Shown here: in pieces, positions 1 to 64,000 of the stretch | How positions within the stretch are numbered: position 1 is the stretch's first letter | How the letters are laid out: each line of letters begins with the position of its first letter | Assembly: GCA_016618085.1 (NCBI GenBank) | Contig: JABLTG010000021.1 | Location: forward strand, 93,536-157,535 | Reading direction: 5' to 3' | DNA from: Neovahlkampfia damariscottae | Lineage: Eukaryota; Heterolobosea; Selenaionea; Neovahlkampfiida; Neovahlkampfiidae | Length of the DNA stretch: 64,000 nucleotides | Position numbers and translations under genes: made by a program | The notes under the pieces: generated by a model | Told to the model about the DNA's origin: nothing | The model's input: only the letters and a program-made list of their open reading frames with translations | Database searches by the model: none

Positions 1-1
1 A

Positions 2-1363
2 AAGTTCACAAAATCAAAAAATGAACATTTTGATGATATTTTAGCAAATAAGTTAAAAGTAAAAGTGACAAGAACAACAGAATTGAAAACAACTCCTGAA
101 GGTTTAGATGATTTAGTTGTAAATGAAGAATCTATTGTATCAGAAAAGATTCAATTACTCGTAGAACTATTTTCTTTTTTTTTAGATTTTGAAATGGGTA
201 ATTTTTTGAATAAGATGATTGCTAGTATTCCAGATGAAACGATAATTAGTAGTTCATTTCGTCACATTGCTGGAAAATTAGAAGAATATCCAATTGTGAA
301 AATCAATGATGATTCAATTTCAATTCCATTGATGGAAGATAATTTTGATTTTTTGAAGTCAAAAAATAAGATTGAACCAAAAGATGTTAAAATTTCAGGA
401 ATTAATTTCTTAAATTCTGTTGATTCTTCAATTATCAAGTTAGTTAAAAGACATATTGCTCCAATGAATGATTTTATTCAAACTGAATTAAAATCTGTAG
501 TGTTAATAGAAAATACAACTAATGTCAAAATTGATCAACCAAAAGATGAATCAATTATTGGGAAATTTGTTTTATTCTTGCCTTCTTTTTACAAAGGTGG
601 TGAAGTTAACATTCAATTCAATGAAAAAAAAAAAACTTTTGATTTTTCATTGAAAGATACTGTATGCTTTCAATGGTTAGCATTTGATAATAAATGCTCT
701 TATGAAATTAAACCAACAACAGAAGGATTTGGAGTTGCTTTGGTTTTTGATTTGTTGGATTATAAGTACGTCGATTCAAAAATGACCAATGAAAGGATGA
801 CATATTTTGTTTCCACCCAAAATGGTGAACAAAGTAATTATGATGAGAAAAAAATTGGTGACGGAAGTGTTAAGAACTTTTTCCGTTCAATTCGTAGTTG
901 TCATCAAATGAACAAAACAACAACAATCATTTTGACCAATCAGTATACTTTGTCAACTTTAAGACCGGAATATTTGAAAGGAAGAGATTTGGAATTATAT
1001 TCAATGTTGAAATCGGAATTTCATTTGAGATTTATTGATGGAATTCGTCTTCAAATAAAAGTGAAACAAGAAAATGAAATTCCAATTGTCAAGAAAATTC
1101 CAATTGGAGACCCAGATGAGATCATCATTCATCCATTTTATGAATCAGATATTCCAAAACTGAAATTCATTGCATCTATTGGAAAACTTAAACCACATTT
1201 GACAATGCAATTTGAAGAAGAAGATGAAGAAGAAGAAGAAGAAGAAGAAGAAGAAAATTACATCACTTTGCATTATATCTGCTGTGGAATTAACATTTCA
1301 GAATTGATCAAACCAAAAATCAGAATTCAAATGTTCCCAGATCTTCAATTCCATTTTGAATAA
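2..1363 (+). CDS. 2OG-Fe(II) oxygenase-like protein, 5'-truncated by the window edge
   Basis: The frame is open from the first bases of the window with no in-frame ATG before it, so the N-terminus lies outside. The middle of the protein contains a segment running from VLFLPSFYKGGEV to FGVALVFDLLDY, which follows the pattern of prolyl-4-hydroxylase-like 2OG-Fe(II) oxygenases in fungi and protists (LPS..xGG, then QWAAFYSDCEHEV, then a hydrophobic strand). The usual EHEV histidine is replaced (the residues here are SYEI), so a metal ligand may be missing and activity is doubtful. A run of about 15 acidic residues follows near the C-terminus. The stop codon is only 10 bp from the stop of the convergent DDRGK1 gene. 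The family call is inferred from motif resemblance. Confidence 0.6.
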   Translation, partial: KFTKSKNEHFDDILANKLKVKVTRTTELKTTPEGLDDLVVNEESIVSEKIQLLVELFSFFLDFEMGNFLNKMIASIPDETIISSSFRHIAGKLEEYPIVKINDDSISIPLMEDNFDFLKSKNKIEPKDVKISGINFLNSVDSSIIKLVKRHIAPMNDFIQTELKSVVLIENTTNVKIDQPKDESIIGKFVLFLPSFYKGGEVNIQFNEKKKTFDFSLKDTVCFQWLAFDNKCSYEIKPTTEGFGVALVFDLLDYKYVDSKMTNERMTYFVSTQNGEQSNYDEKKIGDGSVKNFFRSIRSCHQMNKTTTIILTNQYTLSTLRPEYLKGRDLELYSMLKSEFHLRFIDGIRLQIKVKQENEIPIVKKIPIGDPDEIIIHPFYESDIPKLKFIASIGKLKPHLTMQFEEEDEEEEEEEEEENYITLHYICCGINISELIKPKIRIQMFPDLQFHFE

Positions 1364-1373
1364 AAATCACATT

Positions 1374-2359
1374 TTATTGTTCTTCTAAATTAATTTCATC
1401 AATATTAATCTCTTCTTGTGTTTCATTATTTTCCAATTTAATCAATTTATTTGATTCTTGTGCCAAATCAAAAATTGAAATTCTTCCTCTTTGATTTATA
1501 AAATCAACAACCCCTTGAATTTCATCTTCAGTAATATAAATGAATTTTCCTCTGTCATCTAAAATTCCTGATAATAAACCATCTGATTCTAATGATTTTA
1601 TACGATCAATAACATCTTGAGTTTTCATTGAAAATTGTGCACTTAACTCTTCTAAAATGACAACTTTTTGAGTCTGAAAGATTTAACTTTTTTTTCTTTT
1701 TTTACTTTTATGTGTTCAATGAATTGTTTTAAAAGACCTTCATTGTTATTTATATCATCTTCTTTTTCACCTTTATCTTCTACTTCAAATAAATGTCTCC
1801 ATTCATCATATTCAGCTTTATCTTTTTTTTCTTTTTCTTCTTTTAAACGTTTTTCTTCTTGTTCCATTTCTTTTTGTTTTGCTTCTCTTTTTTCTTGATA
1901 TTCTTTTGAAAGTTGTTCTTCTCTTTCACGTTTTTGTTGTTTGATTATTTTTTGTTGTTCATTATATTCTTTTCTTTCTTGTTTTTCACGTAGTTTTTGT
2001 TGTTTTTTTATACTTAACTTTTTGAATTCTTCACTTTGGAAAATTGGATTTTCTTCTTCTTCAATTTCTTCTTCTTCGTTGTCTTCTTGGTCGTTTTGAA
2101 TAGATTCTTCTTCTTTATATATTTGTTCTCTTTGTTTTCTTTGAGTTGCTTTCGTTACAAAACGATTCTTTAAACGTTCTTTATTTGATTCTAATTCTGC
2201 TTGAGACAAATTTGAATAATTTTCTTCTTCTTCTTCTACTTGTTGTTCATCATCTAATTTTTTTATATTTGAGGTTGGTTTTTTGGTCAAAATGTATACT
2301 AAAATTACAAGAACGAAAAGAATCAAGACAACTCCAACAACCAACGCTAACATTTTCAA
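1374..2359 (-). CDS. DDRGK1: DDRGK domain-containing protein 1 (UFM1-ligase cofactor)
   Basis: Two exons encode about 317 residues, close to the human length. Residues 4-26 form one N-terminal membrane anchor. A long Glu/Lys/Gln-rich helical region follows, then a C-terminal winged-helix domain carrying the diagnostic DDRGKFIYI motif near residue 257. The intron at 1674-1705 (32 nt, GTAAAA...TTTCAG) must be removed: without it the frame stops, with it the protein reads QFIEHIK-TQKVVILEEL like the human protein. In the known family DDRGK1 (UFBP1) sits on the endoplasmic reticulum and recruits the UFL1 ligase for UFMylation, so this organism probably has that pathway. A CCAAT box lies just upstream of the ATG. 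Confidence 0.93.
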
Positions 2360-2476
2360 AAAAAAATGTCCAATAAAATCGATTAGAAGGTTCTAAAAAG
2401 AATAAATAATAATTAATATTTTATTATAAACATAATATCAGATCAAAAACTTGGTGTTTTATAAAATCTCACAGAA

Positions 2477-3618
2477 TTAAAATTTCTTTTTGTGTTTTTT
2501 TTTTTTCTCATTCTTTTGGAATGAAGCACCATTTTTTTTATCAGTATCTTTTGTTCTTGGTTTTTCAAATTTTTCATTTTTCAAAGTTTCAAAAATTTCA
2601 AAGCCACAAGGAACTACATGTTTATTTTCTTTTTCAACTTGAATAAATAATTTATATTTTGAATTTGGATTCAAAAACTTCAATTGACAAAATTGTTCTT
2701 TTCCTCTGAACCAAAAAGATTTAACTTCATTTGAATCAAATGATTCTGAAATGATATTGAATTTTAAACTTTTGACTTGTTTAAAAATATCTTTCTTTGC
2801 TATTGTCCAGTTCAAATCAACTGTTGTTGATGTGATGTTATTTAATTCAAATTTTAAACAAGACAAAAAGATATCATCATCTTTTGACATTTTACCATCA
2901 AATGATTGTTCATTTTTTCTATTTTCAGATTTCTTTGTTTCTTTTTGAGGTTTTTGAGGTTTTGATTTTGTGTCTAATGTTTTAACTTTAAATTCATCAT
3001 AACAGTCTTGATTATAACCTACAATGTAAAATGTGTATTTTTTATTTGAATCTAAATCACCAACAAAACAAAAAGAGTCTTTACCAGAGTAAATTAATTT
3101 ATCTGTTTTTTTTTTAGATCTAACCATGTAAATTTCATAACGTTTAACTTTCTTATAATAATCTGGTTTTTTCCATTTCACTTTGAATGAGTTTGTGGTG
3201 ATTTCTTCAATTTTTATACTCAAATTATCAATAATTTCATCTTCATCTTCTGAATAAGAAAATTCATCTTCATCAAAAAAATCTTCAAAAAATTCGTCTT
3301 CGTCACTGGAATTAAAAAATTCTGCAAAATCGTCTTCGTAAGAATAAAAATCTTGACCAAAACTGTCATTCAAAAATGAGTTATCCTTTTGTTTCTATTT
3401 GTTTTTTAGTTTTTTCTATGTTCTACTCCTGTAAGAATTTCATAAGCGTTTGAAATTTCTTGAAATTTTTCAGTTGCTTCTTCTTGGTTGTCAGGATTGT
3501 TGTCTGGATGATGTTTTTTCGCAAGTTTGAAAAAAGAACTTTTAATTTCTTGCTCTGTTGGATTAGTGCAAGAGATTTCTAAAATTGAGCAAAGCTCTAT
3601 TCTTCTCTTTTGGTTCAT
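2477..3618 (-). CDS. J-domain protein fused to fibronectin-III-like repeats
   Basis: Two open frames join into one protein of about 369 residues by removing a 32-nt intron at 3395-3426 (GTAGAA...AATAG). The downstream frame has no ATG of its own, which supports the join. Residues 1-65 are a DnaJ domain with the HPD tripeptide at 37-39, the motif that stimulates Hsp70. A strongly acidic stretch follows, then two repeats resembling fibronectin type III folds (each with a conserved Trp and a Tyr-rich strand), and a Lys-rich tail. J domains normally partner Hsp70; pairing with FN3-like modules suggests client or scaffold binding, but that is inference. An ATTGG box lies about 15 nt upstream of the start. 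Confidence 0.7.
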
Positions 3619-3797
3619 TCCTAAATTGAAGAAATCTAATGATTGGCTGATCTTTCGCTATCCTCTTATGGCGAAAAAATTCTCAAACTACAATCGAGGC
3701 CGAATTTAGATATTCTTCAATTTACCTAACTCTATATAATTGGTCTAATTTTCTTGGAAGACTCAACCCAACCGTCTAAAACGAAAAAACAACACAC

Positions 3798-4169
3798 ATG
3801 AGACAACAAAGACACTTTTCAGTATCATCATTGAATTCAACTATAAAAAAACTTGACACTAAAGAAAGACAACAACTAACGAAGTTCTTCAGATCATGTT
3901 GCGAGAAAACACCAAGAGACTTGTTCATTTCTGGCATTTCTCATTATTTCAAATTCATACAGCAATTCAAAACTGGAATCTCGACTCAAATGATCAAAAT
4001 TTACTTCGTACTCTTCTTATGGATTGGTTATCACTTCGAAAATGTTGGATCTTTCATCGCTCCAGCACATTTTTACAACGTATACAATTTGAACCAAGAA
4101 AGAATACAGCTGGACCATTTCCTTGACTTTGAACCAGAAGTACTTCAATTCTTCGAAACTGATGCTTAA
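3798..4169 (+). CDS. Orphan small protein, paralogue A of a tandem pair
   Basis: The 123-residue product is not recognised. It shares a core with the next gene: a stretch of the form KIYFVLFxWIGYHFxNVG, followed by a Tyr/Asn-rich segment (YNVYNLNQERI here, YYKYNLKDQRI in the neighbour) and an acidic C-terminus ending near an EFF/FF motif. A CC pair (SCCEK / QCCEV) precedes the core in both. The protein has no signal peptide and no obvious catalytic motif. ATTGG lies about 60 nt before the ATG. Tandem duplication is clear from the alignment; function is unknown. Confidence 0.65.
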   Translation: MRQQRHFSVSSLNSTIKKLDTKERQQLTKFFRSCCEKTPRDLFISGISHYFKFIQQFKTGISTQMIKIYFVLFLWIGYHFENVGSFIAPAHFYNVYNLNQERIQLDHFLDFEPEVLQFFETDA

Positions 4170-4416
4170 TTCTCCACGTAAATTGTATGATAAATATTCC
4201 TCTTTAATTGAATTTGTTTTTGTTGATTACAGGTTGATTTTTTTCTTCATTTCAACACCAGTTCCAAAAACAAAAAATTTATCAAATAGTCAGAAAAAGC
4301 CTTTTATCATCAATTGAAATAAGAACTTTGCTCACCCGATTTGGAAAAGAAAATTGTCACAATTTTTTTTAATTCGCCAACCAAATCAATACCACAACGA
4401 ATTCATAAAACACCAA

Positions 4417-4809
4417 ATGAAGTATACTCCGATACATTATGACAAGTTTCTGGATAAAATATGTGGTACAAAAAACGAAAAGATGGACTTCATCAAGTTC
4501 GCTGAGCAGTGTTGCGAAGTAACTTCAGAAACAGAACTTATGGAAGGACTTTCACACTTTTACAAGTTTATAGACTGTATGAACCAAAGCATACCATCAA
4601 ATCTTGGAAAAATATATTTTGTACTGTTTATATGGATAGGTTACCATTTTTCTAATGTTGGTGAGTTCGAAACTGCTTCCAGTTATTATTACAAGTATAA
4701 CTTGAAAGATCAACGAATTAAACTTGAAGAATTTACTACTCGCGAAGAAGAAGTAGTTGAATTCTTTGATGAAGGAAGTCTTCATTATAAGGCTTCAAAT
4801 AAGAGTTGA
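4417..4809 (+). CDS. Orphan small protein, paralogue B of a tandem pair
   Basis: The first ATG in the frame is at 4417, giving 130 residues; the frame is open further upstream but without an ATG. The protein aligns with the gene at 3798-4169 over most of its length, including the KIYFVLFIWIGYHF core and the CC pair, and has a longer acidic C-terminus. The two genes lie head-to-tail about 250 bp apart, so they arose by local duplication. I see no CCAAT box immediately upstream, unlike most genes here. Function is unknown. Confidence 0.65.
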   Translation: MKYTPIHYDKFLDKICGTKNEKMDFIKFAEQCCEVTSETELMEGLSHFYKFIDCMNQSIPSNLGKIYFVLFIWIGYHFSNVGEFETASSYYYKYNLKDQRIKLEEFTTREEEVVEFFDEGSLHYKASNKS

Positions 4810-4970
4810 TACTCCTGTCCATTCAAAACACACTTCTCTTACATCATAAATATTTAGTTTTTTATACTCACTTGGAGAAAACTGTGGAAATTTTAAAGAG
4901 AATGAATTTTAATTTTATAAATTATTTTACCATTTTTTTTAACCAATAAGAAAATAAATAATTTCTGGAG

Positions 4971-6566
4971 ATGGATACAAACTCACAAGATTTCCAAGAT
5001 GTTCTGGCTATGGGTTTTGATAAAAATCTCGTGATAAATGCATTTTCAATCCATAAAACTAAAGAAGACGCTGTGAATTGGTTACTACTCTCAGAACAAG
5101 GAATGACCAAAGAAGATTTAGTGGAATTAAAAGAAGCAAATGAAGTCATTATTGAAGTCACTTCAAATCAAGAAAATCCTGAAAAAAGAATAAAACAACA
5201 AGAAAATTCAGTTGAAGACATTCCAACAGATGTTTGGTTGAAAGAAATTTTAGGATATTCATCTATTGATGATATGGTTGCATTATCAGAAGTAAACAAA
5301 AATTTCAACCAAATTGCTTGTAAATTTTTTTTTTTTTTTACAGTTCTTAAAATAGCAAGTGATTTTTTTTGGAAACCAATCATTGAAAATCAACATCAAA
5401 ATAACAAGTTTTCCGAATATATTAAAGATGTAAATTTAGAAATATTTAAATATTTCAATTATCAACCTTTTAATTATACAAAAATTAAAAATGAAAATCT
5501 TTTAGATTCAGATTATGAACTTGGAACATCGAATTATAAAACTGAATATTCAAATTTTAGAAAACATCAACAAATGTCAAATGTCACACAAGAAGGAAAA
5601 TATAGAAATTATGACTGGGAATCTTACGTAAATCGAACAAATTTAGAAATTGGATTTGGTGTAACTTGGTTGGCGTATTTGTTGAGCCTGACATTGGCTG
5701 TTTTTATTTTAGGAATAACAGTTCCTTTGAATTTAGATTCTATTATACCAAAAGAAGGTTTCTGGTTTTTGTTCAATTGGATTCCAATTATGCTTTTTGC
5801 GATTATTTATGTTGTGATTTTTGCTTTGAATTCATTTGCCGGAAAATATATTCCATTTTTTTCACAGAATCAATGTTTGAATTTAGATACTCCATTATAC
5901 ACCGTAGCTGTATCATATCATTTTTCATTCTTACCTTTTTTTGTTTTTTCAATTGGAATCAAACTCATAGCTTTAAACAATGTAAATTGTTGGACTTATT
6001 TAGTTGGAATTCCTACTGTAATTTTTGCTGCAATAACATTGATTAATTTAATTCCTTTTTACTATAGATTATTTATATTTAGTGAAGGATATGTCAAATT
6101 AACATGGGCATCTACAGGAACATTGGTTGACATTGCAATTACATTTCTCACAATGAGTGCTGGGTTGATTCTGATCACATTGAATTTAGATGGATTCACA
6201 AAAATACCATGGTCATTAGCATTTATACCGTTTTATATCCCTGTTTTTGTATGGGCTATTTTTTATCCTTATCAACTTTTTTTTGGTCTTGTTCTTGATG
6301 TTTCTGATTTAAGAGAAGATTGGCTTTCATTAATGTATGCGGGAACAATTGGGAGTTGTGTATCTGTTGCGTTATGTCTTTGTTCTATAATGTGGTGGGC
6401 AACATTTTTATTGGTTGGATTGAAATTAGATGGTATCATTCAAACTTGGTTTACCATTTGTTTTATTCCATTTTATTCAATTTATTTCATCAGTATTGCC
6501 ATTTTAACAACTATCTTTTGTTGTTTTGGATGTTTTTATTGGATATGTTTATCAGATGATTATTGA
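4971..6566 (+). CDS. UBA / F-box / multi-pass membrane fusion protein
   Basis: About 523-531 residues. Residues 8-45 read as a UBA domain (MGFDKN...AVNWLL, the MGF loop that binds ubiquitin). Residues 85-130 read as an F-box (DIPTDVWLKEILGY...ALSEVNKNFNQIA). From about residue 225 to the end there are roughly eight to nine hydrophobic membrane spans. Positions 5320-5343 look like a 24-nt intron (GTAAA, a long T run, then ACAG); it is a multiple of three with no stop, so the frame stays open whether or not it is spliced. A UBA plus F-box on a polytopic membrane protein suggests a membrane-anchored SCF ubiquitin-ligase adaptor; that role is inference. CCAAT lies about 30 nt before the ATG. Confidence 0.7.
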   Translation: MDTNSQDFQDVLAMGFDKNLVINAFSIHKTKEDAVNWLLLSEQGMTKEDLVELKEANEVIIEVTSNQENPEKRIKQQENSVEDIPTDVWLKEILGYSSIDDMVALSEVNKNFNQIACKFFFFFTVLKIASDFFWKPIIENQHQNNKFSEYIKDVNLEIFKYFNYQPFNYTKIKNENLLDSDYELGTSNYKTEYSNFRKHQQMSNVTQEGKYRNYDWESYVNRTNLEIGFGVTWLAYLLSLTLAVFILGITVPLNLDSIIPKEGFWFLFNWIPIMLFAIIYVVIFALNSFAGKYIPFFSQNQCLNLDTPLYTVAVSYHFSFLPFFVFSIGIKLIALNNVNCWTYLVGIPTVIFAAITLINLIPFYYRLFIFSEGYVKLTWASTGTLVDIAITFLTMSAGLILITLNLDGFTKIPWSLAFIPFYIPVFVWAIFYPYQLFFGLVLDVSDLREDWLSLMYAGTIGSCVSVALCLCSIMWWATFLLVGLKLDGIIQTWFTICFIPFYSIYFISIAILTTIFCCFGCFYWICLSDDY

Positions 6567-6587
6567 TTCAAAAAATAGAATGTATAT

Positions 6588-8132
6588 TTATTCTTCTAAA
6601 ATTTCTTCTTCTTCATGTTGTGATAAATTTCCAAATAATTGTTTGATTACATCATCATCATCATTTTCTTTTTTGATAACGTAAAATTGAGTGAATTCTT
6701 CTTTTTTAGGTTCTTTGAATTTCTTTACAAAAATATCAAACATATTTTCATCATCTTTTACTCCAGATACATATCCAGTTAATGATCGATCTTTTGATGA
6801 TGTTTTTCTTTCTTCTTCTCTTTTTTTCAAAGTTTCCATTGGTACATCAAAATAGATTCCAATTATTTTTTCAACACCTTCTTCTTTTGCTATTTTAATC
6901 CAGTCACCTCTTTCTTTTTCATCATGATTCACTTCATCAATGATAACAGATTTTCTTTTTTTCAAACTTTCACGAGCATGTTTGAGACAAATATCTTTTG
7001 ATTTTGAATGAGTCAAATTGGATGAAATATGAACTTTCTTTTTGGATTTAATTTGGTTTGCAAATCTAGTTTTTCCTGAAGAAGGTAAACCAATTAAAAT
7101 GATCATCATTCTTTTATCTTCTGGAAGTTTCATCTGCTTTGGTTTTAAAATGCATTCAACATAATATTTAACAGTATCACCAAATTTACTCCATTCTTTG
7201 TCTCTCATATCCATTTCTTCTCTCAAATTTTCGTAAGTAAAATCCAATTCTCTAACAACCACTTTCTCAACAGCTTCTTTGACTCTTCCTTCCATTTGTT
7301 GATCAAATGTTCCCCAATGAACTTCCTCAATATCTTTAGGTTTGATTTTATACATTGTTCTTTTCAATATGAAACCTTTTTCGTCTAATGCATAAAGTAC
7401 TTTTCCTTCAACAATAAAATGATCATGTTCGTAACGATGTTGCAGATTTTTTTCTTTTCTATATTTTTCATTAGCCTCTAAATCTCTCTTTTGACATTCC
7501 ATACAATCTTTAACCAATTTTTCTTGATCATATTCTATTGGACCGTAAATATACTCTTTATCAATTTCTTCGATGATTGGAGCAATTTCACCATTGACCG
7601 TTTGGTAGAATAATGGTTGCAACTTAATATCAAAGTTATAATGAACTAAATGAGGTTCTTTTTGTCCACATAATTCAAATGACATTGATTGAATGTTTTT
7701 GTCATTTGCCAATTTTTTGATAAAAAAATTTGGTGGTGAATTAAAAAGATCAACTTTAGGTATTAAAAATCCTAATTGATCTCTAAATAATCCATCTGAA
7801 TTTTCTTTTTCTTTTTTAGCAACCAATTTTTTATCCAATGAAAGCAATGATAAATTTAAAAAATGTCCGTACTCTGTATTCGCTAAAAAAGCAGTACCTT
7901 TTGATTTAGCTGATATGAACCCCTTTCCATTCTTATCAAAATACTTGTAAAAAAGAACATTCATTCCATTCCATTTGTTCATAATATAATAATTCTCACA
8001 TCCTTTGAATGATTTGTACTCATAATTATCAAAATCTTGGTAAGGATAACTTAATTTTGGTGTTCCATAAATAAGTTGAAAATCTTCTAAAATTTCTTCA
8101 TTGATATGTGTGATGATGAAGGAACCACCCAT
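6588..8132 (-). CDS. RNA ligase fused to polynucleotide kinase
   Basis: A 514-residue uninterrupted protein. The N-terminal half carries nucleotidyltransferase motifs of RNA ligases: KWNG with candidate nucleotidyl-lysine K53 (motif I), SFELCG near 151-156 (motif III), EGKVLYA at 242-248 (motif IV) and KRTMYKIK at 257-264 (motif V). The C-terminal half has a P-loop, GLPSSGKT at 348-355, followed by an IDEVN segment typical of 5'-polynucleotide kinases. The combination matches enzymes that heal and seal broken RNA, such as tRNA-repair or splicing ligases. The protein ends with an acidic tail. The natural substrate cannot be read from sequence. Confidence 0.78.
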   Translation of the reverse strand: MGGSFIITHINEEILEDFQLIYGTPKLSYPYQDFDNYEYKSFKGCENYYIMNKWNGMNVLFYKYFDKNGKGFISAKSKGTAFLANTEYGHFLNLSLLSLDKKLVAKKEKENSDGLFRDQLGFLIPKVDLFNSPPNFFIKKLANDKNIQSMSFELCGQKEPHLVHYNFDIKLQPLFYQTVNGEIAPIIEEIDKEYIYGPIEYDQEKLVKDCMECQKRDLEANEKYRKEKNLQHRYEHDHFIVEGKVLYALDEKGFILKRTMYKIKPKDIEEVHWGTFDQQMEGRVKEAVEKVVVRELDFTYENLREEMDMRDKEWSKFGDTVKYYVECILKPKQMKLPEDKRMMIILIGLPSSGKTRFANQIKSKKKVHISSNLTHSKSKDICLKHARESLKKRKSVIIDEVNHDEKERGDWIKIAKEEGVEKIIGIYFDVPMETLKKREEERKTSSKDRSLTGYVSGVKDDENMFDIFVKKFKEPKKEEFTQFYVIKKENDDDDVIKQLFGNLSQHEEEEILEE

Positions 8133-8610
8133 TTTACCTTTTTCACTTTTTTTTTTATTTTATTTTATTTTTTTTTACCTTCTTGAGATATAACCAGAGA
8201 GTATGTTTTGAGGATTAAAAGGGTCTTGCTTTGTAAAAACAGTCGCATTTTTGTGGTCAGTCTCTAAGATTTTGAATATTCTGTTGGTCAGTGTTTTTGT
8301 TGTTAAATTTACTTTCTTTGAGTTTTGTTGTTAAACTTTGGTTTTTTGAGTTTTTTTTGTTCTGGCATGGTCTTTGGGTTTGTTTGTGAAGACATGTGAA
8401 AGAAATGATTGGTCTATTTCAGTTTGTTCTTTTATTGTGGTATCCGTATCATAAACCAACGAATTAAGTAGAATAAATGAACAGAATAATTTTCTCAAAT
8501 ACATCATTTTATTTTTATTTTTTGGCTGGAGATATTTTTATTGGTTTGATCAAACCAATAAGAGTCTACCGCTTCGCGCCAAAACCTCAACCACAACAAG
8601 ACAACGAACG
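8133..8610. other. Divergent intergenic region (RNA ligase / SMC2)
   Basis: This 478-bp stretch separates two divergently transcribed genes. I see no protein-coding frame. It contains several ATTGG/CCAAT boxes (one near 8409, and a facing pair at about 8541 and 8556), T-rich tracts with repeated TTTTGTTGTTAAA-like elements, and an E2F-type site next to the SMC2 start. A small non-coding RNA cannot be excluded. Confidence 0.5.
8576..8584 (+). promoter_or_regulatory. E2F-type site in the SMC2 promoter
   Basis: GCGCCAAAA, the reverse complement of TTTTGGCGC, matches the E2F consensus TTTSSCGC and sits 27 nt upstream of the SMC2 ATG in otherwise C/G-poor DNA. CCAAT boxes lie just upstream. Two E2F-family genes occur in this same window. 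Confidence 0.6.
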
Positions 8611-11600
8611 ATGTACATCAAAGAAATAATTATCGATGGATTCAAGTCTTACTCATCTAGAACCACATTAACCGGCTTTGATCCATCATTTAATGCGATA
8701 ACAGGTTTAAATGGAACAGGAAAATCAAACATCTTAGATTCTATTTGTTTTGTGCTCGGAATTTCAGAATTAAAGCAAGTAAGAGTCAGTAAACTTCAAG
8801 AACTTGTATATAAACAAGGTCAAGCTGGAGTTACAAAGGCATCAGTTACCATCGTCTTTGATAATCATGACAGAGAAAAAAGTCCAATTGGTTATGAAGA
8901 CTATTCACAAATTACAGTCACAAGAATTGTAAATAAAAAAAAAATTAAAAAGAAAAAACATCTAGATTGCCCTTGGTGGAAGAAACAAATATTTAATTAA
9001 TGGACAAAATGCACAGTTAAGTCGCGTGCAAAATTTATTCCATTCAGTTCAACTCAACGTCAATAATCCACACTTCCTTATTATGCAAGGTAGAATTACA
9101 AAAGTATTAAACATGAAACCACCTGAAATTCTTGGTATGATTGAAGAAGCAGCTGGTACACGTATGTTTGAAACAAAAAAACAAAATGCTTTAAAAACAA
9201 TTGAAAAAAAAGAATCAAAGTTGAAAGAAATTGATAATGTAAGTGTTTTTTTGTTTTTTTATTTATCAAATAGATTTTGAATGAAGATATCACACCAACT
9301 CTTGAGAAATTAGAAAAACAAAGAGAGTCTTATTTAAAATGGTCACAAAATGAAGATGAATGTGAAACACTTCGTCGTTTTTGTATTGCTTATCAATTCT
9401 ATGAACAATATACCAAATACAAAGCTGGTGATGAAGGTATTCAAGATTTAGAAGATAGAATCAATCAATTAAAAGATGATTGTAAAACAAATCAAACAAA
9501 CATCCAAAGTCTTGATGAACAAATTTCAGAATTGAAAAATCAAAAACAAACAGTAAGAAGAAGAATATATTAAACAAAAAAAAAAAAGGGTTCTGAATTC
9601 AAAGGTTTAGAAAAACAAGTTACAGAGTTATCTAAAGTTGTTGTCAAACAATCTTCTGCTTACCAACATAAAAAGGAAGAATTTGTTTCTGAACAAAAAG
9701 AATTGGAGACATTAAAACAAAGTTTACAAGAAGCTCAAAATTCTTTAAATCAATTTACTGAAGATGAAGAAAAATCAACTTCAGAATTGGAATTAAAAAG
9801 AAAAGAGTTTGATGAATTATCAACTTGTTTGACAAACTCTTCAAATCAATTACATTCAATTAATGCTGGTATTGCTTCAAGTGGTTCAGGAAAAACACTT
9901 ACAGAACAACTAATGGAATTCAGAAAAATAGCTGTTACTGCTTCAACTGAAATTAAACAATCATCACTCAATATTACTCATCTCACAAAAGAACTTGAAC
10001 AAAAAAGAAATTCTCTTTCACATGTTGGTAATGAACATGAAAAACTTGAAAAGAAATACCAAAAGAGTTTAGAAGAGTTAAAAAGAATTGAAGAATCAAT
10101 TAGAAACTCAAATTATGATGAAAAGAAATTTAAAGATAAAATTCAAGAAAAAGAAAAATTGGAACATCAAATCTCAACTTTAAAAGATGAAATTTATTCA
10201 TTATCTTCAAAATTATCACGCTTTGATTTTAATTACAGAGAACCTGAAAAGAATTTTGATAAATCAAAAGTTAAAGGAAAAGTTGGTTCACTTTTTGAAA
10301 TGAAAAAAGATGGTATATCTCGTGCTTTAGAAGTTGCTGCAGGTGCTAAATTATATAACGTTGTTGTTCATGATGAAACTACAGGTGCCAAATTAATTGA
10401 AAAGAAATCATTAAATGAAAGAGTTTCATTCATTCCACTTAACAAAATTCAAGCGGATGTAATTCCTTCACAAGTTTGTCATAAAGCAAAACAAATTGCT
10501 GGAAACAAAAATGCCGATTTATCTTTGTCATTGATAGATTATCCATCTGATATTCAAAAAGCTATGGAATACGTTTTTGGAAACACAATTATTTGTGATA
10601 CTTTAGATGTAGCTGAAAAAGTTGCTTTTCATGATGGAATTAAAAAAAAAACAGTCACTTTAGAAGGAGATGTATTTGATCCAAATGGTTCATTAACAGG
10701 AGGTTCAAGAGGTAATTCAGCATCTGCTCTTGAAAGTTTAGAAGTTTTGAAAACAAAAAGAAAAGAAATACAAACACTTCAAAACAAGTTAAATAATATC
10801 CTTGCTTCTATTGAAACTATGCAACAAATGAGAGTAGAGTATCAAAAATTAAATTCAGAACTTGTAATGAAAAAACATGAATGTGAAATTTTAAATTCAA
10901 GTATTAAAGAAGGAAAACATAATCAATTGATTGAAGAATGTGAAACTATTGAAAAAGATATTCAAAATGAAAAAGAAAAAATGAAAAAAGCAGAAGAATT
11001 AAAGAAAGAAAAAGAGACAAGTTGTAAACAAATTGAACATGATATGAGTCATTTTACAGATCACAAAGATGCTCAAATTAAACAAATTGAAAGAGAAATT
11101 GAATCATTGAAGAAGAAGATTTCAAAGAGCAAAGATGTTGTTCAACAAAAAGAAATAAATTTTGAAAAAATTAAAGTTCAAATTGAAGATTCAAAAGGAG
11201 AAATGAAAGATATTGAAAATCAAATTTCAAAAAAACAATCAAATATTACAACAATATCAAAAGAACTTGTGAAACTTGAAAAAATGGTTCAAGCAAAAAA
11301 ATCAGAATATGAATCACTCAAAGAGGAATTAGATGCTAAAAATGCTTCTTTATATGAAACTGAGAATCAAATTGTACGTTTAGAAGAAGAAAAAAAAGAT
11401 ATTGAAGAATTGACAAAAAGTAATTATTTAGAAATCAAAAAACTTGATCATAAAATAAAGAGAGATACAAAAGATCTTGAAAATGCAAGGGATCACATTG
11501 AAAAAGCACAAAAAGATCATGACTGGATTAGAGTTGAAAAAGAGAAATTTGGAAAAACAGGAACAGAATTTGACTTTAAAAAATATGATCCTGTTAAGAT

Positions 11601-12354
11601 TCAAAAGAAATTGACTGATCTTCAAGCACAACAACAACAATTGAATAAAACTGTAAACAAAAAAGTACTTTCAATGTTTGAAAGAGCACAACAAGAATAC
11701 AAAGATTTACTTTCAAAAAAGAAAATTGTTGAACAAGATAAAGATAAAATTGAACAAGTTATTAAAGAAGTTGATGAAAAAAAGAATGAAGCAATTGTCA
11801 AAACTTGGGAAAAAGTCAACAAAGATTTTGGTTCTATTTTCTCAACTCTTTTACCAGGCACTAACGCAAAATTAGATCCAATGGAAGGTCATGAAGTTAC
11901 AGATGGATTGGAAGTTAAAGTTGCATTTGGATCTGTTTGGAAAGAAAGTTTAACAGAACTTTCAGGAGGACAAAGATCATTATTAGCTCTTTCTTTGATT
12001 CTTTCTTTATTATTGTTTAAACCTGCTCCTATGTATATTCTTGATGAAATTGATGCTGCTTTGGATCCATCACATACACAAAATATTGGAAGAATGTTGA
12101 AGACACATTTCTCAAATTCACAATTTTTAGTTGTTTCATTGAAAGAAGGAATGTTTTCAAATGCAAATGTAATTTTTAAAACAAAATTTGTTAATGGTCA
12201 ATCTGCTGTTATTCGAACAGTTCCTGATAAATCAAAGATATCACAAGAGAAAGAGAATCAAGTGCAACCATCAAAACAAATTGAATCATCTTCAACATTG
12301 AATACAAAAAAAAGAAAAAGAAATGTTGCAAGAGTTGATGAAGAAGAAGAATAA
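8611..12354 (+). CDS. SMC2: Condensin subunit SMC2
   Basis: Four exons (8611-8928, 8966-9238, 9274-9552, 9589-12354) encode 1211 residues, matching the usual SMC2 length. The Walker A motif GLNGTGKSN is at residues 32-40. Splicing restores the conserved [17 protein letters not shown] and [17 protein letters not shown] segments. Two long coiled coils flank a hinge near residues 520-650 (KGKVGSLF...LTGGSRG). The C-terminal head has the signature [12 protein letters not shown] and Walker [15 protein letters not shown]2 pairs with SMC4 in condensin to compact mitotic chromosomes. The three introns are 37, 35 and 36 nt. The stop codon lies 5 bp from that of the convergent E2F gene. Confidence 0.97.
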
Positions 12355-12358
12355 ATAT

Positions 12359-13328
12359 TTATTTTAATTCCCAATCAAAATAATTCATTTCATCAATTGG
12401 ACTAATAATGATATCAAAATCTTTTGGCAATGCAAGTTTGAAATCATTAGTTTGACTATTTTGTAGTCGCAAATTTACAGGTTGTGGTGTTTGTGGTTCT
12501 TTTGGAAGAATTTTTTTGAATTTTATTTCTTCAACTTTTCTCTTTTTATTTGGTGGAAAAAGATCATATTTTATAGTTTCAATTTCTTTAATTGTTGTAA
12601 GGTCTTCTTTACTTTTCCAAACATAACTTGATGTTTTTCCTGTTGAATTAGATTTCTCAATCAATTGGATTTGTGAAACAACTCTAACAATATCAAGAAT
12701 TCTACGCATCATATCTGAATTGAATGTTTAAAATAAAGATAAATTTTACTGTTTGTTGAATCAAAATCTCTTCCTGGAAAAAAAATTGAAAAAAATTCAA
12801 TTTGTTTGATTTCTGTTCTTTTGGAAAGCAAAAAAACTTGAATAAATATTTTTGCAATTTCAACTAAGCCTATCTTTTCTAATGGTTTTTGTACAGGAGT
12901 TTCTGTTGTTTCTTCTTCTGGATTTAAATTCTCTTTGCATGTGAAAACTGAGTTTATTCGTTCTTTTAAAGTTTCATTTTGAGATGCCTCAGTCTGAAAT
13001 CAGGGAATTAGATTTATTATGACTTACTTTCAGTTTTGATAAGCTTTGAGAAATATTTTTTTCTCCATTGTATTGATAAATCCCAGGTGATATTTTTGAA
13101 AAGTATCCAACAACTGTCAACACATTTAGAATATCATAAATTCTTCTTCTTTCAAGGTCTGTTTAATTAAAATTTAATTTTGATTTGAGAACCTAATTTT
13201 TGTGTCATCTTTGCTAATAAGAATCTCTCGTTTACTTTGTACTTAGATACTTCTTCAATTAGTTTTGAGCATTGTATAGCAAGGCCATTTTCTGTTTTTT
13301 TCTTTTTTGGATTCAATTCCTTGAACAT
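12359..13328 (-). CDS. Atypical E2F transcription factor (two DNA-binding domains)
   Basis: Four exons (13328-13193, 13158-13028, 12993-12750, 12714-12359) encode 288 residues with introns of 34, 34 and 35 nt. The first winged helix contains LERRRIYDILNVLTVVGYFSK, the RRxYDI-NVL signature of E2F factors. The second contains MMRRILDIVRVVSQIQLIEK followed by SSYVW. Two DNA-binding domains in one chain, and no visible dimerisation or pocket-protein motif, mark the E2F7/8 (plant DEL) class, which represses E2F targets without DP partners. A Lys/Arg-rich KKRKVEE segment near residue 235 could be a nuclear signal. An E2F site lies in its own promoter, so self-regulation is possible. Confidence 0.88.
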
Positions 13329-13367
13329 AGTTGACCAGCCGTCAAGTTTTGTAGCTCAAGAATTTGA

Positions 13368-13375
13368 GCGGGAAA
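13368..13375 (-). promoter_or_regulatory. E2F-type site between the atypical E2F and WDR48
   Basis: GCGGGAAA, read on the minus strand as TTTCCCGC, is an exact match to TTTSSCGC. It lies 40 nt upstream of the atypical E2F ATG and 73 nt upstream of the WDR48 ATG. An ATTGG box at about 13388 is shared by the same divergent promoter. Confidence 0.6.
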
Positions 13376-13448
13376 TGTTGATGAAATGATTGGTTAATAA
13401 TTGACCTATTATCAGCATTTTTAATTTCCTCAACTTGACGTCATCAAA

Positions 13449-15798
13449 ATGAATACAAGAACAAAAATTTCTTATATTCTACCATATGATGATGGTAATT
13501 ATCACCGTTTTGGTATAAATAAATTGCTTTTTGATGATACAACAAAAAGTTTATTCTCAGCCGGAAGAGATGGCACAATAAAACTTTGGTCAGTCGAAAA
13601 TATGGAAGAAAAACCAAAACCAATAATAAATATACAAGCACATTTTGACTGGATAAATGATTTTATTCTTCACAACAATGAAATTTGTATAAACAAAAAA
13701 CATAATTTTTAATTTTTTTTTTTTTAAATAGTAATAAGTTGTTCAAGTGACAATACTGTAAAACTATGGGATAAAGAAGGAAATAATATTCATTCTATAC
13801 GGTAATTTTAAATTTTTTATTTTAACTCTTTTCACAAAGTGCACATCTAGATTATGCAAAATGTTTAGCTTCAAGTTCAACTGAAAATAAATTTGTCTCA
13901 GGAGGTCTTGATAACTCAATTTATTTATGGGATATTGAAAAATCAAAAACAATCTTAAAAACAACAGATTATTTTCCAGCTGAAATACCATCAAAACGAT
14001 CAGTATATTCAATTGCTATGAGCGAGGATGCAAATATTATTGCTACTGCTTCTTCAGATCGTTTTATTAGAATATTTGATACTAGAATTAGTCTCAAAAA
14101 GAAAATTTCAAAACTGAGAGGACACTCAGATAACATTCGAAGTTTGTTAATGACAAAAGATGGAAAAACTGTATGATTTTCTGGTTCATTTTTAAATATT
14201 TTAGATTATATCAGGAGGATCTGATAATTTGATTAAAGTATGGGATGTTTCTCAAGAGAAAAGTTTCAAGACATTTTCTGAACACGATGATTCAATCTTC
14301 ACACTTTCATTTGAAGATGATTTGTCAGAAGATAAATTTTTATCAGGAGGTAAAGATGGAAAAGTAGTTCATTATGATTTAACAAAAAATCAATATTCTG
14401 AACTTTTGACTTCGAAATATCCAATTTTATCTGTTGCAAATGTCAATCACCAATCATTATTCGTTTCAACGACAAAATGTGATATTACAATGTGGGACTT
14501 TGATTTATCAGAACAATCACCTTTGTCTTCAAGAACTCAAAGCTTTTCTACATCTCCAATTGGCACCAAAAAATCAACATTTGATAAAAGAAAGTTTTCT
14601 CAAATGAGACCAAAGAAAACCATCAAAGGAGCTCCTGGAATTCATAAATACTATTTATTGAACGATAAAATTCATGTACTTGCAGAAGACAATGAAAAAA
14701 TTCTAACCAAATGGAATATCACTACAGTAAAAAAAATGAAAATATCAAATTAACTTTTTAAGGGTAAATTAGAAGAGAATTATGGTATTTATGATATTGA
14801 AAAAAAATATAAAGAGTTAGAAGAAATGACTCATGTTCAAAATTGGGTTTCTTGTGATACCAAATTAGGATGTTTAGATGTTGTTTTAGAACCTCCAAAA
14901 TGTTTTAACGGTGAAGTATATGCAATTGAAGCAGGATTTACAGAATCAGGTCTTGATGATAAAGTAAATTATGGACAAATGATTATCAAAAATATTTTCA
15001 AAAATTGGTATGAAAATAAATATCCACTAGAAGAAGAAAAAAAAGAAACTGAAGAAGAAAAACAAAAAGAGATTGAATTCAAAAAATCATTGAAAAAGGA
15101 AGAGTTGAAGCAATATGAACTTCATTTGAAGAGAAAAGAAGATTTAAGAAAATTTGAAATTAGAAGAAGGAAAATTGATGATTATGTGAAATTCACATTG
15201 CCTGAAGAAACATTGGTGATTATACATCATGAGAATGACATGAACTTCCAATGTCCAATTTATAAACGTATTAAAGATTTCAATGGAAAAGAAGCTCAAA
15301 ATGAAATTCCAGATTGGGTCGAAGAATGTTTTAAAAAATCAGAATTAGAAGGATCTATATCTCAAAAGATTGCATTTATGGTCAATACCTATGATTCTAA
15401 ACAATTACCTCCTTTCAAAAAAATGTATGTGAAAAAAAAAAATTTAACACAGTTTCTTTATTAGGGACAAATTGCATGCTCACAGAATTCTAAGAATACC
15501 AAAAGTTTGTTCCTTTGTTATATCTAATTTAAATTTAAAATTACCTTCAAAAGAAAATTTTGAAAGTTTCAAATTGGATTATCATCAAGAAAAAGATGAA
15601 GAATTGAGGTACAAAAAAACAGAAGCATTTTTGTCTTCAATCAAGAAAGATGAAGAAAATCAAGTGAAACCAGAAGAATATATTGAAATTTTATGTCGTG
15701 ATAAAGTTGTAAATCCTGAATACAATTTAGGTGTAGTTTATTCATTCTACAGAGGGAACAATTCAACAATTATTTTAAATTATAGATTAAAACTTTAA
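13449..15798 (+). CDS. WDR48: WDR48/UAF1, deubiquitinase-activating WD40 protein
   Basis: Six exons (13449-13686, 13732-13801, 13840-14170, 14205-14726, 14763-15424, 15465-15798) encode 718 residues. WD40 repeats fill the first half: AGRDGTIKLWSV, SSDNTVKLWDK, GGLDNSIYLWDI, SGGSDNLIKVWDV. The region after the propeller (KGAPGIHKYYLLNDKIHVL, then GKLEENYGIYDIEKKYKEL and VQNWVSCDTKLGCLDVVLE) follows WDR48, as does the end (EYIEILCRDKVVNPEYNLG...YRGNN), which is the SUMO-like domain. In animals WDR48 activates USP1, USP12 and USP46, acting in DNA-damage ubiquitin signalling. Its last 12 bp overlap the convergent F-box gene. Confidence 0.92.
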
Positions 15799-16500
15799 TG
15801 ATTTGAATAATAATTTCATGTATTTTTCATTTAAATCTAATGATTCATAAAAAATGCTTTCAAAATCCAAGAACAAACCTGTCCCCAAAAATTTTTTATC
15901 AAAATTTGAAAGAATCAAAAGAAAAATGATGAAAATTTCTTCTTTTGAAATTTGAATGTTAAAATTCAATAACTTTTCTATCTCTTCATCTAACACATCT
16001 GGGTACGATGAGTTGAGGTCTGAATAATACAAAATTGTTGCTTCTGATTGAATTTTGAACACGAATTGACTTCTTTCAAATTTGTAGCACATTTCAAAGC
16101 AGTATATTTGATCATTTTTTGAGATTTCGAAGGTATTGAAAATATTATCTCCTTTTTTTTCAATGTTATCCAAAGAAATTTTTGTGAAAAAAAATTGTTC
16201 AAAGAAATTTTCGATTTTGTCTTTTGAAACTATCTCTTGAGAGAAAAGTTGTTTTATCTTCTTTTTTGTTTTTAAAATCTGAATATTATGTTCAAGCTTT
16301 TCCAAATCTCCAAATTCCAATGATGAGCATTTTTGAATTAATGAAAAAGTAGTTTTTGAGCTTAGAACTTGATGATTCATGCTTTCTTTTTTGAGTGCAA
16401 TATTGTAAAATTTATTTGATATCAGAAGAACTTTCCCATACGTCTCTTTCTCATGAAAAGAAAAGATAATTGAAACCACTTCGTCTGGTAAAGAAAGCAT
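15787..16500 (-). CDS. F-box-like protein
   Basis: The first ATG in the frame is at 16500, giving 237 residues (MLSLPDEVVSIIF). Residues 3-40 resemble an F-box: LPDEVVSIIFSF...GKVLLISNKFYNIAL, with the Leu-Pro start and Asn-Lys-Phe-Tyr ending. The rest has no recognised repeats, so the substrate-binding part is unknown. ATTGG lies about 14 nt upstream. Its coding end overlaps the 3' end of WDR48 by 12 bp on the opposite strand. Confidence 0.55.
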   Translation of the reverse strand: MLSLPDEVVSIIFSFHEKETYGKVLLISNKFYNIALKKESMNHQVLSSKTTFSLIQKCSSLEFGDLEKLEHNIQILKTKKKIKQLFSQEIVSKDKIENFFEQFFFTKISLDNIEKKGDNIFNTFEISKNDQIYCFEMCYKFERSQFVFKIQSEATILYYSDLNSSYPDVLDEEIEKLLNFNIQISKEEIFIIFLLILSNFDKKFLGTGLFLDFESIFYESLDLNEKYMKLLFKSLKF

Positions 16501-16544
16501 GAAGAAGAAATATAATTGGCTCAAATTTTATTGATTTTCTCAAG

Positions 16545-17510
16545 TTAAATGAAATTGAAATGGATATTCAGTAATGTTAAATTACTCAATAATTCATCTA
16601 CTCTCAGTTCATTTTTAAATCTCATCAACAAAGTTCCATTGGAGTATTGAATGAAAACATTCCCATTTTGTTGATCAATTTGAAAGCTATCTGCTTTTTT
16701 TGAAATTTGTTCCAACTTCAAAGTATATCCATTTGACATCAAAGAATACAAGTAAATACCGTCCTCACATCCTATCATATAATTCCCATATATAATAGGA
16801 GAAGTAATATTTGTGCAATTAAATTCCATCAAAGGAATAGAAGAATCAAATGAAAAAAGATATATCTTATAATCACACACAATCCAAAATTCCAAAAGTG
16901 ATTTTCGGTGAAAGTCCCAAAGAGAATCCAAATAACTTATGTTAAATGTTTTTAACAATTCATTCTTGTGTGATACCAAATAATAATGATCTTCTCCATA
17001 CAGAATTTCTGTGTTGTGTATACTATAATCTGATGGATCCATTTTAACAATTTTTGATTCAAAATCAAATTTTTCTACCTTGTTGTTTTTTATGTGATAG
17101 AATCTATCTGATTGGAAGACAATATCCTCATTAAATGTTTGTTTCCAAATTTCAGAATATTCTTCATATATTGAAGGAACTTTTTGTAAAATTTCACCAG
17201 TTTCAATTCTTATAACTTTCATAAAATAAGTCAAGTGTCTTTTTGTTTTTTTTTGATAATCTTCGACCCAGACTCCAATTTTTTCATCACTTAAGAAACA
17301 AAATTGAGAAATAGTTTCTTCATTTGTACTAAATATTGTCAATATCGGTTTTAATAGCCTTAAATCAAAAATTATAACATCAGTAAAATTTAATGTGGCA
17401 ATTAAATTTCCACTTTTTGATAAAACACCTTTTTTTATTTGATTTAGACGTTTGATGGATATCAAATTTCTTTTTTCCAAAAACCTCTTTTCAACAGGTA
17501 CTTCTCTCAT
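16545..17510 (-). CDS. Hypothetical protein, beta-propeller-like
   Basis: A 321-residue single-exon protein rich in beta-strand patterns: NLIATLNFTDVIIFDLR, GKSLLEFWIVCDYKIYLFSF-like segments and NGNVFIQYSNGTLLM. The recurring GN..A.../V.IFDL pattern resembles degenerate WD40 or quinoprotein repeats, but no repeat is clear enough to name the family. There is no signal peptide or membrane span. ATTGG sits about 20 nt upstream. It lies just upstream of, and co-oriented with, the F-box gene at 15787-16500; no functional link is evident. Confidence 0.55.
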   Translation of the reverse strand: MREVPVEKRFLEKRNLISIKRLNQIKKGVLSKSGNLIATLNFTDVIIFDLRLLKPILTIFSTNEETISQFCFLSDEKIGVWVEDYQKKTKRHLTYFMKVIRIETGEILQKVPSIYEEYSEIWKQTFNEDIVFQSDRFYHIKNNKVEKFDFESKIVKMDPSDYSIHNTEILYGEDHYYLVSHKNELLKTFNISYLDSLWDFHRKSLLEFWIVCDYKIYLFSFDSSIPLMEFNCTNITSPIIYGNYMIGCEDGIYLYSLMSNGYTLKLEQISKKADSFQIDQQNGNVFIQYSNGTLLMRFKNELRVDELLSNLTLLNIHFNFI

Positions 17511-17568
17511 CTCTTACTGTTGATTTTTGATTGGTGAAAAAAAAGAAGGGTTCAATGGAAAAATGAAT

Positions 17569-19055
17569 TTATTCAATGTTTTCTCTCTGCTTTTCAATTT
17601 CAAATGAAACCTTCTTTTTTCTTGGTTGGTGAGAGGTATTTTTTTCAACCTTTGTTGAACCTACAAATTCAAAATCAAAAGAAATCTTTTCATTAACAAA
17701 TGAAAATGCTGTTCCAAATGAAGGTGTCTCTGGTGTTTTTTTCTTTTGATTCATCAATCCTGGTATTTGTAATTTTTTATCTTTCAATTCGAGAACAGGA
17801 TACAAGGATGAAATATTCATATTATGGAGGTATTTTGGTGAAAAATAAAAATTTGATGAAATGTCGATTTCATACTTGAAGTTCTTCATGAAATGTTAAT
17901 GAACCAAACAAAAAAATACTTTCAAATAGCTTTCAAATCTGTTTAAAATATCTTCTTTTTCATCATTTAAATGTTCAAAATTTTTAAATTTTTCATATAT
18001 CTTGTTTAAATCGATGATTGATTTTTTGATAATTTCAACAGATTGTTGTTCTTTTTTGATTTTTTTAGCTGGAAAAAAATTGAAATAAATGATTATAATT
18101 ACTGTTTTTCAATGAAATATCATTCAATTGTTTCAAAGAATTTAGTTTTTCTTCTTGTAATTTCTTGAAAAAATTATCATAACTTTGATGAATTGTTTCG
18201 GTCAATATCATTTTATTTTTTATTATTCTATCTTCTTTTCCAAGTAAAACTACACTAATTTCTTCCATTTTATCCAATAACTCTGTAAATTTTGTTGCAG
18301 CTTTTGATTCAACCAATTCTGATTTGTCAATGGAAATATTGAATTGCTTTCTTTCATGTAATTTTCTTCTTGGGATTCTATCATGTTTTTCAATACAACT
18401 TTTACAATAATAACCACATAATTTACATTCAACTACAGCCAAAATTCCACATTCATCTGAAGAAAAAAATTCAACAAAAAAAAATCTTTTAAATAGTACC
18501 ACAAATTGGATCTCCCAATAATATAGTTTTCAAATTATCCTTTGAAATCGGTGTAAAACATTTTGGACAGCTTTCTTTTTTTGTTAATTTTTTTTTTTTA
18601 CCTTGATCTTCTGAACAACCTTCACACAATAAATGAAGACAAGGAGCTATTTTGAAACTAAAATTTTCTTTTTCACAGTTTGAACAAATTGTTTGTGAAG
18701 GAATTAAAACACCTTCAGAAATTGAGATATTGTCACTAGGTGTGATAAATGTATCTTCTTTCACAAAGCTCTCTTTTTGAGTCATTGTTGTAGCCATATC
18801 ATGTTCAACCTCTTCTTTTTCAGATTTTTGGGACAAGAAGGTTGGAAGTGTATTAATACTTATATTATCTACTGATTGATTTTCAATTTTGAGATCAAAT
18901 TCTTCTGATATTTCAGGATTCAAATTAAAAGTTGATGTTCCTGTAATGAGAGTTAGAAACATTTTCAAATTACCATCATCATGATATGAACTATCATCAA
19001 AATCACAAAGTACAGAAAAATTTGTTTCCTTTTCCTCAAATCCTTTTCTTAGCAT
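17569..19055 (-). CDS. RING / B-box / coiled-coil (TRIM-like) protein
   Basis: A multi-exon gene. The first part ends in a C3HC4 RING: CSNC, CLHLLCEGC, then CPKC. Between the last two pairs lies a 27-nt poly-A-rich stretch with GT...AG ends that is best read as an intron, because removing it gives normal RING spacing. A second in-frame candidate is a 33-nt intron near 18941-18973 with a CTAAC branch sequence. After a 43-nt intron (about 18457-18499) a B-box follows (CDEC, CKLCGYYCKSC, then H..R-rich). A coiled coil and a Ser/Lys-rich C-terminal exon (17889-17569) complete the gene. The layout matches RING-B-box-coiled-coil ubiquitin ligases. ATTGG is about 30 nt upstream. Confidence 0.7.
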
Positions 19056-19185
19056 TATGTTTTTTTTTCTAAACCTTTGTTCTGATTGGTTGTTTTGATG
19101 GTGGAATTTAAGAATATTTCTTTGTTTTTGTTTTCTATTTAAAAAGATATTTCATTCCCAAATTGAGTTGATTGGATGAATAGAA

Positions 19186-20277
19186 ATGGGAAACTCATTG
19201 GAAACAGAGACTGAAGAAGTAGTTGATGATTTTATTGAGTCAAAAACAGACAAAACATTCACAAAACAAACAAAAATAACACTTGGAAATGAAGATGCTG
19301 ATTACTTTTACTTCTGTGAACATGAAGTGCCAGATGAAATTTTTATCGAAATTTGTGGACACTTTTCACTAAAAGAATTAATGGTAATGAGCCGAGTTTC
19401 AAAAATGTGGTATCTTGTTTCATGGAAATACCTTTACTGTTTGTCAATTTCTTCAGAATTCTCAACACAGCTACAATTAATCACAAATGAAAAACTTGTC
19501 TCCATGTTGCATAAATGTGATGATTTGAAAATTTTACATTTACGAGCATGTAAAAAATTAACAGATATAAATATTGTTCATGAAAATCATCCAAACTTAA
19601 TTGAACTTGATTTGTCAAATTGTCACACAAAACACTTGAGTGGATTATCAAAAGTTTTAAGTAAATGTGTAAATTTAAAACGATTAAATCTATCATCATG
19701 TAGACTTATAAAGACAGATTTTGAATATTACAACTGTAAAAAATTGAAAGAATTGAAAATTCGGAATATTTCGACTGATGAATTTGATGATCAAATTTTG
19801 TCAAATATTATCAAAGTTTCACCGAATATTCAACATTTAGACTTATTTAATACTTTAAATATATATGATTTTTCATTTTTGAATCATTTGAAATTCTTAA
19901 AATATTTAAATTTGTCAAAAATGAATGAAAGAAAATTCACTGATATTGAATTTCCAGTTTCATTGGAACATTTGCTTTTATATAAATTCAGGCCATTATT
20001 TCCTGAAAAATGGAAACTTCAAATCCTTATGCAACCTCATCTGAAGAGATTAGACATCACAGAAACATCAATCAACAAAATTCTCAAAATTGAAGATTTA
20101 GGAAAACACTGTCCAGAAATTGAAGAATTAAGTATTCAGGATGTAACTCTTACTTCATTTACTGTTGAGAAACTTCCGGAATTTTTTCAAAAAATCAAAA
20201 GATTAGAATACTCTGTCGCAGAATCACAAAGCATAACTTTCACTCAAGGTGTAAAAATATTTCAACAAAATCTTTAA
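19186..20277 (+). CDS. F-box / leucine-rich-repeat protein
   Basis: A 363-residue single-exon protein. Residues 48-85 read as an F-box (VPDEIFIEICGHFSLKELMVMSRVSKMWY). From about residue 110 there are leucine-rich repeats: LKILHLRACKKLTD, LIELDLSNCHTKHL, LKRLNLSSCRLI, IQHLDLFNTLN, LKYLNLSKMN. This is the FBXL arrangement, in which the F-box binds Skp1 and the LRRs bind a substrate for SCF-type ubiquitination. It starts MGNS, a possible N-myristoylation signal. ATTGG is about 16 nt upstream. The TAA stop overlaps the stop of the convergent PDRG1 gene. Confidence 0.8.
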   Translation: MGNSLETETEEVVDDFIESKTDKTFTKQTKITLGNEDADYFYFCEHEVPDEIFIEICGHFSLKELMVMSRVSKMWYLVSWKYLYCLSISSEFSTQLQLITNEKLVSMLHKCDDLKILHLRACKKLTDINIVHENHPNLIELDLSNCHTKHLSGLSKVLSKCVNLKRLNLSSCRLIKTDFEYYNCKKLKELKIRNISTDEFDDQILSNIIKVSPNIQHLDLFNTLNIYDFSFLNHLKFLKYLNLSKMNERKFTDIEFPVSLEHLLLYKFRPLFPEKWKLQILMQPHLKRLDITETSINKILKIEDLGKHCPEIEELSIQDVTLTSFTVEKLPEFFQKIKRLEYSVAESQSITFTQGVKIFQQNL

Positions 20278-20601
20278 TATTGATTGAATTTTGATATTGT
20301 TCCTTTTTTAATTTCCATTTCTTTTTCTAAATCTTTCATGTCTTGATATAAAATTTTTTGATCTTTTTTTAAAGATTCAGTTATGTTTTTGTTTGGCATT
20401 TGAATGAATAGAGAACCACAATTTACCCAATGTTTTTCAGTTGCTGATTTTTTTTGTACAATTTTAAGTGCTTCAATATTTTTATCCGTTTTTTCTTTGA
20501 AAAAGTCCAACTAGTGATTTGGTTTAGTTTTGTAGTATATTTACCTGTTGTTTATCTTGATATATTTCATCAACAAGTTGTTCAATTTGTTGATGGTTCA
20601 T
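20274..20601 (-). CDS. PDRG1: PDRG1-like prefoldin-family protein
   Basis: Two exons (20601-20545 and 20510-20274) joined over a 34-nt intron encode 97 residues; the second exon has no ATG of its own. The sequence has two helices around a short hairpin (WVNCGSLFIQMPNK), then KKDQKILYQDMKDLEKEM, matching PDRG1, a beta-type prefoldin-like protein. In other eukaryotes PDRG1 belongs to the R2TP/prefoldin-like co-chaperone that assembles RNA polymerases and PIKK kinases. It is shorter than the human protein at the C-terminus. Its stop codon shares two bases with the stop of the opposing F-box/LRR gene. ATTGG lies about 30 nt upstream. Confidence 0.8.
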
Positions 20602-20700
20602 ATTGTTAACTCCAAAAAAGAATTGACTTTTTGATTGGGTAAATGAAATTGAATACAAATATAATCCGGTAAAAATTTTATTTTTTTTCTCTATTTATCA

Positions 20701-20994
20701 TTATATCATGCCAAGGTCGTTGTCTTCCCACATTTCGTTCAAGCATTCGATTACTGTTTCAAGTTTTATTCGTTTATGAGGTTCAAAACCTTCATTCTCT
20801 ATCATGTGAGATGCAAGAAGTTTCTGTATATCATATTCTGCACTTTCTATTTGAGTGAGTCGACTATCTGATGATTTCTTCGGCATTTGTTTGGTTATTG
20901 CGTTTGCATTGAATGAAAGACTCTTTGATTTGTTTTGTTCATTCGACTTGATCGATGCTTGAAAGTATTGAAATGAAAATGATGGAAAGTTCAT
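20701..20994 (-). CDS. Orphan tandem family, member 1 (divergent)
   Basis: A 97-residue product and the most divergent of four neighbouring paralogues. The shared C-terminal block is recognisable: MIENEGFEPHKRIKLETVI, then CLNEMW and an acidic end. The N-terminus has FPSFSFQYF where the others have FSSFTEFRK. There is no signal peptide or membrane span. An ATTGGCCAACCAAT element lies about 50 nt upstream. I do not recognise the family. Confidence 0.65.
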   Translation of the reverse strand: MNFPSFSFQYFQASIKSNEQNKSKSLSFNANAITKQMPKKSSDSRLTQIESAEYDIQKLLASHMIENEGFEPHKRIKLETVIECLNEMWEDNDLGMI

Positions 20995-21186
20995 TGTACT
21001 TTTCTTTGGTTGTTGGTTTTTGAGTATTCAACACTGGAGTTGGTTCTTATTGGCCAACCAATCAAATTAATTTGTCTGATTTGGAAACACTTTTTTCCTG
21101 ATCTAGATTATTTTCAAACAATTTTGGATAAAAAGACCAAAATGAATTTATTGAATTTGGAGTATTTCTTGCTTCGTTTTAGTAGT

Positions 21187-21552
21187 TTACAGTATCATAA
21201 AATCTGGTTCTTCATCCCATTGTTCATTTAATAATATTATAATCGAATTTAAGTTCACTTTTTTTTTCGCACAACATCCTTCATTCTCAAGGATTTGTTT
21301 AGCCATTTCTTTTTCCAAGATCTCATTTTTATTTTTTTGGAGTCTTTCAGTTTGTGTTTTTTCTAACAACGGTTCGGAATTATATTTTTTTAATGTTATT
21401 GTTTCAATGGTGTTCTTCTTCTGCTGTTCTATCAATGAATTTCTATGTCTTGCTTTCTTCTCTCTGTATTTTCTGAATTCTGTGAACGAAGAGAACTGTT
21501 GAGTTGATGTGTGTGAACTGTTCATGAGTAATAGTCTTTTTGACTTTTGCAT
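21187..21552 (-). CDS. Orphan tandem family, member 2
   Basis: A 121-residue product with the full family layout: FSSFTEFRKYREKK near the N-terminus, a Lys/Gln-rich middle with an NSEPLLEK motif, and a C-terminal block ILENEGCCAKKKVNLNSII followed by LLNEQWDEEPDFMIL. A later in-frame ATG at 21525 is an alternative start. ATTGG is almost adjacent to the start. Function unknown. Confidence 0.7.
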   Translation of the reverse strand: MQKSKRLLLMNSSHTSTQQFSSFTEFRKYREKKARHRNSLIEQQKKNTIETITLKKYNSEPLLEKTQTERLQKNKNEILEKEMAKQILENEGCCAKKKVNLNSIIILLNEQWDEEPDFMIL

Positions 21553-21869
21553 TTCATTGGTCAGGAAGTTTAATTTAAAAAGGGAAATTCACCAATCAGG
21601 GATGTTTACCTTCTTAAATTGGTGAATTTGAATTTTGCTTCCAATCGATTTCCACAAAATTATACCTCCTAATACTCCTAAACTCCTATAAAATCCATAA
21701 ATTTTCCGTGAGAAAAAAATTATTTCTTGAAAATCCAATAATCAACAATTTATTCATAATTAAACAAGTAACCAATTTTTAATGTTTCAAAACTGCAAAA
21801 AAAAATTTTTATTCAAATTATATTCGGAATATTCATGAATAATTATTTATATTCATAACCTTACTGTGT
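21553..21869. other. A/T-rich spacer between tandem family members
   Basis: About 317 bp holding the ATTGG promoter box of member 2 and A/T-rich DNA with short TATTCATAA-like repeats near 21830-21860. I see no coding frame. Confidence 0.4.
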
Positions 21870-22187
21870 TCATAAAACAACAAGATTTTTTTCCTTTTCC
21901 CATTCTTCGCAGAGAACTGAAATAATGGAATCTAAATTAACTTTTTTTCCTGCTTTGTGACCTTCATTTTCAATGATTAGTGTTGCTATTTTTTTTTCTT
22001 TATCAAAGAAAGTATTTTCATCATGATTTCTCTCGATAATAGGTTCTGAAACTTGTCTTCGGATTATATTTTCGTGTGAGGTTGAGCTTCTTTTGTCTCT
22101 CATGGAATTGAATCTCTTGAGAGCTTCTCGTTTTTCCTTCTCTTTCTCTCTGTGTTTTCGAAACTCTGTGAAGGATGAGAAATTCAT
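21870..22187 (-). CDS. Orphan tandem family, member 3
   Basis: A 105-residue product: MNFSSFTEFRKHREKEKEK at the N-terminus, a VSEPIIER motif in the middle, and the C-terminal block IIENEGHKAGKKVNLDSII followed by LCEEWEKEKNLVVL. ATTGG is about 25 nt upstream. Function unknown. Confidence 0.7.
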   Translation of the reverse strand: MNFSSFTEFRKHREKEKEKREALKRFNSMRDKRSSTSHENIIRRQVSEPIIERNHDENTFFDKEKKIATLIIENEGHKAGKKVNLDSIISVLCEEWEKEKNLVVL

Positions 22188-22366
22188 ATTGGTGACAATT
22201 TTTTTGACAAGAATACAAGAAACTGATTGGTTCGGTTGTTCTTTCCATAAATAACAATTCTTCTTCTAAAAGACCTTCCAAATGTTTTTATTGGTTTTCA
22301 TTATTTTTAGAGAATTTTCAACTGCTGTCAAACAGTTCAATAATAAATAAATCACTTCTGATTCCA

Positions 22367-22693
22367 TCACAGAAGAACAAAATCTGGTTCTTCATCCCAC
22401 TCCTCGTTGAGTATTAAAATTACAGCGTCCAAACTCACAGATTTAGTCGGGCTGAAGCCTTGATTTTCCATAATCTGTTTTGCTCTTTCTTTTTCCCTTT
22501 CCTCTTCAGTTTTCTCAGCCTTTATTTGTTTGATAATTGGTTCTGAAATGAGTCTCTTATTAACTTGTTGGAATTCAGGCCCCACTACATCTAAAGAAGC
22601 TGATCTCAAAGTCTTCATCTTTTTCTCCTCTCTGTGCTTTCTGAACTCAGAAAAACTTGAAAATACTTTTGTGTACGTCTCTATTCTTTTCAT
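22367..22693 (-). CDS. Orphan tandem family, member 4
   Basis: A 108-residue product: FSSFSEFRKHREEKKMK near the N-terminus, an ISEPIIKQ motif in the middle, and IMENQGFSPTKSVSLDAVI followed by LNEEWDEEPDFVLL at the C-terminus. ATTGG is about 22 nt upstream. With the three genes before it, it forms a head-to-tail array of one family on the minus strand. Function unknown. Confidence 0.7.
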   Translation of the reverse strand: MKRIETYTKVFSSFSEFRKHREEKKMKTLRSASLDVVGPEFQQVNKRLISEPIIKQIKAEKTEEEREKERAKQIMENQGFSPTKSVSLDAVILILNEEWDEEPDFVLL

Positions 22694-22956
22694 CTGTCAG
22701 AGTGAAAAGTGAGGGAAGTCGCAATTGGTCTAAACAATAAAATCTAGACGATAAATCAGGATAAAAACACGAAATTTCCGAATCTGGGTTTATTTTTGAA
22801 ATAGTTGGAAAACTGTATTGGAGCATGTGACAAACTGTTTCTTTGCTCCTAATTAAGTGATGTTTTTCTTGTCTAAAAACAAGTAAACCCAAATTCATGT
22901 TTCACCGATAAAGTAATTCTCTGTGACTACTTACTTTCAGCTTATTCTTTGTTATT

Positions 22957-23125
22957 TTATAATTTTAAAACATTTGTTGATGTAATTTCTGCATCATCAC
23001 TCTTCAAAATATTAAACCATCTTTGGAAAACTAAACTTGTTTTTGTTGAATCAGTTGGTAATTGAATTGTTAAAGGTGTGAGCAATAATGATTGGACAAC
23101 TGATTTTGGTGTTAGATTTTTATCA
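22957..23125 (-). pseudogene. Orphan open frame antisense to the APC10 promoter
   Basis: About 55 codons on the minus strand read like real protein (LTPLTIQLPTDSTKTSLVF, then QRWFNIL) and end with TAA at 22957-22959, but have no ATG, and upstream they run into the APC10 promoter. A further 31-nt intron and a 12-residue exon could extend it. The QLP..FQRW pattern vaguely recalls an adaptin appendage domain. It may be a gene remnant or chance; the rest of 22694-23133 shows no gene. Confidence 0.25.
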
Positions 23126-23133
23126 ACACAAAA

Positions 23134-23708
23134 ATGATTACCTCAACACTTCTGTCTGAAAAAGAGCACTTAATTGAAATTGGAGATAAAGCAGTGTGGT
23201 CTTTAACTTCAGTAAAACCAGGAAACGGTGTCGAAAAACTCAGAGACGACAATCTTGATACATTTTGGCAAAGTGATGGTAAAAAAAACTCAATTTAAAA
23301 AAAAAGGTGTTCAACCACATAAAATAACAATACAATTCCATAAAATTGTAAAAATTCAAGAAATAGCAATTTATGTTGACCTAAAACATGATGAAAGTTA
23401 TACACCAAAAGAATTGTTAATAAAAGGTGGTTATGATTTAAAAGATTTGAAAGATATTATAACTTATAATGTTTCAAGTCCAGATGGTTGGCAAAGAATA
23501 AAATTTGAAAAAAGTTCAAGTTCAGGTGAAAAAAAAAAAAAAAATTTAACAATCAACAGATTACCTTCAATATAATGTGATTCAAATTGTAATTATAAAA
23601 AATTTTCAAAATGGAAGAGATACTCATTTGAGACAAATTAAAATTTTTGGACCTCAAAAAAGTGAATTTAAAACAAAAACATTTCAAACTTTTTCAGACT
23701 TGAGATAA
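23134..23708 (+). CDS. APC10: Anaphase-promoting complex subunit 10 (DOC1)
   Basis: Three exons (23134-23278, 23307-23525, 23560-23708) encode 170 residues with introns of 28 and 34 nt. The DOC domain is clear: [61 protein letters not shown] and [18 protein letters not shown]10 binds the D-box of substrates together with the co-activator in the anaphase-promoting complex. The length matches the human subunit (about 185). ATTGG lies about 47 nt upstream of the ATG. Confidence 0.95.
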
Positions 23709-23740
23709 GAACAATAAACCACAAAAGAAACTTTTTTTAA

Positions 23741-26033
23741 TTAAAAATTTTCTTTAAAGAATGCAAAATATGGTTTTCCAAGTTTACTTTCTTTTGCAGA
23801 AGCAGTTTTTAATTGTTTTCCAATAGCAGGAGCTCCACAAAAGAAAACACCAACTTTTGGTCTTTTCTTTGCATCATTTGGTGTCATTTCTGTTACTTGT
23901 AATCTTACATTTTTGAATTCTTCACTCCATACTGGTCTACCAAAATGTCTTCCTTTACCTTCGACTAATCCTGTTGAAACATCTAAAACTGAAATATTGG
24001 TTGACGGGAAAAATCCTTCTTCTTTTGTTGTTTGATTAATACCTCTCCACCATCCACTAGAATCTTTTTCAGTAACAAGAACTGACTCTCCTACAATCAA
24101 GTCAATTTCATCAGTGGATTGGGCTTCATAATTTGAAACAACCACACCAACTACTTCGATATTCTAAAGAGAATTAATTTCTAATTTTTTTTTTTTTTAC
24201 TTTTGTTTTATCAGTATATTCTGTACTTTGGAAGAAAATTTTTTTAATTTTTTCAGCTTCAAGAGCACCTGTCAAAAAAGTATGGAATTCAAAAAAATCT
24301 GGATGAATTGTTTCTGCTTCAGCCAAAAATTCAGAAAACCAAGCAAAAGATCCAGTATCTCTGTTTGTCCAATAAAACCAACATTTCTTGATCTTCATTG
24401 GTTGACCTGTATCTTTTCTATGTTTAATTTGACGAAGTAAAGAAGCGTATGGTGTTACACCAATACCAGCAGCACATAACATAACGTATTCATACTCAAA
24501 GACATAATCTGTTTGTTAAATTTTTTTTTGTTTAAAAAGTTACCTGCGGATGTACCAAATGGTCCATCAATTCTTAATAATCTTGTTTTTCCATCCGGTC
24601 CATAAGGTTTATCAATAACTAATGTTTCTTTTCTTGTTGGATTGACTAATAAAGAAAGTTATGTTAAATGTTTTTTTTAATTTTTTACAAGTATCCATCA
24701 AAGCTTTAGTCCAATCTCCTACCACACGAATATGAAAAGTTAAATATTCTTGATCTGGAGAACTTGAAATTGTCTTTAAAAAAAGTTATTTTTTTTTTAA
24801 ATTTACAAAAGGATGCCATTCTTGTCTTGAAATTAAAGGAGCATTCAAAAAGCAATATTGACCCGCTTTATAAATAAAGGTTGGTTTTTCTAATTCTAAA
24901 AATAAAACATCTCCTTTCAAAGCATGAACTCTTTTCACAATTGTTGGAGTTGAACCTCTGACCAATCTGAAAACTCTTTCTAAAATATAAAAGAAACCAG
25001 CAGGAAGTAACCAAAGCCTAAAATAATAAATATTAAAAAAAAACCAAAAAAAAAAACCAAAAAGTTTTTCCATGAATCAATAAAAGTGTGTAAAAAATAA
25101 TGAACAAATGATGCACAGACCAAAAAACTGTAAAATTACTTTTTTTTTTAGAAATGAATTAGAAAATGAAACATCTTACTTTGTTCTTCTGTATTCTTTC
25201 ATTGAAGCAGCGTACATGATAAACATAATAATTGTAATAGCATGGCCAGTTGCTCCGTATTTATTCAAAAACATAGCTTCCCATGATGAATAAAATATAT
25301 TTCCTGGTTGTCTATTATTTGGGTTTGGATCATAAATCCATCTTTTTTTTTTTTTAATTTTTTTTTTTTTTGACTTACGAACAACAACTATATGAAAAAT
25401 AATGACCGGCACTGAAAAAGTTTTTAAAATATAAATAACTTACGCATGTAAAGCAACAGCAAATGCAATAACTGTCGCAACCAATCTGTGAAAAACAAGA
25501 TTTTTATCTAAAGGTATAATTTTGTTGAATTTTAATGAAATTAAACTTAAAAATGTTGGTTTTTTTTGTTTGATCTTACATATTCAAAAGTGTCCTCATT
25601 GTAGGATATAAAATAATTGCACCTTTCAACTGTCAAAAAAAAAAAATAATTACAATTTCCGTTAAGCATTTGACCGCCCTATGTTGAAATAAAATAAACT
25701 TTTTTGAATATTCTTCTTACAATTCTAGCAGGAATGACCCACCAATTGAAAGCTTTTCTTGAAATTTCCCAGTAAATAATAATCGGGTAAGTGATTAAAG
25801 CCATATTAAAAAGAATATAGAAAGCCATGAAAAGAATTTTTCTCCAGTTATTATCTATATAATTTCTTCTTTCATCTGGATCTATGATTCTTCTTTTCCA
25901 AACACCGAATGTTTGCCTTTTGATGAATATTGTTATTTTTTTTTGCTTACTTTATCCAGATGAATGGTGATTTTATTAATCGTGTGAACCATTTGCAAAT
26001 ACTTGAGTGGAGAATCCTTGTACCTACACCCAT
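23741..26033 (-). CDS. NADPH oxidase with an SH3 domain inserted in its NADPH-binding domain
   Basis: A multi-exon gene with about nine short introns. The membrane part has LDKNLVFHRLVATVIAFAVALH (one heme-ligand His pair, 14 residues apart) and FWSVHHLFIIFYTLLLIHG (the second). The dehydrogenase part has EWHPF, the FAD motif, then SSSPD, GPFGTSA, CAAGIGVTPYASLL, CWFYWTNRD and a C-terminal VGVFFCGAPAIGK...FKENF, all hallmarks of NOX enzymes that pass electrons from NADPH across a membrane to oxygen. Between YWTNRD...FFEFHTFLTG and GRPVW lies an SH3 domain: YEAQSTDEIDLIVGE, GWWRG and GFFPSTNI. It occupies the loop that is regulatory in human NOX2. No EF-hands are seen. Confidence 0.88.
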
Positions 26034-26399
26034 TGTTGAGTCGAAAAAATGGTTCGTTCAAACTGATTGGTTAATGTTCTGATTGGACAAATAAAAACGC
26101 ATCGGAGAATTAATTTGACTCCGCCAACGAAAAACAAATTACCAGTTTCGGAGCATCTTCAAATAAAGAAATATTTCTTAACAAACAAAATGATATTTTA
26201 AAGTCATGTTTTTACACAACCAAATTTTTTTCTTAAATGAATGGCACAACCTTTAATAGAAAACTAGTATTCCCAAGGTGCAAGCTGAATTCGATCTTAT
26301 TGAAATTTGATTTAAATAGAAGTATTGCTATAAAATTACCGATGTTTTGAAGTTGTTTAAAATTTGATTTTCAAACTTATGACGAAACAAAAAATCCTT
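26034..26399. other. Intergenic region (NADPH oxidase / UBR-box gene)
   Basis: 366 bp upstream of the NADPH oxidase. Two ATTGG boxes near 26063 and 26079 lie close to that start. I see no coding frame. Confidence 0.45.
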
Positions 26400-28265
26400 T
26401 TATTGAATCATGCAATTTTCTTGAGCATCTTCCAAATTACTTAAAAATGGAGATTCATTATTCTTCTTTCCTTTATCATTTTCATCAAAATAAACAAGAT
26501 TTTGGATGTCTTCGATTCCTCCTCCTTCTTCATAAAGTGATGAACAATTTTTTGAAACAGAATTCATTAAATGATTCAAAAAAGAAAATTCTGCATCATA
26601 TCCAAGAATAGTGTGTCTTTTACATTTAGATGCTTGATAATTTTCAGAGAAATCTTCAATTTCATTCCATTTTTCATCTGAAATTTTCTTTACAAAAAAT
26701 GAAGGTTTTTGTTTGACATCGTACACCAACAATGATAAACTTGGATCAACTTCTGAAGCATGATAATGAAGTGCAGAAATTGACTCCAAAGGAACAACAA
26801 TTTTATAATGATTTGATTCTTTGAATTTCTTTAATGATTCATTCAAGAATTCAATACAATCTTCTTTGTTTGTAGATTTCTTTTTTTCAACTTTGAAATC
26901 AAACATGTGATAGATGATTTCTTTGTTTATTGGATCGACTTTAAATCTAAATTGAGCTTTAAAATCACCTGATGTTGACCATGTTCCAATATTCAATCTT
27001 AACAAATCACCTCCAAAAACTTTCCATTCATTCTTTGAATCTTTAAGATCTTTGTCTTCGGAGAATTCATAATCTTCATCATCTTTCCATTCTTTAATAT
27101 CTTTTTTTGATTTTAATAAACTTTCAATTTTCATTTCAATTTCTTTTGTTATTTCTGGATTGAAATCTTCAAATTCAGTTGCTTCTTTTAATACTTCAAC
27201 AAGATCACGGTGATCAGGTGCAGCAGGATCTGAAATTGCAGCCAATTGTTTCATAACTGGATTAGTTGTGAATAATAAATCTTTAACAATTGCTGAACTT
27301 GAATTTCTAAATGTTGTGAAATACAAAGTATGAAGATCAAGTTCTTGATAAACTTCAGACCAAAATGGCATGAAATCTTCATGTGAAATAGTTTGGCCAC
27401 TAGTTCCAATTGAGCCAGAAAAATCGACATTTTCTTCATCTTCGTATTCTTCATCGTCTTCTGGTTGTTCAGGATCAAAATCTTCATCATCTTCTTCATC
27501 ATATTCATCTTCAAGAAGACTTTCTAATTTTTGTTTTTTTGATTTAGGTTCTTCAACAGATGTGATTGTTTCTTCAATTTCTTCTTCTTCATCCTCTTCT
27601 TCATCCTCTTCGTCTGATTCTTCAATGATACCCTCAAAATCTAATGGAACTGGGTTTTTATGAGCTAAATAATTTGCTTTGAAGTATAGATCTAAATCAA
27701 AGTAAATAGATTCTAAATCTTCTTTTAAATCATCTTCTGTGAGTTCTTTGAAACCACATTCTCTTTTATGCTTGTAAAATTCAAAAGAAATATCTTCATA
27801 TTCATCATCTTCTTCAACAATAAAAAACCTGACGTTCTTTTCATTCTTTGATTCTTCAAAGAGATTATTTTGAAAAAACTGTTTGATTTTTGGATTTGAA
27901 TTTTCAGGAAAATAAGCAAAAACATATAAAAAATTCATGTCTTGTTTGATTGTTTCTTTAACTTTATCTTTTTTTAATGAAAAAACTTTTGGTCGTAATC
28001 CTTTACAGTTTGTTGAGCAACCGCAATCACAATAAAAATCTGAGTTATTTTCTTCACTTAAATCATGATTTTCATGACATTTTAATTTACAAAATTCACA
28101 GCAATAAGTGTTACATGTTTTGCATTCAAACCAGATTTGTTTTGTAAATTCTGGTCCTGTTTCTGAATAAGTACAGTTTGTTATTTTTAGTTTTGTTTGT
28201 TGTTTCATTTTTGTTTGTAGTATTACTTCTTCGTCTGTTTCTTTTGGTAACTTGAAGAAAAACAT
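26400..28265 (-). CDS. UBR-box zinc-finger protein with a large acidic centre
   Basis: A 621-residue single-exon protein. Residues 30-92 form a UBR-type zinc finger: NCTYSETGPEF, FECKTCNTYCCEFCKLKCH, HDLSEENNSDFYCDCGC, with the Cys/His spacing of N-degron-recognising domains such as UBR7. Residues of about 215-285 are almost entirely Asp/Glu with a KSKKQK basic island. The C-terminal third contains aromatic-rich globular sequence (WKVFGGDLLRLNIGTWS) that I do not recognise. No RING or HECT catalytic domain is visible, so it may be an adaptor or a chromatin-linked UBR protein like UBR7. ATTGG and a partial E2F-like site lie upstream. Confidence 0.7.
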   Translation of the reverse strand: MFFFKLPKETDEEVILQTKMKQQTKLKITNCTYSETGPEFTKQIWFECKTCNTYCCEFCKLKCHENHDLSEENNSDFYCDCGCSTNCKGLRPKVFSLKKDKVKETIKQDMNFLYVFAYFPENSNPKIKQFFQNNLFEESKNEKNVRFFIVEEDDEYEDISFEFYKHKRECGFKELTEDDLKEDLESIYFDLDLYFKANYLAHKNPVPLDFEGIIEESDEEDEEEDEEEEIEETITSVEEPKSKKQKLESLLEDEYDEEDDEDFDPEQPEDDEEYEDEENVDFSGSIGTSGQTISHEDFMPFWSEVYQELDLHTLYFTTFRNSSSAIVKDLLFTTNPVMKQLAAISDPAAPDHRDLVEVLKEATEFEDFNPEITKEIEMKIESLLKSKKDIKEWKDDEDYEFSEDKDLKDSKNEWKVFGGDLLRLNIGTWSTSGDFKAQFRFKVDPINKEIIYHMFDFKVEKKKSTNKEDCIEFLNESLKKFKESNHYKIVVPLESISALHYHASEVDPSLSLLVYDVKQKPSFFVKKISDEKWNEIEDFSENYQASKCKRHTILGYDAEFSFLNHLMNSVSKNCSSLYEEGGGIEDIQNLVYFDENDKGKKNNESPFLSNLEDAQENCMIQ

Positions 28266-28278
28266 GCGTTGAAAAATT

Positions 28279-28285
28279 GCGCCAA
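28279..28285 (-). promoter_or_regulatory. Possible E2F-like site upstream of the UBR-box gene
   Basis: GCGCCAA, read on the minus strand as TTGGCGC, lies 14 nt upstream of the ATG and next to an ATTGG box. It matches the E2F core but not the full TTT lead, so this is a weak call. Confidence 0.3.
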
Positions 28286-28331
28286 GAATCCTATTGGTTT
28301 AAACCCACCAATAAAATTTTTACAAAAGTTT

Positions 28332-30140
28332 TTATTTTTTTGGTTTATCAGCTACCCAAACACCTGCATTTGCCAAATTCAAGCACATATTTGCACATTG
28401 AAATTTAAAAGCAACACTTAAACCAATTCCAAAAGAATCTAAAACAGGGAAGAAATGATGAGGATGAGCATATTCTTCAACAACATCCATCACTGTTAAG
28501 AAAAATGTGTCAAAAAAAAAGAAATCTTACATGCAAATACAATGTTATAAAGAGCAAAAAACCAAAGTGATAATATCCAAAATGCACTTGATGAAGTTAT
28601 AACTGCTGATTTTCTTGAATGAAACCAGAGCAAGAAAATGATTTCAACAATTCCTTCTGCAGCTCCAGTTCCTGTGATTGCTGCGTTGATATATAGTTTA
28701 TGATATAATTGATAAACAGTAATAATTGAATAATAGACCAAAAAAATTAAACCATAACATGCTAAACGAATATAAAACTTCCACATAGTTTGTGAATCTG
28801 TTTTATCAATAACATGTTTTAGCGTTTTCCAAGATGATAAACCTGCAAATAAGAACCCAAACCCAACAAATATATGAATAAAAATATCAAAAGCAGCAAC
28901 TGATTGAACAATTAATGATCTCAAAGATGGTGCCATTTCATCAAGTGCAAAATATTTAATAATCTTTAAACAGGTATAACCACCTAAAATAACGTAACTT
29001 AAAGCTTTTCCTATCCCTGCAAAACCACCTCTCATACTATGTCTTCCGTTGGTCAATGAAATAATTTCATTTGAAAATGAACCCAAATTCAAAAAATAAG
29101 CAGCAGGTTTTTCATAATAAACTTCGTTTTCCAATGAACTTCCATATGAAAAATGAGCAAAATAAATGAAACTATCCAAACGAAAATGAAGAGCAGCAGC
29201 TATAAAAAAAAAAAAAATTTAACACTTTCTTTTTTCACTTACCAAGAGTAATTGTACTGATAGGATTTTCATGTAAAGAATTGAAATCTATGGCACATTC
29301 TTTTATGAAAGTTAAAAACTTAATATGACAAAACTTACCAATCATAAAAATGAAAATGTTATAAAAAGCCATTAAAATGGAGGTAACTTCAAATAATAAC
29401 AATTTTTTTGAATGTCCTTTGACTAAATAGTGATTTTCAAAATGACTGATAAAAGCACATTGAAAACTAAAAAAAATAAAAAAAAAAATAACTCAAACCT
29501 AACTGAAAAAACTCTGGAAAATGCTAAAATTGTACTTGATGTTTGATCTTGTCTAATGAATACTAAACCATTAATTGAGTTATCTAAAGCTGTCAAGAAC
29601 CCAAAAATCACTTAAATAATAAGTTATTTCAACAAAAAACTTACTAAATAAAATAGTTTCAAAATATTCAACTTCTTCATGTTTTCTTTTTAAATTTCCA
29701 ATACAAAGAGCCCATACAATAGCCAAAGCAAGTACAATAAAAAAATCTAACATGATTAAAAAAACAGGAATCGATTGAATTTTATAAATGTTTTGGTTGA
29801 TAGCAACAACAGAGTAAAGAATTGGTAAAAATGTAATCATGAAAAAAAAACTGAAAACTAATGAAAACCAAAGTTTTCCATATGTACATCCGAAAATTCT
29901 TGAAGTTTCATCGTCTATACTTTAATTTTTTTTTTTTTTTTTACTTATTGGGTGATGGTGGTCGGTTATAAATTTAGAAGGAGACCTTGTTCGTATGCTT
30001 TCTTCATGTTCAAATTCGGTTATATGAGAAATTGTTGTCATTTGTGATAAATCATCTTCAACTTCAATTGTTTCGTCTACTTTCATTGTAGTCAAATGAT
30101 TGGCGGAACAGAACCAGAGAAATTTTTTAAAATGAACCAT
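28332..30140 (-). CDS. Polytopic membrane protein, about nine to ten spans
   Basis: A multi-exon gene. The first exon encodes an N-terminal cytosolic-looking tail (EVEDDLSQMTTISHITEFE). A splice ending in TATAG then gives NDETSRIFGCTYGKLWFSL and the first span. Further spans include FLIMLDFFIVLALAIVWAL, LLLFEVTSILMAFYNIFIF, ALSYVILGGYTCLKII, AAFDIFIHIFVGFGFLFAGL, LACYGLIFLVYYSIITVY, GAAEGIVEIIFLLWF and FWILSLWFFALYNIVFA. It ends with VADKPKK. The layout could fit a receptor or transporter, but I recognise no family signature. Introns are short and A/T-rich. Confidence 0.6.
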
Positions 30141-30595
30141 CTGAGCTTAAACTATTTTGAAGTAAGTATGATGAGAGTTTAGAGTAAATTTAATACAGAG
30201 AAATGATAATTTGAAGTGAAAAATTGGCTCAAGGAGAATTTTTGTTTTCTATCGCAATTTTTTCGTATTTTCCACTCAAAATACTTTGAAATAGCTTGAA
30301 ACTGAAGTTTCAGAATATAATTTACTTCTTTTGTCACATCAGAATTAATATCTCGAAAACGGTATTCTGACGGACCAAATTAAGCAACAATTTCCAAAAG
30401 TGGAGCTCGAGAAAAAAATGGGTGAAAAAACGATTTCGGTTTCATTGTGAAGCCAAAGAGAAAATTTACCGGATAGCACTGCAAAATTAAACTTTGACCT
30501 TGTTCTACTTTGAAATCAAATTCAACACTCTAATTGGCCAAAACGCTTAAAAACAATTTTCATTCGTTAACTCCAATAAACCGCAAAGCACAACG
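30141..30595. other. Intergenic region (membrane protein / MYB-like)
   Basis: 455 bp between two divergent genes. It contains an ATTGG box about 70 nt before the MYB-like ATG and a small perfect inverted repeat near 30300-30320 (TGAAACT-GA-AGTTTCA). No coding frame is seen. Confidence 0.4.
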
Positions 30596-31225
30596 ATGGA
30601 CGAGTACAGTGACTTGTATGGCGATTATTTTGAAGACAGCAATCCAAGTTTTCAACTGTTCAACGACTCAACAGAGCTTGAGGGAAAAGAAGAAGTACTC
30701 CCAAAGTTCAACCCTTCTTTAAATGGAACTGTTGAACATGAGTTGAACTTCGTAATCGAAGAACCTTATAATTATAAACCATATGTAAAGAATTCAGAAA
30801 AACAAAAAAACAAACAAAAAAAAGAAACAAGGTTCATTGACTTAACTCCGGATAACAAACTCAAGAAACCTCGTTCTATGGAACAAAAAAGGACAATGAA
30901 ACGTTCTTCAACACAAAAAACCATACCTTATAACTTAAATTATGATATCAAAGAATTCACCTCAAATAGTCAAAACCATCAAGTTGTAAATCAAGTGGGC
31001 ACTGCAACTGTTTCTTATAATAGAGGTAAAAAAAAAGAAAAAGAAAAATTTTATTTTTTTAAATAAATAGGTCCCTGGTCACCTGATGAAATCAACAGAT
31101 TTGAAGAAGGGTACAAAACACTTGGTCATCGTTGGAAAAAAATATCAGTTCACTTTGTTAAAACTAGAAATGTAATTCAAGTAAGTTGTTTTGGCCAAAA
31201 ATATGTAAGCCGTATCGAACATTAA
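30596..31225 (+). CDS. MYB/SANT (SHAQKYF-like) DNA-binding protein
   Basis: Two exons (30596-31025, 31071-31225) joined over a 45-nt intron encode 194 residues. The N-terminal 130 residues are charged and low in complexity (KQKNKQKKETRFIDLTPDNK). The last 50 residues form one MYB repeat: GPWSPDEINRFEEGYKTLGH, RWKKISVHFVKTRNVIQ and SCFGQKYVSRIEH. The ending corresponds to the SHAQKYF motif of single-MYB factors in plants and Dictyostelium, with SCFGQKY instead of SHAQKY. The GTAAGT inside this motif is coding, since splicing there would destroy the domain. Confidence 0.75.
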
Positions 31226-31465
31226 ATTAAATAAACTGTACTTTCTTGATAGTGACACTTTTTCTTTGCAATTTCCTTTTTGAAAAGTGACAACCGAAAA
31301 AGTAAAAATTCAAACTAGAAAATATCTTCAAATCACTGATTGAGAGCTATTACCTGAATTGTATCACAAAAAAAAAGTTTTATATTTTTTTTTTTGATTC
31401 CTGTTCATTTTTTTATTTTAAAAAAAAACAACCAATCATCGTCAATTTTCCTTTTTCACTCAAAA

Positions 31466-31978
31466 ATGTTTAACAAAACAAAAAAACTTCTGGAACAACG
31501 TGTAACTGATCTCGGTCCAAAAATCAATTCATCACCACGTATTGTTCAAGATATGCCACCACCAGGAGGATTTCCACCTGTAAGAATGAGAAGAACTTTA
31601 ATGACAAAATTTTGGTCACCATATACAATTACTTTGGTAGGAATTGGAATTATGACATATGGGTGGTATAAATATATCAAATTTACAAGAGTAAAAAGAA
31701 ACCTCAGAGAAGAACAAAATATTTTGGAAGCAACAATTACTCCTTTTCTTCAAGCTGAAAATGATTTAAAGTAAAAAAAAAAAAAAAAAAATTAAACGAA
31801 TAGTTTTGTTGTACAAGAAAAAGCTTTTAAAAAAGTAGTTGGTGAACTCATGAAAGATGAACCTAATTTTGATCCAGAACAAGTTTTCAAAAATAACAAC
31901 CATAGATATCTTTATCCAATTCAATCTTTAAATTTGGATCAATTTAAAGACTGTGGTGTTTTAGAATCTGAAAAATAA
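31466..31978 (+). CDS. NDUFA13: NDUFA13 (GRIM-19), respiratory complex I subunit
   Basis: Two exons (31466-31770, 31804-31978) encode 159 residues. The diagnostic segment QDMPPPGGFPPVRMRRT is followed by a single membrane span (ITLVGIGIMTYGWYKYI) and a charged helix (TRVKRNLREEQNILEA..LQAEND), matching NDUFA13. It is an accessory subunit in the membrane arm of mitochondrial complex I, so the organism probably has a complex-I respiratory chain. The 33-nt intron is GT plus a long A run ending AATAG. CCAAT lies about 37 nt upstream. Confidence 0.9.
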
Positions 31979-32021
31979 AACAAAAAAATTTTTTTTACAA
32001 AATTTTTTATTTTTTTTTTTT

Positions 32022-33668
32022 TTAAATGACTTCAGCGTTGTCAAAATCATTCATACCTTTATAAATTTCAAGATCAACACCTTTATCAATTTCGTTTTTT
32101 GGTTTTGGATTTGTATATTTTTTCTTTCTATAAAGTTTATAACCATACATTCCAACTATTGAAACAACAATTTCGAAAACTGCAAGAAAGATAAAAATAA
32201 TCCACATTAGATCAGAAGATGCCAGAATACCAATACCTTTTTATAATATTAAATTACGAAAAAAAAAAAACTTACAACCAGCATTTCTTATTTCTTTGAA
32301 TCCATCTGCGATATAAGTACAATTTGTTAACACATCAAAATCATTTGAAATAACTATAAATTCTTCACAGTTACCTATTAAACCAATGATTGCGTTTCTG
32401 TTGTTTGTTGTCATTCTATTGAGAGCAATATCGTTTCTAGCTAATGACACATTAGCAGCAACATAATGAAAATCTTCATTCAGAGGATCAGCGTCTTTCA
32501 TATTTGAATTTAATGAAGAAATCATGTTCGTTTCAAAACTCTGAGCTAAAACAGATAAAGAACCAATGAATGTACCATTATTATTACAAGTTGAAATAAT
32601 ATCTAATAATTGTGTAGCAGTAGAGAATATTGCATTACCTCCTGTATTTCCTAAAGCTGCACTGTTTCCGTTTATCACATAATCATCAACAGAAGAACAA
32701 AAATCGGACATCACGACAGCACCTGAAAAATGACCAACAAAAAGAACTAAAGAAATTAAACCCATTGTCATAGCAATCTTTGAAGACCATAGAGCAACAC
32801 CTTTACAATGAAAAATTCCTGACATCAGCATAAAAATTGGAGCTAATAATGCAAAGACTAAAAAAATAATAATGACCACATATCTCGTTTTATTGACACG
32901 TCCTACATCTCTTAACATTGTACATGATACATTTTTTAATTCTCCTTGTCCAGCTATTCAATTTTTTTTTTTTAATTTTTAATTTTTAAAATTACCAACA
33001 AGAGAATTCAATTGATTTGTAATTTGAACATATTCAGTTTGTGTAGTAGTTCCAGTTACATTGATTAAAGTTAACCAATTATCTCTAATACCTTCTGTTG
33101 TGTTGTACATTTTATTTGTGGTTGTTTTTGTTGTTGTTCTACCAGATTCAAAATAAACATGAAAAAAATGACTAGCAGCAGCTCCAAAAGCACAAAATAC
33201 ACTTTAAAGAATAAAAAATGATAAAAAACAACTTACGCAATACAAATTAACAAAACAGCAACAACTAGCATTGAAAGTACTCTAAGCCAAATTGGATATG
33301 GTTTTGTTCTTGGATTACCTTTTTTAAACCAACCTTTGATGAATTATTAACTTTTTTTTTTTTTTTTTAGTTTTACCTGTTGATGGTTCCATTCCACCCA
33401 AGAAACCACATCTTCTAACTTTTGGAAAAATCAAAAAGAATAGAAGAACAATTATTGTAACTATAACACCAAATATTGATAAAACTCCAATTCCTTGCCA
33501 GTAGTCTAAATTCAAAGGTTGAAATGTTGTTGGTGCCAACTTGAAGGTGAAGGTCAGTCTTGGTAATGATCTTCTCGCTTTATTCAAAGGATACAAAAAA
33601 TCTAATTGTGCATTTGAAAAATAAAATAAACAAAAAAGAGTCAAAAGCAACAAGTGAGAATTTTTCAT
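32022..33668 (-). CDS. Pentaspan membrane protein, PRM1/Tweety/prominin-like topology
   Basis: A multi-exon gene. The first ATG (33668) begins a signal peptide (MKNSHLLLLTLFCLFYFSNA). A span follows (GVLSIFGVIVTIIVLLFFLIF), then another (WLRVLSMLVVAVLLICIA), a Thr/Asn-rich loop, a pair of spans (VVIIIFLVFALLAPIFMLMS and IAMTMGLISLVLFVGHFSG), a second large loop with Cys and N-glycosylation-like sites, and a last span (WIIFIFLAVFEIVVSIVGMY) with a short basic tail. Five spans with two large extracellular loops resemble PRM1, Tweety or prominin proteins. The similarity is topological, so the family name is tentative. Confidence 0.55.
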
Positions 33669-33758
33669 GATTGACAAGGTTGAATTTTATTGGTCAAAAA
33701 ACGAACGTCTTTTTATTCATTTTTTTATTTGGGCAATGGAATCACTTCCAAATTTTAA

Positions 33759-34148
33759 TCAAAAATTTAAATTTTCTTCATGATTTGTTTTTACAATTTT
33801 TCCGGCTTTTATTTGTAAAAGTTTATATTTTGTTTTAATTTCCATATAATTATCACTAAACTCATTTCTGGAAGCATCCAAGTTGAAATTGGAAATTAAT
33901 TTTCTTAAAACTTTTAGTGTTTTATAAAAACTTTCTGAAAAATTTTGATCTGTACACTCTTTTGTATATTTGAAATAAAATTCAGCATAACCATGTATTT
34001 GACCAATTTCTTCTGCAATTTGTTTTCCTTTCATAACTCCGAATTCATATCCTTCATCATATGTCTTTTTAATTATATGTTCTTTTCCTTTTTCAAATCC
34101 TTTTTCATAAATTTCTTTTTCAAACTTTAACACTTCATCAAACTCCAT
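33759..34148 (-). CDS. LTO1: LTO1/ORAOV1-like Fe-S cluster adaptor
   Basis: A 129-residue single-exon protein. It starts EFDEVLKFEKEIYEKGFEKG and continues with the spaced-glycine helical pattern EGYEFGVMKGKQIAEEIGQI, the hallmark of the Yae1/Lto1 family. In yeast and humans LTO1 with YAE1 recruits the cytosolic iron-sulfur machinery to ABCE1/Rli1 for ribosome recycling. The glycine spacing (G-x3-G repeats) is visible throughout residues 17-55. ATTGG lies about 13 nt upstream. Confidence 0.8.
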   Translation of the reverse strand: MEFDEVLKFEKEIYEKGFEKGKEHIIKKTYDEGYEFGVMKGKQIAEEIGQIHGYAEFYFKYTKECTDQNFSESFYKTLKVLRKLISNFNLDASRNEFSDNYMEIKTKYKLLQIKAGKIVKTNHEENLNF

Positions 34149-34189
34149 TTGAAAAAAATGAAATGATTGGATGAAATAAATTTTTATTT

Positions 34190-36343
34190 TTAAGCAAAAC
34201 CAAAACCTTCATTTCCATAATTTAATGCAATAGTAATAGATTCTAATAATTTTTCATAACTTGAATAATTTGGTAATTCGATGGTATTTGAGCATGTGTG
34301 AGAAAATGGAAGTGAATCTGATGATCCTGATATTTTTTTCACAAGTTTAATTTTAGGAGTAAAGTTTTTAAAACCACCTATTGGTACTTGAGTTGTTGAA
34401 GTAATGAATTGAAGAAGTCTTGCTCTTTCTTCTTGATTCAAGTTGTCGATTGCAATCCAAAACCATTTTTTAATAGTGGAACTGATTGAAGAATAATCAA
34501 CATTATTTTTCCAATCTTCAACTGATATTTCAGGCAGCCCACAAATCAAATATTCAAGTTCATTTTCATCGAAAATATTCAACCAATCCAAATGAACCAT
34601 AGATTGCAATCCTTTCATAAAACTTTCAACTTGTTTTTGCACTATAGTTACAAATTTATATTTTGTTAGTAGGAATAAATATTCTCTTTTGTTTTTGTTT
34701 GTAACTAATGTATTCTTTCCATGTTTTTTTAATTCAACAATTTTCACTTTATTGTTGGTCGAATATTCTTCTTCTGTGAAATTCAAATCATCTAATAATT
34801 CTCTTGTATCTGGGTCATCCATATCTGACTCTAAAATAAATTTAATTTTTGTAGTGAATAATGTGGGATCTTCCATTTCAAAATCTTTATAATTGAATGG
34901 AATTCCAATCAAATGCTTGAAGAAAACATGAGAGAATGGAACACCAATCAGAATTTGTTCATATAAACATTTTCCAAAGAATTTTCCTGCAAATTCAAAC
35001 AAATCATAGTTTTGATTTTTTGGATTGAAGCTTAACTTTTGTTTTTCATTGGGGGAGAATAATTCATTATTTTGAAACAATTCAGTTGAAAATAATTGAA
35101 TAAACTCTTTAAATAAACCACCTGCATCGATACCAGGTTCATTTTTAAATTGAATGACCCATTTTTTCTTCCAATGATCTGTTGGCATTTTGTTCAATAA
35201 TCCATAAGCACTATTGAATAAATCTTGGCGATCAATCTTTAAAAACAAATCTTGGTAATAATTAGAATCATAAGAACTTGAAATTTGATTCTTAAAAAAC
35301 ATGAATTTTTCATCAAATGATGCTCCAACTTTTGAATGTAAAAAGTATTTGATCAATCCATAAATGATCACAAAATCTTTTGATTTTATGATAAATTCTT
35401 GAAATTCACTGTCATTTAAAGTCATTTCAGTGGTTTCCTGATTTATTTTGACATTCACATTTCTTAATTTAAAAACGAATAATTTAACTGGAAATATGTA
35501 AAATTTGTATTTTATGAGTGAAATTTGAGTTGGTGATACTTTTAAATACATCTTTTCTTTATTATTTTCAACTTCAAAATTCCCAATTTTTTCTTCAATT
35601 GATGATTTTAATTCATCTTTTAAAACAACAAGTTCAAATTTTTTGATCAATTCATCATCATAAGAGATTTCAAGTTGGTGAATACCAATTGTTTGAATTG
35701 AAAAGAAAGCTTTGTATCTTCCATTATCTTCATCTTCAACAATTTTTTGAAAATCATTGGTTTGATTCATTGACATCAACTCAATTTGAAATTTATTTGA
35801 ATTTCCACCTTTTTTTCTTTTGTTATGAAATCTATCAAAAGTTGATATAGTAAACTCTTTTTCACCATAAAAAGGTAATTTATCAATTCCTTTAATTTCG
35901 CTGAATTTTGGTTCTATTTCTCCAGGAGAGATTTCAATTTTTTTTTTCTTGATATAACCATCATAGTTCAAAAAAATATGATATAAACCTGATTTTCTTG
36001 CTTCAAAAAGAATAAAGTTGTCATCTGTTATTTCTGGAATAATTTCTGTTACTCCTTCAATGGTCACACTGAATTTTGTTGGTTCCTTCCATTCTGTTCC
36101 ATCGTTGGCAATTAAACTTATTTTGAATTTTAATTTTTTACCAACTGTTAATTGTTTCTCTTCTGATGTTATTTTGCATTTTTCTATTTCAAGTCTTCTA
36201 ACAAACGGGTTTCTGAAAAAAGGTTTTGGTTTTGGTTTTGATTGAGTTTTTGGGCCTACATATGAGGGTATTTTGTCATATGAACTGACTATGGCATAAA
36301 TTACATAACTGATGAACAAAGACAACAACAGTTCAAACAACAT
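34190..36343 (-). CDS. AREL1-like HECT ubiquitin ligase with filamin-type repeat
   Basis: A 717-residue single-exon protein. Residues 2-22 are a hydrophobic anchor. Residues 50-250 hold filamin/immunoglobulin-like strands (ARKSGLYHIFLNYDG, ...IQTIGIHQLEISYDD). From about residue 390 there is a complete HECT domain: FKNEPGIDAGGLFKEFIQLF, GKFFGKCLYEQILIGVPF, VQKQVESFMKGLQSMV, and the catalytic-cysteine region LPFSHTCSNTIELPNYSSYE with an ending (NEGFGFA) like AREL1. AREL1 is a human HECT E3 that degrades apoptosis regulators; the same domain order and C-terminus suggest orthology or close relation. The biological target here is unknown. Confidence 0.83.
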   Translation of the reverse strand: MLFELLLSLFISYVIYAIVSSYDKIPSYVGPKTQSKPKPKPFFRNPFVRRLEIEKCKITSEEKQLTVGKKLKFKISLIANDGTEWKEPTKFSVTIEGVTEIIPEITDDNFILFEARKSGLYHIFLNYDGYIKKKKIEISPGEIEPKFSEIKGIDKLPFYGEKEFTISTFDRFHNKRKKGGNSNKFQIELMSMNQTNDFQKIVEDEDNGRYKAFFSIQTIGIHQLEISYDDELIKKFELVVLKDELKSSIEEKIGNFEVENNKEKMYLKVSPTQISLIKYKFYIFPVKLFVFKLRNVNVKINQETTEMTLNDSEFQEFIIKSKDFVIIYGLIKYFLHSKVGASFDEKFMFFKNQISSSYDSNYYQDLFLKIDRQDLFNSAYGLLNKMPTDHWKKKWVIQFKNEPGIDAGGLFKEFIQLFSTELFQNNELFSPNEKQKLSFNPKNQNYDLFEFAGKFFGKCLYEQILIGVPFSHVFFKHLIGIPFNYKDFEMEDPTLFTTKIKFILESDMDDPDTRELLDDLNFTEEEYSTNNKVKIVELKKHGKNTLVTNKNKREYLFLLTKYKFVTIVQKQVESFMKGLQSMVHLDWLNIFDENELEYLICGLPEISVEDWKNNVDYSSISSTIKKWFWIAIDNLNQEERARLLQFITSTTQVPIGGFKNFTPKIKLVKKISGSSDSLPFSHTCSNTIELPNYSSYEKLLESITIALNYGNEGFGFA

Positions 36344-36412
36344 CTTTTTTGGATGACAGTGATTGGATTGTAAAAATAGAATTGTTTTGAATTGAATTTT
36401 TTTTAATTTTTG

Positions 36413-38310
36413 ATGTCACTGAATAATTTAAAATTCATACTAAAAGTAGGCAATTGGATAATTTTAAACCAATTGATGGACTTTAACGGAATTTTCGGAA
36501 TTGAAATCGAGGATCAACTTCTTTTTCAACAAGATTCGTTCCTCGACAATACTTCAGATTTTAAAGAGAAGAACATTGTGAATCAATCTAAAATGAATCA
36601 AAAGAACAATTACTCTTCAATTTTTAGCTCGAAAACATCAGAAACAAGCACGTTTCATAATTTCGATTTTTTAGAAGAAGAGCTTTTAAATGAAGAAGAT
36701 ATTATATATTCACCAGGATTTTCTTATTCACCAGAGAATAAGAGTACGAAACCTCATAATAATATCACAACAGAATTAGAAAAAATGCTTGAAACTCAGA
36801 CCAAAAAAATTGAAAGACCTGTACATTTTGAAACTAAAAAATTGGATATTTATCATGATGACACTGAATTAAACTTTGAATCACTCTTGGATTATGACCA
36901 ACAAAATTTAAAAACCAACTTACAAATTGAATCACCAAAACATCAAGTTTACAGCACACAAAGTTTTATAGAATCACCAAAACATGTAATTCCTATAAGT
37001 TTTGAAGATATTCTTGAGTCACCTGTGAAAAATCAACATTTTCAAAGTCAAACTTTTTCCTATCATTCCAAACAAGAATTTCGATCACCAAGAGAAGAAT
37101 TTCCAATAAACTTTGAACAAATGCTTGATGAAACACCTACCAAAAAAATAGAAAGACCTGTACATTTTAAACTAACTAGCACAAATCAAGAAGATATTTT
37201 GTGTGAAGGTGATGATTTTGATGCCCTTTCATTCTCAATTGATCAATATCAAATTGGTCTTTCTATTAAAACTCAACAATTACAACAACGTCAACTTTAT
37301 TTTTCACATCAAGAACAACCTAAAGTTCAATTTGATGAAAAGAATTATTCATACCACATTGAACAGCAAATTGAACTTTCAAAAAAGAAAAAGAAAACAA
37401 CAGCATATTGTGGAAATTGTGGATCAAGATACAGATACACTGACAATAATGATCAAGGTGGATTATGTGGAAAATGTTTCAGTTTAAAAGAAAATTTAAA
37501 AAAACTTCAAGAAGAAGAAGAAGAAGAAGAATTCAGTGATTCATCAGATGATCTTTGTTTATCAGAAACTATTGTTGATGAAGATGAATCACAAATTATT
37601 ATTCCACAAAAATTACATAAATATTGTATTGGAACAGGAGGTGAATCGGTTAATAAAATTAAAAGTGAAACTGGATGTAATCATATTCATTTTTATCAAG
37701 ATGGTTCTGTTCAATTATTAGGAGAAAGAAAAGACAGAAAACAAGCAATTAGAAAATTAGTTGAACGTTTGGAAGATGTTGGTTGGATTTATGAAAATGA
37801 TGAATGGATTGAAAGCAAAAAATTTGATCAAATTTGGAAAACATTCAGACAAGAAGCAAGAAAACAATATGAACTGAGAAACTATTATAGAGAAGAAGCA
37901 AAGAATGCTTATAATGAAGGAGATCATGAATCAGCTGAAAAATTCAAAGAAGATTCAAAAATTCATCAATTAAAATTCAAAGTAGAATCAGAAATTGCAG
38001 CAAAACGTATTTTTGAAGAAGTGTAAGAAAAAATAATTTCATCATTTAAATTTTTAAAAGTAACAAAAAGAATGATTTATTTACCATTGATCTTCATGGA
38101 TTATTTGTTGAAGAAGCATTAGAATTTGTCGAAAAAAGACTTGAAGATGTTTCAGATGCATCAGGTGAAATATTAACAATCATTACTGGAGCAGGAAGAC
38201 ATTCAAAAGAAGAAAAAGCAATTTTAAAACCAAAAATTGGAGAATTATTGTCAAAAAGAAGTTTATATTATTTCATTAAAGAAGGTAGAATTAAAGTTAT
38301 GTGCGAATGA
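36413..38310 (+). CDS. KH-domain / DUF1771 / SMR protein
   Basis: Two exons (36413-38022, 38061-38310, 38-nt intron) encode 619 residues; an ATG at 36476 is an alternative start. The N-terminal half is low complexity with short repeats (KKIERPVHF twice, ESPKH twice). A CxxC zinc-binding-like segment follows (YCGNCGSRY...LCGKC), then a KH RNA-binding domain (LHKYCIGTGGESVNKIKSET), then DUF1771 (RQEARKQYELRNYYREEAK), and after the intron an SMR domain (IDLHGLFVEEALEFV...IITGAGRHS). SMR domains often cleave or bind RNA in ribosome and mRNA quality control. The combination points to RNA surveillance, by inference. Confidence 0.75.
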
Positions 38311-38362
38311 AATAGTCACAACTCTACTTTTTTTATCCAATAAAAAACGTTTCTTTTTAACG

Positions 38363-41337
38363 ATGAGTCAATCCAACTTGATGAAAGAAGTGATGTTTTG
38401 TAGAGACAAACATGATGAAAATATACTGATACAACTATTTCCATACGATTATAGTGAATCAGATTTGTTAATTTTTGTTACAAAATTAATGAAAGTTACA
38501 AATCAAGGTTTTTTAGTTCAGGACAGGAAGCATCAAAATAAAACTCATAAACAATGTTTAATTGGTTCCGAATATATAGATTGGTTGATGAAAAATACAT
38601 CAATTGCTTCAGAAGAAGAAAACATTAGAAGACGTTTAACTTTAAAGTTCTTTTGTCAAAGTAAAAAAAAAACAAAATTAAAAAAAAAGCTTTACTGGAA
38701 ATTGGAGTAATAAAACATGTTACAGAAAGAAAAAATGAATTCAAAGATGATCTTTACTTCTTTCAACTTGTCAATTTAACATCCAATCAGATTTTAAAAA
38801 ACTATGAAGATTTAAAATCCATTGTACTTTTATTAAATTCAAATGAAAAACTAAAAGAGTTAATTTTTATATTTATATCAAATTTAGATTTGAAAGACAA
38901 AAATATTCATTTCAAAAAACACAAATTCACTTTCATTGGTTCAGAAGTTGTCAATTTCCTGTCAAAATATTTTGACATTTCAAGATGTTTGTCTATGAAA
39001 ATCTGTGATTTTATCAGACAACTTGGTATTTTCAAACATATCACAGATGAACAAAATTTTTTTGCAGATGAATTTGTATACTATTCTTTATCTGAAGATT
39101 GTTTTGATTTTTTTGAAAAAGAAATTGATACTTATAAACTATCAAATGAAGAAGAATTGAAGAATTGGATTAAAAAATTGGAGAAAAATTTCGAAAGTAC
39201 TCAAGAATTTACAACAATTCCAAATTTGTATAGAAACTTGAAAAAGAAAGATTTGCATGATATGCCACCATTATTGAAGGCAAATCTACAATATTTATTG
39301 TTGAAAAAACAATCAAAATACCTTTATGAACATGATTTGAATATTTTTATTGGTAACTGGTGTTTAAGTAATTCATCCATTTTGGAAGAAGAATCATTGA
39401 ATAATTTTTTGCAAAAACATGAATTTGATGCTGACATTTATGCAATTGGAATACAAGAAATCGACTCAAATGCAAAATCTTTCGTTAAAGAATCAAAGTC
39501 AAATATTACTTCAAGAATTGATGAAATGTTTGATTTAAATGATTACAAAAAAATAGAAACTTATCAAATACATGGGATTTATAATATGATTTATATAAAA
39601 AATGAATTGATGAACCATTTTAAAGATTCAATGATTATATTTTCTGGGATTGGTAAACTAGGTTCAAGAAGTAAAGGAGCATTAGGTGTCAGATTTTCAA
39701 TTGACAGAAATTCATTTTGTTTTGTTTCTGGATATGTTTCATCACATACAAAACTACTTCAAATCAAAAATCAAAATTTAACAGAACTGATGAGCAAAAT
39801 CGTCTTTGATAACGCTGTTGAAAAATTACAAATGAACGATCATGATTTTGTATTCTTTTATGGCAATTTTAATTATGGAATAAGTTTAAAAAATGAAGAT
39901 ATTATGAATTTAATTGAAAAGAAAGATTTTAAAACAATTGCAGAAAAAGATGATTTGTACATTGAAAAAAAAAATTCAAAAATTTTGACAACCTTTGAGG
40001 AAGCTAATTTGAATTTTTGTCCAAATTTTATTGATAAAAAACAAACTTCATATTCAGATAGAATATTTTGGTTGAAGAACAAAGATTTAGAATTGAACCA
40101 ATTGGAGTACAAATCCCTTGAGAATTTCAAATCATCAAATTATCAACCAATCATTTCAACATTCAAAACAAAAATTTTATTAAAGAATTATGAAAAATAT
40201 GATAATTTAAGAAATGAATTAATCCATGAAATATTGTCTTCCAAAAGGGATAAGAAAATTCTATACGAAGTCATCTCTAAATTTCCATCAATTTACATAA
40301 ATTTGGATGAAGAAGATAAAGAATCACAAGAAATCAGAAAGTTCTTAAAATATGATGTAATTGAATATAAGAATTCAACTGATGATGTTTGGACCACTGC
40401 TGATTGTTATTTATTCTCTGATATCTTGTTAATCAAAGATACTATTTCATCAGATGAAATTGAACAAGATGAGATATCTTCAGTATATTGTCATTTAATT
40501 TTTGCAGATTTACTTCAATATGATCAAGAAGAAAAATGCTTTGCATTAAAATTTTTAGATGAAAAATATTCATTCAAAAATATTTCAAAAGAATGGATTT
40601 ATTCAATTAACAATAACATTGAAAGTGAAAGAAAAAAATTAATCAAAAAAGATGAAAATTTGAATGATTTATTGACAAAAAAAAAGAATATTAATAAAAA
40701 AAGAAATACTGAAGTTGATGAATTGAATCAAATTATTGGTGAATATGAAGAAATATTCAAGAATTTATTACAGAAGGACGATGATTTGGATGAACTATTT
40801 TTGTTTTATTTGAGAGAAGATTCTGCATTTTTACCTTATTATCAACAACAAATTGATCAAGAAAGAGATTCTGATTATGATTCGGATGACGAATCAGATG
40901 ATGACAATTTCAAGTTTTTAGACGAATATTTGAATGATTTAAAACTAATCAAAGATACATCGTTAACTATAGAAAAGAAGAAATCTATGAAAGATGAACT
41001 TCGTTTAATTCTAGATTATAAAATTGATAAGAAGAATTCTCTGAGTTCATCTTTTGAACTGAACTCAAAAGATTTTTCTCCTAGATCTGCTAGATCTCCA
41101 AGATTAAATTTAAATCCAAATAGTTGGAGTCCAAGATCAAAATCCAAAGTATCACCTGCTCCATTATCACCAAAAGTGATTAGAACTCCAACAACTCCAC
41201 GTTCAAATCCAAATTCAAATACTTCAACTCCAAAATCACCGAGATTGAATAGAAGACTTTCTGTTCGAGATAAAATTCAAAATATTGAAAAAATGGTTTC
41301 ATCAAAATCAAAATCTGTAATTCAGAAATACTTTTGA
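38363..41337 (+). CDS. DEP-domain inositol 5-phosphatase-like protein, probably inactive
   Basis: Two exons (38363-38660, 38690-41337, 29-nt intron) encode 981 residues. Two DEP-like regions come first (LIGSEYIDWLMKN, FIGSEVVNFLSKY). A 5-phosphatase fold follows: YAIGIQEID, SRSKGALGVRFSI, FVSGYVSSHTK, FYGNFNYGISL, SDRIFW and SNYQPI. In active enzymes these are GDLNYR and SDHKPV, so the catalytic Asp (GNFN) and His (SNYQ) appear replaced. The C-terminus is Ser/Pro-rich with SPR repeats (RSARSPRLN, TPRSNPN). DEP domains usually tether proteins to membranes, so a membrane-bound phosphoinositide sensor is plausible. The gene follows the KH/SMR gene by 52 bp. Confidence 0.7.
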
Positions 41338-41566
41338 AAAGAAATACTTTAATTTGAGCTGACAAAATAAAAATTTATTAAGACTCCGCATTAGTTGTAT
41401 GAATAAACCTTAGTTTTCTATTTGAATTGTGGCGAAGTCAATGTTACACCAAGGTGATCATCTTTCACTGTTTCTATAGGGATATGGAAATGATGTCCAG
41501 GGACTCACTTTTAAATCACTTGTCAAAAAGATATCATTCAGAAGGTTTGAAATTTTCATGGCCAAC

Positions 41567-41818
41567 TCATGTAATGTATGCTGTAGAAGATGCGTTTGTT
41601 TTTTGTAACAATGTATCCAACAAATCTGATGTACCCAGTACCTCATTATTTTCGAATACAATGTATTTGCCATTATATCTTTTAAGAATATCATCTCTTT
41701 GTTTGTAATAGTTGTCTCGGGTTTTTCTTATGAATTTTTAAGTGTTCTTCACTTTTTTTCTCCTGCTTTTGATGGCATTTTTAATTTCTTCTTCTGCTAG
41801 AAATATTGTTTTGTCCAT
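41567..41818 (-). pseudogene. Degraded small gene with in-frame stops
   Basis: From an ATG at 41818 the minus strand reads MDKTIFLAEEEIKNAIKSRR, then a TAA, then in the same frame RDNYYKQRDDILKRYNGK, YIVFENNEVLGTSDLLDTLL and a TGA at 41567-41569. The YNGKYIVF..NEVLG pattern recalls small DUF5678-type domains found next to bacterial or archaeal aspartic-protease-like proteins. I found no intron that removes the first stop in frame, so a decayed gene is the simplest reading. The remainder of 41338-41879 shows no intact gene. Confidence 0.3.
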
Positions 41819-41879
41819 TTGATTTTTTTGCTCAAAAGGTGTTCAATTTTTTGACCAATCAGCAAAAAAGTTTCGAAAA

Positions 41880-42651
41880 ATGTTAAAACTTGTCGTTTTT
41901 CTAGGACTTTTCTCTATGATTTTTTCACACTTTAGACTGGTACATCCAGCACCTAGATCATCAAATACAGGAATAAAAAGTTATCCATGTGGAGGAAACG
42001 CATTTTGGGGTCAAGGTCAAGCTATAACATCTTTAAAACCAGGTGAAATGATTATAAAATGGGAGGAAACTATAAGTCACAAAGGATCTCCTTTCCATAT
42101 TGCTATTTCAGCTGAAAACGATAATAATTATGATAAAATTATTTTAGTAGATCATATTCCTCATAACGACCAAGGTTCTGCATCTGATGCAAATCCAAAA
42201 CCTTATTCATTCAAAATTACGATTCCAGATATCAACTGGTAAATAAAAAAAAATTTTTAACACAACTAAAAAAAAAAGCACAAGATGTAGTTTAGGAGTT
42301 TATAATCCAATGACAGATAAAATTCCAAAAGGATCATGTTGTCCTTATCCTACTGGCACTGATAAATGTTTTTCAGTTTATCATTCTTGTTCAAATATTA
42401 TTATTACTGGAAAAACACCTGTTGCACAATATACTCATAAATATACTGGACCAACTGGACCTTATACTCAAGAATCTGGACAATGGAACTACGATACAAA
42501 TAATAAAACATGGACAATTGGAAATTATATTGTTAACACAAGCTGTGGAAGTACACCTACAACATCACCTGGAAATGGAAATTCTGCTTCAACTCCATTC
42601 ATTTCATCACTTTTAATTATGTTTGTTATCACAATTTTCTTATTAAAATAA
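41880..42651 (+). CDS. Secreted, GPI-anchor-like LPMO/BIM1-type copper protein
   Basis: Two exons (41880-42238, 42279-42651, 40-nt intron) encode 243 residues. A signal peptide (MLKLVVFLGLFSMIFS) should leave a mature protein starting with His (HFRLVHPAPRSSNT), the histidine-brace position of copper-dependent LPMO-like proteins. A PCGG motif and SHKGSPFHIAIS follow, matching LPMO-like and BIM1/X325 patterns. The second exon is Cys-rich and ends in a Thr/Ser/Pro linker and a hydrophobic tail (FISSLLIMFVITIFLLK), a likely GPI-anchor signal. It may degrade polysaccharides at the surface or bind copper; the sequence cannot decide. CCAAT lies about 27 nt upstream. Confidence 0.62.
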
Positions 42652-42824
42652 TGTTTAAATTTATTGTTGTATGATTGTGTTTTACAAATGAGTTGACCTT
42701 GCAATTGTTAGTTGTTGAAATTCACTTTTAAGTCATAAAAGGATGTCTCAAAGAACTGCCTCAAATAAATTTCCTAATGTTTTCATCAAACAGCAACCAA
42801 AAGGATGTTTTTCAAAAAATTCAG

Positions 42825-42897
42825 TGGACCACTAGGGAATCGAACCCTAGACCTCCTGCTTGCAAAGCAGGCGCTCTACCAACTGAGCTAGAAGCCC
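42825..42897 (-). tRNA. tRNA-Ala (anticodon TGC)
   Basis: The minus strand folds as a standard cloverleaf of 73 nt: acceptor GGGCTTC with GTGGTCC-A, D-arm GCTC-AGTTGGTA-GAGC, anticodon arm CCTGC-TTTGCAA-GCAGG, variable AGGTC, T-arm TAGGG-TTCGATT-CCCTA. The G3:U70 wobble pair, the identity element for alanine, is present. One acceptor position (6:67) is a T:T mismatch. CCA is not encoded and there is no intron. Confidence 0.95.
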
Positions 42898-43200
42898 TTG
42901 ATGTCGATAATTCTCGACGTTGGAATTTGGTTCATTTATTTTTAATTTTCTAAACGAGATATTGTTGTTACAACTGTCCATGAGGCTTTACATCGGATGC
43001 CAAATTACTTCTTTTTGAACTTTTCATTTTGATTGATTTCAAGAGAATTATCTTTTCATTTATAAACATGTGAATTTATGCATTTAAAATCTTCGTTGAT
43101 AAATAGTGGGCTGTGAACAAGTGGATTAGAAGTTATTATTTTTATATTCTGTTCATAACAGCTCATTGATGAAAGCACTTTGATTGGTTAAAATTATCAA

Positions 43201-44197
43201 ATGGAAACATTATTCACTTACGACACAATACAAACAGCTTGTTGTATAGAATGGTCACCTCATGGAGACCGAACACAAGTATTATGTGGAACATATTTCC
43301 TGGAAAACCAAAAATCAAGAATAGGAAAAATAATTTCCTTTAAAAACGAAAAGTAAACACTTTCAGAAAAATTAATAATTCAGAAATACCTTAAAAGAAG
43401 ATAATATATTCGAAACAAGTGGTACTTTTGATTTAAAATGGTCATGGAATCATCCTTTAATTGGACAAGCAACTTCTGAAGGTGAAATCAATTTATTGGA
43501 TGAAAACTTGAAAATTAAAGAATCTTTGAATTTAAACAATGAAATGAGTTTGTCTTTGGATTGGAATTCAAGATTATTCAAAACAAAATCTGACGAAAAA
43601 ATTGCGGTTAGTCATTCAAATGGAACTATTTCTTTAACACAATTGACAACAGATAAATTTGAAATTCTTTCAAATTGGAAAGCACATGATTTTGAAGCTT
43701 GGATTACAGCCTTTAATTATCATGATACAAATCAATTATTTACAGGAGGTGATGATTCAATTTTTAAATCTTTTGATATTCGTTCAAATTCTGACAGTTT
43801 GATATTTAAATCAAAAGAGCACTATGCTGGTGTTTGTAGTATGCAATCACATCCTACAAATGAAAATTTGTTTGTCACTGGTAGTTATGATGAAAATGTG
43901 AGAATTTGGGATCTAAGAAAAATGAAATCACCAATCAAAATGTTGAATGTTTCTGGAGGTGTTTGGAGATTGAAATTCCATGAAAAAGATGAAAACTTAT
44001 TATTAGCTGCTTGTATGCATGATGGATTTAAGATACTGGATACAAAAGATGAATTGAAAATATTGCAGCATTATGAGAAACATGAATCATTGGCATATGG
44101 TGTGGATTGGTGTTTAAATGAAAAACAAGAAGGATTATCAATTTGTAGTTGCTCATTTTATGATCATTTACTCAATTTTTGGCGAATTAAAGAATAA
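43201..44197 (+). CDS. DPH7: Diphthine methyl ester hydrolase (WD40)
   Basis: Two exons (43201-43352, 43384-44197, 31-nt intron) encode 321 residues. WD40 repeats characteristic of DPH7/RRT2 are visible: AHDFEAWITAFN, FTGGDDSIFKSFDIR, HYAGVCSMQSHP, FVTGSYDENVRIWDLR, GGVWRLKFHE, ending in ATG-start-free FYDHLLNFWRIKE. DPH7 removes the methyl ester from diphthine during diphthamide synthesis on eEF2. The protein is somewhat short compared with human (452) and yeast (387). ATTGG is about 20 nt upstream of the ATG, which is preceded only by TCAA. Confidence 0.85.
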
Positions 44198-44357
44198 CAC
44201 AATGATAAACCAAATTTCAATAAAATTCGAAAAAATAGAAAATATAATATTTTTAATTCAAACTAAAATTTATTATATATTCAACCAATCAAATACATTT
44301 ATTGTTACAAATTTTTTCTCAACAAAAAATAAACAAAAAAAAATTGATTTATAAAAA

Positions 44358-45002
44358 ATGAGCAAACTAAGAAACTTAAAATACCATGAACAAAAATTAT
44401 TGAAAAAAGTTGATTTTTTATCATGGGAAACAGATGGAAATCAAGAATACAGAGCAAGAATTATCAAAGCAATTTCTAAATACAGACTCAGAGACCAAGA
44501 AGAATTTTTCAAGTAAAAGAATAAAAAAAAACTAAATAAAAACAAGATACCAAAAAATAGCAACTGAAGTTAATGAAGCAATAAAATCAATCAAAGGTTT
44601 ACCAGACACAGAAGAATATAAAGAATTCAAAAAATCAGAATTATCAAAAATATCATTAAAACTCTATCAAATGGGTATTTTAAGAGAACCAAATCATCCA
44701 TTAGATAAAAAGTTATTACCTGAACAATTTTGTAATAGAAGAATTTCTTATTTAATGTTTAAACAACATTATGCGGAAAGTGTAACTTTAGCAGCAAACT
44801 ACATTTCTCATGGACGTAAAAAAAAAATTAATCAAATTTTTAAACTCTTAAAGATATTAGAATTGGACCTGAAATTATTACAGATCCAGCATATTTAGTG
44901 ACTAGAAATTTAGAAGACTTTATAACATGGTCAGAAGGTTCAAATATCAAAAAATCAATTCTTAAATTTAATGATGAATATGATGATTATAATCAATATT
45001 AA
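44358..45002 (+). CDS. IMP3: IMP3, U3 snoRNP S4-domain protein
   Basis: Three exons encode about 190 residues. It starts [18 protein letters not shown], the invariant IMP3 beginning. Splicing the 34-nt intron near 44513-44546 and a second intron near 44818-44857 gives [20 protein letters not shown] and NLEDFITW, the S4 RNA-binding segment and C-terminus of IMP3. It acts in the small-subunit processome for 18S rRNA maturation in the nucleolus. CCAAT lies about 75 nt upstream. The stop is 15 bp from the stop of the convergent CDC6 gene. Confidence 0.93.
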
Positions 45003-45017
45003 TGAAATAAAAAACTT

Positions 45018-46525
45018 TTAATTCAGTATAAAATCGAAAATTTTTTTTTCTTTCAAAGCAAATTGAACATCTTTTTTTGTTACATTCAAAGAAAGTGTTG
45101 AGAGATTAAATTTTGTTTTTTTGTTTAATTTAATCATATTATATTCAACTAATGATTGACATCGATCCATAATTCCTGCTGAACTTAATGATAATTCAAC
45201 TGGAAAGTTTTTTGATTTCAATAATTTATTGTAATAAGAAATTAACTATGAAAATATTTTAGTTAGATTTTATCAATATTTACTGTTTCTATGGTGATTT
45301 CTTTGATTTTATCATCATCCAATAATTTAACACATGCACATAATAAAAATTGATTTTCTGTAGGAAGTGATGAAATTTGTTGTTCAATCGATTTGATAAC
45401 ATAATTCTTGAATATTTCATTAACAGTTTTCATTGTGACTTTTTCAATTTTTCCTGATAATAATAAATCAACAGCCTTTTTTGAAACATCCAATAATTTT
45501 CTTGCATCTCCTTCAGATTCTAATTTCCTTGCTATGAATTTAACAGCAGCACCATCGAACATATGTTCAATACCTGATGAATTTAATCTTTCTTTCAAGA
45601 TCAATTCAAATTGTTTTGAAGAATAAGGTAAAAATGAGACATGATGAATATCTTCATTAAAAAACTTCATTCCAATTTTTGATGATAAATCTGACATATT
45701 GGCGATTCCAATAAGTATCAATGACGAATTTTCATCAGATGACCATGAGAATAAATTCTCCAAAACATCATTTTTCTTTTGTTTTTGGAGCAATCTTTCA
45801 ATTTCATCCAAGATTAAAATATAAATTTTCTTTGAATTAATATCTTCTTCTTCTTTATCCAAATCTTCATATTGATCCAAATTATTACTTCCAATGAATA
45901 AATCCTCTAAAAATGATTCCATTGAATCATCAAAATTTTTTTCTTTTTTTGACTTCACCTCAGAAGCCAGTCTTTTATACAAATTTTTTGGTGTTGTTAA
46001 ATCCATACAATTGATATATATTCTTTGACAATTTTCATCTGAAACTTTTTTTAAAATTGTATTAATCACTAAAGTCTTTCCTGTTCCTGGTCTGCCTGTT
46101 ACTAATAGACCTTTTCCTTTTCTTGTGAAAATACCATTAGATATGATTTCAGAAATAGTTTCTGTTTCATTTTCCCTACCAAAAATAGTTTCAGGTGATA
46201 AAGATCTTGAAAGTTGTTCTCTTGCTTTTGCTAATCTTCTAATTTTTTCTTGAAGTTTCATTTTTGGTTGATTTTCAATAGTCGTGTTTTCTTGAAGTAC
46301 ATATAAATCTTTTTGTTCCATTAAAAAAGGATTTGTTTCTTTAACTCTTTGTATTGTTTTTACATTTTTTAAATTTTTTAAAGGTGTTTCATCTGTCGAA
46401 ATTTCTTTTATTTTTTTTGTTTTTGGTTCTTCTTTGGATTCAAATGTCTCATTAATTTTTCTTTTAATTCCATTTTTTCTATTTTTTCGACTTCTAATAG
46501 GAGTTGATCCTTGTAATGTTTGCAT
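45018..46525 (-). CDS. CDC6: CDC6, replication-licensing AAA+ ATPase
   Basis: The first in-frame ATG is 46525 (MQTLQGSTPIRSRKNRK). The Lys/Arg-rich N-terminus contains CDK-type sites (STPIR, ETPLK, LSPE). Walker A is GRPGTGKT, Walker B is ILILDEIERLL, sensor 1 is LIGIANMSDLSSK, and sensor 2 is near ESEGDARKLLDVSKKAVD. A 38-nt intron near 45247-45284 leads into the winged-helix domain (SLSSAGIMDRCQSL). The length of about 480 residues fits CDC6 rather than ORC1 (no BAH domain). CDC6 loads the MCM helicase at origins. It shares a short promoter with the E2F gene on the opposite strand. Confidence 0.9.
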
Positions 46526-46599
46526 CTTTTTTTTTTGAGCCAAAAAGTTTTAACGGAATAAAATAACCAATCAAACTCTATTATTTATTGACCAATAAG
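46526..46599. promoter_or_regulatory. Shared CDC6 / E2F bidirectional promoter
   Basis: Only 74 bp separate the two ATGs. It contains two CCAAT boxes near 46567 and 46592, the second six nt from the E2F start, and no clear E2F consensus. Confidence 0.55.
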
Positions 46600-47648
46600 A
46601 TGTCTCAAAAACTTTCACAAGAATTGCATGAAGAAGGTTTGAATAAATTGATTTTTTTATATTTGAAAGGACTTTTAAGTCACATTATAGAAAATGAAGA
46701 AGAGGATAACACACCAAACTTTTTTGAAGATACATCACAAAATTATCAAGAATCACAGGATAGTCAGAGATCTGTTGAATCTTCAAAATCAAATCAGCGT
46801 TATGACAGTTCTTTATCACTTTTAACACAAAAATTTGTTGGATTAATTCATAAATCTGATCAAGGTATTTTAGATTTAAATGAAGCGGCGGTAATTTTGA
46901 ATGTTCAAAAAAGAAGAATTTACGACATCACCAATGTGTTGGAAGGTGTTGGTTTAATTGAAAAAAATGCGAAAAACAATATAAAATGGAGGTTTTTATT
47001 TTTTTCTAATTTTTAAACGAAATTTTAGAGGATCAACTAATACACTGTTTCAAGCAACAACTGAATTAGATTTTGACGGTCCAGATGACCTCAAAGAAAC
47101 AGAAGATGAAATTCAAGATTTACTAATGGAAGGACAAGAGTTGGATATTCAAATCAACCAACAATTACAAACCAATGCTTTAAAAGAAGAATCTCTTTCT
47201 GTAACACATAATGATATAAAAAATCTCTCTTTTCTGAGAGACCAAACGATTTTATCAATAAAAGCACCTCAAGGAACGACACTTGAAATTCCTGAAGAAG
47301 GTGGAAAAAAAAAAAAATTAACGGTTTTTAAAAGGTTCAGAGTTTACAAATCTTAGGTATGAGATTTATTTGAATTCAGAAGGAAAACCTATTAAAGTTG
47401 GTTTGCTGAGCACAGAAGAGATTTTACCAACACCAAGTTCAAATGATACACAAATAAACTCAAATAGTTCTCTATTGAATTCACCAAGTAGTATTCATTT
47501 TGGAAGTCAAAGTACGAATATTTCATTACCAAAATCTATTTTTGATAATGATTTCTTATTTGAAATGAATGAAACAGAGGGTATTTCTGATTTCTATGTA
47601 GAAGATTTTGAACCTAATAATTTATTGGATTTCAATAATTTCAAATAA
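46600..47648 (+). CDS. E2F: E2F transcription factor, classical type
   Basis: Three exons with introns after KWR (near 46987) and after IPEE (near 47301). The DNA-binding domain is canonical: [20 protein letters not shown], then [18 protein letters not shown] and NIKWRG. The dimerisation region follows ([20 protein letters not shown], as in animal and plant E2F). The C-terminus has [16 protein letters not shown], close to the pocket-protein (Rb) binding motif ...EGISDLFD. So this looks like an activator E2F controlled by an Rb-like protein and needing a DP partner (not in this window). It is head-to-head with CDC6, a known E2F target in other eukaryotes. Confidence 0.92.
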
Positions 47649-47729
47649 ATTTTGTATGTTTGTATATTATTATTATTGGTTTATTTTTTTTTTTTGTTTC
47701 TGAGTTTGTATTGTTTTGATTTTAGTTTC

Positions 47730-48401
47730 ATGAAAGGAAAATTTATTAGTGATAGAGTTATAGAAGCATGTGGTAAAGAATTAACAATAAAACAAAATTT
47801 AAGTGATGATATTGAACATGGAGGTTCTGTATGGGATGCAGCAATTGTTTTAGCTAAATATTTTGAAAATGAAGATATTTTTCCAAAAGGTTATTTTTCA
47901 AACAAAAAAATACTTGAATTAGGTTCTGGAAATGGATACTTAGGTCTTGTTTTATGTTTACTTGAAGCTAAAAATGTTTTAATGACCGACAGAAAAAATT
48001 TATTACCTTTAATAGAAGAGAACATCAAAATAAACAATTTTGAAAATGAAATTGGAAAGAGAGTTTTTATGAAAGAATTAGATTGGGGTGTCACAAAACT
48101 TGATGAAAAATTTGATATTATTGTTGCATCTGATTGTATTTATGACAAAAAAGAAATGTAAGTAAAACTGAAATTAAAACAGAAAAGGTGGATGGAATTT
48201 GCTCAAGCCTTGATAGATTTAGCAAGTGAGGATACACTGATTATAATATCTTACGAAAATAGATCAGATATTGACGCAGGATTCTTTCCGTTCATCAAAA
48301 AAAAAAATTTTTGTGTGAAAAAAATTGAACAAGAAGATTTAGATGAATTTTGGCGTTGTGAAGACATCAACGTCTTTCATTTAACAAAAAAGAAAAAATA
48401 G
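47730..48401 (+). CDS. METTL21-like protein lysine methyltransferase
   Basis: Two exons (30-nt intron near 48158-48187) encode about 213 residues. The family W motif GGSVWDAAIVLAKY, SAM-binding motif ILELGSGNGYLGLVL, and the acidic-loop motif VASDCIYDKKEM match the METTL21/METTL23 group of lysine methyltransferases that modify chaperones and translation factors. The end (FWRCEDINVFHLTKKKK) is lysine-rich. The exact substrate is not predictable. Confidence 0.8.
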
Positions 48402-48417
48402 ATTCATTTATCTAATT

Positions 48418-49533
48418 TTACTTTTTTGATGTTTGCTGAAAATTCATGAAATCATTCATTGCTTGACTATTTGAACTTTTAGGTTTTGGAGGTGGAGATC
48501 TTGCTCTTTTTCTTGATTCATTTGAAAATGAACCTCTTCCTCCATGTGAACTACCAAATTGTCTACTACTTTTACCATCATGTTTTTTTGTACTTTCTTT
48601 TTTGATCCACTGTATTTCACCTTCTTGTTTGTCTCTTCCATCATCTCTTCTTCTTCCCCTTTGAATTTTTAAAACCTCCTCTTCTATCACCACCACGACC
48701 TCTTCCTCTACTTCCACGATCATTACCACCTCTCCCACGCCCACTACCTCTGAATGAAGAAAATCCTCTTCCACGAGAACCAAATAAACTCGATAATCCA
48801 TTTTTTTCACGAAGAGTACGTAGAAATTCCAATCTATTAATCATTCATTAGAAACATAGTTTTCAAACTTTTCTTCAATTTCAATTAATTCATTTTTATC
48901 ATTCTTTGATTCATTATCTTTATAAAGTTTCATAAAAATCTCCATCTCCTCTTTTTTTTTAAATTCAATATAAGATTCTCTTCTCCATTCACCATCTTTT
49001 TTTCTTATTCTTACAGATTCTAAATTTGGTTTTAAATCACAATTTGGTAAATCTGTAAATATCAATGATATACCAATCTTTATGTTTTCAATAATTTCTT
49101 CATTTGTTTTTGAATTCCAACTGAAAGGTAAATTTTTAAAAATTAATGATCTTGAATCTCGATCTAAATCTTTTGGAGGATTTAATCTTCTAACTCTTCC
49201 TTTTCTGACTTTTAAAAATTCAGATCCTTTAAACTCTTTTTCATAAAATTCTGCAACATTGAAATTTGAATCTTCTTTTAAAACTAATTGAAGGAATGAT
49301 TTCAAACGATTGAAAGTTAATAACACACTAATATCGACATCTACAAGTTTTAGAAATTGTTTCTAAGACTTTTACAGCCATCTTCATTTTCTCGAACTTT
49401 TTGTTTTAGAAAATTGTCATATGGTAAATTTGATTTTTTTTTGTTCATTTTCATTTATTTCTACAGTTGATATTTCTTTTATATCGTCATCTTCAATTTG
49501 GATGATTTTTGGTTCTTCGTTTTCTTCCATCAT
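48418..49533 (-). CDS. La-motif RNA-binding protein (La/LARP type)
   Basis: A multi-exon gene. The La motif reads SNLPYDNFLKQKVRENEDG, then after a 35-nt intron YVDISVLLTFNRLKSFLQL, and ends at KGRVRRLNPP. An RRM follows (RSLIFKNLPF...RRESYIEFK). A second 35-nt intron (with TTCTAAT branch) leads to KLEFLRTLREKNG, an RGG-rich region (GSRGRGFSSFRGSGRGRGG), a further probable 31-nt intron, and a basic tail (RKRARSPPPKPKSSN). The N-terminus is uncertain: an acidic start at 49533 is separated from the La motif by one base at a nine-A run, while ATG codons at 49454/49448 are in frame. La proteins protect RNA polymerase III transcripts. Confidence 0.75.
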
Positions 49534-49599
49534 TTTTTTTTAAGGATTTGGCTTTGATTGGTTATTATTATTATGAATCTTGAAAAATGAAATTGAATT

Positions 49600-50678
49600 T
49601 TATTTTGTTTTTGGTAAATCATGTAAAGCAACACAAACACATGCTTTTTGATGTCCTTTATAAGTTTTGATTGAATCACCTTTTGAAATATCCCATAACT
49701 TAGCAGTGCCATCACTTGAACAAGAAACTAAATAAGCAGAATCTGATGAAAAAGCAGCATCCCAAACCCATCTTTTATGCTCTTTCAATTCTTTTTTTAA
49801 TTTTCCTTCGAAATCCCAAACACGAATAGTATAATCAGCAGAAGTAGTTACAATCTTTTAAAAAAATGAAAATTTGAAACATCTTACGTATTGTAAATTT
49901 GGACTTATAAGACATTTTAAAATATAATTTGAATGTGCTTCAAAAGATAGGAGTAATTCTAACTTTGAATCTTTGTAATTCCAAATGTCAACCATTCCTT
50001 TGTTATTTGCTGAAACAACGAAATTACCAACTGATGATATACTTCTTATACCTACTGAACCATGTAAATTTTTTTCAAAAACACATTCATCTTTTGTTAA
50101 ATCATAAATGGAGATTTTTCCATCTTCTTCGCCTGCTATTAACTCTGCTTGATTCTTATAAAGACATAATGCATTAACAGATGATTTCAATTGATACTTT
50201 TTTTTACAACTTAAACTTTCTATTTGTGAATTTTGTTAACAAATGAAATTATGAATTACTCAAATCCCAAATACGAATTGTTTTATCTTCACTTCCAGAG
50301 TATATCTATTGTTTTTTAAATATGATTGAATTTTGATTTACCCTTTGAAAATTATTTTTTTTTTCTTCTTTTACCATTTATCCTGTTTTTGAAAACCTAA
50401 AGCCATAATGTTACCAGTATGACCTTCAAATGAAGCAATAGGTTGTTGACTATTACTATCAATTGAATATAATCTTATAACTAAATGAGAACCACTTGCC
50501 AAAATATCTTTGTTGTTTGAAATGGCAAGACAATTTACTTGTGAGTCATTGAATTGTATTGTTTGATAACACACACTTGAAATTTAGTTTTTATTGTTTT
50601 TTACGTTGATGTTGCTTCCCAAAATTTAACAGTATGGTCATAACTTGCTGTCACCAACACCACTTGAGAATTACTCAT
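49600..50678 (-). CDS. LST8: LST8, WD40 subunit of TOR complexes
   Basis: About four short introns interrupt a gene starting MSNSQVVLVTASYDHTVKFW. Successive WD40 repeats (QVNCLAISNNKDILASGSH, VNALCLYKNQAELIAGEEDG, GSVGIRSISSVGNFVVSANN) end with HKRWVWDAAFSSDSAYLVSC and KLWDISKGDSIKTYKGHQKA, the diagnostic end of LST8/GbetaL. LST8 stabilises the TOR kinase domain in TORC1 and TORC2. ATTGG lies within 10 nt of the start. A duplicated promoter-like sequence lies just upstream at 50711-50760. Confidence 0.9.
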
Positions 50679-50710
50679 TTTGTTTTTTTATTGGTCAATA
50701 TGAAAAATGA

Positions 50711-50760
50711 ATGTTATTGAAAATGTGAACAGAAATTGGAATTGGAAGAATAAATCTAAA
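50711..50760 (+). repeat. Duplicated promoter-like segment, copy 1
   Basis: About 50 bp identical, apart from a missing internal block of about 22 bp, to 51796-51868. Shared parts are ATGTTATTGAAAATGTGAAC plus AGAAATTGGAATT and GGAAGAATAAATCTAAA. It contains ATTGG. Confidence 0.7.
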
Positions 50761-50786
50761 TATTTTGTATTATATAAATTTATAAA

Positions 50787-50912
50787 ATGTCGTATTGGGT
50801 AGTAATGAAAGTATCAAGATTAAATGAAAATTACAAGAAATTATTGATCGACCGCTTTGTACTCAAAAAATTTTTTTTCAAAACTAATATTTATTTCAAA
50901 TCAAAAAGTTAA
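50787..50912 (+). CDS. Short orphan frame behind the duplicated promoter segment
   Basis: A 41-codon frame (MSYWVVMKVSRLNENYKKLL...) begins 27 nt after promoter-like copy 1, the same spacing seen between copy 2 and the ADP-ribosylhydrolase ATG. No homology is recognised. It could be a small gene or a chance frame. Confidence 0.25.
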   Translation: MSYWVVMKVSRLNENYKKLLIDRFVLKKFFFKTNIYFKSKS

Positions 50913-50949
50913 GACTTGCCATACTTACACAAGAGACTTGATGCGATGT

Positions 50950-51248
50950 TCAATAAAAATTCTTTGTGAGAAAGAGGAAATGACTTGGTGTTTCTGTAAA
51001 CCAAAAAAGCATTTGTTAAAAATGATTTGTAAATAAGCATCAGCCTATGTACCTTCAACAGTAGCATGTCTATGAGGATTCAAGTATTTGGTGTATAAAG
51101 CATTGAAGTTATCTGCTTTGTTTTTGTGGCTATCATAAAAATTTAAAACTTTTTTTGCTTGTTCTACAGTCACATTCTTGGTAGCTTGAACTTTGAAAGC
51201 ATTTGTAACATGATTAACTTTCTTCCTACTATATGTTGGAAACAACAT
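50950..51248 (-). CDS. Small hypothetical protein
   Basis: Two exons (51248-51053, 50993-50950) over a 59-nt intron encode 79 residues: MLFPTYSRKKVNHVTNAFKV...NFYDSHKNKADNFNALY. It is basic, with no signal peptide or known motif. A CCAAT box lies about 18 nt upstream, supporting transcription. Function unknown. Confidence 0.45.
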
Positions 51249-51290
51249 CGATAATAATCCAATTATTGGTAAAGTTAGTGGTAGAGTGAT

Positions 51291-51692
51291 TTATTTTAAA
51301 TTTATCATTTTTTTGAGTGCTTCCAATTCTTCTCGTTTTTTGAGAATAGACTGATTCAAATCTTCCTCTATCTCTCGCACAATTTATCAGACAATTGTTC
51401 CAAGAATTCACTCAATACAAATGTCGTCTTTCATTTTTTTCTTTAAACATGTTTCAATCAATTGTTTCAAAGTTTTTTTTGTTCTGTCTTGAATGTTTGG
51501 TACAATTGAAAATCACTGAGTTTTGTGTATCAATGAGATTGCACTTTTTTCAAATCCATGTTGATTGGTCCAACTTCTGATCGGACTATTATGCCAAACC
51601 AACTTCACTTCCGCACAAAATTTTTTTGGTTCCACTGAATCAACATTCTTGAATGTCGATAATTTGACCATGTCCTTTTCAAATAATGGCAT
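51291..51692 (-). pseudogene. Fragmentary OB-fold/coiled-coil gene, no consistent splice model
   Basis: From ATG 51692 the frame reads MPLFEKDMVKLSTFKNV, then AEVKLVWHNSPIRSWTNQHG, which recalls RPA-type OB folds. A 33-nt intron continues it with KKTLKQLIETCLKKKMKDD. Two more coherent pieces (FVLSEFLEQLSDKLCER and EIEEDLNQSILKKREELEAL...MINLK) follow, but in other frames, ending in TAA at 51291. I could not join all pieces with GT...AG introns, so it is either a gene with an unusual splice pattern or a decayed one. Confidence 0.35.
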
Positions 51693-51795
51693 GGATCTTG
51701 ATGTGAATGGTGAAATATTTGCACTTGAAACAAATACATCTTCTTTCTTGGAATTCTCTGTTCTGATTGGTCAACGGTTCTCAACAGAAGAACTC

Positions 51796-51868
51796 ATGTT
51801 ATTGAAAATGTGAACAGAAATTGGAATTTTGTTCCTGAAAATATTTTGATTGGAAGAATAAATCTAAA
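51796..51868 (+). repeat. Duplicated promoter-like segment, copy 2
   Basis: The longer version of the segment at 50711-50760. It lies 20 nt before the ADP-ribosylhydrolase ATG and contains two ATTGG boxes. Confidence 0.7.
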
Positions 51869-51887
51869 AATAAAACAAATTTTGAAC

Positions 51888-53276
51888 ATGAACAAAACGT
51901 TGGGTGTTGATTACTTTACAAATGACAAAGAAGAAGACAGGGTAATTGGTTCAATACTCACTGTAATGATTGGTGATATATTAGGAGCAGGAGTGGAAGG
52001 ACATGGTTCAACAACTATATCAAAATATTATTCATCAGGTGTAACAGATTTTATTTCTGCAGCTCATATGGGTATTTATGAATTAGGTGAAAGATATGGA
52101 ATGTACACAGATGATACAAATTCAACACTTGCTTTAGCCACGTCATTAGTTCAAAAACAATATTTAGATGCAAAACATTGCGCAGAAAGTTATTCAAAAT
52201 TTTATTTCACAGAACCAAAAAGAGGATACCCAGATAGTGCTCAAAAAGTTCTTTATGGAATCAAAAATGGAATGGATTATAAAAAAACGGGTACTATTGC
52301 ATTTCAAGATGGATCTTATGCAAATGGAGGAGCAATGAGAATAACTCCGATAGGATTAGCATTTAGAAATGCAACTGATGATATTTTATATGAAGCATGT
52401 CGTCTGGCAATAATTTCTTCTCATGTTCATCCTGAAGCGATTGATGGAGCATATATCATTGTTAAATGTATTCAATTTGGGCTTTCATTTGATTCAAAAA
52501 AAGGCCTTGATGAAATCAAATTCCTCAAAGCAATGAAATCTTCAGCCAAAACAGAAGAAATGAAAAAGAGAATTGAAAACTTGATTAAATCGTTTAGAAA
52601 TGGAGATTCAGATGAAAAGGCTCTTCAAAAAATTTCAGGTTCTTTTCAAATTCGAGCTGTTGAAGCTGTTCCTGTTGTGCTTTGGGGTTTCATAAAATAC
52701 TGGAAAAATCCAGAAGAAGCATTGATAAAAATGATAGGATTTGGAGGAGACACAGATACAACTGCATGTATTCTTGGAGGTATTTTAGGATCAATTCATG
52801 GAACTAGTTGGATACCACATCGTTGGTTTGACAATATGGAGAATGGTAAATTTGGAAGGGATTATTGTATTGAAATGGGAAGACATTTGTTTGATTTAAA
52901 TTTAAAAGATTTTGAAAAAATAAAATCAGTTCAACTAAAAGAAAAAGGAAATGAATATTATGTCAAACAAGAATTCAAAAGTGCATTTGAAAACTACATT
53001 GAAGCATTAAAAGATGTTGATTTAACAAGAAAGTTGAAGATTGATTTATATTCAAATTGTGCTCAATGTAAAGTGAAATTGAATGAATTTGAAGATGCTG
53101 TTAAATTTGCAGATGAATGCTTATCAATTGATTCAAAGCATCTCAAATCTATTCATAACAAATCGTTTTCACTTTTGAAATTAGAAAAATATACAGAAGC
53201 TATGAAAGTCTGTGAAATTGGACTAGAAATTGACTCAGAAGATGAAAAGTTGAAAAAATTGAAAATCTTATTTTGA
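51888..53276 (+). CDS. ADP-ribosylglycohydrolase fused to TPR repeats
   Basis: The first ATG (51888) gives 462 residues; the frame is open upstream but without an ATG. The enzyme part shows the ARH/ADPRS motifs: IGDILGAGVEG, MYTDDTNSTLALATSLV, NGGAMRITPIGL, SSHVHPEAIDGA and GFGGDTDTTACILGGILGS. The TDDT and GGDTDTT sets hold the two magnesium ions in this family, which removes ADP-ribose from proteins. From about residue 350 there are TPR helices (LKEKGNEYYVKQEFKSAFEN, then YSNCAQCKVKLNEFEDAVKF), of the Hsp70/Hsp90-binding co-chaperone style. The fusion suggests the hydrolase is recruited by a chaperone or protein tail, an inference. The enzyme domain looks catalytically complete. Confidence 0.85.
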   Translation: MNKTLGVDYFTNDKEEDRVIGSILTVMIGDILGAGVEGHGSTTISKYYSSGVTDFISAAHMGIYELGERYGMYTDDTNSTLALATSLVQKQYLDAKHCAESYSKFYFTEPKRGYPDSAQKVLYGIKNGMDYKKTGTIAFQDGSYANGGAMRITPIGLAFRNATDDILYEACRLAIISSHVHPEAIDGAYIIVKCIQFGLSFDSKKGLDEIKFLKAMKSSAKTEEMKKRIENLIKSFRNGDSDEKALQKISGSFQIRAVEAVPVVLWGFIKYWKNPEEALIKMIGFGGDTDTTACILGGILGSIHGTSWIPHRWFDNMENGKFGRDYCIEMGRHLFDLNLKDFEKIKSVQLKEKGNEYYVKQEFKSAFENYIEALKDVDLTRKLKIDLYSNCAQCKVKLNEFEDAVKFADECLSIDSKHLKSIHNKSFSLLKLEKYTEAMKVCEIGLEIDSEDEKLKKLKILF

Positions 53277-53397
53277 ATCTGTCCAAAAATAGTTAATGTC
53301 TTTTAATTGGTTATTAACTTTTCCAAAAAGGGCAGGGCAATTTCTAATAAATGTTAGAAGGATTATTTGATTGGTCACATTTTATTTTTTATCCAGA

Positions 53398-53727
53398 ATG
53401 TTAAAGCTTGAAGATGTCCAAATACATTTTGACAAACCAATTCATGAAGCATCTGCTTGTTTAGGTGTCCAAATTCATGATTTGAAGAAAGTTCTTCACG
53501 AAAATAATTTAAAAAGATGGCCATGCAATGGATTCAGGAAAGTTCCAAAAAGGAATGATGCAATTGATTCACCATTCAAGATTATTCAATTTAAAAAACC
53601 AATTCCAACCAAATATCCACCTTTAAAACCTGCAATCAAAATCATAAAACCAAAAAAAACATTACCATCAATTTTGCCTTCATTTCAAACATTGGTTAGG
53701 TCAATTCAGACACAACAACCACTTTAA
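53398..53727 (+). CDS. RWP-RK-like DNA-binding protein
   Basis: A 109-residue single-exon protein. Residues 1-50 follow the RWP-RK pattern: LEDVQIHFDKPIHEASACLG, then LKKVLHENNLKRWPCNGFRK. The RWP core is exact, with CNG in place of the usual HRK. The rest is Pro/Lys-rich (KYPPLKPAIKIIKPKKTLP). RWP-RK factors control nitrogen response and mating in plants, green algae and some amoebae. ATTGG lies about 32 nt before the ATG. Identification rests on the motif only. Confidence 0.65.
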   Translation: MLKLEDVQIHFDKPIHEASACLGVQIHDLKKVLHENNLKRWPCNGFRKVPKRNDAIDSPFKIIQFKKPIPTKYPPLKPAIKIIKPKKTLPSILPSFQTLVRSIQTQQPL

Positions 53728-53800
53728 ACTGTATGTACTCAATAAATCTATTTTTTTTTGATCACTTTTGATTGGTCAGATAATACTACTTGGAAGATTT

Positions 53801-54607
53801 ATGCAAACCAAAGACAGTTCCAACAAAAAAGAAGCTACAGTTTTTCACTCTACTACATATGATCAATATCATCAAATCAGAAAAGAGAATTCTGAGTCGT
53901 GGGACAAAATTATTTCTTATGTTAACAATTCACTTGCAAATTTTGAAAAAACTCAACAATTAAATTATTTAAGTGTTGGTTGTGGCGATGGAGAATCTGA
54001 TTTAAAAATTCTTAAAAAGTTAGGAAAAGTGAATTTTTATGGAATTGATGTTGATTCCAAACCTCTTGAAAGGTTTGAAACAGAAATCAAAAAATTGAAA
54101 AATGTTGAATTCAAATTGGTCAATAATTACTTTAATTACAGTTTTGTTGATGATTGTTTGTGTAAAGATAAGAAATTTGATTTCATTTTCTTCCTTCATG
54201 TTATTCATTTATTTCCTTCGCCCACTGAAGCAATTAAGAATGCAATTAAGTTATTAAATCCAAATGGGTTCATTCATGTAGCAATTCATGTATATTACCC
54301 TGGTGTACCTCAATTAGTTGATGAATTATACGATGGAGTTTCGTTTGGCCAAAAAAAATTTTTCACTGCCGAAACATTACAAGAAGAAATTAAAGATATG
54401 AATTACAAATCGGAACTATTGGGATCAAAGGTTGATGTTACAGATGCTATTGAAAAAAAAGAATCTGGATTGAATATGTTTTCTTTCATGTTGTCCATGA
54501 GAACCCCAGAAGAAAAAGATATTGAAGTATTGAAAAAGCACTCATACTTGGAAAATAATAGGTGGTATTTAAAAGAACCTGTTATGATGTTTAAAATTTA
54601 TAAATAA
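53801..54607 (+). CDS. SAM-dependent methyltransferase, histamine N-methyltransferase-like
   Basis: A 268-residue single-exon protein starting MQTKDSSNKKEATVF. SAM motif I is YLSVGCGDGESDLKIL, then NFYGIDVDSKPLERFE; a core motif FDFIFFLHVIHLFPS and LNPNGFIHVAIH complete the Rossmann-fold pattern. The layout resembles histamine N-methyltransferase-type small-molecule methyltransferases. ATTGG lies about 35 nt upstream. Substrate unknown. Confidence 0.7.
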   Translation: MQTKDSSNKKEATVFHSTTYDQYHQIRKENSESWDKIISYVNNSLANFEKTQQLNYLSVGCGDGESDLKILKKLGKVNFYGIDVDSKPLERFETEIKKLKNVEFKLVNNYFNYSFVDDCLCKDKKFDFIFFLHVIHLFPSPTEAIKNAIKLLNPNGFIHVAIHVYYPGVPQLVDELYDGVSFGQKKFFTAETLQEEIKDMNYKSELLGSKVDVTDAIEKKESGLNMFSFMLSMRTPEEKDIEVLKKHSYLENNRWYLKEPVMMFKIYK

Positions 54608-54814
54608 AGCATAAAAGTTTTCAATTGGACCAATTATTAATTTCTTGAATATGTTTTCTGTTAATTTGTGAGTTTTTCCAACTGCAATTTGATATGCACG
54701 ATCAAATTGATCCATAAAATCTAAAACTAGTTGATTTTTTACAGTGGGAATAACAAGTTCTCTTTGATTCAGTTTTGAGCAATAATTTAAATATTCTTCC
54801 CAATTTCCAATTGG
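54569..54814 (-). pseudogene. Orphan coding-like frame antisense to the methyltransferase 3' end
   Basis: A frame of about 80 codons reads NWEEYLNYCSKLNQRELVIP, then VKNQLVLDFMDQFDRAYQIA and THKLTENIFKKLI, which looks like protein, but it has no ATG. The nearest ATG (54841, MTHTI...) is in another frame, and its stop lies inside the methyltransferase gene. It may be a gene remnant. Confidence 0.25.
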
Positions 54815-54851
54815 TTAAATTTACATCTATTGTGTGAGTCATAGAAAAGGT

Positions 54852-57800
54852 TCATTCGTTATTATTTATATTTTTTGTCAAAATCAATAGCAGCTCTTGG
54901 TGCACAACGGAAACATTGTTGTCCGAAGAAAATCTCAAAAAAGGATCAGCCATTGTAGCTTTTAATTCTCCACGAACTTTTTTGAACAATTTATCAGAGA
55001 ATTCACCTTTTGATATCATTTCATCATATTTCGTCAAAAAGTCTCGATTTCCTTGTCCTGAAATATTCACTTCTAAATCAGATTTTGATGTGAAATATTC
55101 TGAAATTTCTTCTGCTTTGTCAAATTTTTCTTGGTGAGTTTTCGAAGCAGTGAACAATTCAATATCTTCAAGACATAATATTATCTCAATACAATCATCA
55201 ATTCTTGAATGTTCACGAAAAAAGTCTCTATAAAATTCATTGATGAAATAATTAGCTTTGATATCTTCAAGAATCTCTGATTTACTGAGAAATTCTCTCT
55301 CATTTTTATCAGCAAAATAATCTTTAAAAAATGAATTCAGAGTTGTCTCTTCTGAAGGTGATATTAGAGAATTTATCATTTGAATCAATATGTCCCCATG
55401 AATTTCTATTTGCTGAATTGCTTCAATAAACTTTGAAGTCGAAACATCATCCAATACTCTCAAGAATCTTATTTGAGCAAAAATACTCCCAATATTTTGA
55501 AGCTGATGACCTGATGAGGTTGTTTGATGATCAAAATAAAATCCAGGATCAATAACGACTGATTGATTTTCTAAAATGTAAATATTTGATGAACATATAT
55601 TTTCACATTTAATTGATCTCAAATTCAAGTTAAATATACCCAGAAAGATTTTTTTGCATAAGGACAAAGGATTTTCAGAAACTTCTTTTGAAGCAACATC
55701 AATCAAATCTTTCAGTGATCTCTTTGGATCAATTTTTGATGTAACTATAAACATTTCAAAATATCCATTCTTTTTCGATTTTTGAACTATCAAATCAATT
55801 AAATGAATCAAATTCCTATGATTTGAGTTCATATTTAAATATTTTATCGCCACATTTTGCAGAACATGAAAATATTTCGAAGTGAATCTTTTACCTGAAA
55901 ATAACTCATTTGTCAATTTGCTCTTCAATTCCACCAATCCAGTTGATTCATTTTTATGAATAATTTCAAAATGATCCTCTAAAATTCGATCATCAAGTTG
56001 ATCAATGAAATTGGATAACTTTTGATTCTTCTGTATTTTAAACAGAATGTACATCAAATCTTTCACTTCTTGCGGTTTAACTACAGAATAAAGTTTCAAA
56101 TACTTGGAATTTAGAAACCTTGGGAAATACTCATCCCTCAGTATTTTCTTCACATAATCAAATAATACTTCATAATTTCCAATTGTTTTTTCTTTCTTTT
56201 TGTTGAAAGTAATGATTTCGTTTCTTTTTGTTTCATTGTGAAGATGATTTTCGCAAAATGAGATCAAATCATTCACAACTTCTTTTGGATTGGTTTGATA
56301 TTTTTGAAAATTGTTCCAACAAGCGATATAATGATGTCCTTTACAATCAATAACAAAATTTGAAAAGAGTTTGAATACAAATTTATCTTCTGTAACTTTA
56401 TCAAAAGGAGCTTTCGTGAAATGATTCTTATAACTTTCAAATTCTTTTGATTCAAATTGGGAGAGCAATTTATCATAAATCTATTAACAAGTTAAAAATT
56501 ATATTTTGAATTACAATGTTAAACCCGTTTTCAATTGATTTTTCGTCGTATTTTGGTGTGAATTTTGATAAACTTGAAATATGATATTTTCCTTCTTTTG
56601 AAAAGAATAGTCTCTTGAAAAAAGCAGGTATTACTATTGCTCTTTCACTAATACTTTTTTCGTTGATGTATTCTTGATACTTTTCATAGTATTTTACGTG
56701 TGCATATAGGTTCTTTTCTTTGAGGAACAAAATGAACAAATCTACCAATATTTTGTCATCAAAAATATCTATTTTCTTCATGTCGTTGATTGAATCCATT
56801 GATTTGTTCAAGAATTTTCTTGGTGAAAAAACAGTTGGTGAATCACCTATTGTAGTCATTGCATGGAACGCTTTGTTTGCAATTACACTACCAGTTTTAA
56901 AACTCATAGTTTTAGCATGTCTCTCAAGATTTTTTGAAGAAACATTCCTGTTTTTTAATTGTTTCCCTTTGAATGATTTTACTTGTTTTTCAAGATTTCG
57001 AATTGATAATTCAGATTCAATTTTGAAAGCTAATGAAAGATAAAACTCTGAGGGATATTTTGTTTTGGCAGATATTTCTACACCTCCTTTTATTTTGGTA
57101 ATTTTTGAGTCAATGCACTTTAATATCTTATTGCACATTTCAATTTCACTTTGATGCAAATCTGATACTTCTGTTGATTTCGACATTGAAATCAGAATTT
57201 CTTTCAAATTTCTTAACTCTTTAGTGTAATTCAAATAAGGAGTTAAATTTTTTGTGAATTCTTGAGTGATGTATCTTTTTGATATTATTTCATTATTGTC
57301 ATTTCTAAAGAAGAAATCAGAATCTTTGATAAATTGAATGGCCTTTTCTATCTCAAATATTTCAGGAATTGTTGAACGAAAGTAATCACACTCCGATACA
57401 ATATTTTCAACATCAGATTTTACCAAACAATAAACCAATATCTGTTGTGTAAAATCTTTTTTGATTTCTTCAATTGATTGTAAAATCATTGTTAAATGGT
57501 ATTTTTTTTCAGATAGTCTCAAAATTAATTTATCCTTTTCGAATGTATTCAACTTTTTAATTATGCCATCAAAATGCTCCAGTGGAATATTTGATAATTC
57601 CAAATTCAATTCTTGTGGTGTTATTTCTTTGAGAATCGAAATTTTGTTTGTGACCAATACTTCTTCATTTTGAAATTCTTCATTAATTAAAGGCATCAAA
57701 ATGGAATATAATTGAGATAAAATGGCATCATAGATCTCTTCGTTCACTAAACTCTGCTTTTCTTCAGTATTTGTTACTGACCAATTATCATCATTCTTTT

Positions 57801-59685
57801 GAACATTAATGATTGAATAAAAATGATTCATTCCAAAATCAATGAAAGATTCAACATCTTTCATCAGTTCGATCTTGAAATTTTTGATTTTATGTTTTTC
57901 TTTTTGATCAATCATCCAAATCAAATATTTCTTGAATATTTCAAAAATCTGATTTTCGATAAACATACTTTGAATCATTTTTTTCACAATAATTCTATGA
58001 TCTTCATCAAATTCCTTTTTCATTTTAAGTCCTTGTTGAAGATCATTTACTTTTTCAAGAAGATCACTTGAAAACATGAATGCATAATCTATCATTCCTG
58101 GAGTAAATAATTTTGAAATGTCTATTCTTGCTTCGAATGGATTGTGATCTATTCTTACACCAGAATCTAAATTTTAGTATGAATTTTATAACCTTACAGT
58201 TTTTTTTTGCATCGACATTGTATTCTCCTTCCAAAATCAAATTGTCAACTTTGATAGTTCCTCGAGGTATTTTTTTCTCATTTAGAAAATCACCTTTGAA
58301 ATAACTTCCATCTGAAAAATGGACAATTCCACTTCTAATGCCACTTTTATCTTTTACCCAAAAATATTGATATTCTGATGTGACTTCAACTCCAGAACGA
58401 AGATTGTCAAAATAAAAGACATCTCTTTCTGGAATGTTCAAAATATTTTTTAAACTTAAATGTACCTCTTCAATGAGAACATCAAATACTTGAAATGGAT
58501 ATTGTAATCTCTTTGCAATCCATTGAGTCAATTCAATGGTGTTTGATCCAAATGATTCAAAATGAACATCAAATAAATGAGGACATTGAATTTGATTGTG
58601 AATTATATTTACTTTTTGTTGTAAATATGTTTTACATTGTTCTTGAACATCAATTTCATTTTCATAAATTTTGAATTTTGGTGATGAGTTGGTGCAATCA
58701 ATCAAACAAAATAAAAACTCTTCATTCTCAGACAATTTTGATAAAATGTCTTTTAAGTACCATTTCTTATTTCCAACTTGATAAAAACTTGTTAATGGTT
58801 TGACATTGTAATTTAAAGATCTAGTTTGATCAAGATTATTCGTCAAATAAATATCCAAAAATAGCAAATTGTAAAAATTGATAAAAAAAGGGATAAATGA
58901 TCCCTTTGGAAGCAGTTGTAAATTTAGAGCACTGATTTGAGATGTCTTTTCTTTGAAGTATTCCCATTGTTTGTTTTTTTTATCTGCAAACAAAGCAGTT
59001 TTGTTGAAAAGTTTCTTATTTTCATTTTCAACCTTTTCTTCTTTCCAAAATTTATCGTTTTGTAAAGTATCCATTAAAAAATACAAAATTTCTTTCACAA
59101 CTTTCATTGGATTTTCAGCACTATATCCAAAGGCTAAAAAATGAAATTTGAAATTTTATGCTTTTTTTTACCTTTATTCAAAGGATCACCTTCTCTGTGT
59201 ATATAATTGAAAGCTTCAAATCCATGATATCGCATCAGAAAGGGCAGCATTGTTTCTACATCCAATTTCAACTTGCTATAAAAAATTTTTAAATTCCTTT
59301 TCACATCCAGCAACAGATCATGATATTTCATATATTCATCACCATTTCGTTCAATAATTTTTTTGAATGAAGAGTGTTTTTTTACCTCTGAATTCAAAAC
59401 TTCTTTAATTCTTTGTTTTTCATTTTCCGAAACTTTTTCTTCAACTTTTTCAAGTTTCAATAAATCCAAGAAGGCAACATTTTCGAAATATACTTTCATT
59501 AAAGAAGGACAGTTTTTTATGAAGACAGATTTTCCTATTGGTGTTTCAAAAAATTGTTGAAATGTTATTCGTAATGAGTAATTTTTTGCATTTGAAGCAA
59601 GTTGAACAATATCTCTTGGTTCTTCTTTAGACAGCAATGAGGTTTTATTTTCAAAGAAACTGACTCTACGTCCAATGAAGCTCAT
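54852..59685 (-). CDS. Giant RGS / DUF547 / pseudokinase signalling protein
   Basis: Four open frames join through short introns (near 59107-59170, 58150-58200 and a 34-nt one near 56480-56513) into about 1570 residues; the first ATG is 59685, with ATTGG about 25 nt upstream. In order: an RGS-like N-terminus (TFQQFFETPIGKSVF), a DUF547 domain (GSFIPFFINFYNLLFLDIYL), a MORN-like strand (FSDGSYFKGDF), then two RGS domains (LVDLFILFLKEKNLYAHVKY ... FESYKNHF, and FKLFSNFVIDC ... EYFPRFLNSKYLKLY), and a C-terminal kinase fold. The kinase motifs are degenerate (SIKCENICSSNIYI for HRD...N, VVIDPGF for DFG), suggesting a pseudokinase. RGS domains switch off heterotrimeric G proteins, so it is probably a G-protein signalling scaffold. 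Confidence 0.65.
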
Positions 59686-59789
59686 ACCTAAATGGAACTG
59701 AGTCAACCAATCAAATTTCGATTCTAATTCCAATTCCCATTTTTGAATTTTTTTGAAATTCTCTTGTTTTTATGAAATTGCGTAAATTT

Positions 59790-60749
59790 TTATTGTTTCA
59801 TTATTTTTAAGACTCTATCTATTTCAAATTTATCAGTTGCCAAGTTCACTTGGAAATTCGAAATTTTTGTTGGATGTATCTTCACTGTCTTTTTTTTCAA
59901 ATTGGATTCGTCAATGTCAACTTCAATTAAACAACCTAAATCATTTCTATATTCATCATCTATTGCATAATCATCAACAAAATCACCTAATGAATATAGA
60001 ATTATCCCTTGGTTGTACAATTCAATTCTTTGAACATGATGAGCACTGTGTCCATGAATAATATCGACACCAGCATCTATCAAAGCATGTGCTAATTTTT
60101 GAATTTTCATTGATGGTTCCCATGAGTAATTTGGACCCCAATGAATGGAGAATATTATGATATCATTTTGTTGTTTTGATTTTGAAACTATGTCAATAAC
60201 TTCAGAAAAATTTTCATTTTCAATATCAATTATCCATATCCCTTCTTCATTTTTGTATCTCGGGATTCTCTTTCCAGCATCCCAAATGAATTCATGATCT
60301 GCTGCACTGAAACATTTGATATTCACATTTGAATTGGGAACAGAATAGGATACGAATTTTTGAGCTTCCTTTCTATTCATTCCACATCCACAATGAGATA
60401 TATTGAGAGAATCTAACACTTTCATCGTTTCAATCATTCCTTTCACTCCAAAATCCAAAATGTGGTTATTCGCTAAAGAGACATGTTTCACGTTAGATTC
60501 AAGCAAATGTGGACAGAAAAATGGGTGCAATTTGAAATTAAAAACTTTGTTCGGCCATTTATCTTCAGATTTCGTGATGGAAGTTTCTAGGTTCATTATG
60601 AAAAAATCTGAATTTTTTGTTCTTTCTGTTGTGTTTCCCCAAATGTTGTAGCTAAAATTTAATTTTTGATTATATTACTTTTGGTTATTATGAAAAACAT
60701 TGTTGAAAAGCCTTCCGATCATGGCATCTCCTGCTAAAGTGATTTTCAT
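59790..60749 (-). CDS. CapA/PgsA-like metallophosphatase-fold protein
   Basis: Two exons over a 27-nt intron (near 60651-60677) encode about 310 residues. The start MKITLAGDAMIGRLFNNVF carries the GD motif, followed by IMNLETSITKSEDKWPNK, VKHVSLANNHILDFGVKGM, IIIFSIHWGPNYS and DIIHGHSAHHVQRIELYN, the CapA family metal-site motifs. In bacteria CapA/PgsA takes part in poly-gamma-glutamate capsule synthesis; eukaryotic copies are thought to derive from bacteria. There is no signal peptide, unlike bacterial CapA. The intron and ATTGG promoter show it is domesticated. Confidence 0.78.
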
Positions 60750-61524
60750 CTTTTTTTGGTTTTTTCTATTGATTGGTCTGAAAACAAGATCTATCAAATC
60801 AAATTCTTGCAGTTCAAAATGAAAATTTTTACATTCTCGAGACAGTTTTTCACCTAGCAGACTTTGACATTCAGAATGGATCTTAAAAATGAACTCAAAA
60901 TTGAAGTAGGTGTGTGGCGGGAAGTTGTGAATAAATAAATTTATTTACAAAACAACGGAAATTCAAAACCTGACGGTTTCTCTTCCAGCTTCGCCTTGAG
61001 CAATTTAATAACTCCAATCTAATTGAAACATTTAATTTATTACTTTAAATTACAATTACCATTTTACCATTTAAATTATAACAAAAAGGAATAAGATAAG
61101 GAACTGGTAAAATGGTAAGGTGGTTTTTGGAATTTTATAAAACTTTTAAAAACTGGTCAATTATACAGGGAAGGATTAAGTGGTCCGACCACCTGACCAA
61201 ATGACCGGACAATAAAAACTGGTAAAATAAAATTCGTGGTAAAATGGTAAGGTGGTTTTAGGAAAATCTGAAACTTTTAAAAAATGGTCAATTTTACAGG
61301 GAAGGATTTTAAGAGCTGACCAACCTACCAGATGACCCGACAATAAAAACTGGTCACTGAATGTCAGCAACAATTACTGGGGCGTGGCACAATATAATGG
61401 TAATTTTGGAAGCGAAGGCGAACAAAATTTTTCATCAAAATGGAGGCGCTTGCGACGAAGTTTTCCGTTTCCTCCTCGTAGAGGTGGTAAAAAGCAATAT
61501 TATTGACAGTAAATAAAATTTTAT
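60750..61524. other. Intergenic region with tandem repeats before the virus-like segment
   Basis: 775 bp without a supported gene. It holds an ATTGG box for the CapA-like gene near 60770, a short frame from 60881 (MDLKNELKIEVGVWREVVNK), the tandem repeat at 61106-61370, and an unusually G/C-richer patch at about 61405-61490 (GGAAGCGAAGGCG, GGAGGCGCTTGCGACG). Confidence 0.5.
61106..61370 (+). repeat. Two tandem 132-bp repeat units
   Basis: GGTAAAATGGTAAGGTGG begins at 61106 and again at 61238. Both units continue with AAACTTTTAAAAA, TGGTCAATT, ACAGGGAAGGATT, and end with GACAATAAAAACTGGT. The units differ by scattered substitutions and small indels. They contain many TGGT/ACCA words and short inverted repeats (ccgacCACCTGaccaa, GGTCCGACC). 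Confidence 0.8.
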
Positions 61525-61716
61525 TTATGGTGTAAAAAGTCTAGTGCTACAACGATTTGTTGGTTGAGAATTATCTGTTGTTGAGTTGCTACTGTCATTA
61601 TTACCATCATTACCATCATAATTGTTGTTTGTTTCTGAGTGTTCACTTTGTTTGTTTTTGTATAAACTCAATAAAAATTAGAATTTTCACCAAAAATTAT
61701 GACCAATCATCGACAT
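61525..61716 (-). CDS. Small Asn/Asp-rich hypothetical protein
   Basis: An ATG at 61716 (MSMIGHNF) and a 24-nt intron (61667-61690, with TTCTAAT branch) join to a frame reading YKNKQSEHSETNNNYDGNDG, then NNDSSNS and a Cys/Arg end, 55 residues in total. It is low complexity and unrecognised. It is divergent from the next gene, sharing a CCAAT-rich promoter. Confidence 0.35.
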
Positions 61717-61759
61717 AATTTTATCGACCAATAACACAATTGGTTTATTTTGATTGAGC

Positions 61760-62146
61760 ATGGAAAAAAAACAAGAACAAGAACAAGGAAAAATTGAGAT
61801 AGATGGAATTCCTGAAGAGTTAAAGGTTATGTTTAATGACATTTTAAAAGAGGTGGAAGAATCTGGTTTCAGGAAAAAATGGTTGTTCTCTTCACTTTTT
61901 GAGATTATTCTTGGTAGTTTATACAAAAAGATGAAGACAAAGTATGAAAACAACAAAAATCGCGACCAAGATGGAAGAATTTTTATTTTGAGGAAAACAG
62001 ACAACACCTACATTTATAAAGAACATTTTATTTTTGGTTATGGAAAAGAAGATAATTGTTTGGATTATGATGAACTTTGCAAAAAACAAGATGATTTCTT
62101 AGATCAAATGCAAAAAATATTAAAATCAAAAGATGGAAAATACTGA
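61760..62146 (+). CDS. Hypothetical host protein next to the viral junction
   Basis: A 128-residue product: MEKKQEQEQGKIEIDGIPEE, EVEESGFRKKWLFSSLFEII, and a charged helical end (DQMQKILKSKDGKY). CCAAT and ATTGG boxes upstream mark it as a host gene. The virus-like sequence begins right after its stop codon, and the antisense viral frame runs through its last 119 bp. Function unknown. Confidence 0.55.
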   Translation: MEKKQEQEQGKIEIDGIPEELKVMFNDILKEVEESGFRKKWLFSSLFEIILGSLYKKMKTKYENNKNRDQDGRIFILRKTDNTYIYKEHFIFGYGKEDNCLDYDELCKKQDDFLDQMQKILKSKDGKY

Positions 62147-62699
62147 ATACAGATAAGAGAGAGCCTCCAGAAATGCGACCACCGTATTTATTATCCTGAT
62201 ATTTTTCAGGATAAACTGTATCATAATCTTTTTGCAAACTTTCAACAACATCATCAGATGACAATACAGATAATTGTTTGATGGCTGAAGAATTTTTAAT
62301 TATTGTGCATGCTCCTTCATAAATGAGTGCAGTGTTCAATTGAAATTTTCTATTTACTGTATCATTTGGTAATCGTTTAAAAGTTACTTTAAAACTGAGT
62401 TGTGGATTAGCTAAAGAGCCCGGAGCCATTTGCTCAGAAAGAGGGATATCTTCACCGAAGTTGAGTGATAAATAGGATCCGACCCATTTTACGGTTTGTG
62501 AATAAGACAAACCCGATAATCCATTTTTTTTAGAAATTTCAAAAAGATCACGTTTATCAGCTCCACTTAAAATACCTTGTTTGTTTGCAAATGTTATTGA
62601 TATATTCTCAATAATTGCTTTGCTGTTATCTGTTTTGTTTAATTTTGCGGAAGTCATACCAATTACATCTTCTCTTAATTCAGAAATCCATACAATCAT
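62028..62699 (-). pseudogene. Viral capsid-like protein, C-terminal half, fused to antisense host sequence
   Basis: A frame starting at ATG 62699 reads MIVWISELREDVIGM and later SYLSLNFGEDIPLSEQMAPG, LSFKVTFKRLPNDT and YGGRISGG. The strand pattern (an IVW strand, a G-D-I-P-L segment, an APG turn, then SFKV.F) resembles the second jelly roll of double-jelly-roll capsid proteins. After about 185 residues the frame runs antisense through the host gene to a stop at 62028, so the true C-terminus is lost or altered. The start overlaps the stop of the N-terminal half by four bases (ATGA). Confidence 0.5.
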
Positions 62700-63688
62700 T
62701 TACGAGGAATTCCAGAAAGATTGACAGCGTTGAAATTTATTATATAATCATTATCATCAGCAATTGCAGCGCTTGGACCAGCTTGAGGATAAAAATCAAC
62801 ATAATGGTATGGATAAACAACTGAATTTGGTATGTCTTGAAGTAATTTTGGTGTTGAATATGCAAAATGAAGTTCAAATTCTTGCATTGATGGTCTCATA
62901 TTTGTATAAGTAACCCCATTCGTAAGTTTAGCACAAACCATTCTTTCATAGTTAGCAAATGTTGCTGAATATTTCATATCTTTTACTCCCACAAGTGCAT
63001 ATTCTGAATAATACATTGGAGAAATACGAATAGGTTCCATCACTGTAAATTCAATATATCTATCACCATTTGTACCATTACCCAACGCTCCATATGCTCC
63101 TGAATAATCAACATCAGCAAAAGCATATCTACTTTCCCCAATTTGTGACCCACCATAACCACTAAATGGATCTTTATTTGTAAGAGTTCCAAGGTCATAA
63201 CTATAAAATTCATCAAGTTGGTTAGGTGTTAATGTATATTCATTTACTTTATCATCCACTGAATTTGCAAAACGATGCATTGCATCACTTACATCTGCAA
63301 CATTTGAAACAGAAAATGAATTTCCATTGATTTTTAGTTCTTCTGTTTGTAAGATGTTGTCCAATGGGTTAGATCTTAGTATGATCTTAGATGATGTGGC
63401 ATCTGCAACTACGTAAGCTGCTCCAGAAGCATTTGCAACATTAAAAGTAAGTCTAATTTTTGCTCGTTTCCACGCTATCGGATGTATTAATGTATCTGAT
63501 GATGGAGGAAGACAATTTATATTTATATTGCTTGTTGATAAATTATTTGCTGAGTGAATAGTTCTACTATAGTCTGTATTACCGTGTAAAACTGAAAATT
63601 CACGCTCTGATTTTAAATCCATATATTTTGGAATTGCATTTGATAATTTCATCGGAATTGCCGATAGAGACGCTTGACCTGAGGACAT
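62696..63688 (-). pseudogene. Viral capsid-like protein, N-terminal half
   Basis: A 330-residue frame starting at ATG 63688 with features of viral major capsid proteins: a Ser/Ala-rich start, ININCLPPSSDTLIHP (a proline-rich turn before a beta strand), RAKIRLTFNVANASG, and repeated aromatic beta-strand segments (YSATFANYERMVCAK, YPYHYVDFYPQAG). It ends with a strand and Pro-Arg-Lys, followed at once by the second frame. A one-base offset at a short A run separates the two, so the original capsid gene is probably broken here; ribosomal reinitiation at ATGA is the alternative. The double-jelly-roll assignment is by pattern only. Confidence 0.5.
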
Positions 63689-63759
63689 ATTTTTGTTATA
63701 ATATATTCAAAGAAAATAATTTTTTGTGAATATAATAAATATCTATACTATTATATATA

Positions 63760-64000
63760 ATGTTAAAAACTGCAAGAGTAGAAGGTAATGAAGTTCATTT
63801 AAAACCAAAAGATTTAACAGTCACCAATATGCCAACTTTTGCCGGTGTTACTATGGCTTCCCTTGATGAATACATACAAAGAACACCAGCAGATGTATTA
63901 ACTGCAAATAAAATTATTATTGGTGATGGAACCAACAAAATAAAAGACAGTTTAAGTGAAATTGGTGCCACTGGGGATATAAATATCCCTTTAAATACTG
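63760..64000 (+). CDS. Viral fibre/spike-like protein, 3'-truncated by the window edge
   Basis: ATG at 63760 opens a frame that runs off the window after 80 codons: MLKTARVEGNEVHLKPKDLT, then MASLDEYIQRTPADVLTANK and IIIGDGTNKIKDSL. The NKIIIGDGTNKI pattern with short hydrophobic repeats resembles trimeric beta-structured fibre or spike proteins of phages and small eukaryotic viruses. It diverges from the capsid-like gene. The identification is tentative without the rest of the protein. Confidence 0.5.
   Translation, partial: MLKTARVEGNEVHLKPKDLTVTNMPTFAGVTMASLDEYIQRTPADVLTANKIIIGDGTNKIKDSLSEIGATGDINIPLNT

Follow-up and report, generated by a model that had tools for sequence, protein, structure and literature searches.

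Activation of human NOX2, in those parts of PMC13296129 that deal with it, centres on the NOX-NIS, a 20-residue insertion that is disordered at rest and visible in the activated complex, and that acts as the central platform for p67phox and Rac to dock on; this docking triggers a conformational change, and on activation the NADPH domain closes onto the FAD domain. An undocked resting state is described in the corresponding part of PMC9711523. For Naegleria gruberi, the portions of PMC3591440 (2013) concerned with these enzymes report that both NOX orthologs carry an SH3 domain (PF00018, model M17 in the figure legend) within the C-terminal NADPH-binding domain, and take it to suggest an unknown proline-rich partner. 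PMC2121648 counts a single N. gruberi Nox, places it near Dictyostelium NoxA and NoxB and reports that a regulatory subunit gene was not found; in its section on this enzyme an SH3 domain in the chain goes unmentioned. Beyond PMC3591440, we found no report of an SH3 domain inside a NOX among the matches listed from the open-licence literature, which leaves subscription papers uncovered.

Here we describe a gene encoding a NOX with a nested SH3 domain. The original prediction held that no NOX with this layout had been described, a claim that falls with the N. gruberi report as given in those portions; the arrangement is real and already described in kind, and the gene analysed here is another example of it, not a new layout. 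What is added is the insertion point of the SH3 domain and evidence against simple internal gating, and a little-noticed 2013 observation in Naegleria is extended to a eukaryote that is probably different.

An intron-rich NADPH oxidase gene

The window, by which we mean the whole 64-kb stretch of DNA that was analysed, is eukaryotic (28% GC) and holds on its minus strand an intron-rich eukaryotic NOX gene, whose predicted splicing was worked out by hand from the genomic DNA with the frame closed throughout (Table 1). The interval 23741-24482, to which an oxidase with a built-in SH3 domain had originally been assigned without a strand, corresponds to the last exon and most of exon 11. All eleven introns are of the GT-AG type; one measures 91 nt and the other ten 32-43 nt. 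The introns are poorer in GC (17%) than the last exon (33%), and within codons GC drops from 38% at the first two positions to 19% at the third, as one expects of coding exons when a genome is AT-rich.

Table 1. Coordinates of the NOX gene and its parts within the window.
Feature	Position	Strand	Basis and remarks
NOX gene, 12 exons, 611 aa + stop	23741..26033	minus	start ATG at 26033, stop TAA 23743-23741; splice model and Pfam Ferric_reduct, FAD_binding_8, NAD_binding_6, SH3_1
Exon 1, N-terminus; in-frame stop just upstream, EF-hand extension not seen	25951..26033	minus	splice model
Exon 2	25721..25916	minus	splice model
Exon 3	25580..25629	minus	splice model
Exon 4, first haem-histidine pair (presumed) H129/H143	25444..25545	minus	splice model, NOX2 alignment
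Exon 5	25379..25411	minus	splice model
Exon 6	25180..25341	minus	splice model
Exon 7, second haem-histidine pair (presumed) H218/H231	25058..25138	minus	splice model, NOX2 alignment
Exon 8, FAD-binding domain begins	24807..25017	minus	splice model
Exon 9; HPFT divided between exons 8 and 9	24689..24773	minus	splice model
Exon 10 (PYGP, DGPFG)	24544..24645	minus	splice model
Exon 11, first half of NADPH-binding domain (GIGVTP, YWTNRD, HTFLTG)	24201..24508	minus	NAD_binding_6 E 4.3e-20
Intron 11, 37 nt, GT-AG; final TAG is a stop in the exon 12 frame	24164..24200	minus	splice model
Exon 12: SH3, then GRPVW...GVFFCG...KENF of NADPH-binding domain, single open frame	23741..24163	minus	SH3_1 E 3.2e-12 and NAD_binding_6 E 6.1e-7 in same ORF
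SH3 domain proper, model residues 477-530	23987..24148	minus	Pfam SH3_2 477-530, SH3_1 481-525; counted from residue 472 at 24163

The spliced product matches Ferric_reduct (residues 109-228, E 2.1e-12), FAD_binding_8 (264-366, E 3.9e-19) and NAD_binding_6 (374-593, E 2.2e-28), all three above the Pfam cut-offs and in the order found in NOX. H129/H143 and H218/H231 align with NOX2 as two pairs with NOX spacing and are presumably the haem-binding histidines, and the HPFT, GIGVTP and FFCG motifs and the C-terminal KENF are all found in the chain. Among solved structures, human NOX2 chains come closest (8gz3_B and 8kei_B, E 3.9e-61 and 4.1e-61), followed by NOX5 (2.8e-48), chains annotated as 'Putative ferric reductase' (8cak and 5o0x, 4e-46) and DUOX1 (2.7e-44). 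An EF-hand extension was considered and rejected: Pfam gives no EF-hand match in the 611-residue product, and shortly before the start ATG the frame is interrupted by a stop (a same-strand ORF ends at 26400), which points to the layout of the NOX1-4 group, without EF-hands. We predict that the gene product is an EF-hand-free NADPH oxidase with haem-bearing membrane, FAD and NADPH domains, a chain that would carry electrons from NADPH across the membrane to oxygen.

An SH3 domain nested within the NADPH-binding domain

Pfam confirms that, as originally proposed, a complete SH3 domain lies between the YWTNRD...HTFLTG segment of exon 11 and the GRPVW motif of exon 12, both belonging to the NADPH-binding domain. 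The last exon on its own matches three SH3 models above cut-off, a sequence signature of the fold (SH3_1 E 3.2e-12, SH3_2 E 1.3e-9, SH3_9 E 3e-9), together with NAD_binding_6 (E 6.1e-7), and in the spliced product the SH3_1 match (481-525, E 2e-11) is nested within that to NAD_binding_6. A single-sequence structure prediction of exon 12 alone returned a mean pLDDT of 36.4, too low to use.

On its C-terminal side the fusion of SH3 to NADPH domain is splice-free, and on its N-terminal side it spans only the 37-nt intron 11. The first Met of the last exon is exon residue 93, beyond the SH3 domain, and in the same frame a TAG codon immediately precedes the exon; the SH3 is therefore not a free-standing gene and, barring a non-ATG start, is translated only by way of splicing from upstream. 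A separate SH3 gene and a chance match were both rejected on these grounds, the domain sharing one ORF with the NOX C-terminus; in the DNA itself, SH3 and NOX are genuinely fused.

Local alignments to NOX2 (8gz3_B, 570 residues) give the insertion point. The first aligned piece ends at NOX2 residue 485 and model residue 452, and the next starts at 499 and 531 respectively, where the alignment resumes at DVSTGL/DVITGL. Between them 78 model residues (453-530, SH3 included) stand opposite only 13 in NOX2 (486-498), a gap falling in what we take to be the insertion of the NOX NADPH domain, with limits 484-504. The C-terminal piece is weak when taken alone (i-Evalue 0.0078 against 8gz3_B), so that the insertion is delimited only approximately; the register is fixed by GRPVW and the C-terminus. 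As aligned, the SH3 is inserted in the NOX-NIS loop, its position being approximate. The original proposal that the SH3 sits within the catalytic chain at the position of the regulatory loop of human NOX2 is thus supported by Pfam, by the NOX2 alignment and by PMC13296129, in whose account of activated NOX2, in the parts on activation, this is the loop where the activators dock. With an SH3 domain in that loop, the enzyme offers a natural test case for the idea that the NIS is the general point at which subunit-controlled oxidases are switched.

The SH3 pocket and its relatives

Read by eye against p47phox and the SH3 consensus, the domain has kept the WW pair and the P and, of the two ALYDY tyrosines, the second. 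Two pocket aromatics are apparently replaced, the first ALYDY Tyr by S and the PSNY Tyr by N. If the pocket positions and the ALYDY and PSNY consensus apply to this domain as we assume, the substitutions suggest that ligand binding may be atypical or lost. The N-SH3 of p47phox is likewise non-Tyr at the first ALYDY position (A there, S here), and it still binds ligand.

When the SH3 alone is searched against the PDB, the p47phox and Tks5 SH3 domains score highest among the best 60 of 127 matches. The full-chain PDB ranking had suggested a special kinship with the p47phox SH3, which we rejected: in the alignments among the matches listed, p47phox comes first by summing two SH3 domains of about 21-22 and 18-20 bits each, so that its rank shows no special kinship. 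The best single-domain scores, again among the best 60 of 127 matches, are those of Tks5 (37.9 bits) and NCK1 (37.5 bits). Scans with exact peptide patterns gave one pattern match for exon 12 and 13 for exon 11 in viral contigs, and 44 for exon 12 in prokaryotic genome contigs, with no confirmed relatives in either collection; because patterns from one sequence reach close relatives only, and the genome contigs are prokaryotic, these scans are uninformative on eukaryotes.

Possible roles of the SH3 domain

From its position, which is read in the sequence itself, we infer a docking role, and we think it rather likely that the SH3 serves as a built-in docking module for a trans partner at the switch point of this EF-hand-free NOX. 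It would then stand where NOX2 receives p67phox and Rac; binding of the partner would order the loop, and the ordered loop would help the NADPH domain to close onto the FAD domain. That both NOX orthologs of N. gruberi share this layout, according to the portions of PMC3591440 that describe them, argues for a kept arrangement. The two apparently replaced pocket aromatics count against the docking reading, as does the absence of a phox-like neighbour, though a partner gene need not be adjacent: Pfam finds none of the p22phox, p67phox, PX, PB1 and Rac families among the 61 ORFs of at least 110 aa in the window. That scan covered all 61 as unspliced single ORFs (two trimmed at an end) and so misses short exons; two of the 61 are exons of the NOX gene itself, and the sole TPR match adjoins an ADP-ribosylglycohydrolase domain.

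A more specific proposal, which we advance tentatively and hold to be somewhat improbable as it stands, is that the SH3 took over the job of the NOX-NIS. In this lineage a folded adaptor would stand in place of a short loop that is disordered until it folds upon p67phox and Rac, and an activator with a non-canonical SH3 ligand would directly drive closure of the NADPH domain, bypassing a p47phox-type organizer. Were this true, eukaryotes other than animals, fungi and Amoebozoa would have arrived independently at a way of controlling NOX activation through subunits.

The SH3 might instead act as a rigid spacer, binding no peptide and merely stabilising the loop in an enzyme that is active without a p67phox-like partner. 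The apparent replacement of the first ALYDY Tyr and the PSNY Tyr is consistent with a spacer, as is the absence of a phox-like regulator from all 61 unspliced ORFs; however, the second ALYDY Tyr, the WW pair and the P are all kept, and p47phox N-SH3 binds ligand with a substitution at the same first position, and we consider a spacer unlikely.

Poorer still are the prospects of an internal gate, in which the SH3 would bind a proline-rich stretch of its own NOX chain and hold the enzyme off (or on), much as Src kinases are gated internally through their SH3 domains. From its place within an enzyme domain, the SH3 could extend to the FAD domain of the same chain, and the only PxxP of the chain (PYGP, residue 348) does fall inside the FAD_binding_8 match. 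This single motif is nonetheless not above chance (mean 1.26 in 2000 shuffles, 73.9% of which reach one), and an internal PxxP ligand was rejected for that reason; moreover, the chain contains no class I and no class II motif, and by alignment two pocket aromatics appear to be replaced. The original suggestion of gating by proline-rich ligands within the enzyme is accordingly weak, with room left for a partner in trans, and the SH3 ligand is probably not a textbook class I or class II PxxP peptide of the same chain.

A gene-model artefact, with the SH3 exon taken from another gene or the contig misassembled, is barely credible: the splice model was made by hand from genomic DNA, but the SH3 and the end of NAD_binding_6 occupy one uninterrupted ORF with no Met before the SH3 and an in-frame stop directly upstream, and the N. 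gruberi layout was reported independently (PMC3591440, in the portions on these enzymes).

Other features of the window

A plus-strand gene lies tail-to-tail with the NOX gene and includes a piece of ANAPC10 (23216-23575, PF03256, E 6.5e-21). On the minus strand nearby are four small ORFs (20701-21027, 21187-21588, 21870-22265 and 22367-22696), of which three share, by eye, the motif FSSF(T/S)EFRK and a similar C-terminal end, the fourth being alike at the C-terminal end only; none of the four has a Pfam match. Further along are a GRIM-19 match (31358-31771, plus strand, PF06212, E 1.9e-20), presumably indicating mitochondrial complex I and hence an aerobe, a HECT ubiquitin ligase whose HECT domain is preceded by a filamin repeat (34193-36415, minus strand), TPR-like repeats joined to an ADP-ribosylglycohydrolase domain (51729-53273, plus strand) and an RWP-RK domain (53371-53724, plus strand, PF02042, E 3.6e-10). 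The GRIM-19 and RWP-RK matches may hint at the kind of organism involved.

Two adjacent minus-strand ORFs lie in different frames. The one at 62699-63706 matches PF21915, the first domain of the major capsid protein of the Sputnik virophage (E 1.3e-17), and the one at 62031-62699 matches PF22031, the MCP_V20 C-terminal domain (E 6.7e-16); neither has a match in PHROGs. By these domain matches they are a predicted endogenous virophage-like element in a eukaryotic contig. Close to them, an ORF at 59793-60674 (minus strand) strongly matches the bacterial PGA_cap family (PF09587, E 2.6e-61) and is possibly a horizontal acquisition or cargo of the element.

Comparison with known oxidases

The enzyme resembles human NOX2 in its core domains, its histidine pairs and its FAD and NADPH motifs (E about 4e-61), and differs from it in that NOX2 has a short NIS insertion and the SH3 proteins p47phox, p67phox and p40phox are separate subunits. 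With Dictyostelium NoxA and NoxB it shares the EF-hand-free layout under which PMC3591440, in its relevant portions, groups them, whereas an in-chain SH3 is not mentioned for them there; it is by description that they are set apart. The closest likeness in layout is to the N. gruberi NOX orthologs, which by their published description (PMC3591440, same portions) are EF-hand-free with the same Pfam SH3 family inside the C-terminal NADPH-binding domain. Base composition and intron number nonetheless disfavour Naegleria itself as the source of the gene: GC is 35-37% in 14 Naegleria assemblies and 28% in the window. Naegleria genes also have few introns, as against the eleven of the NOX gene described here.
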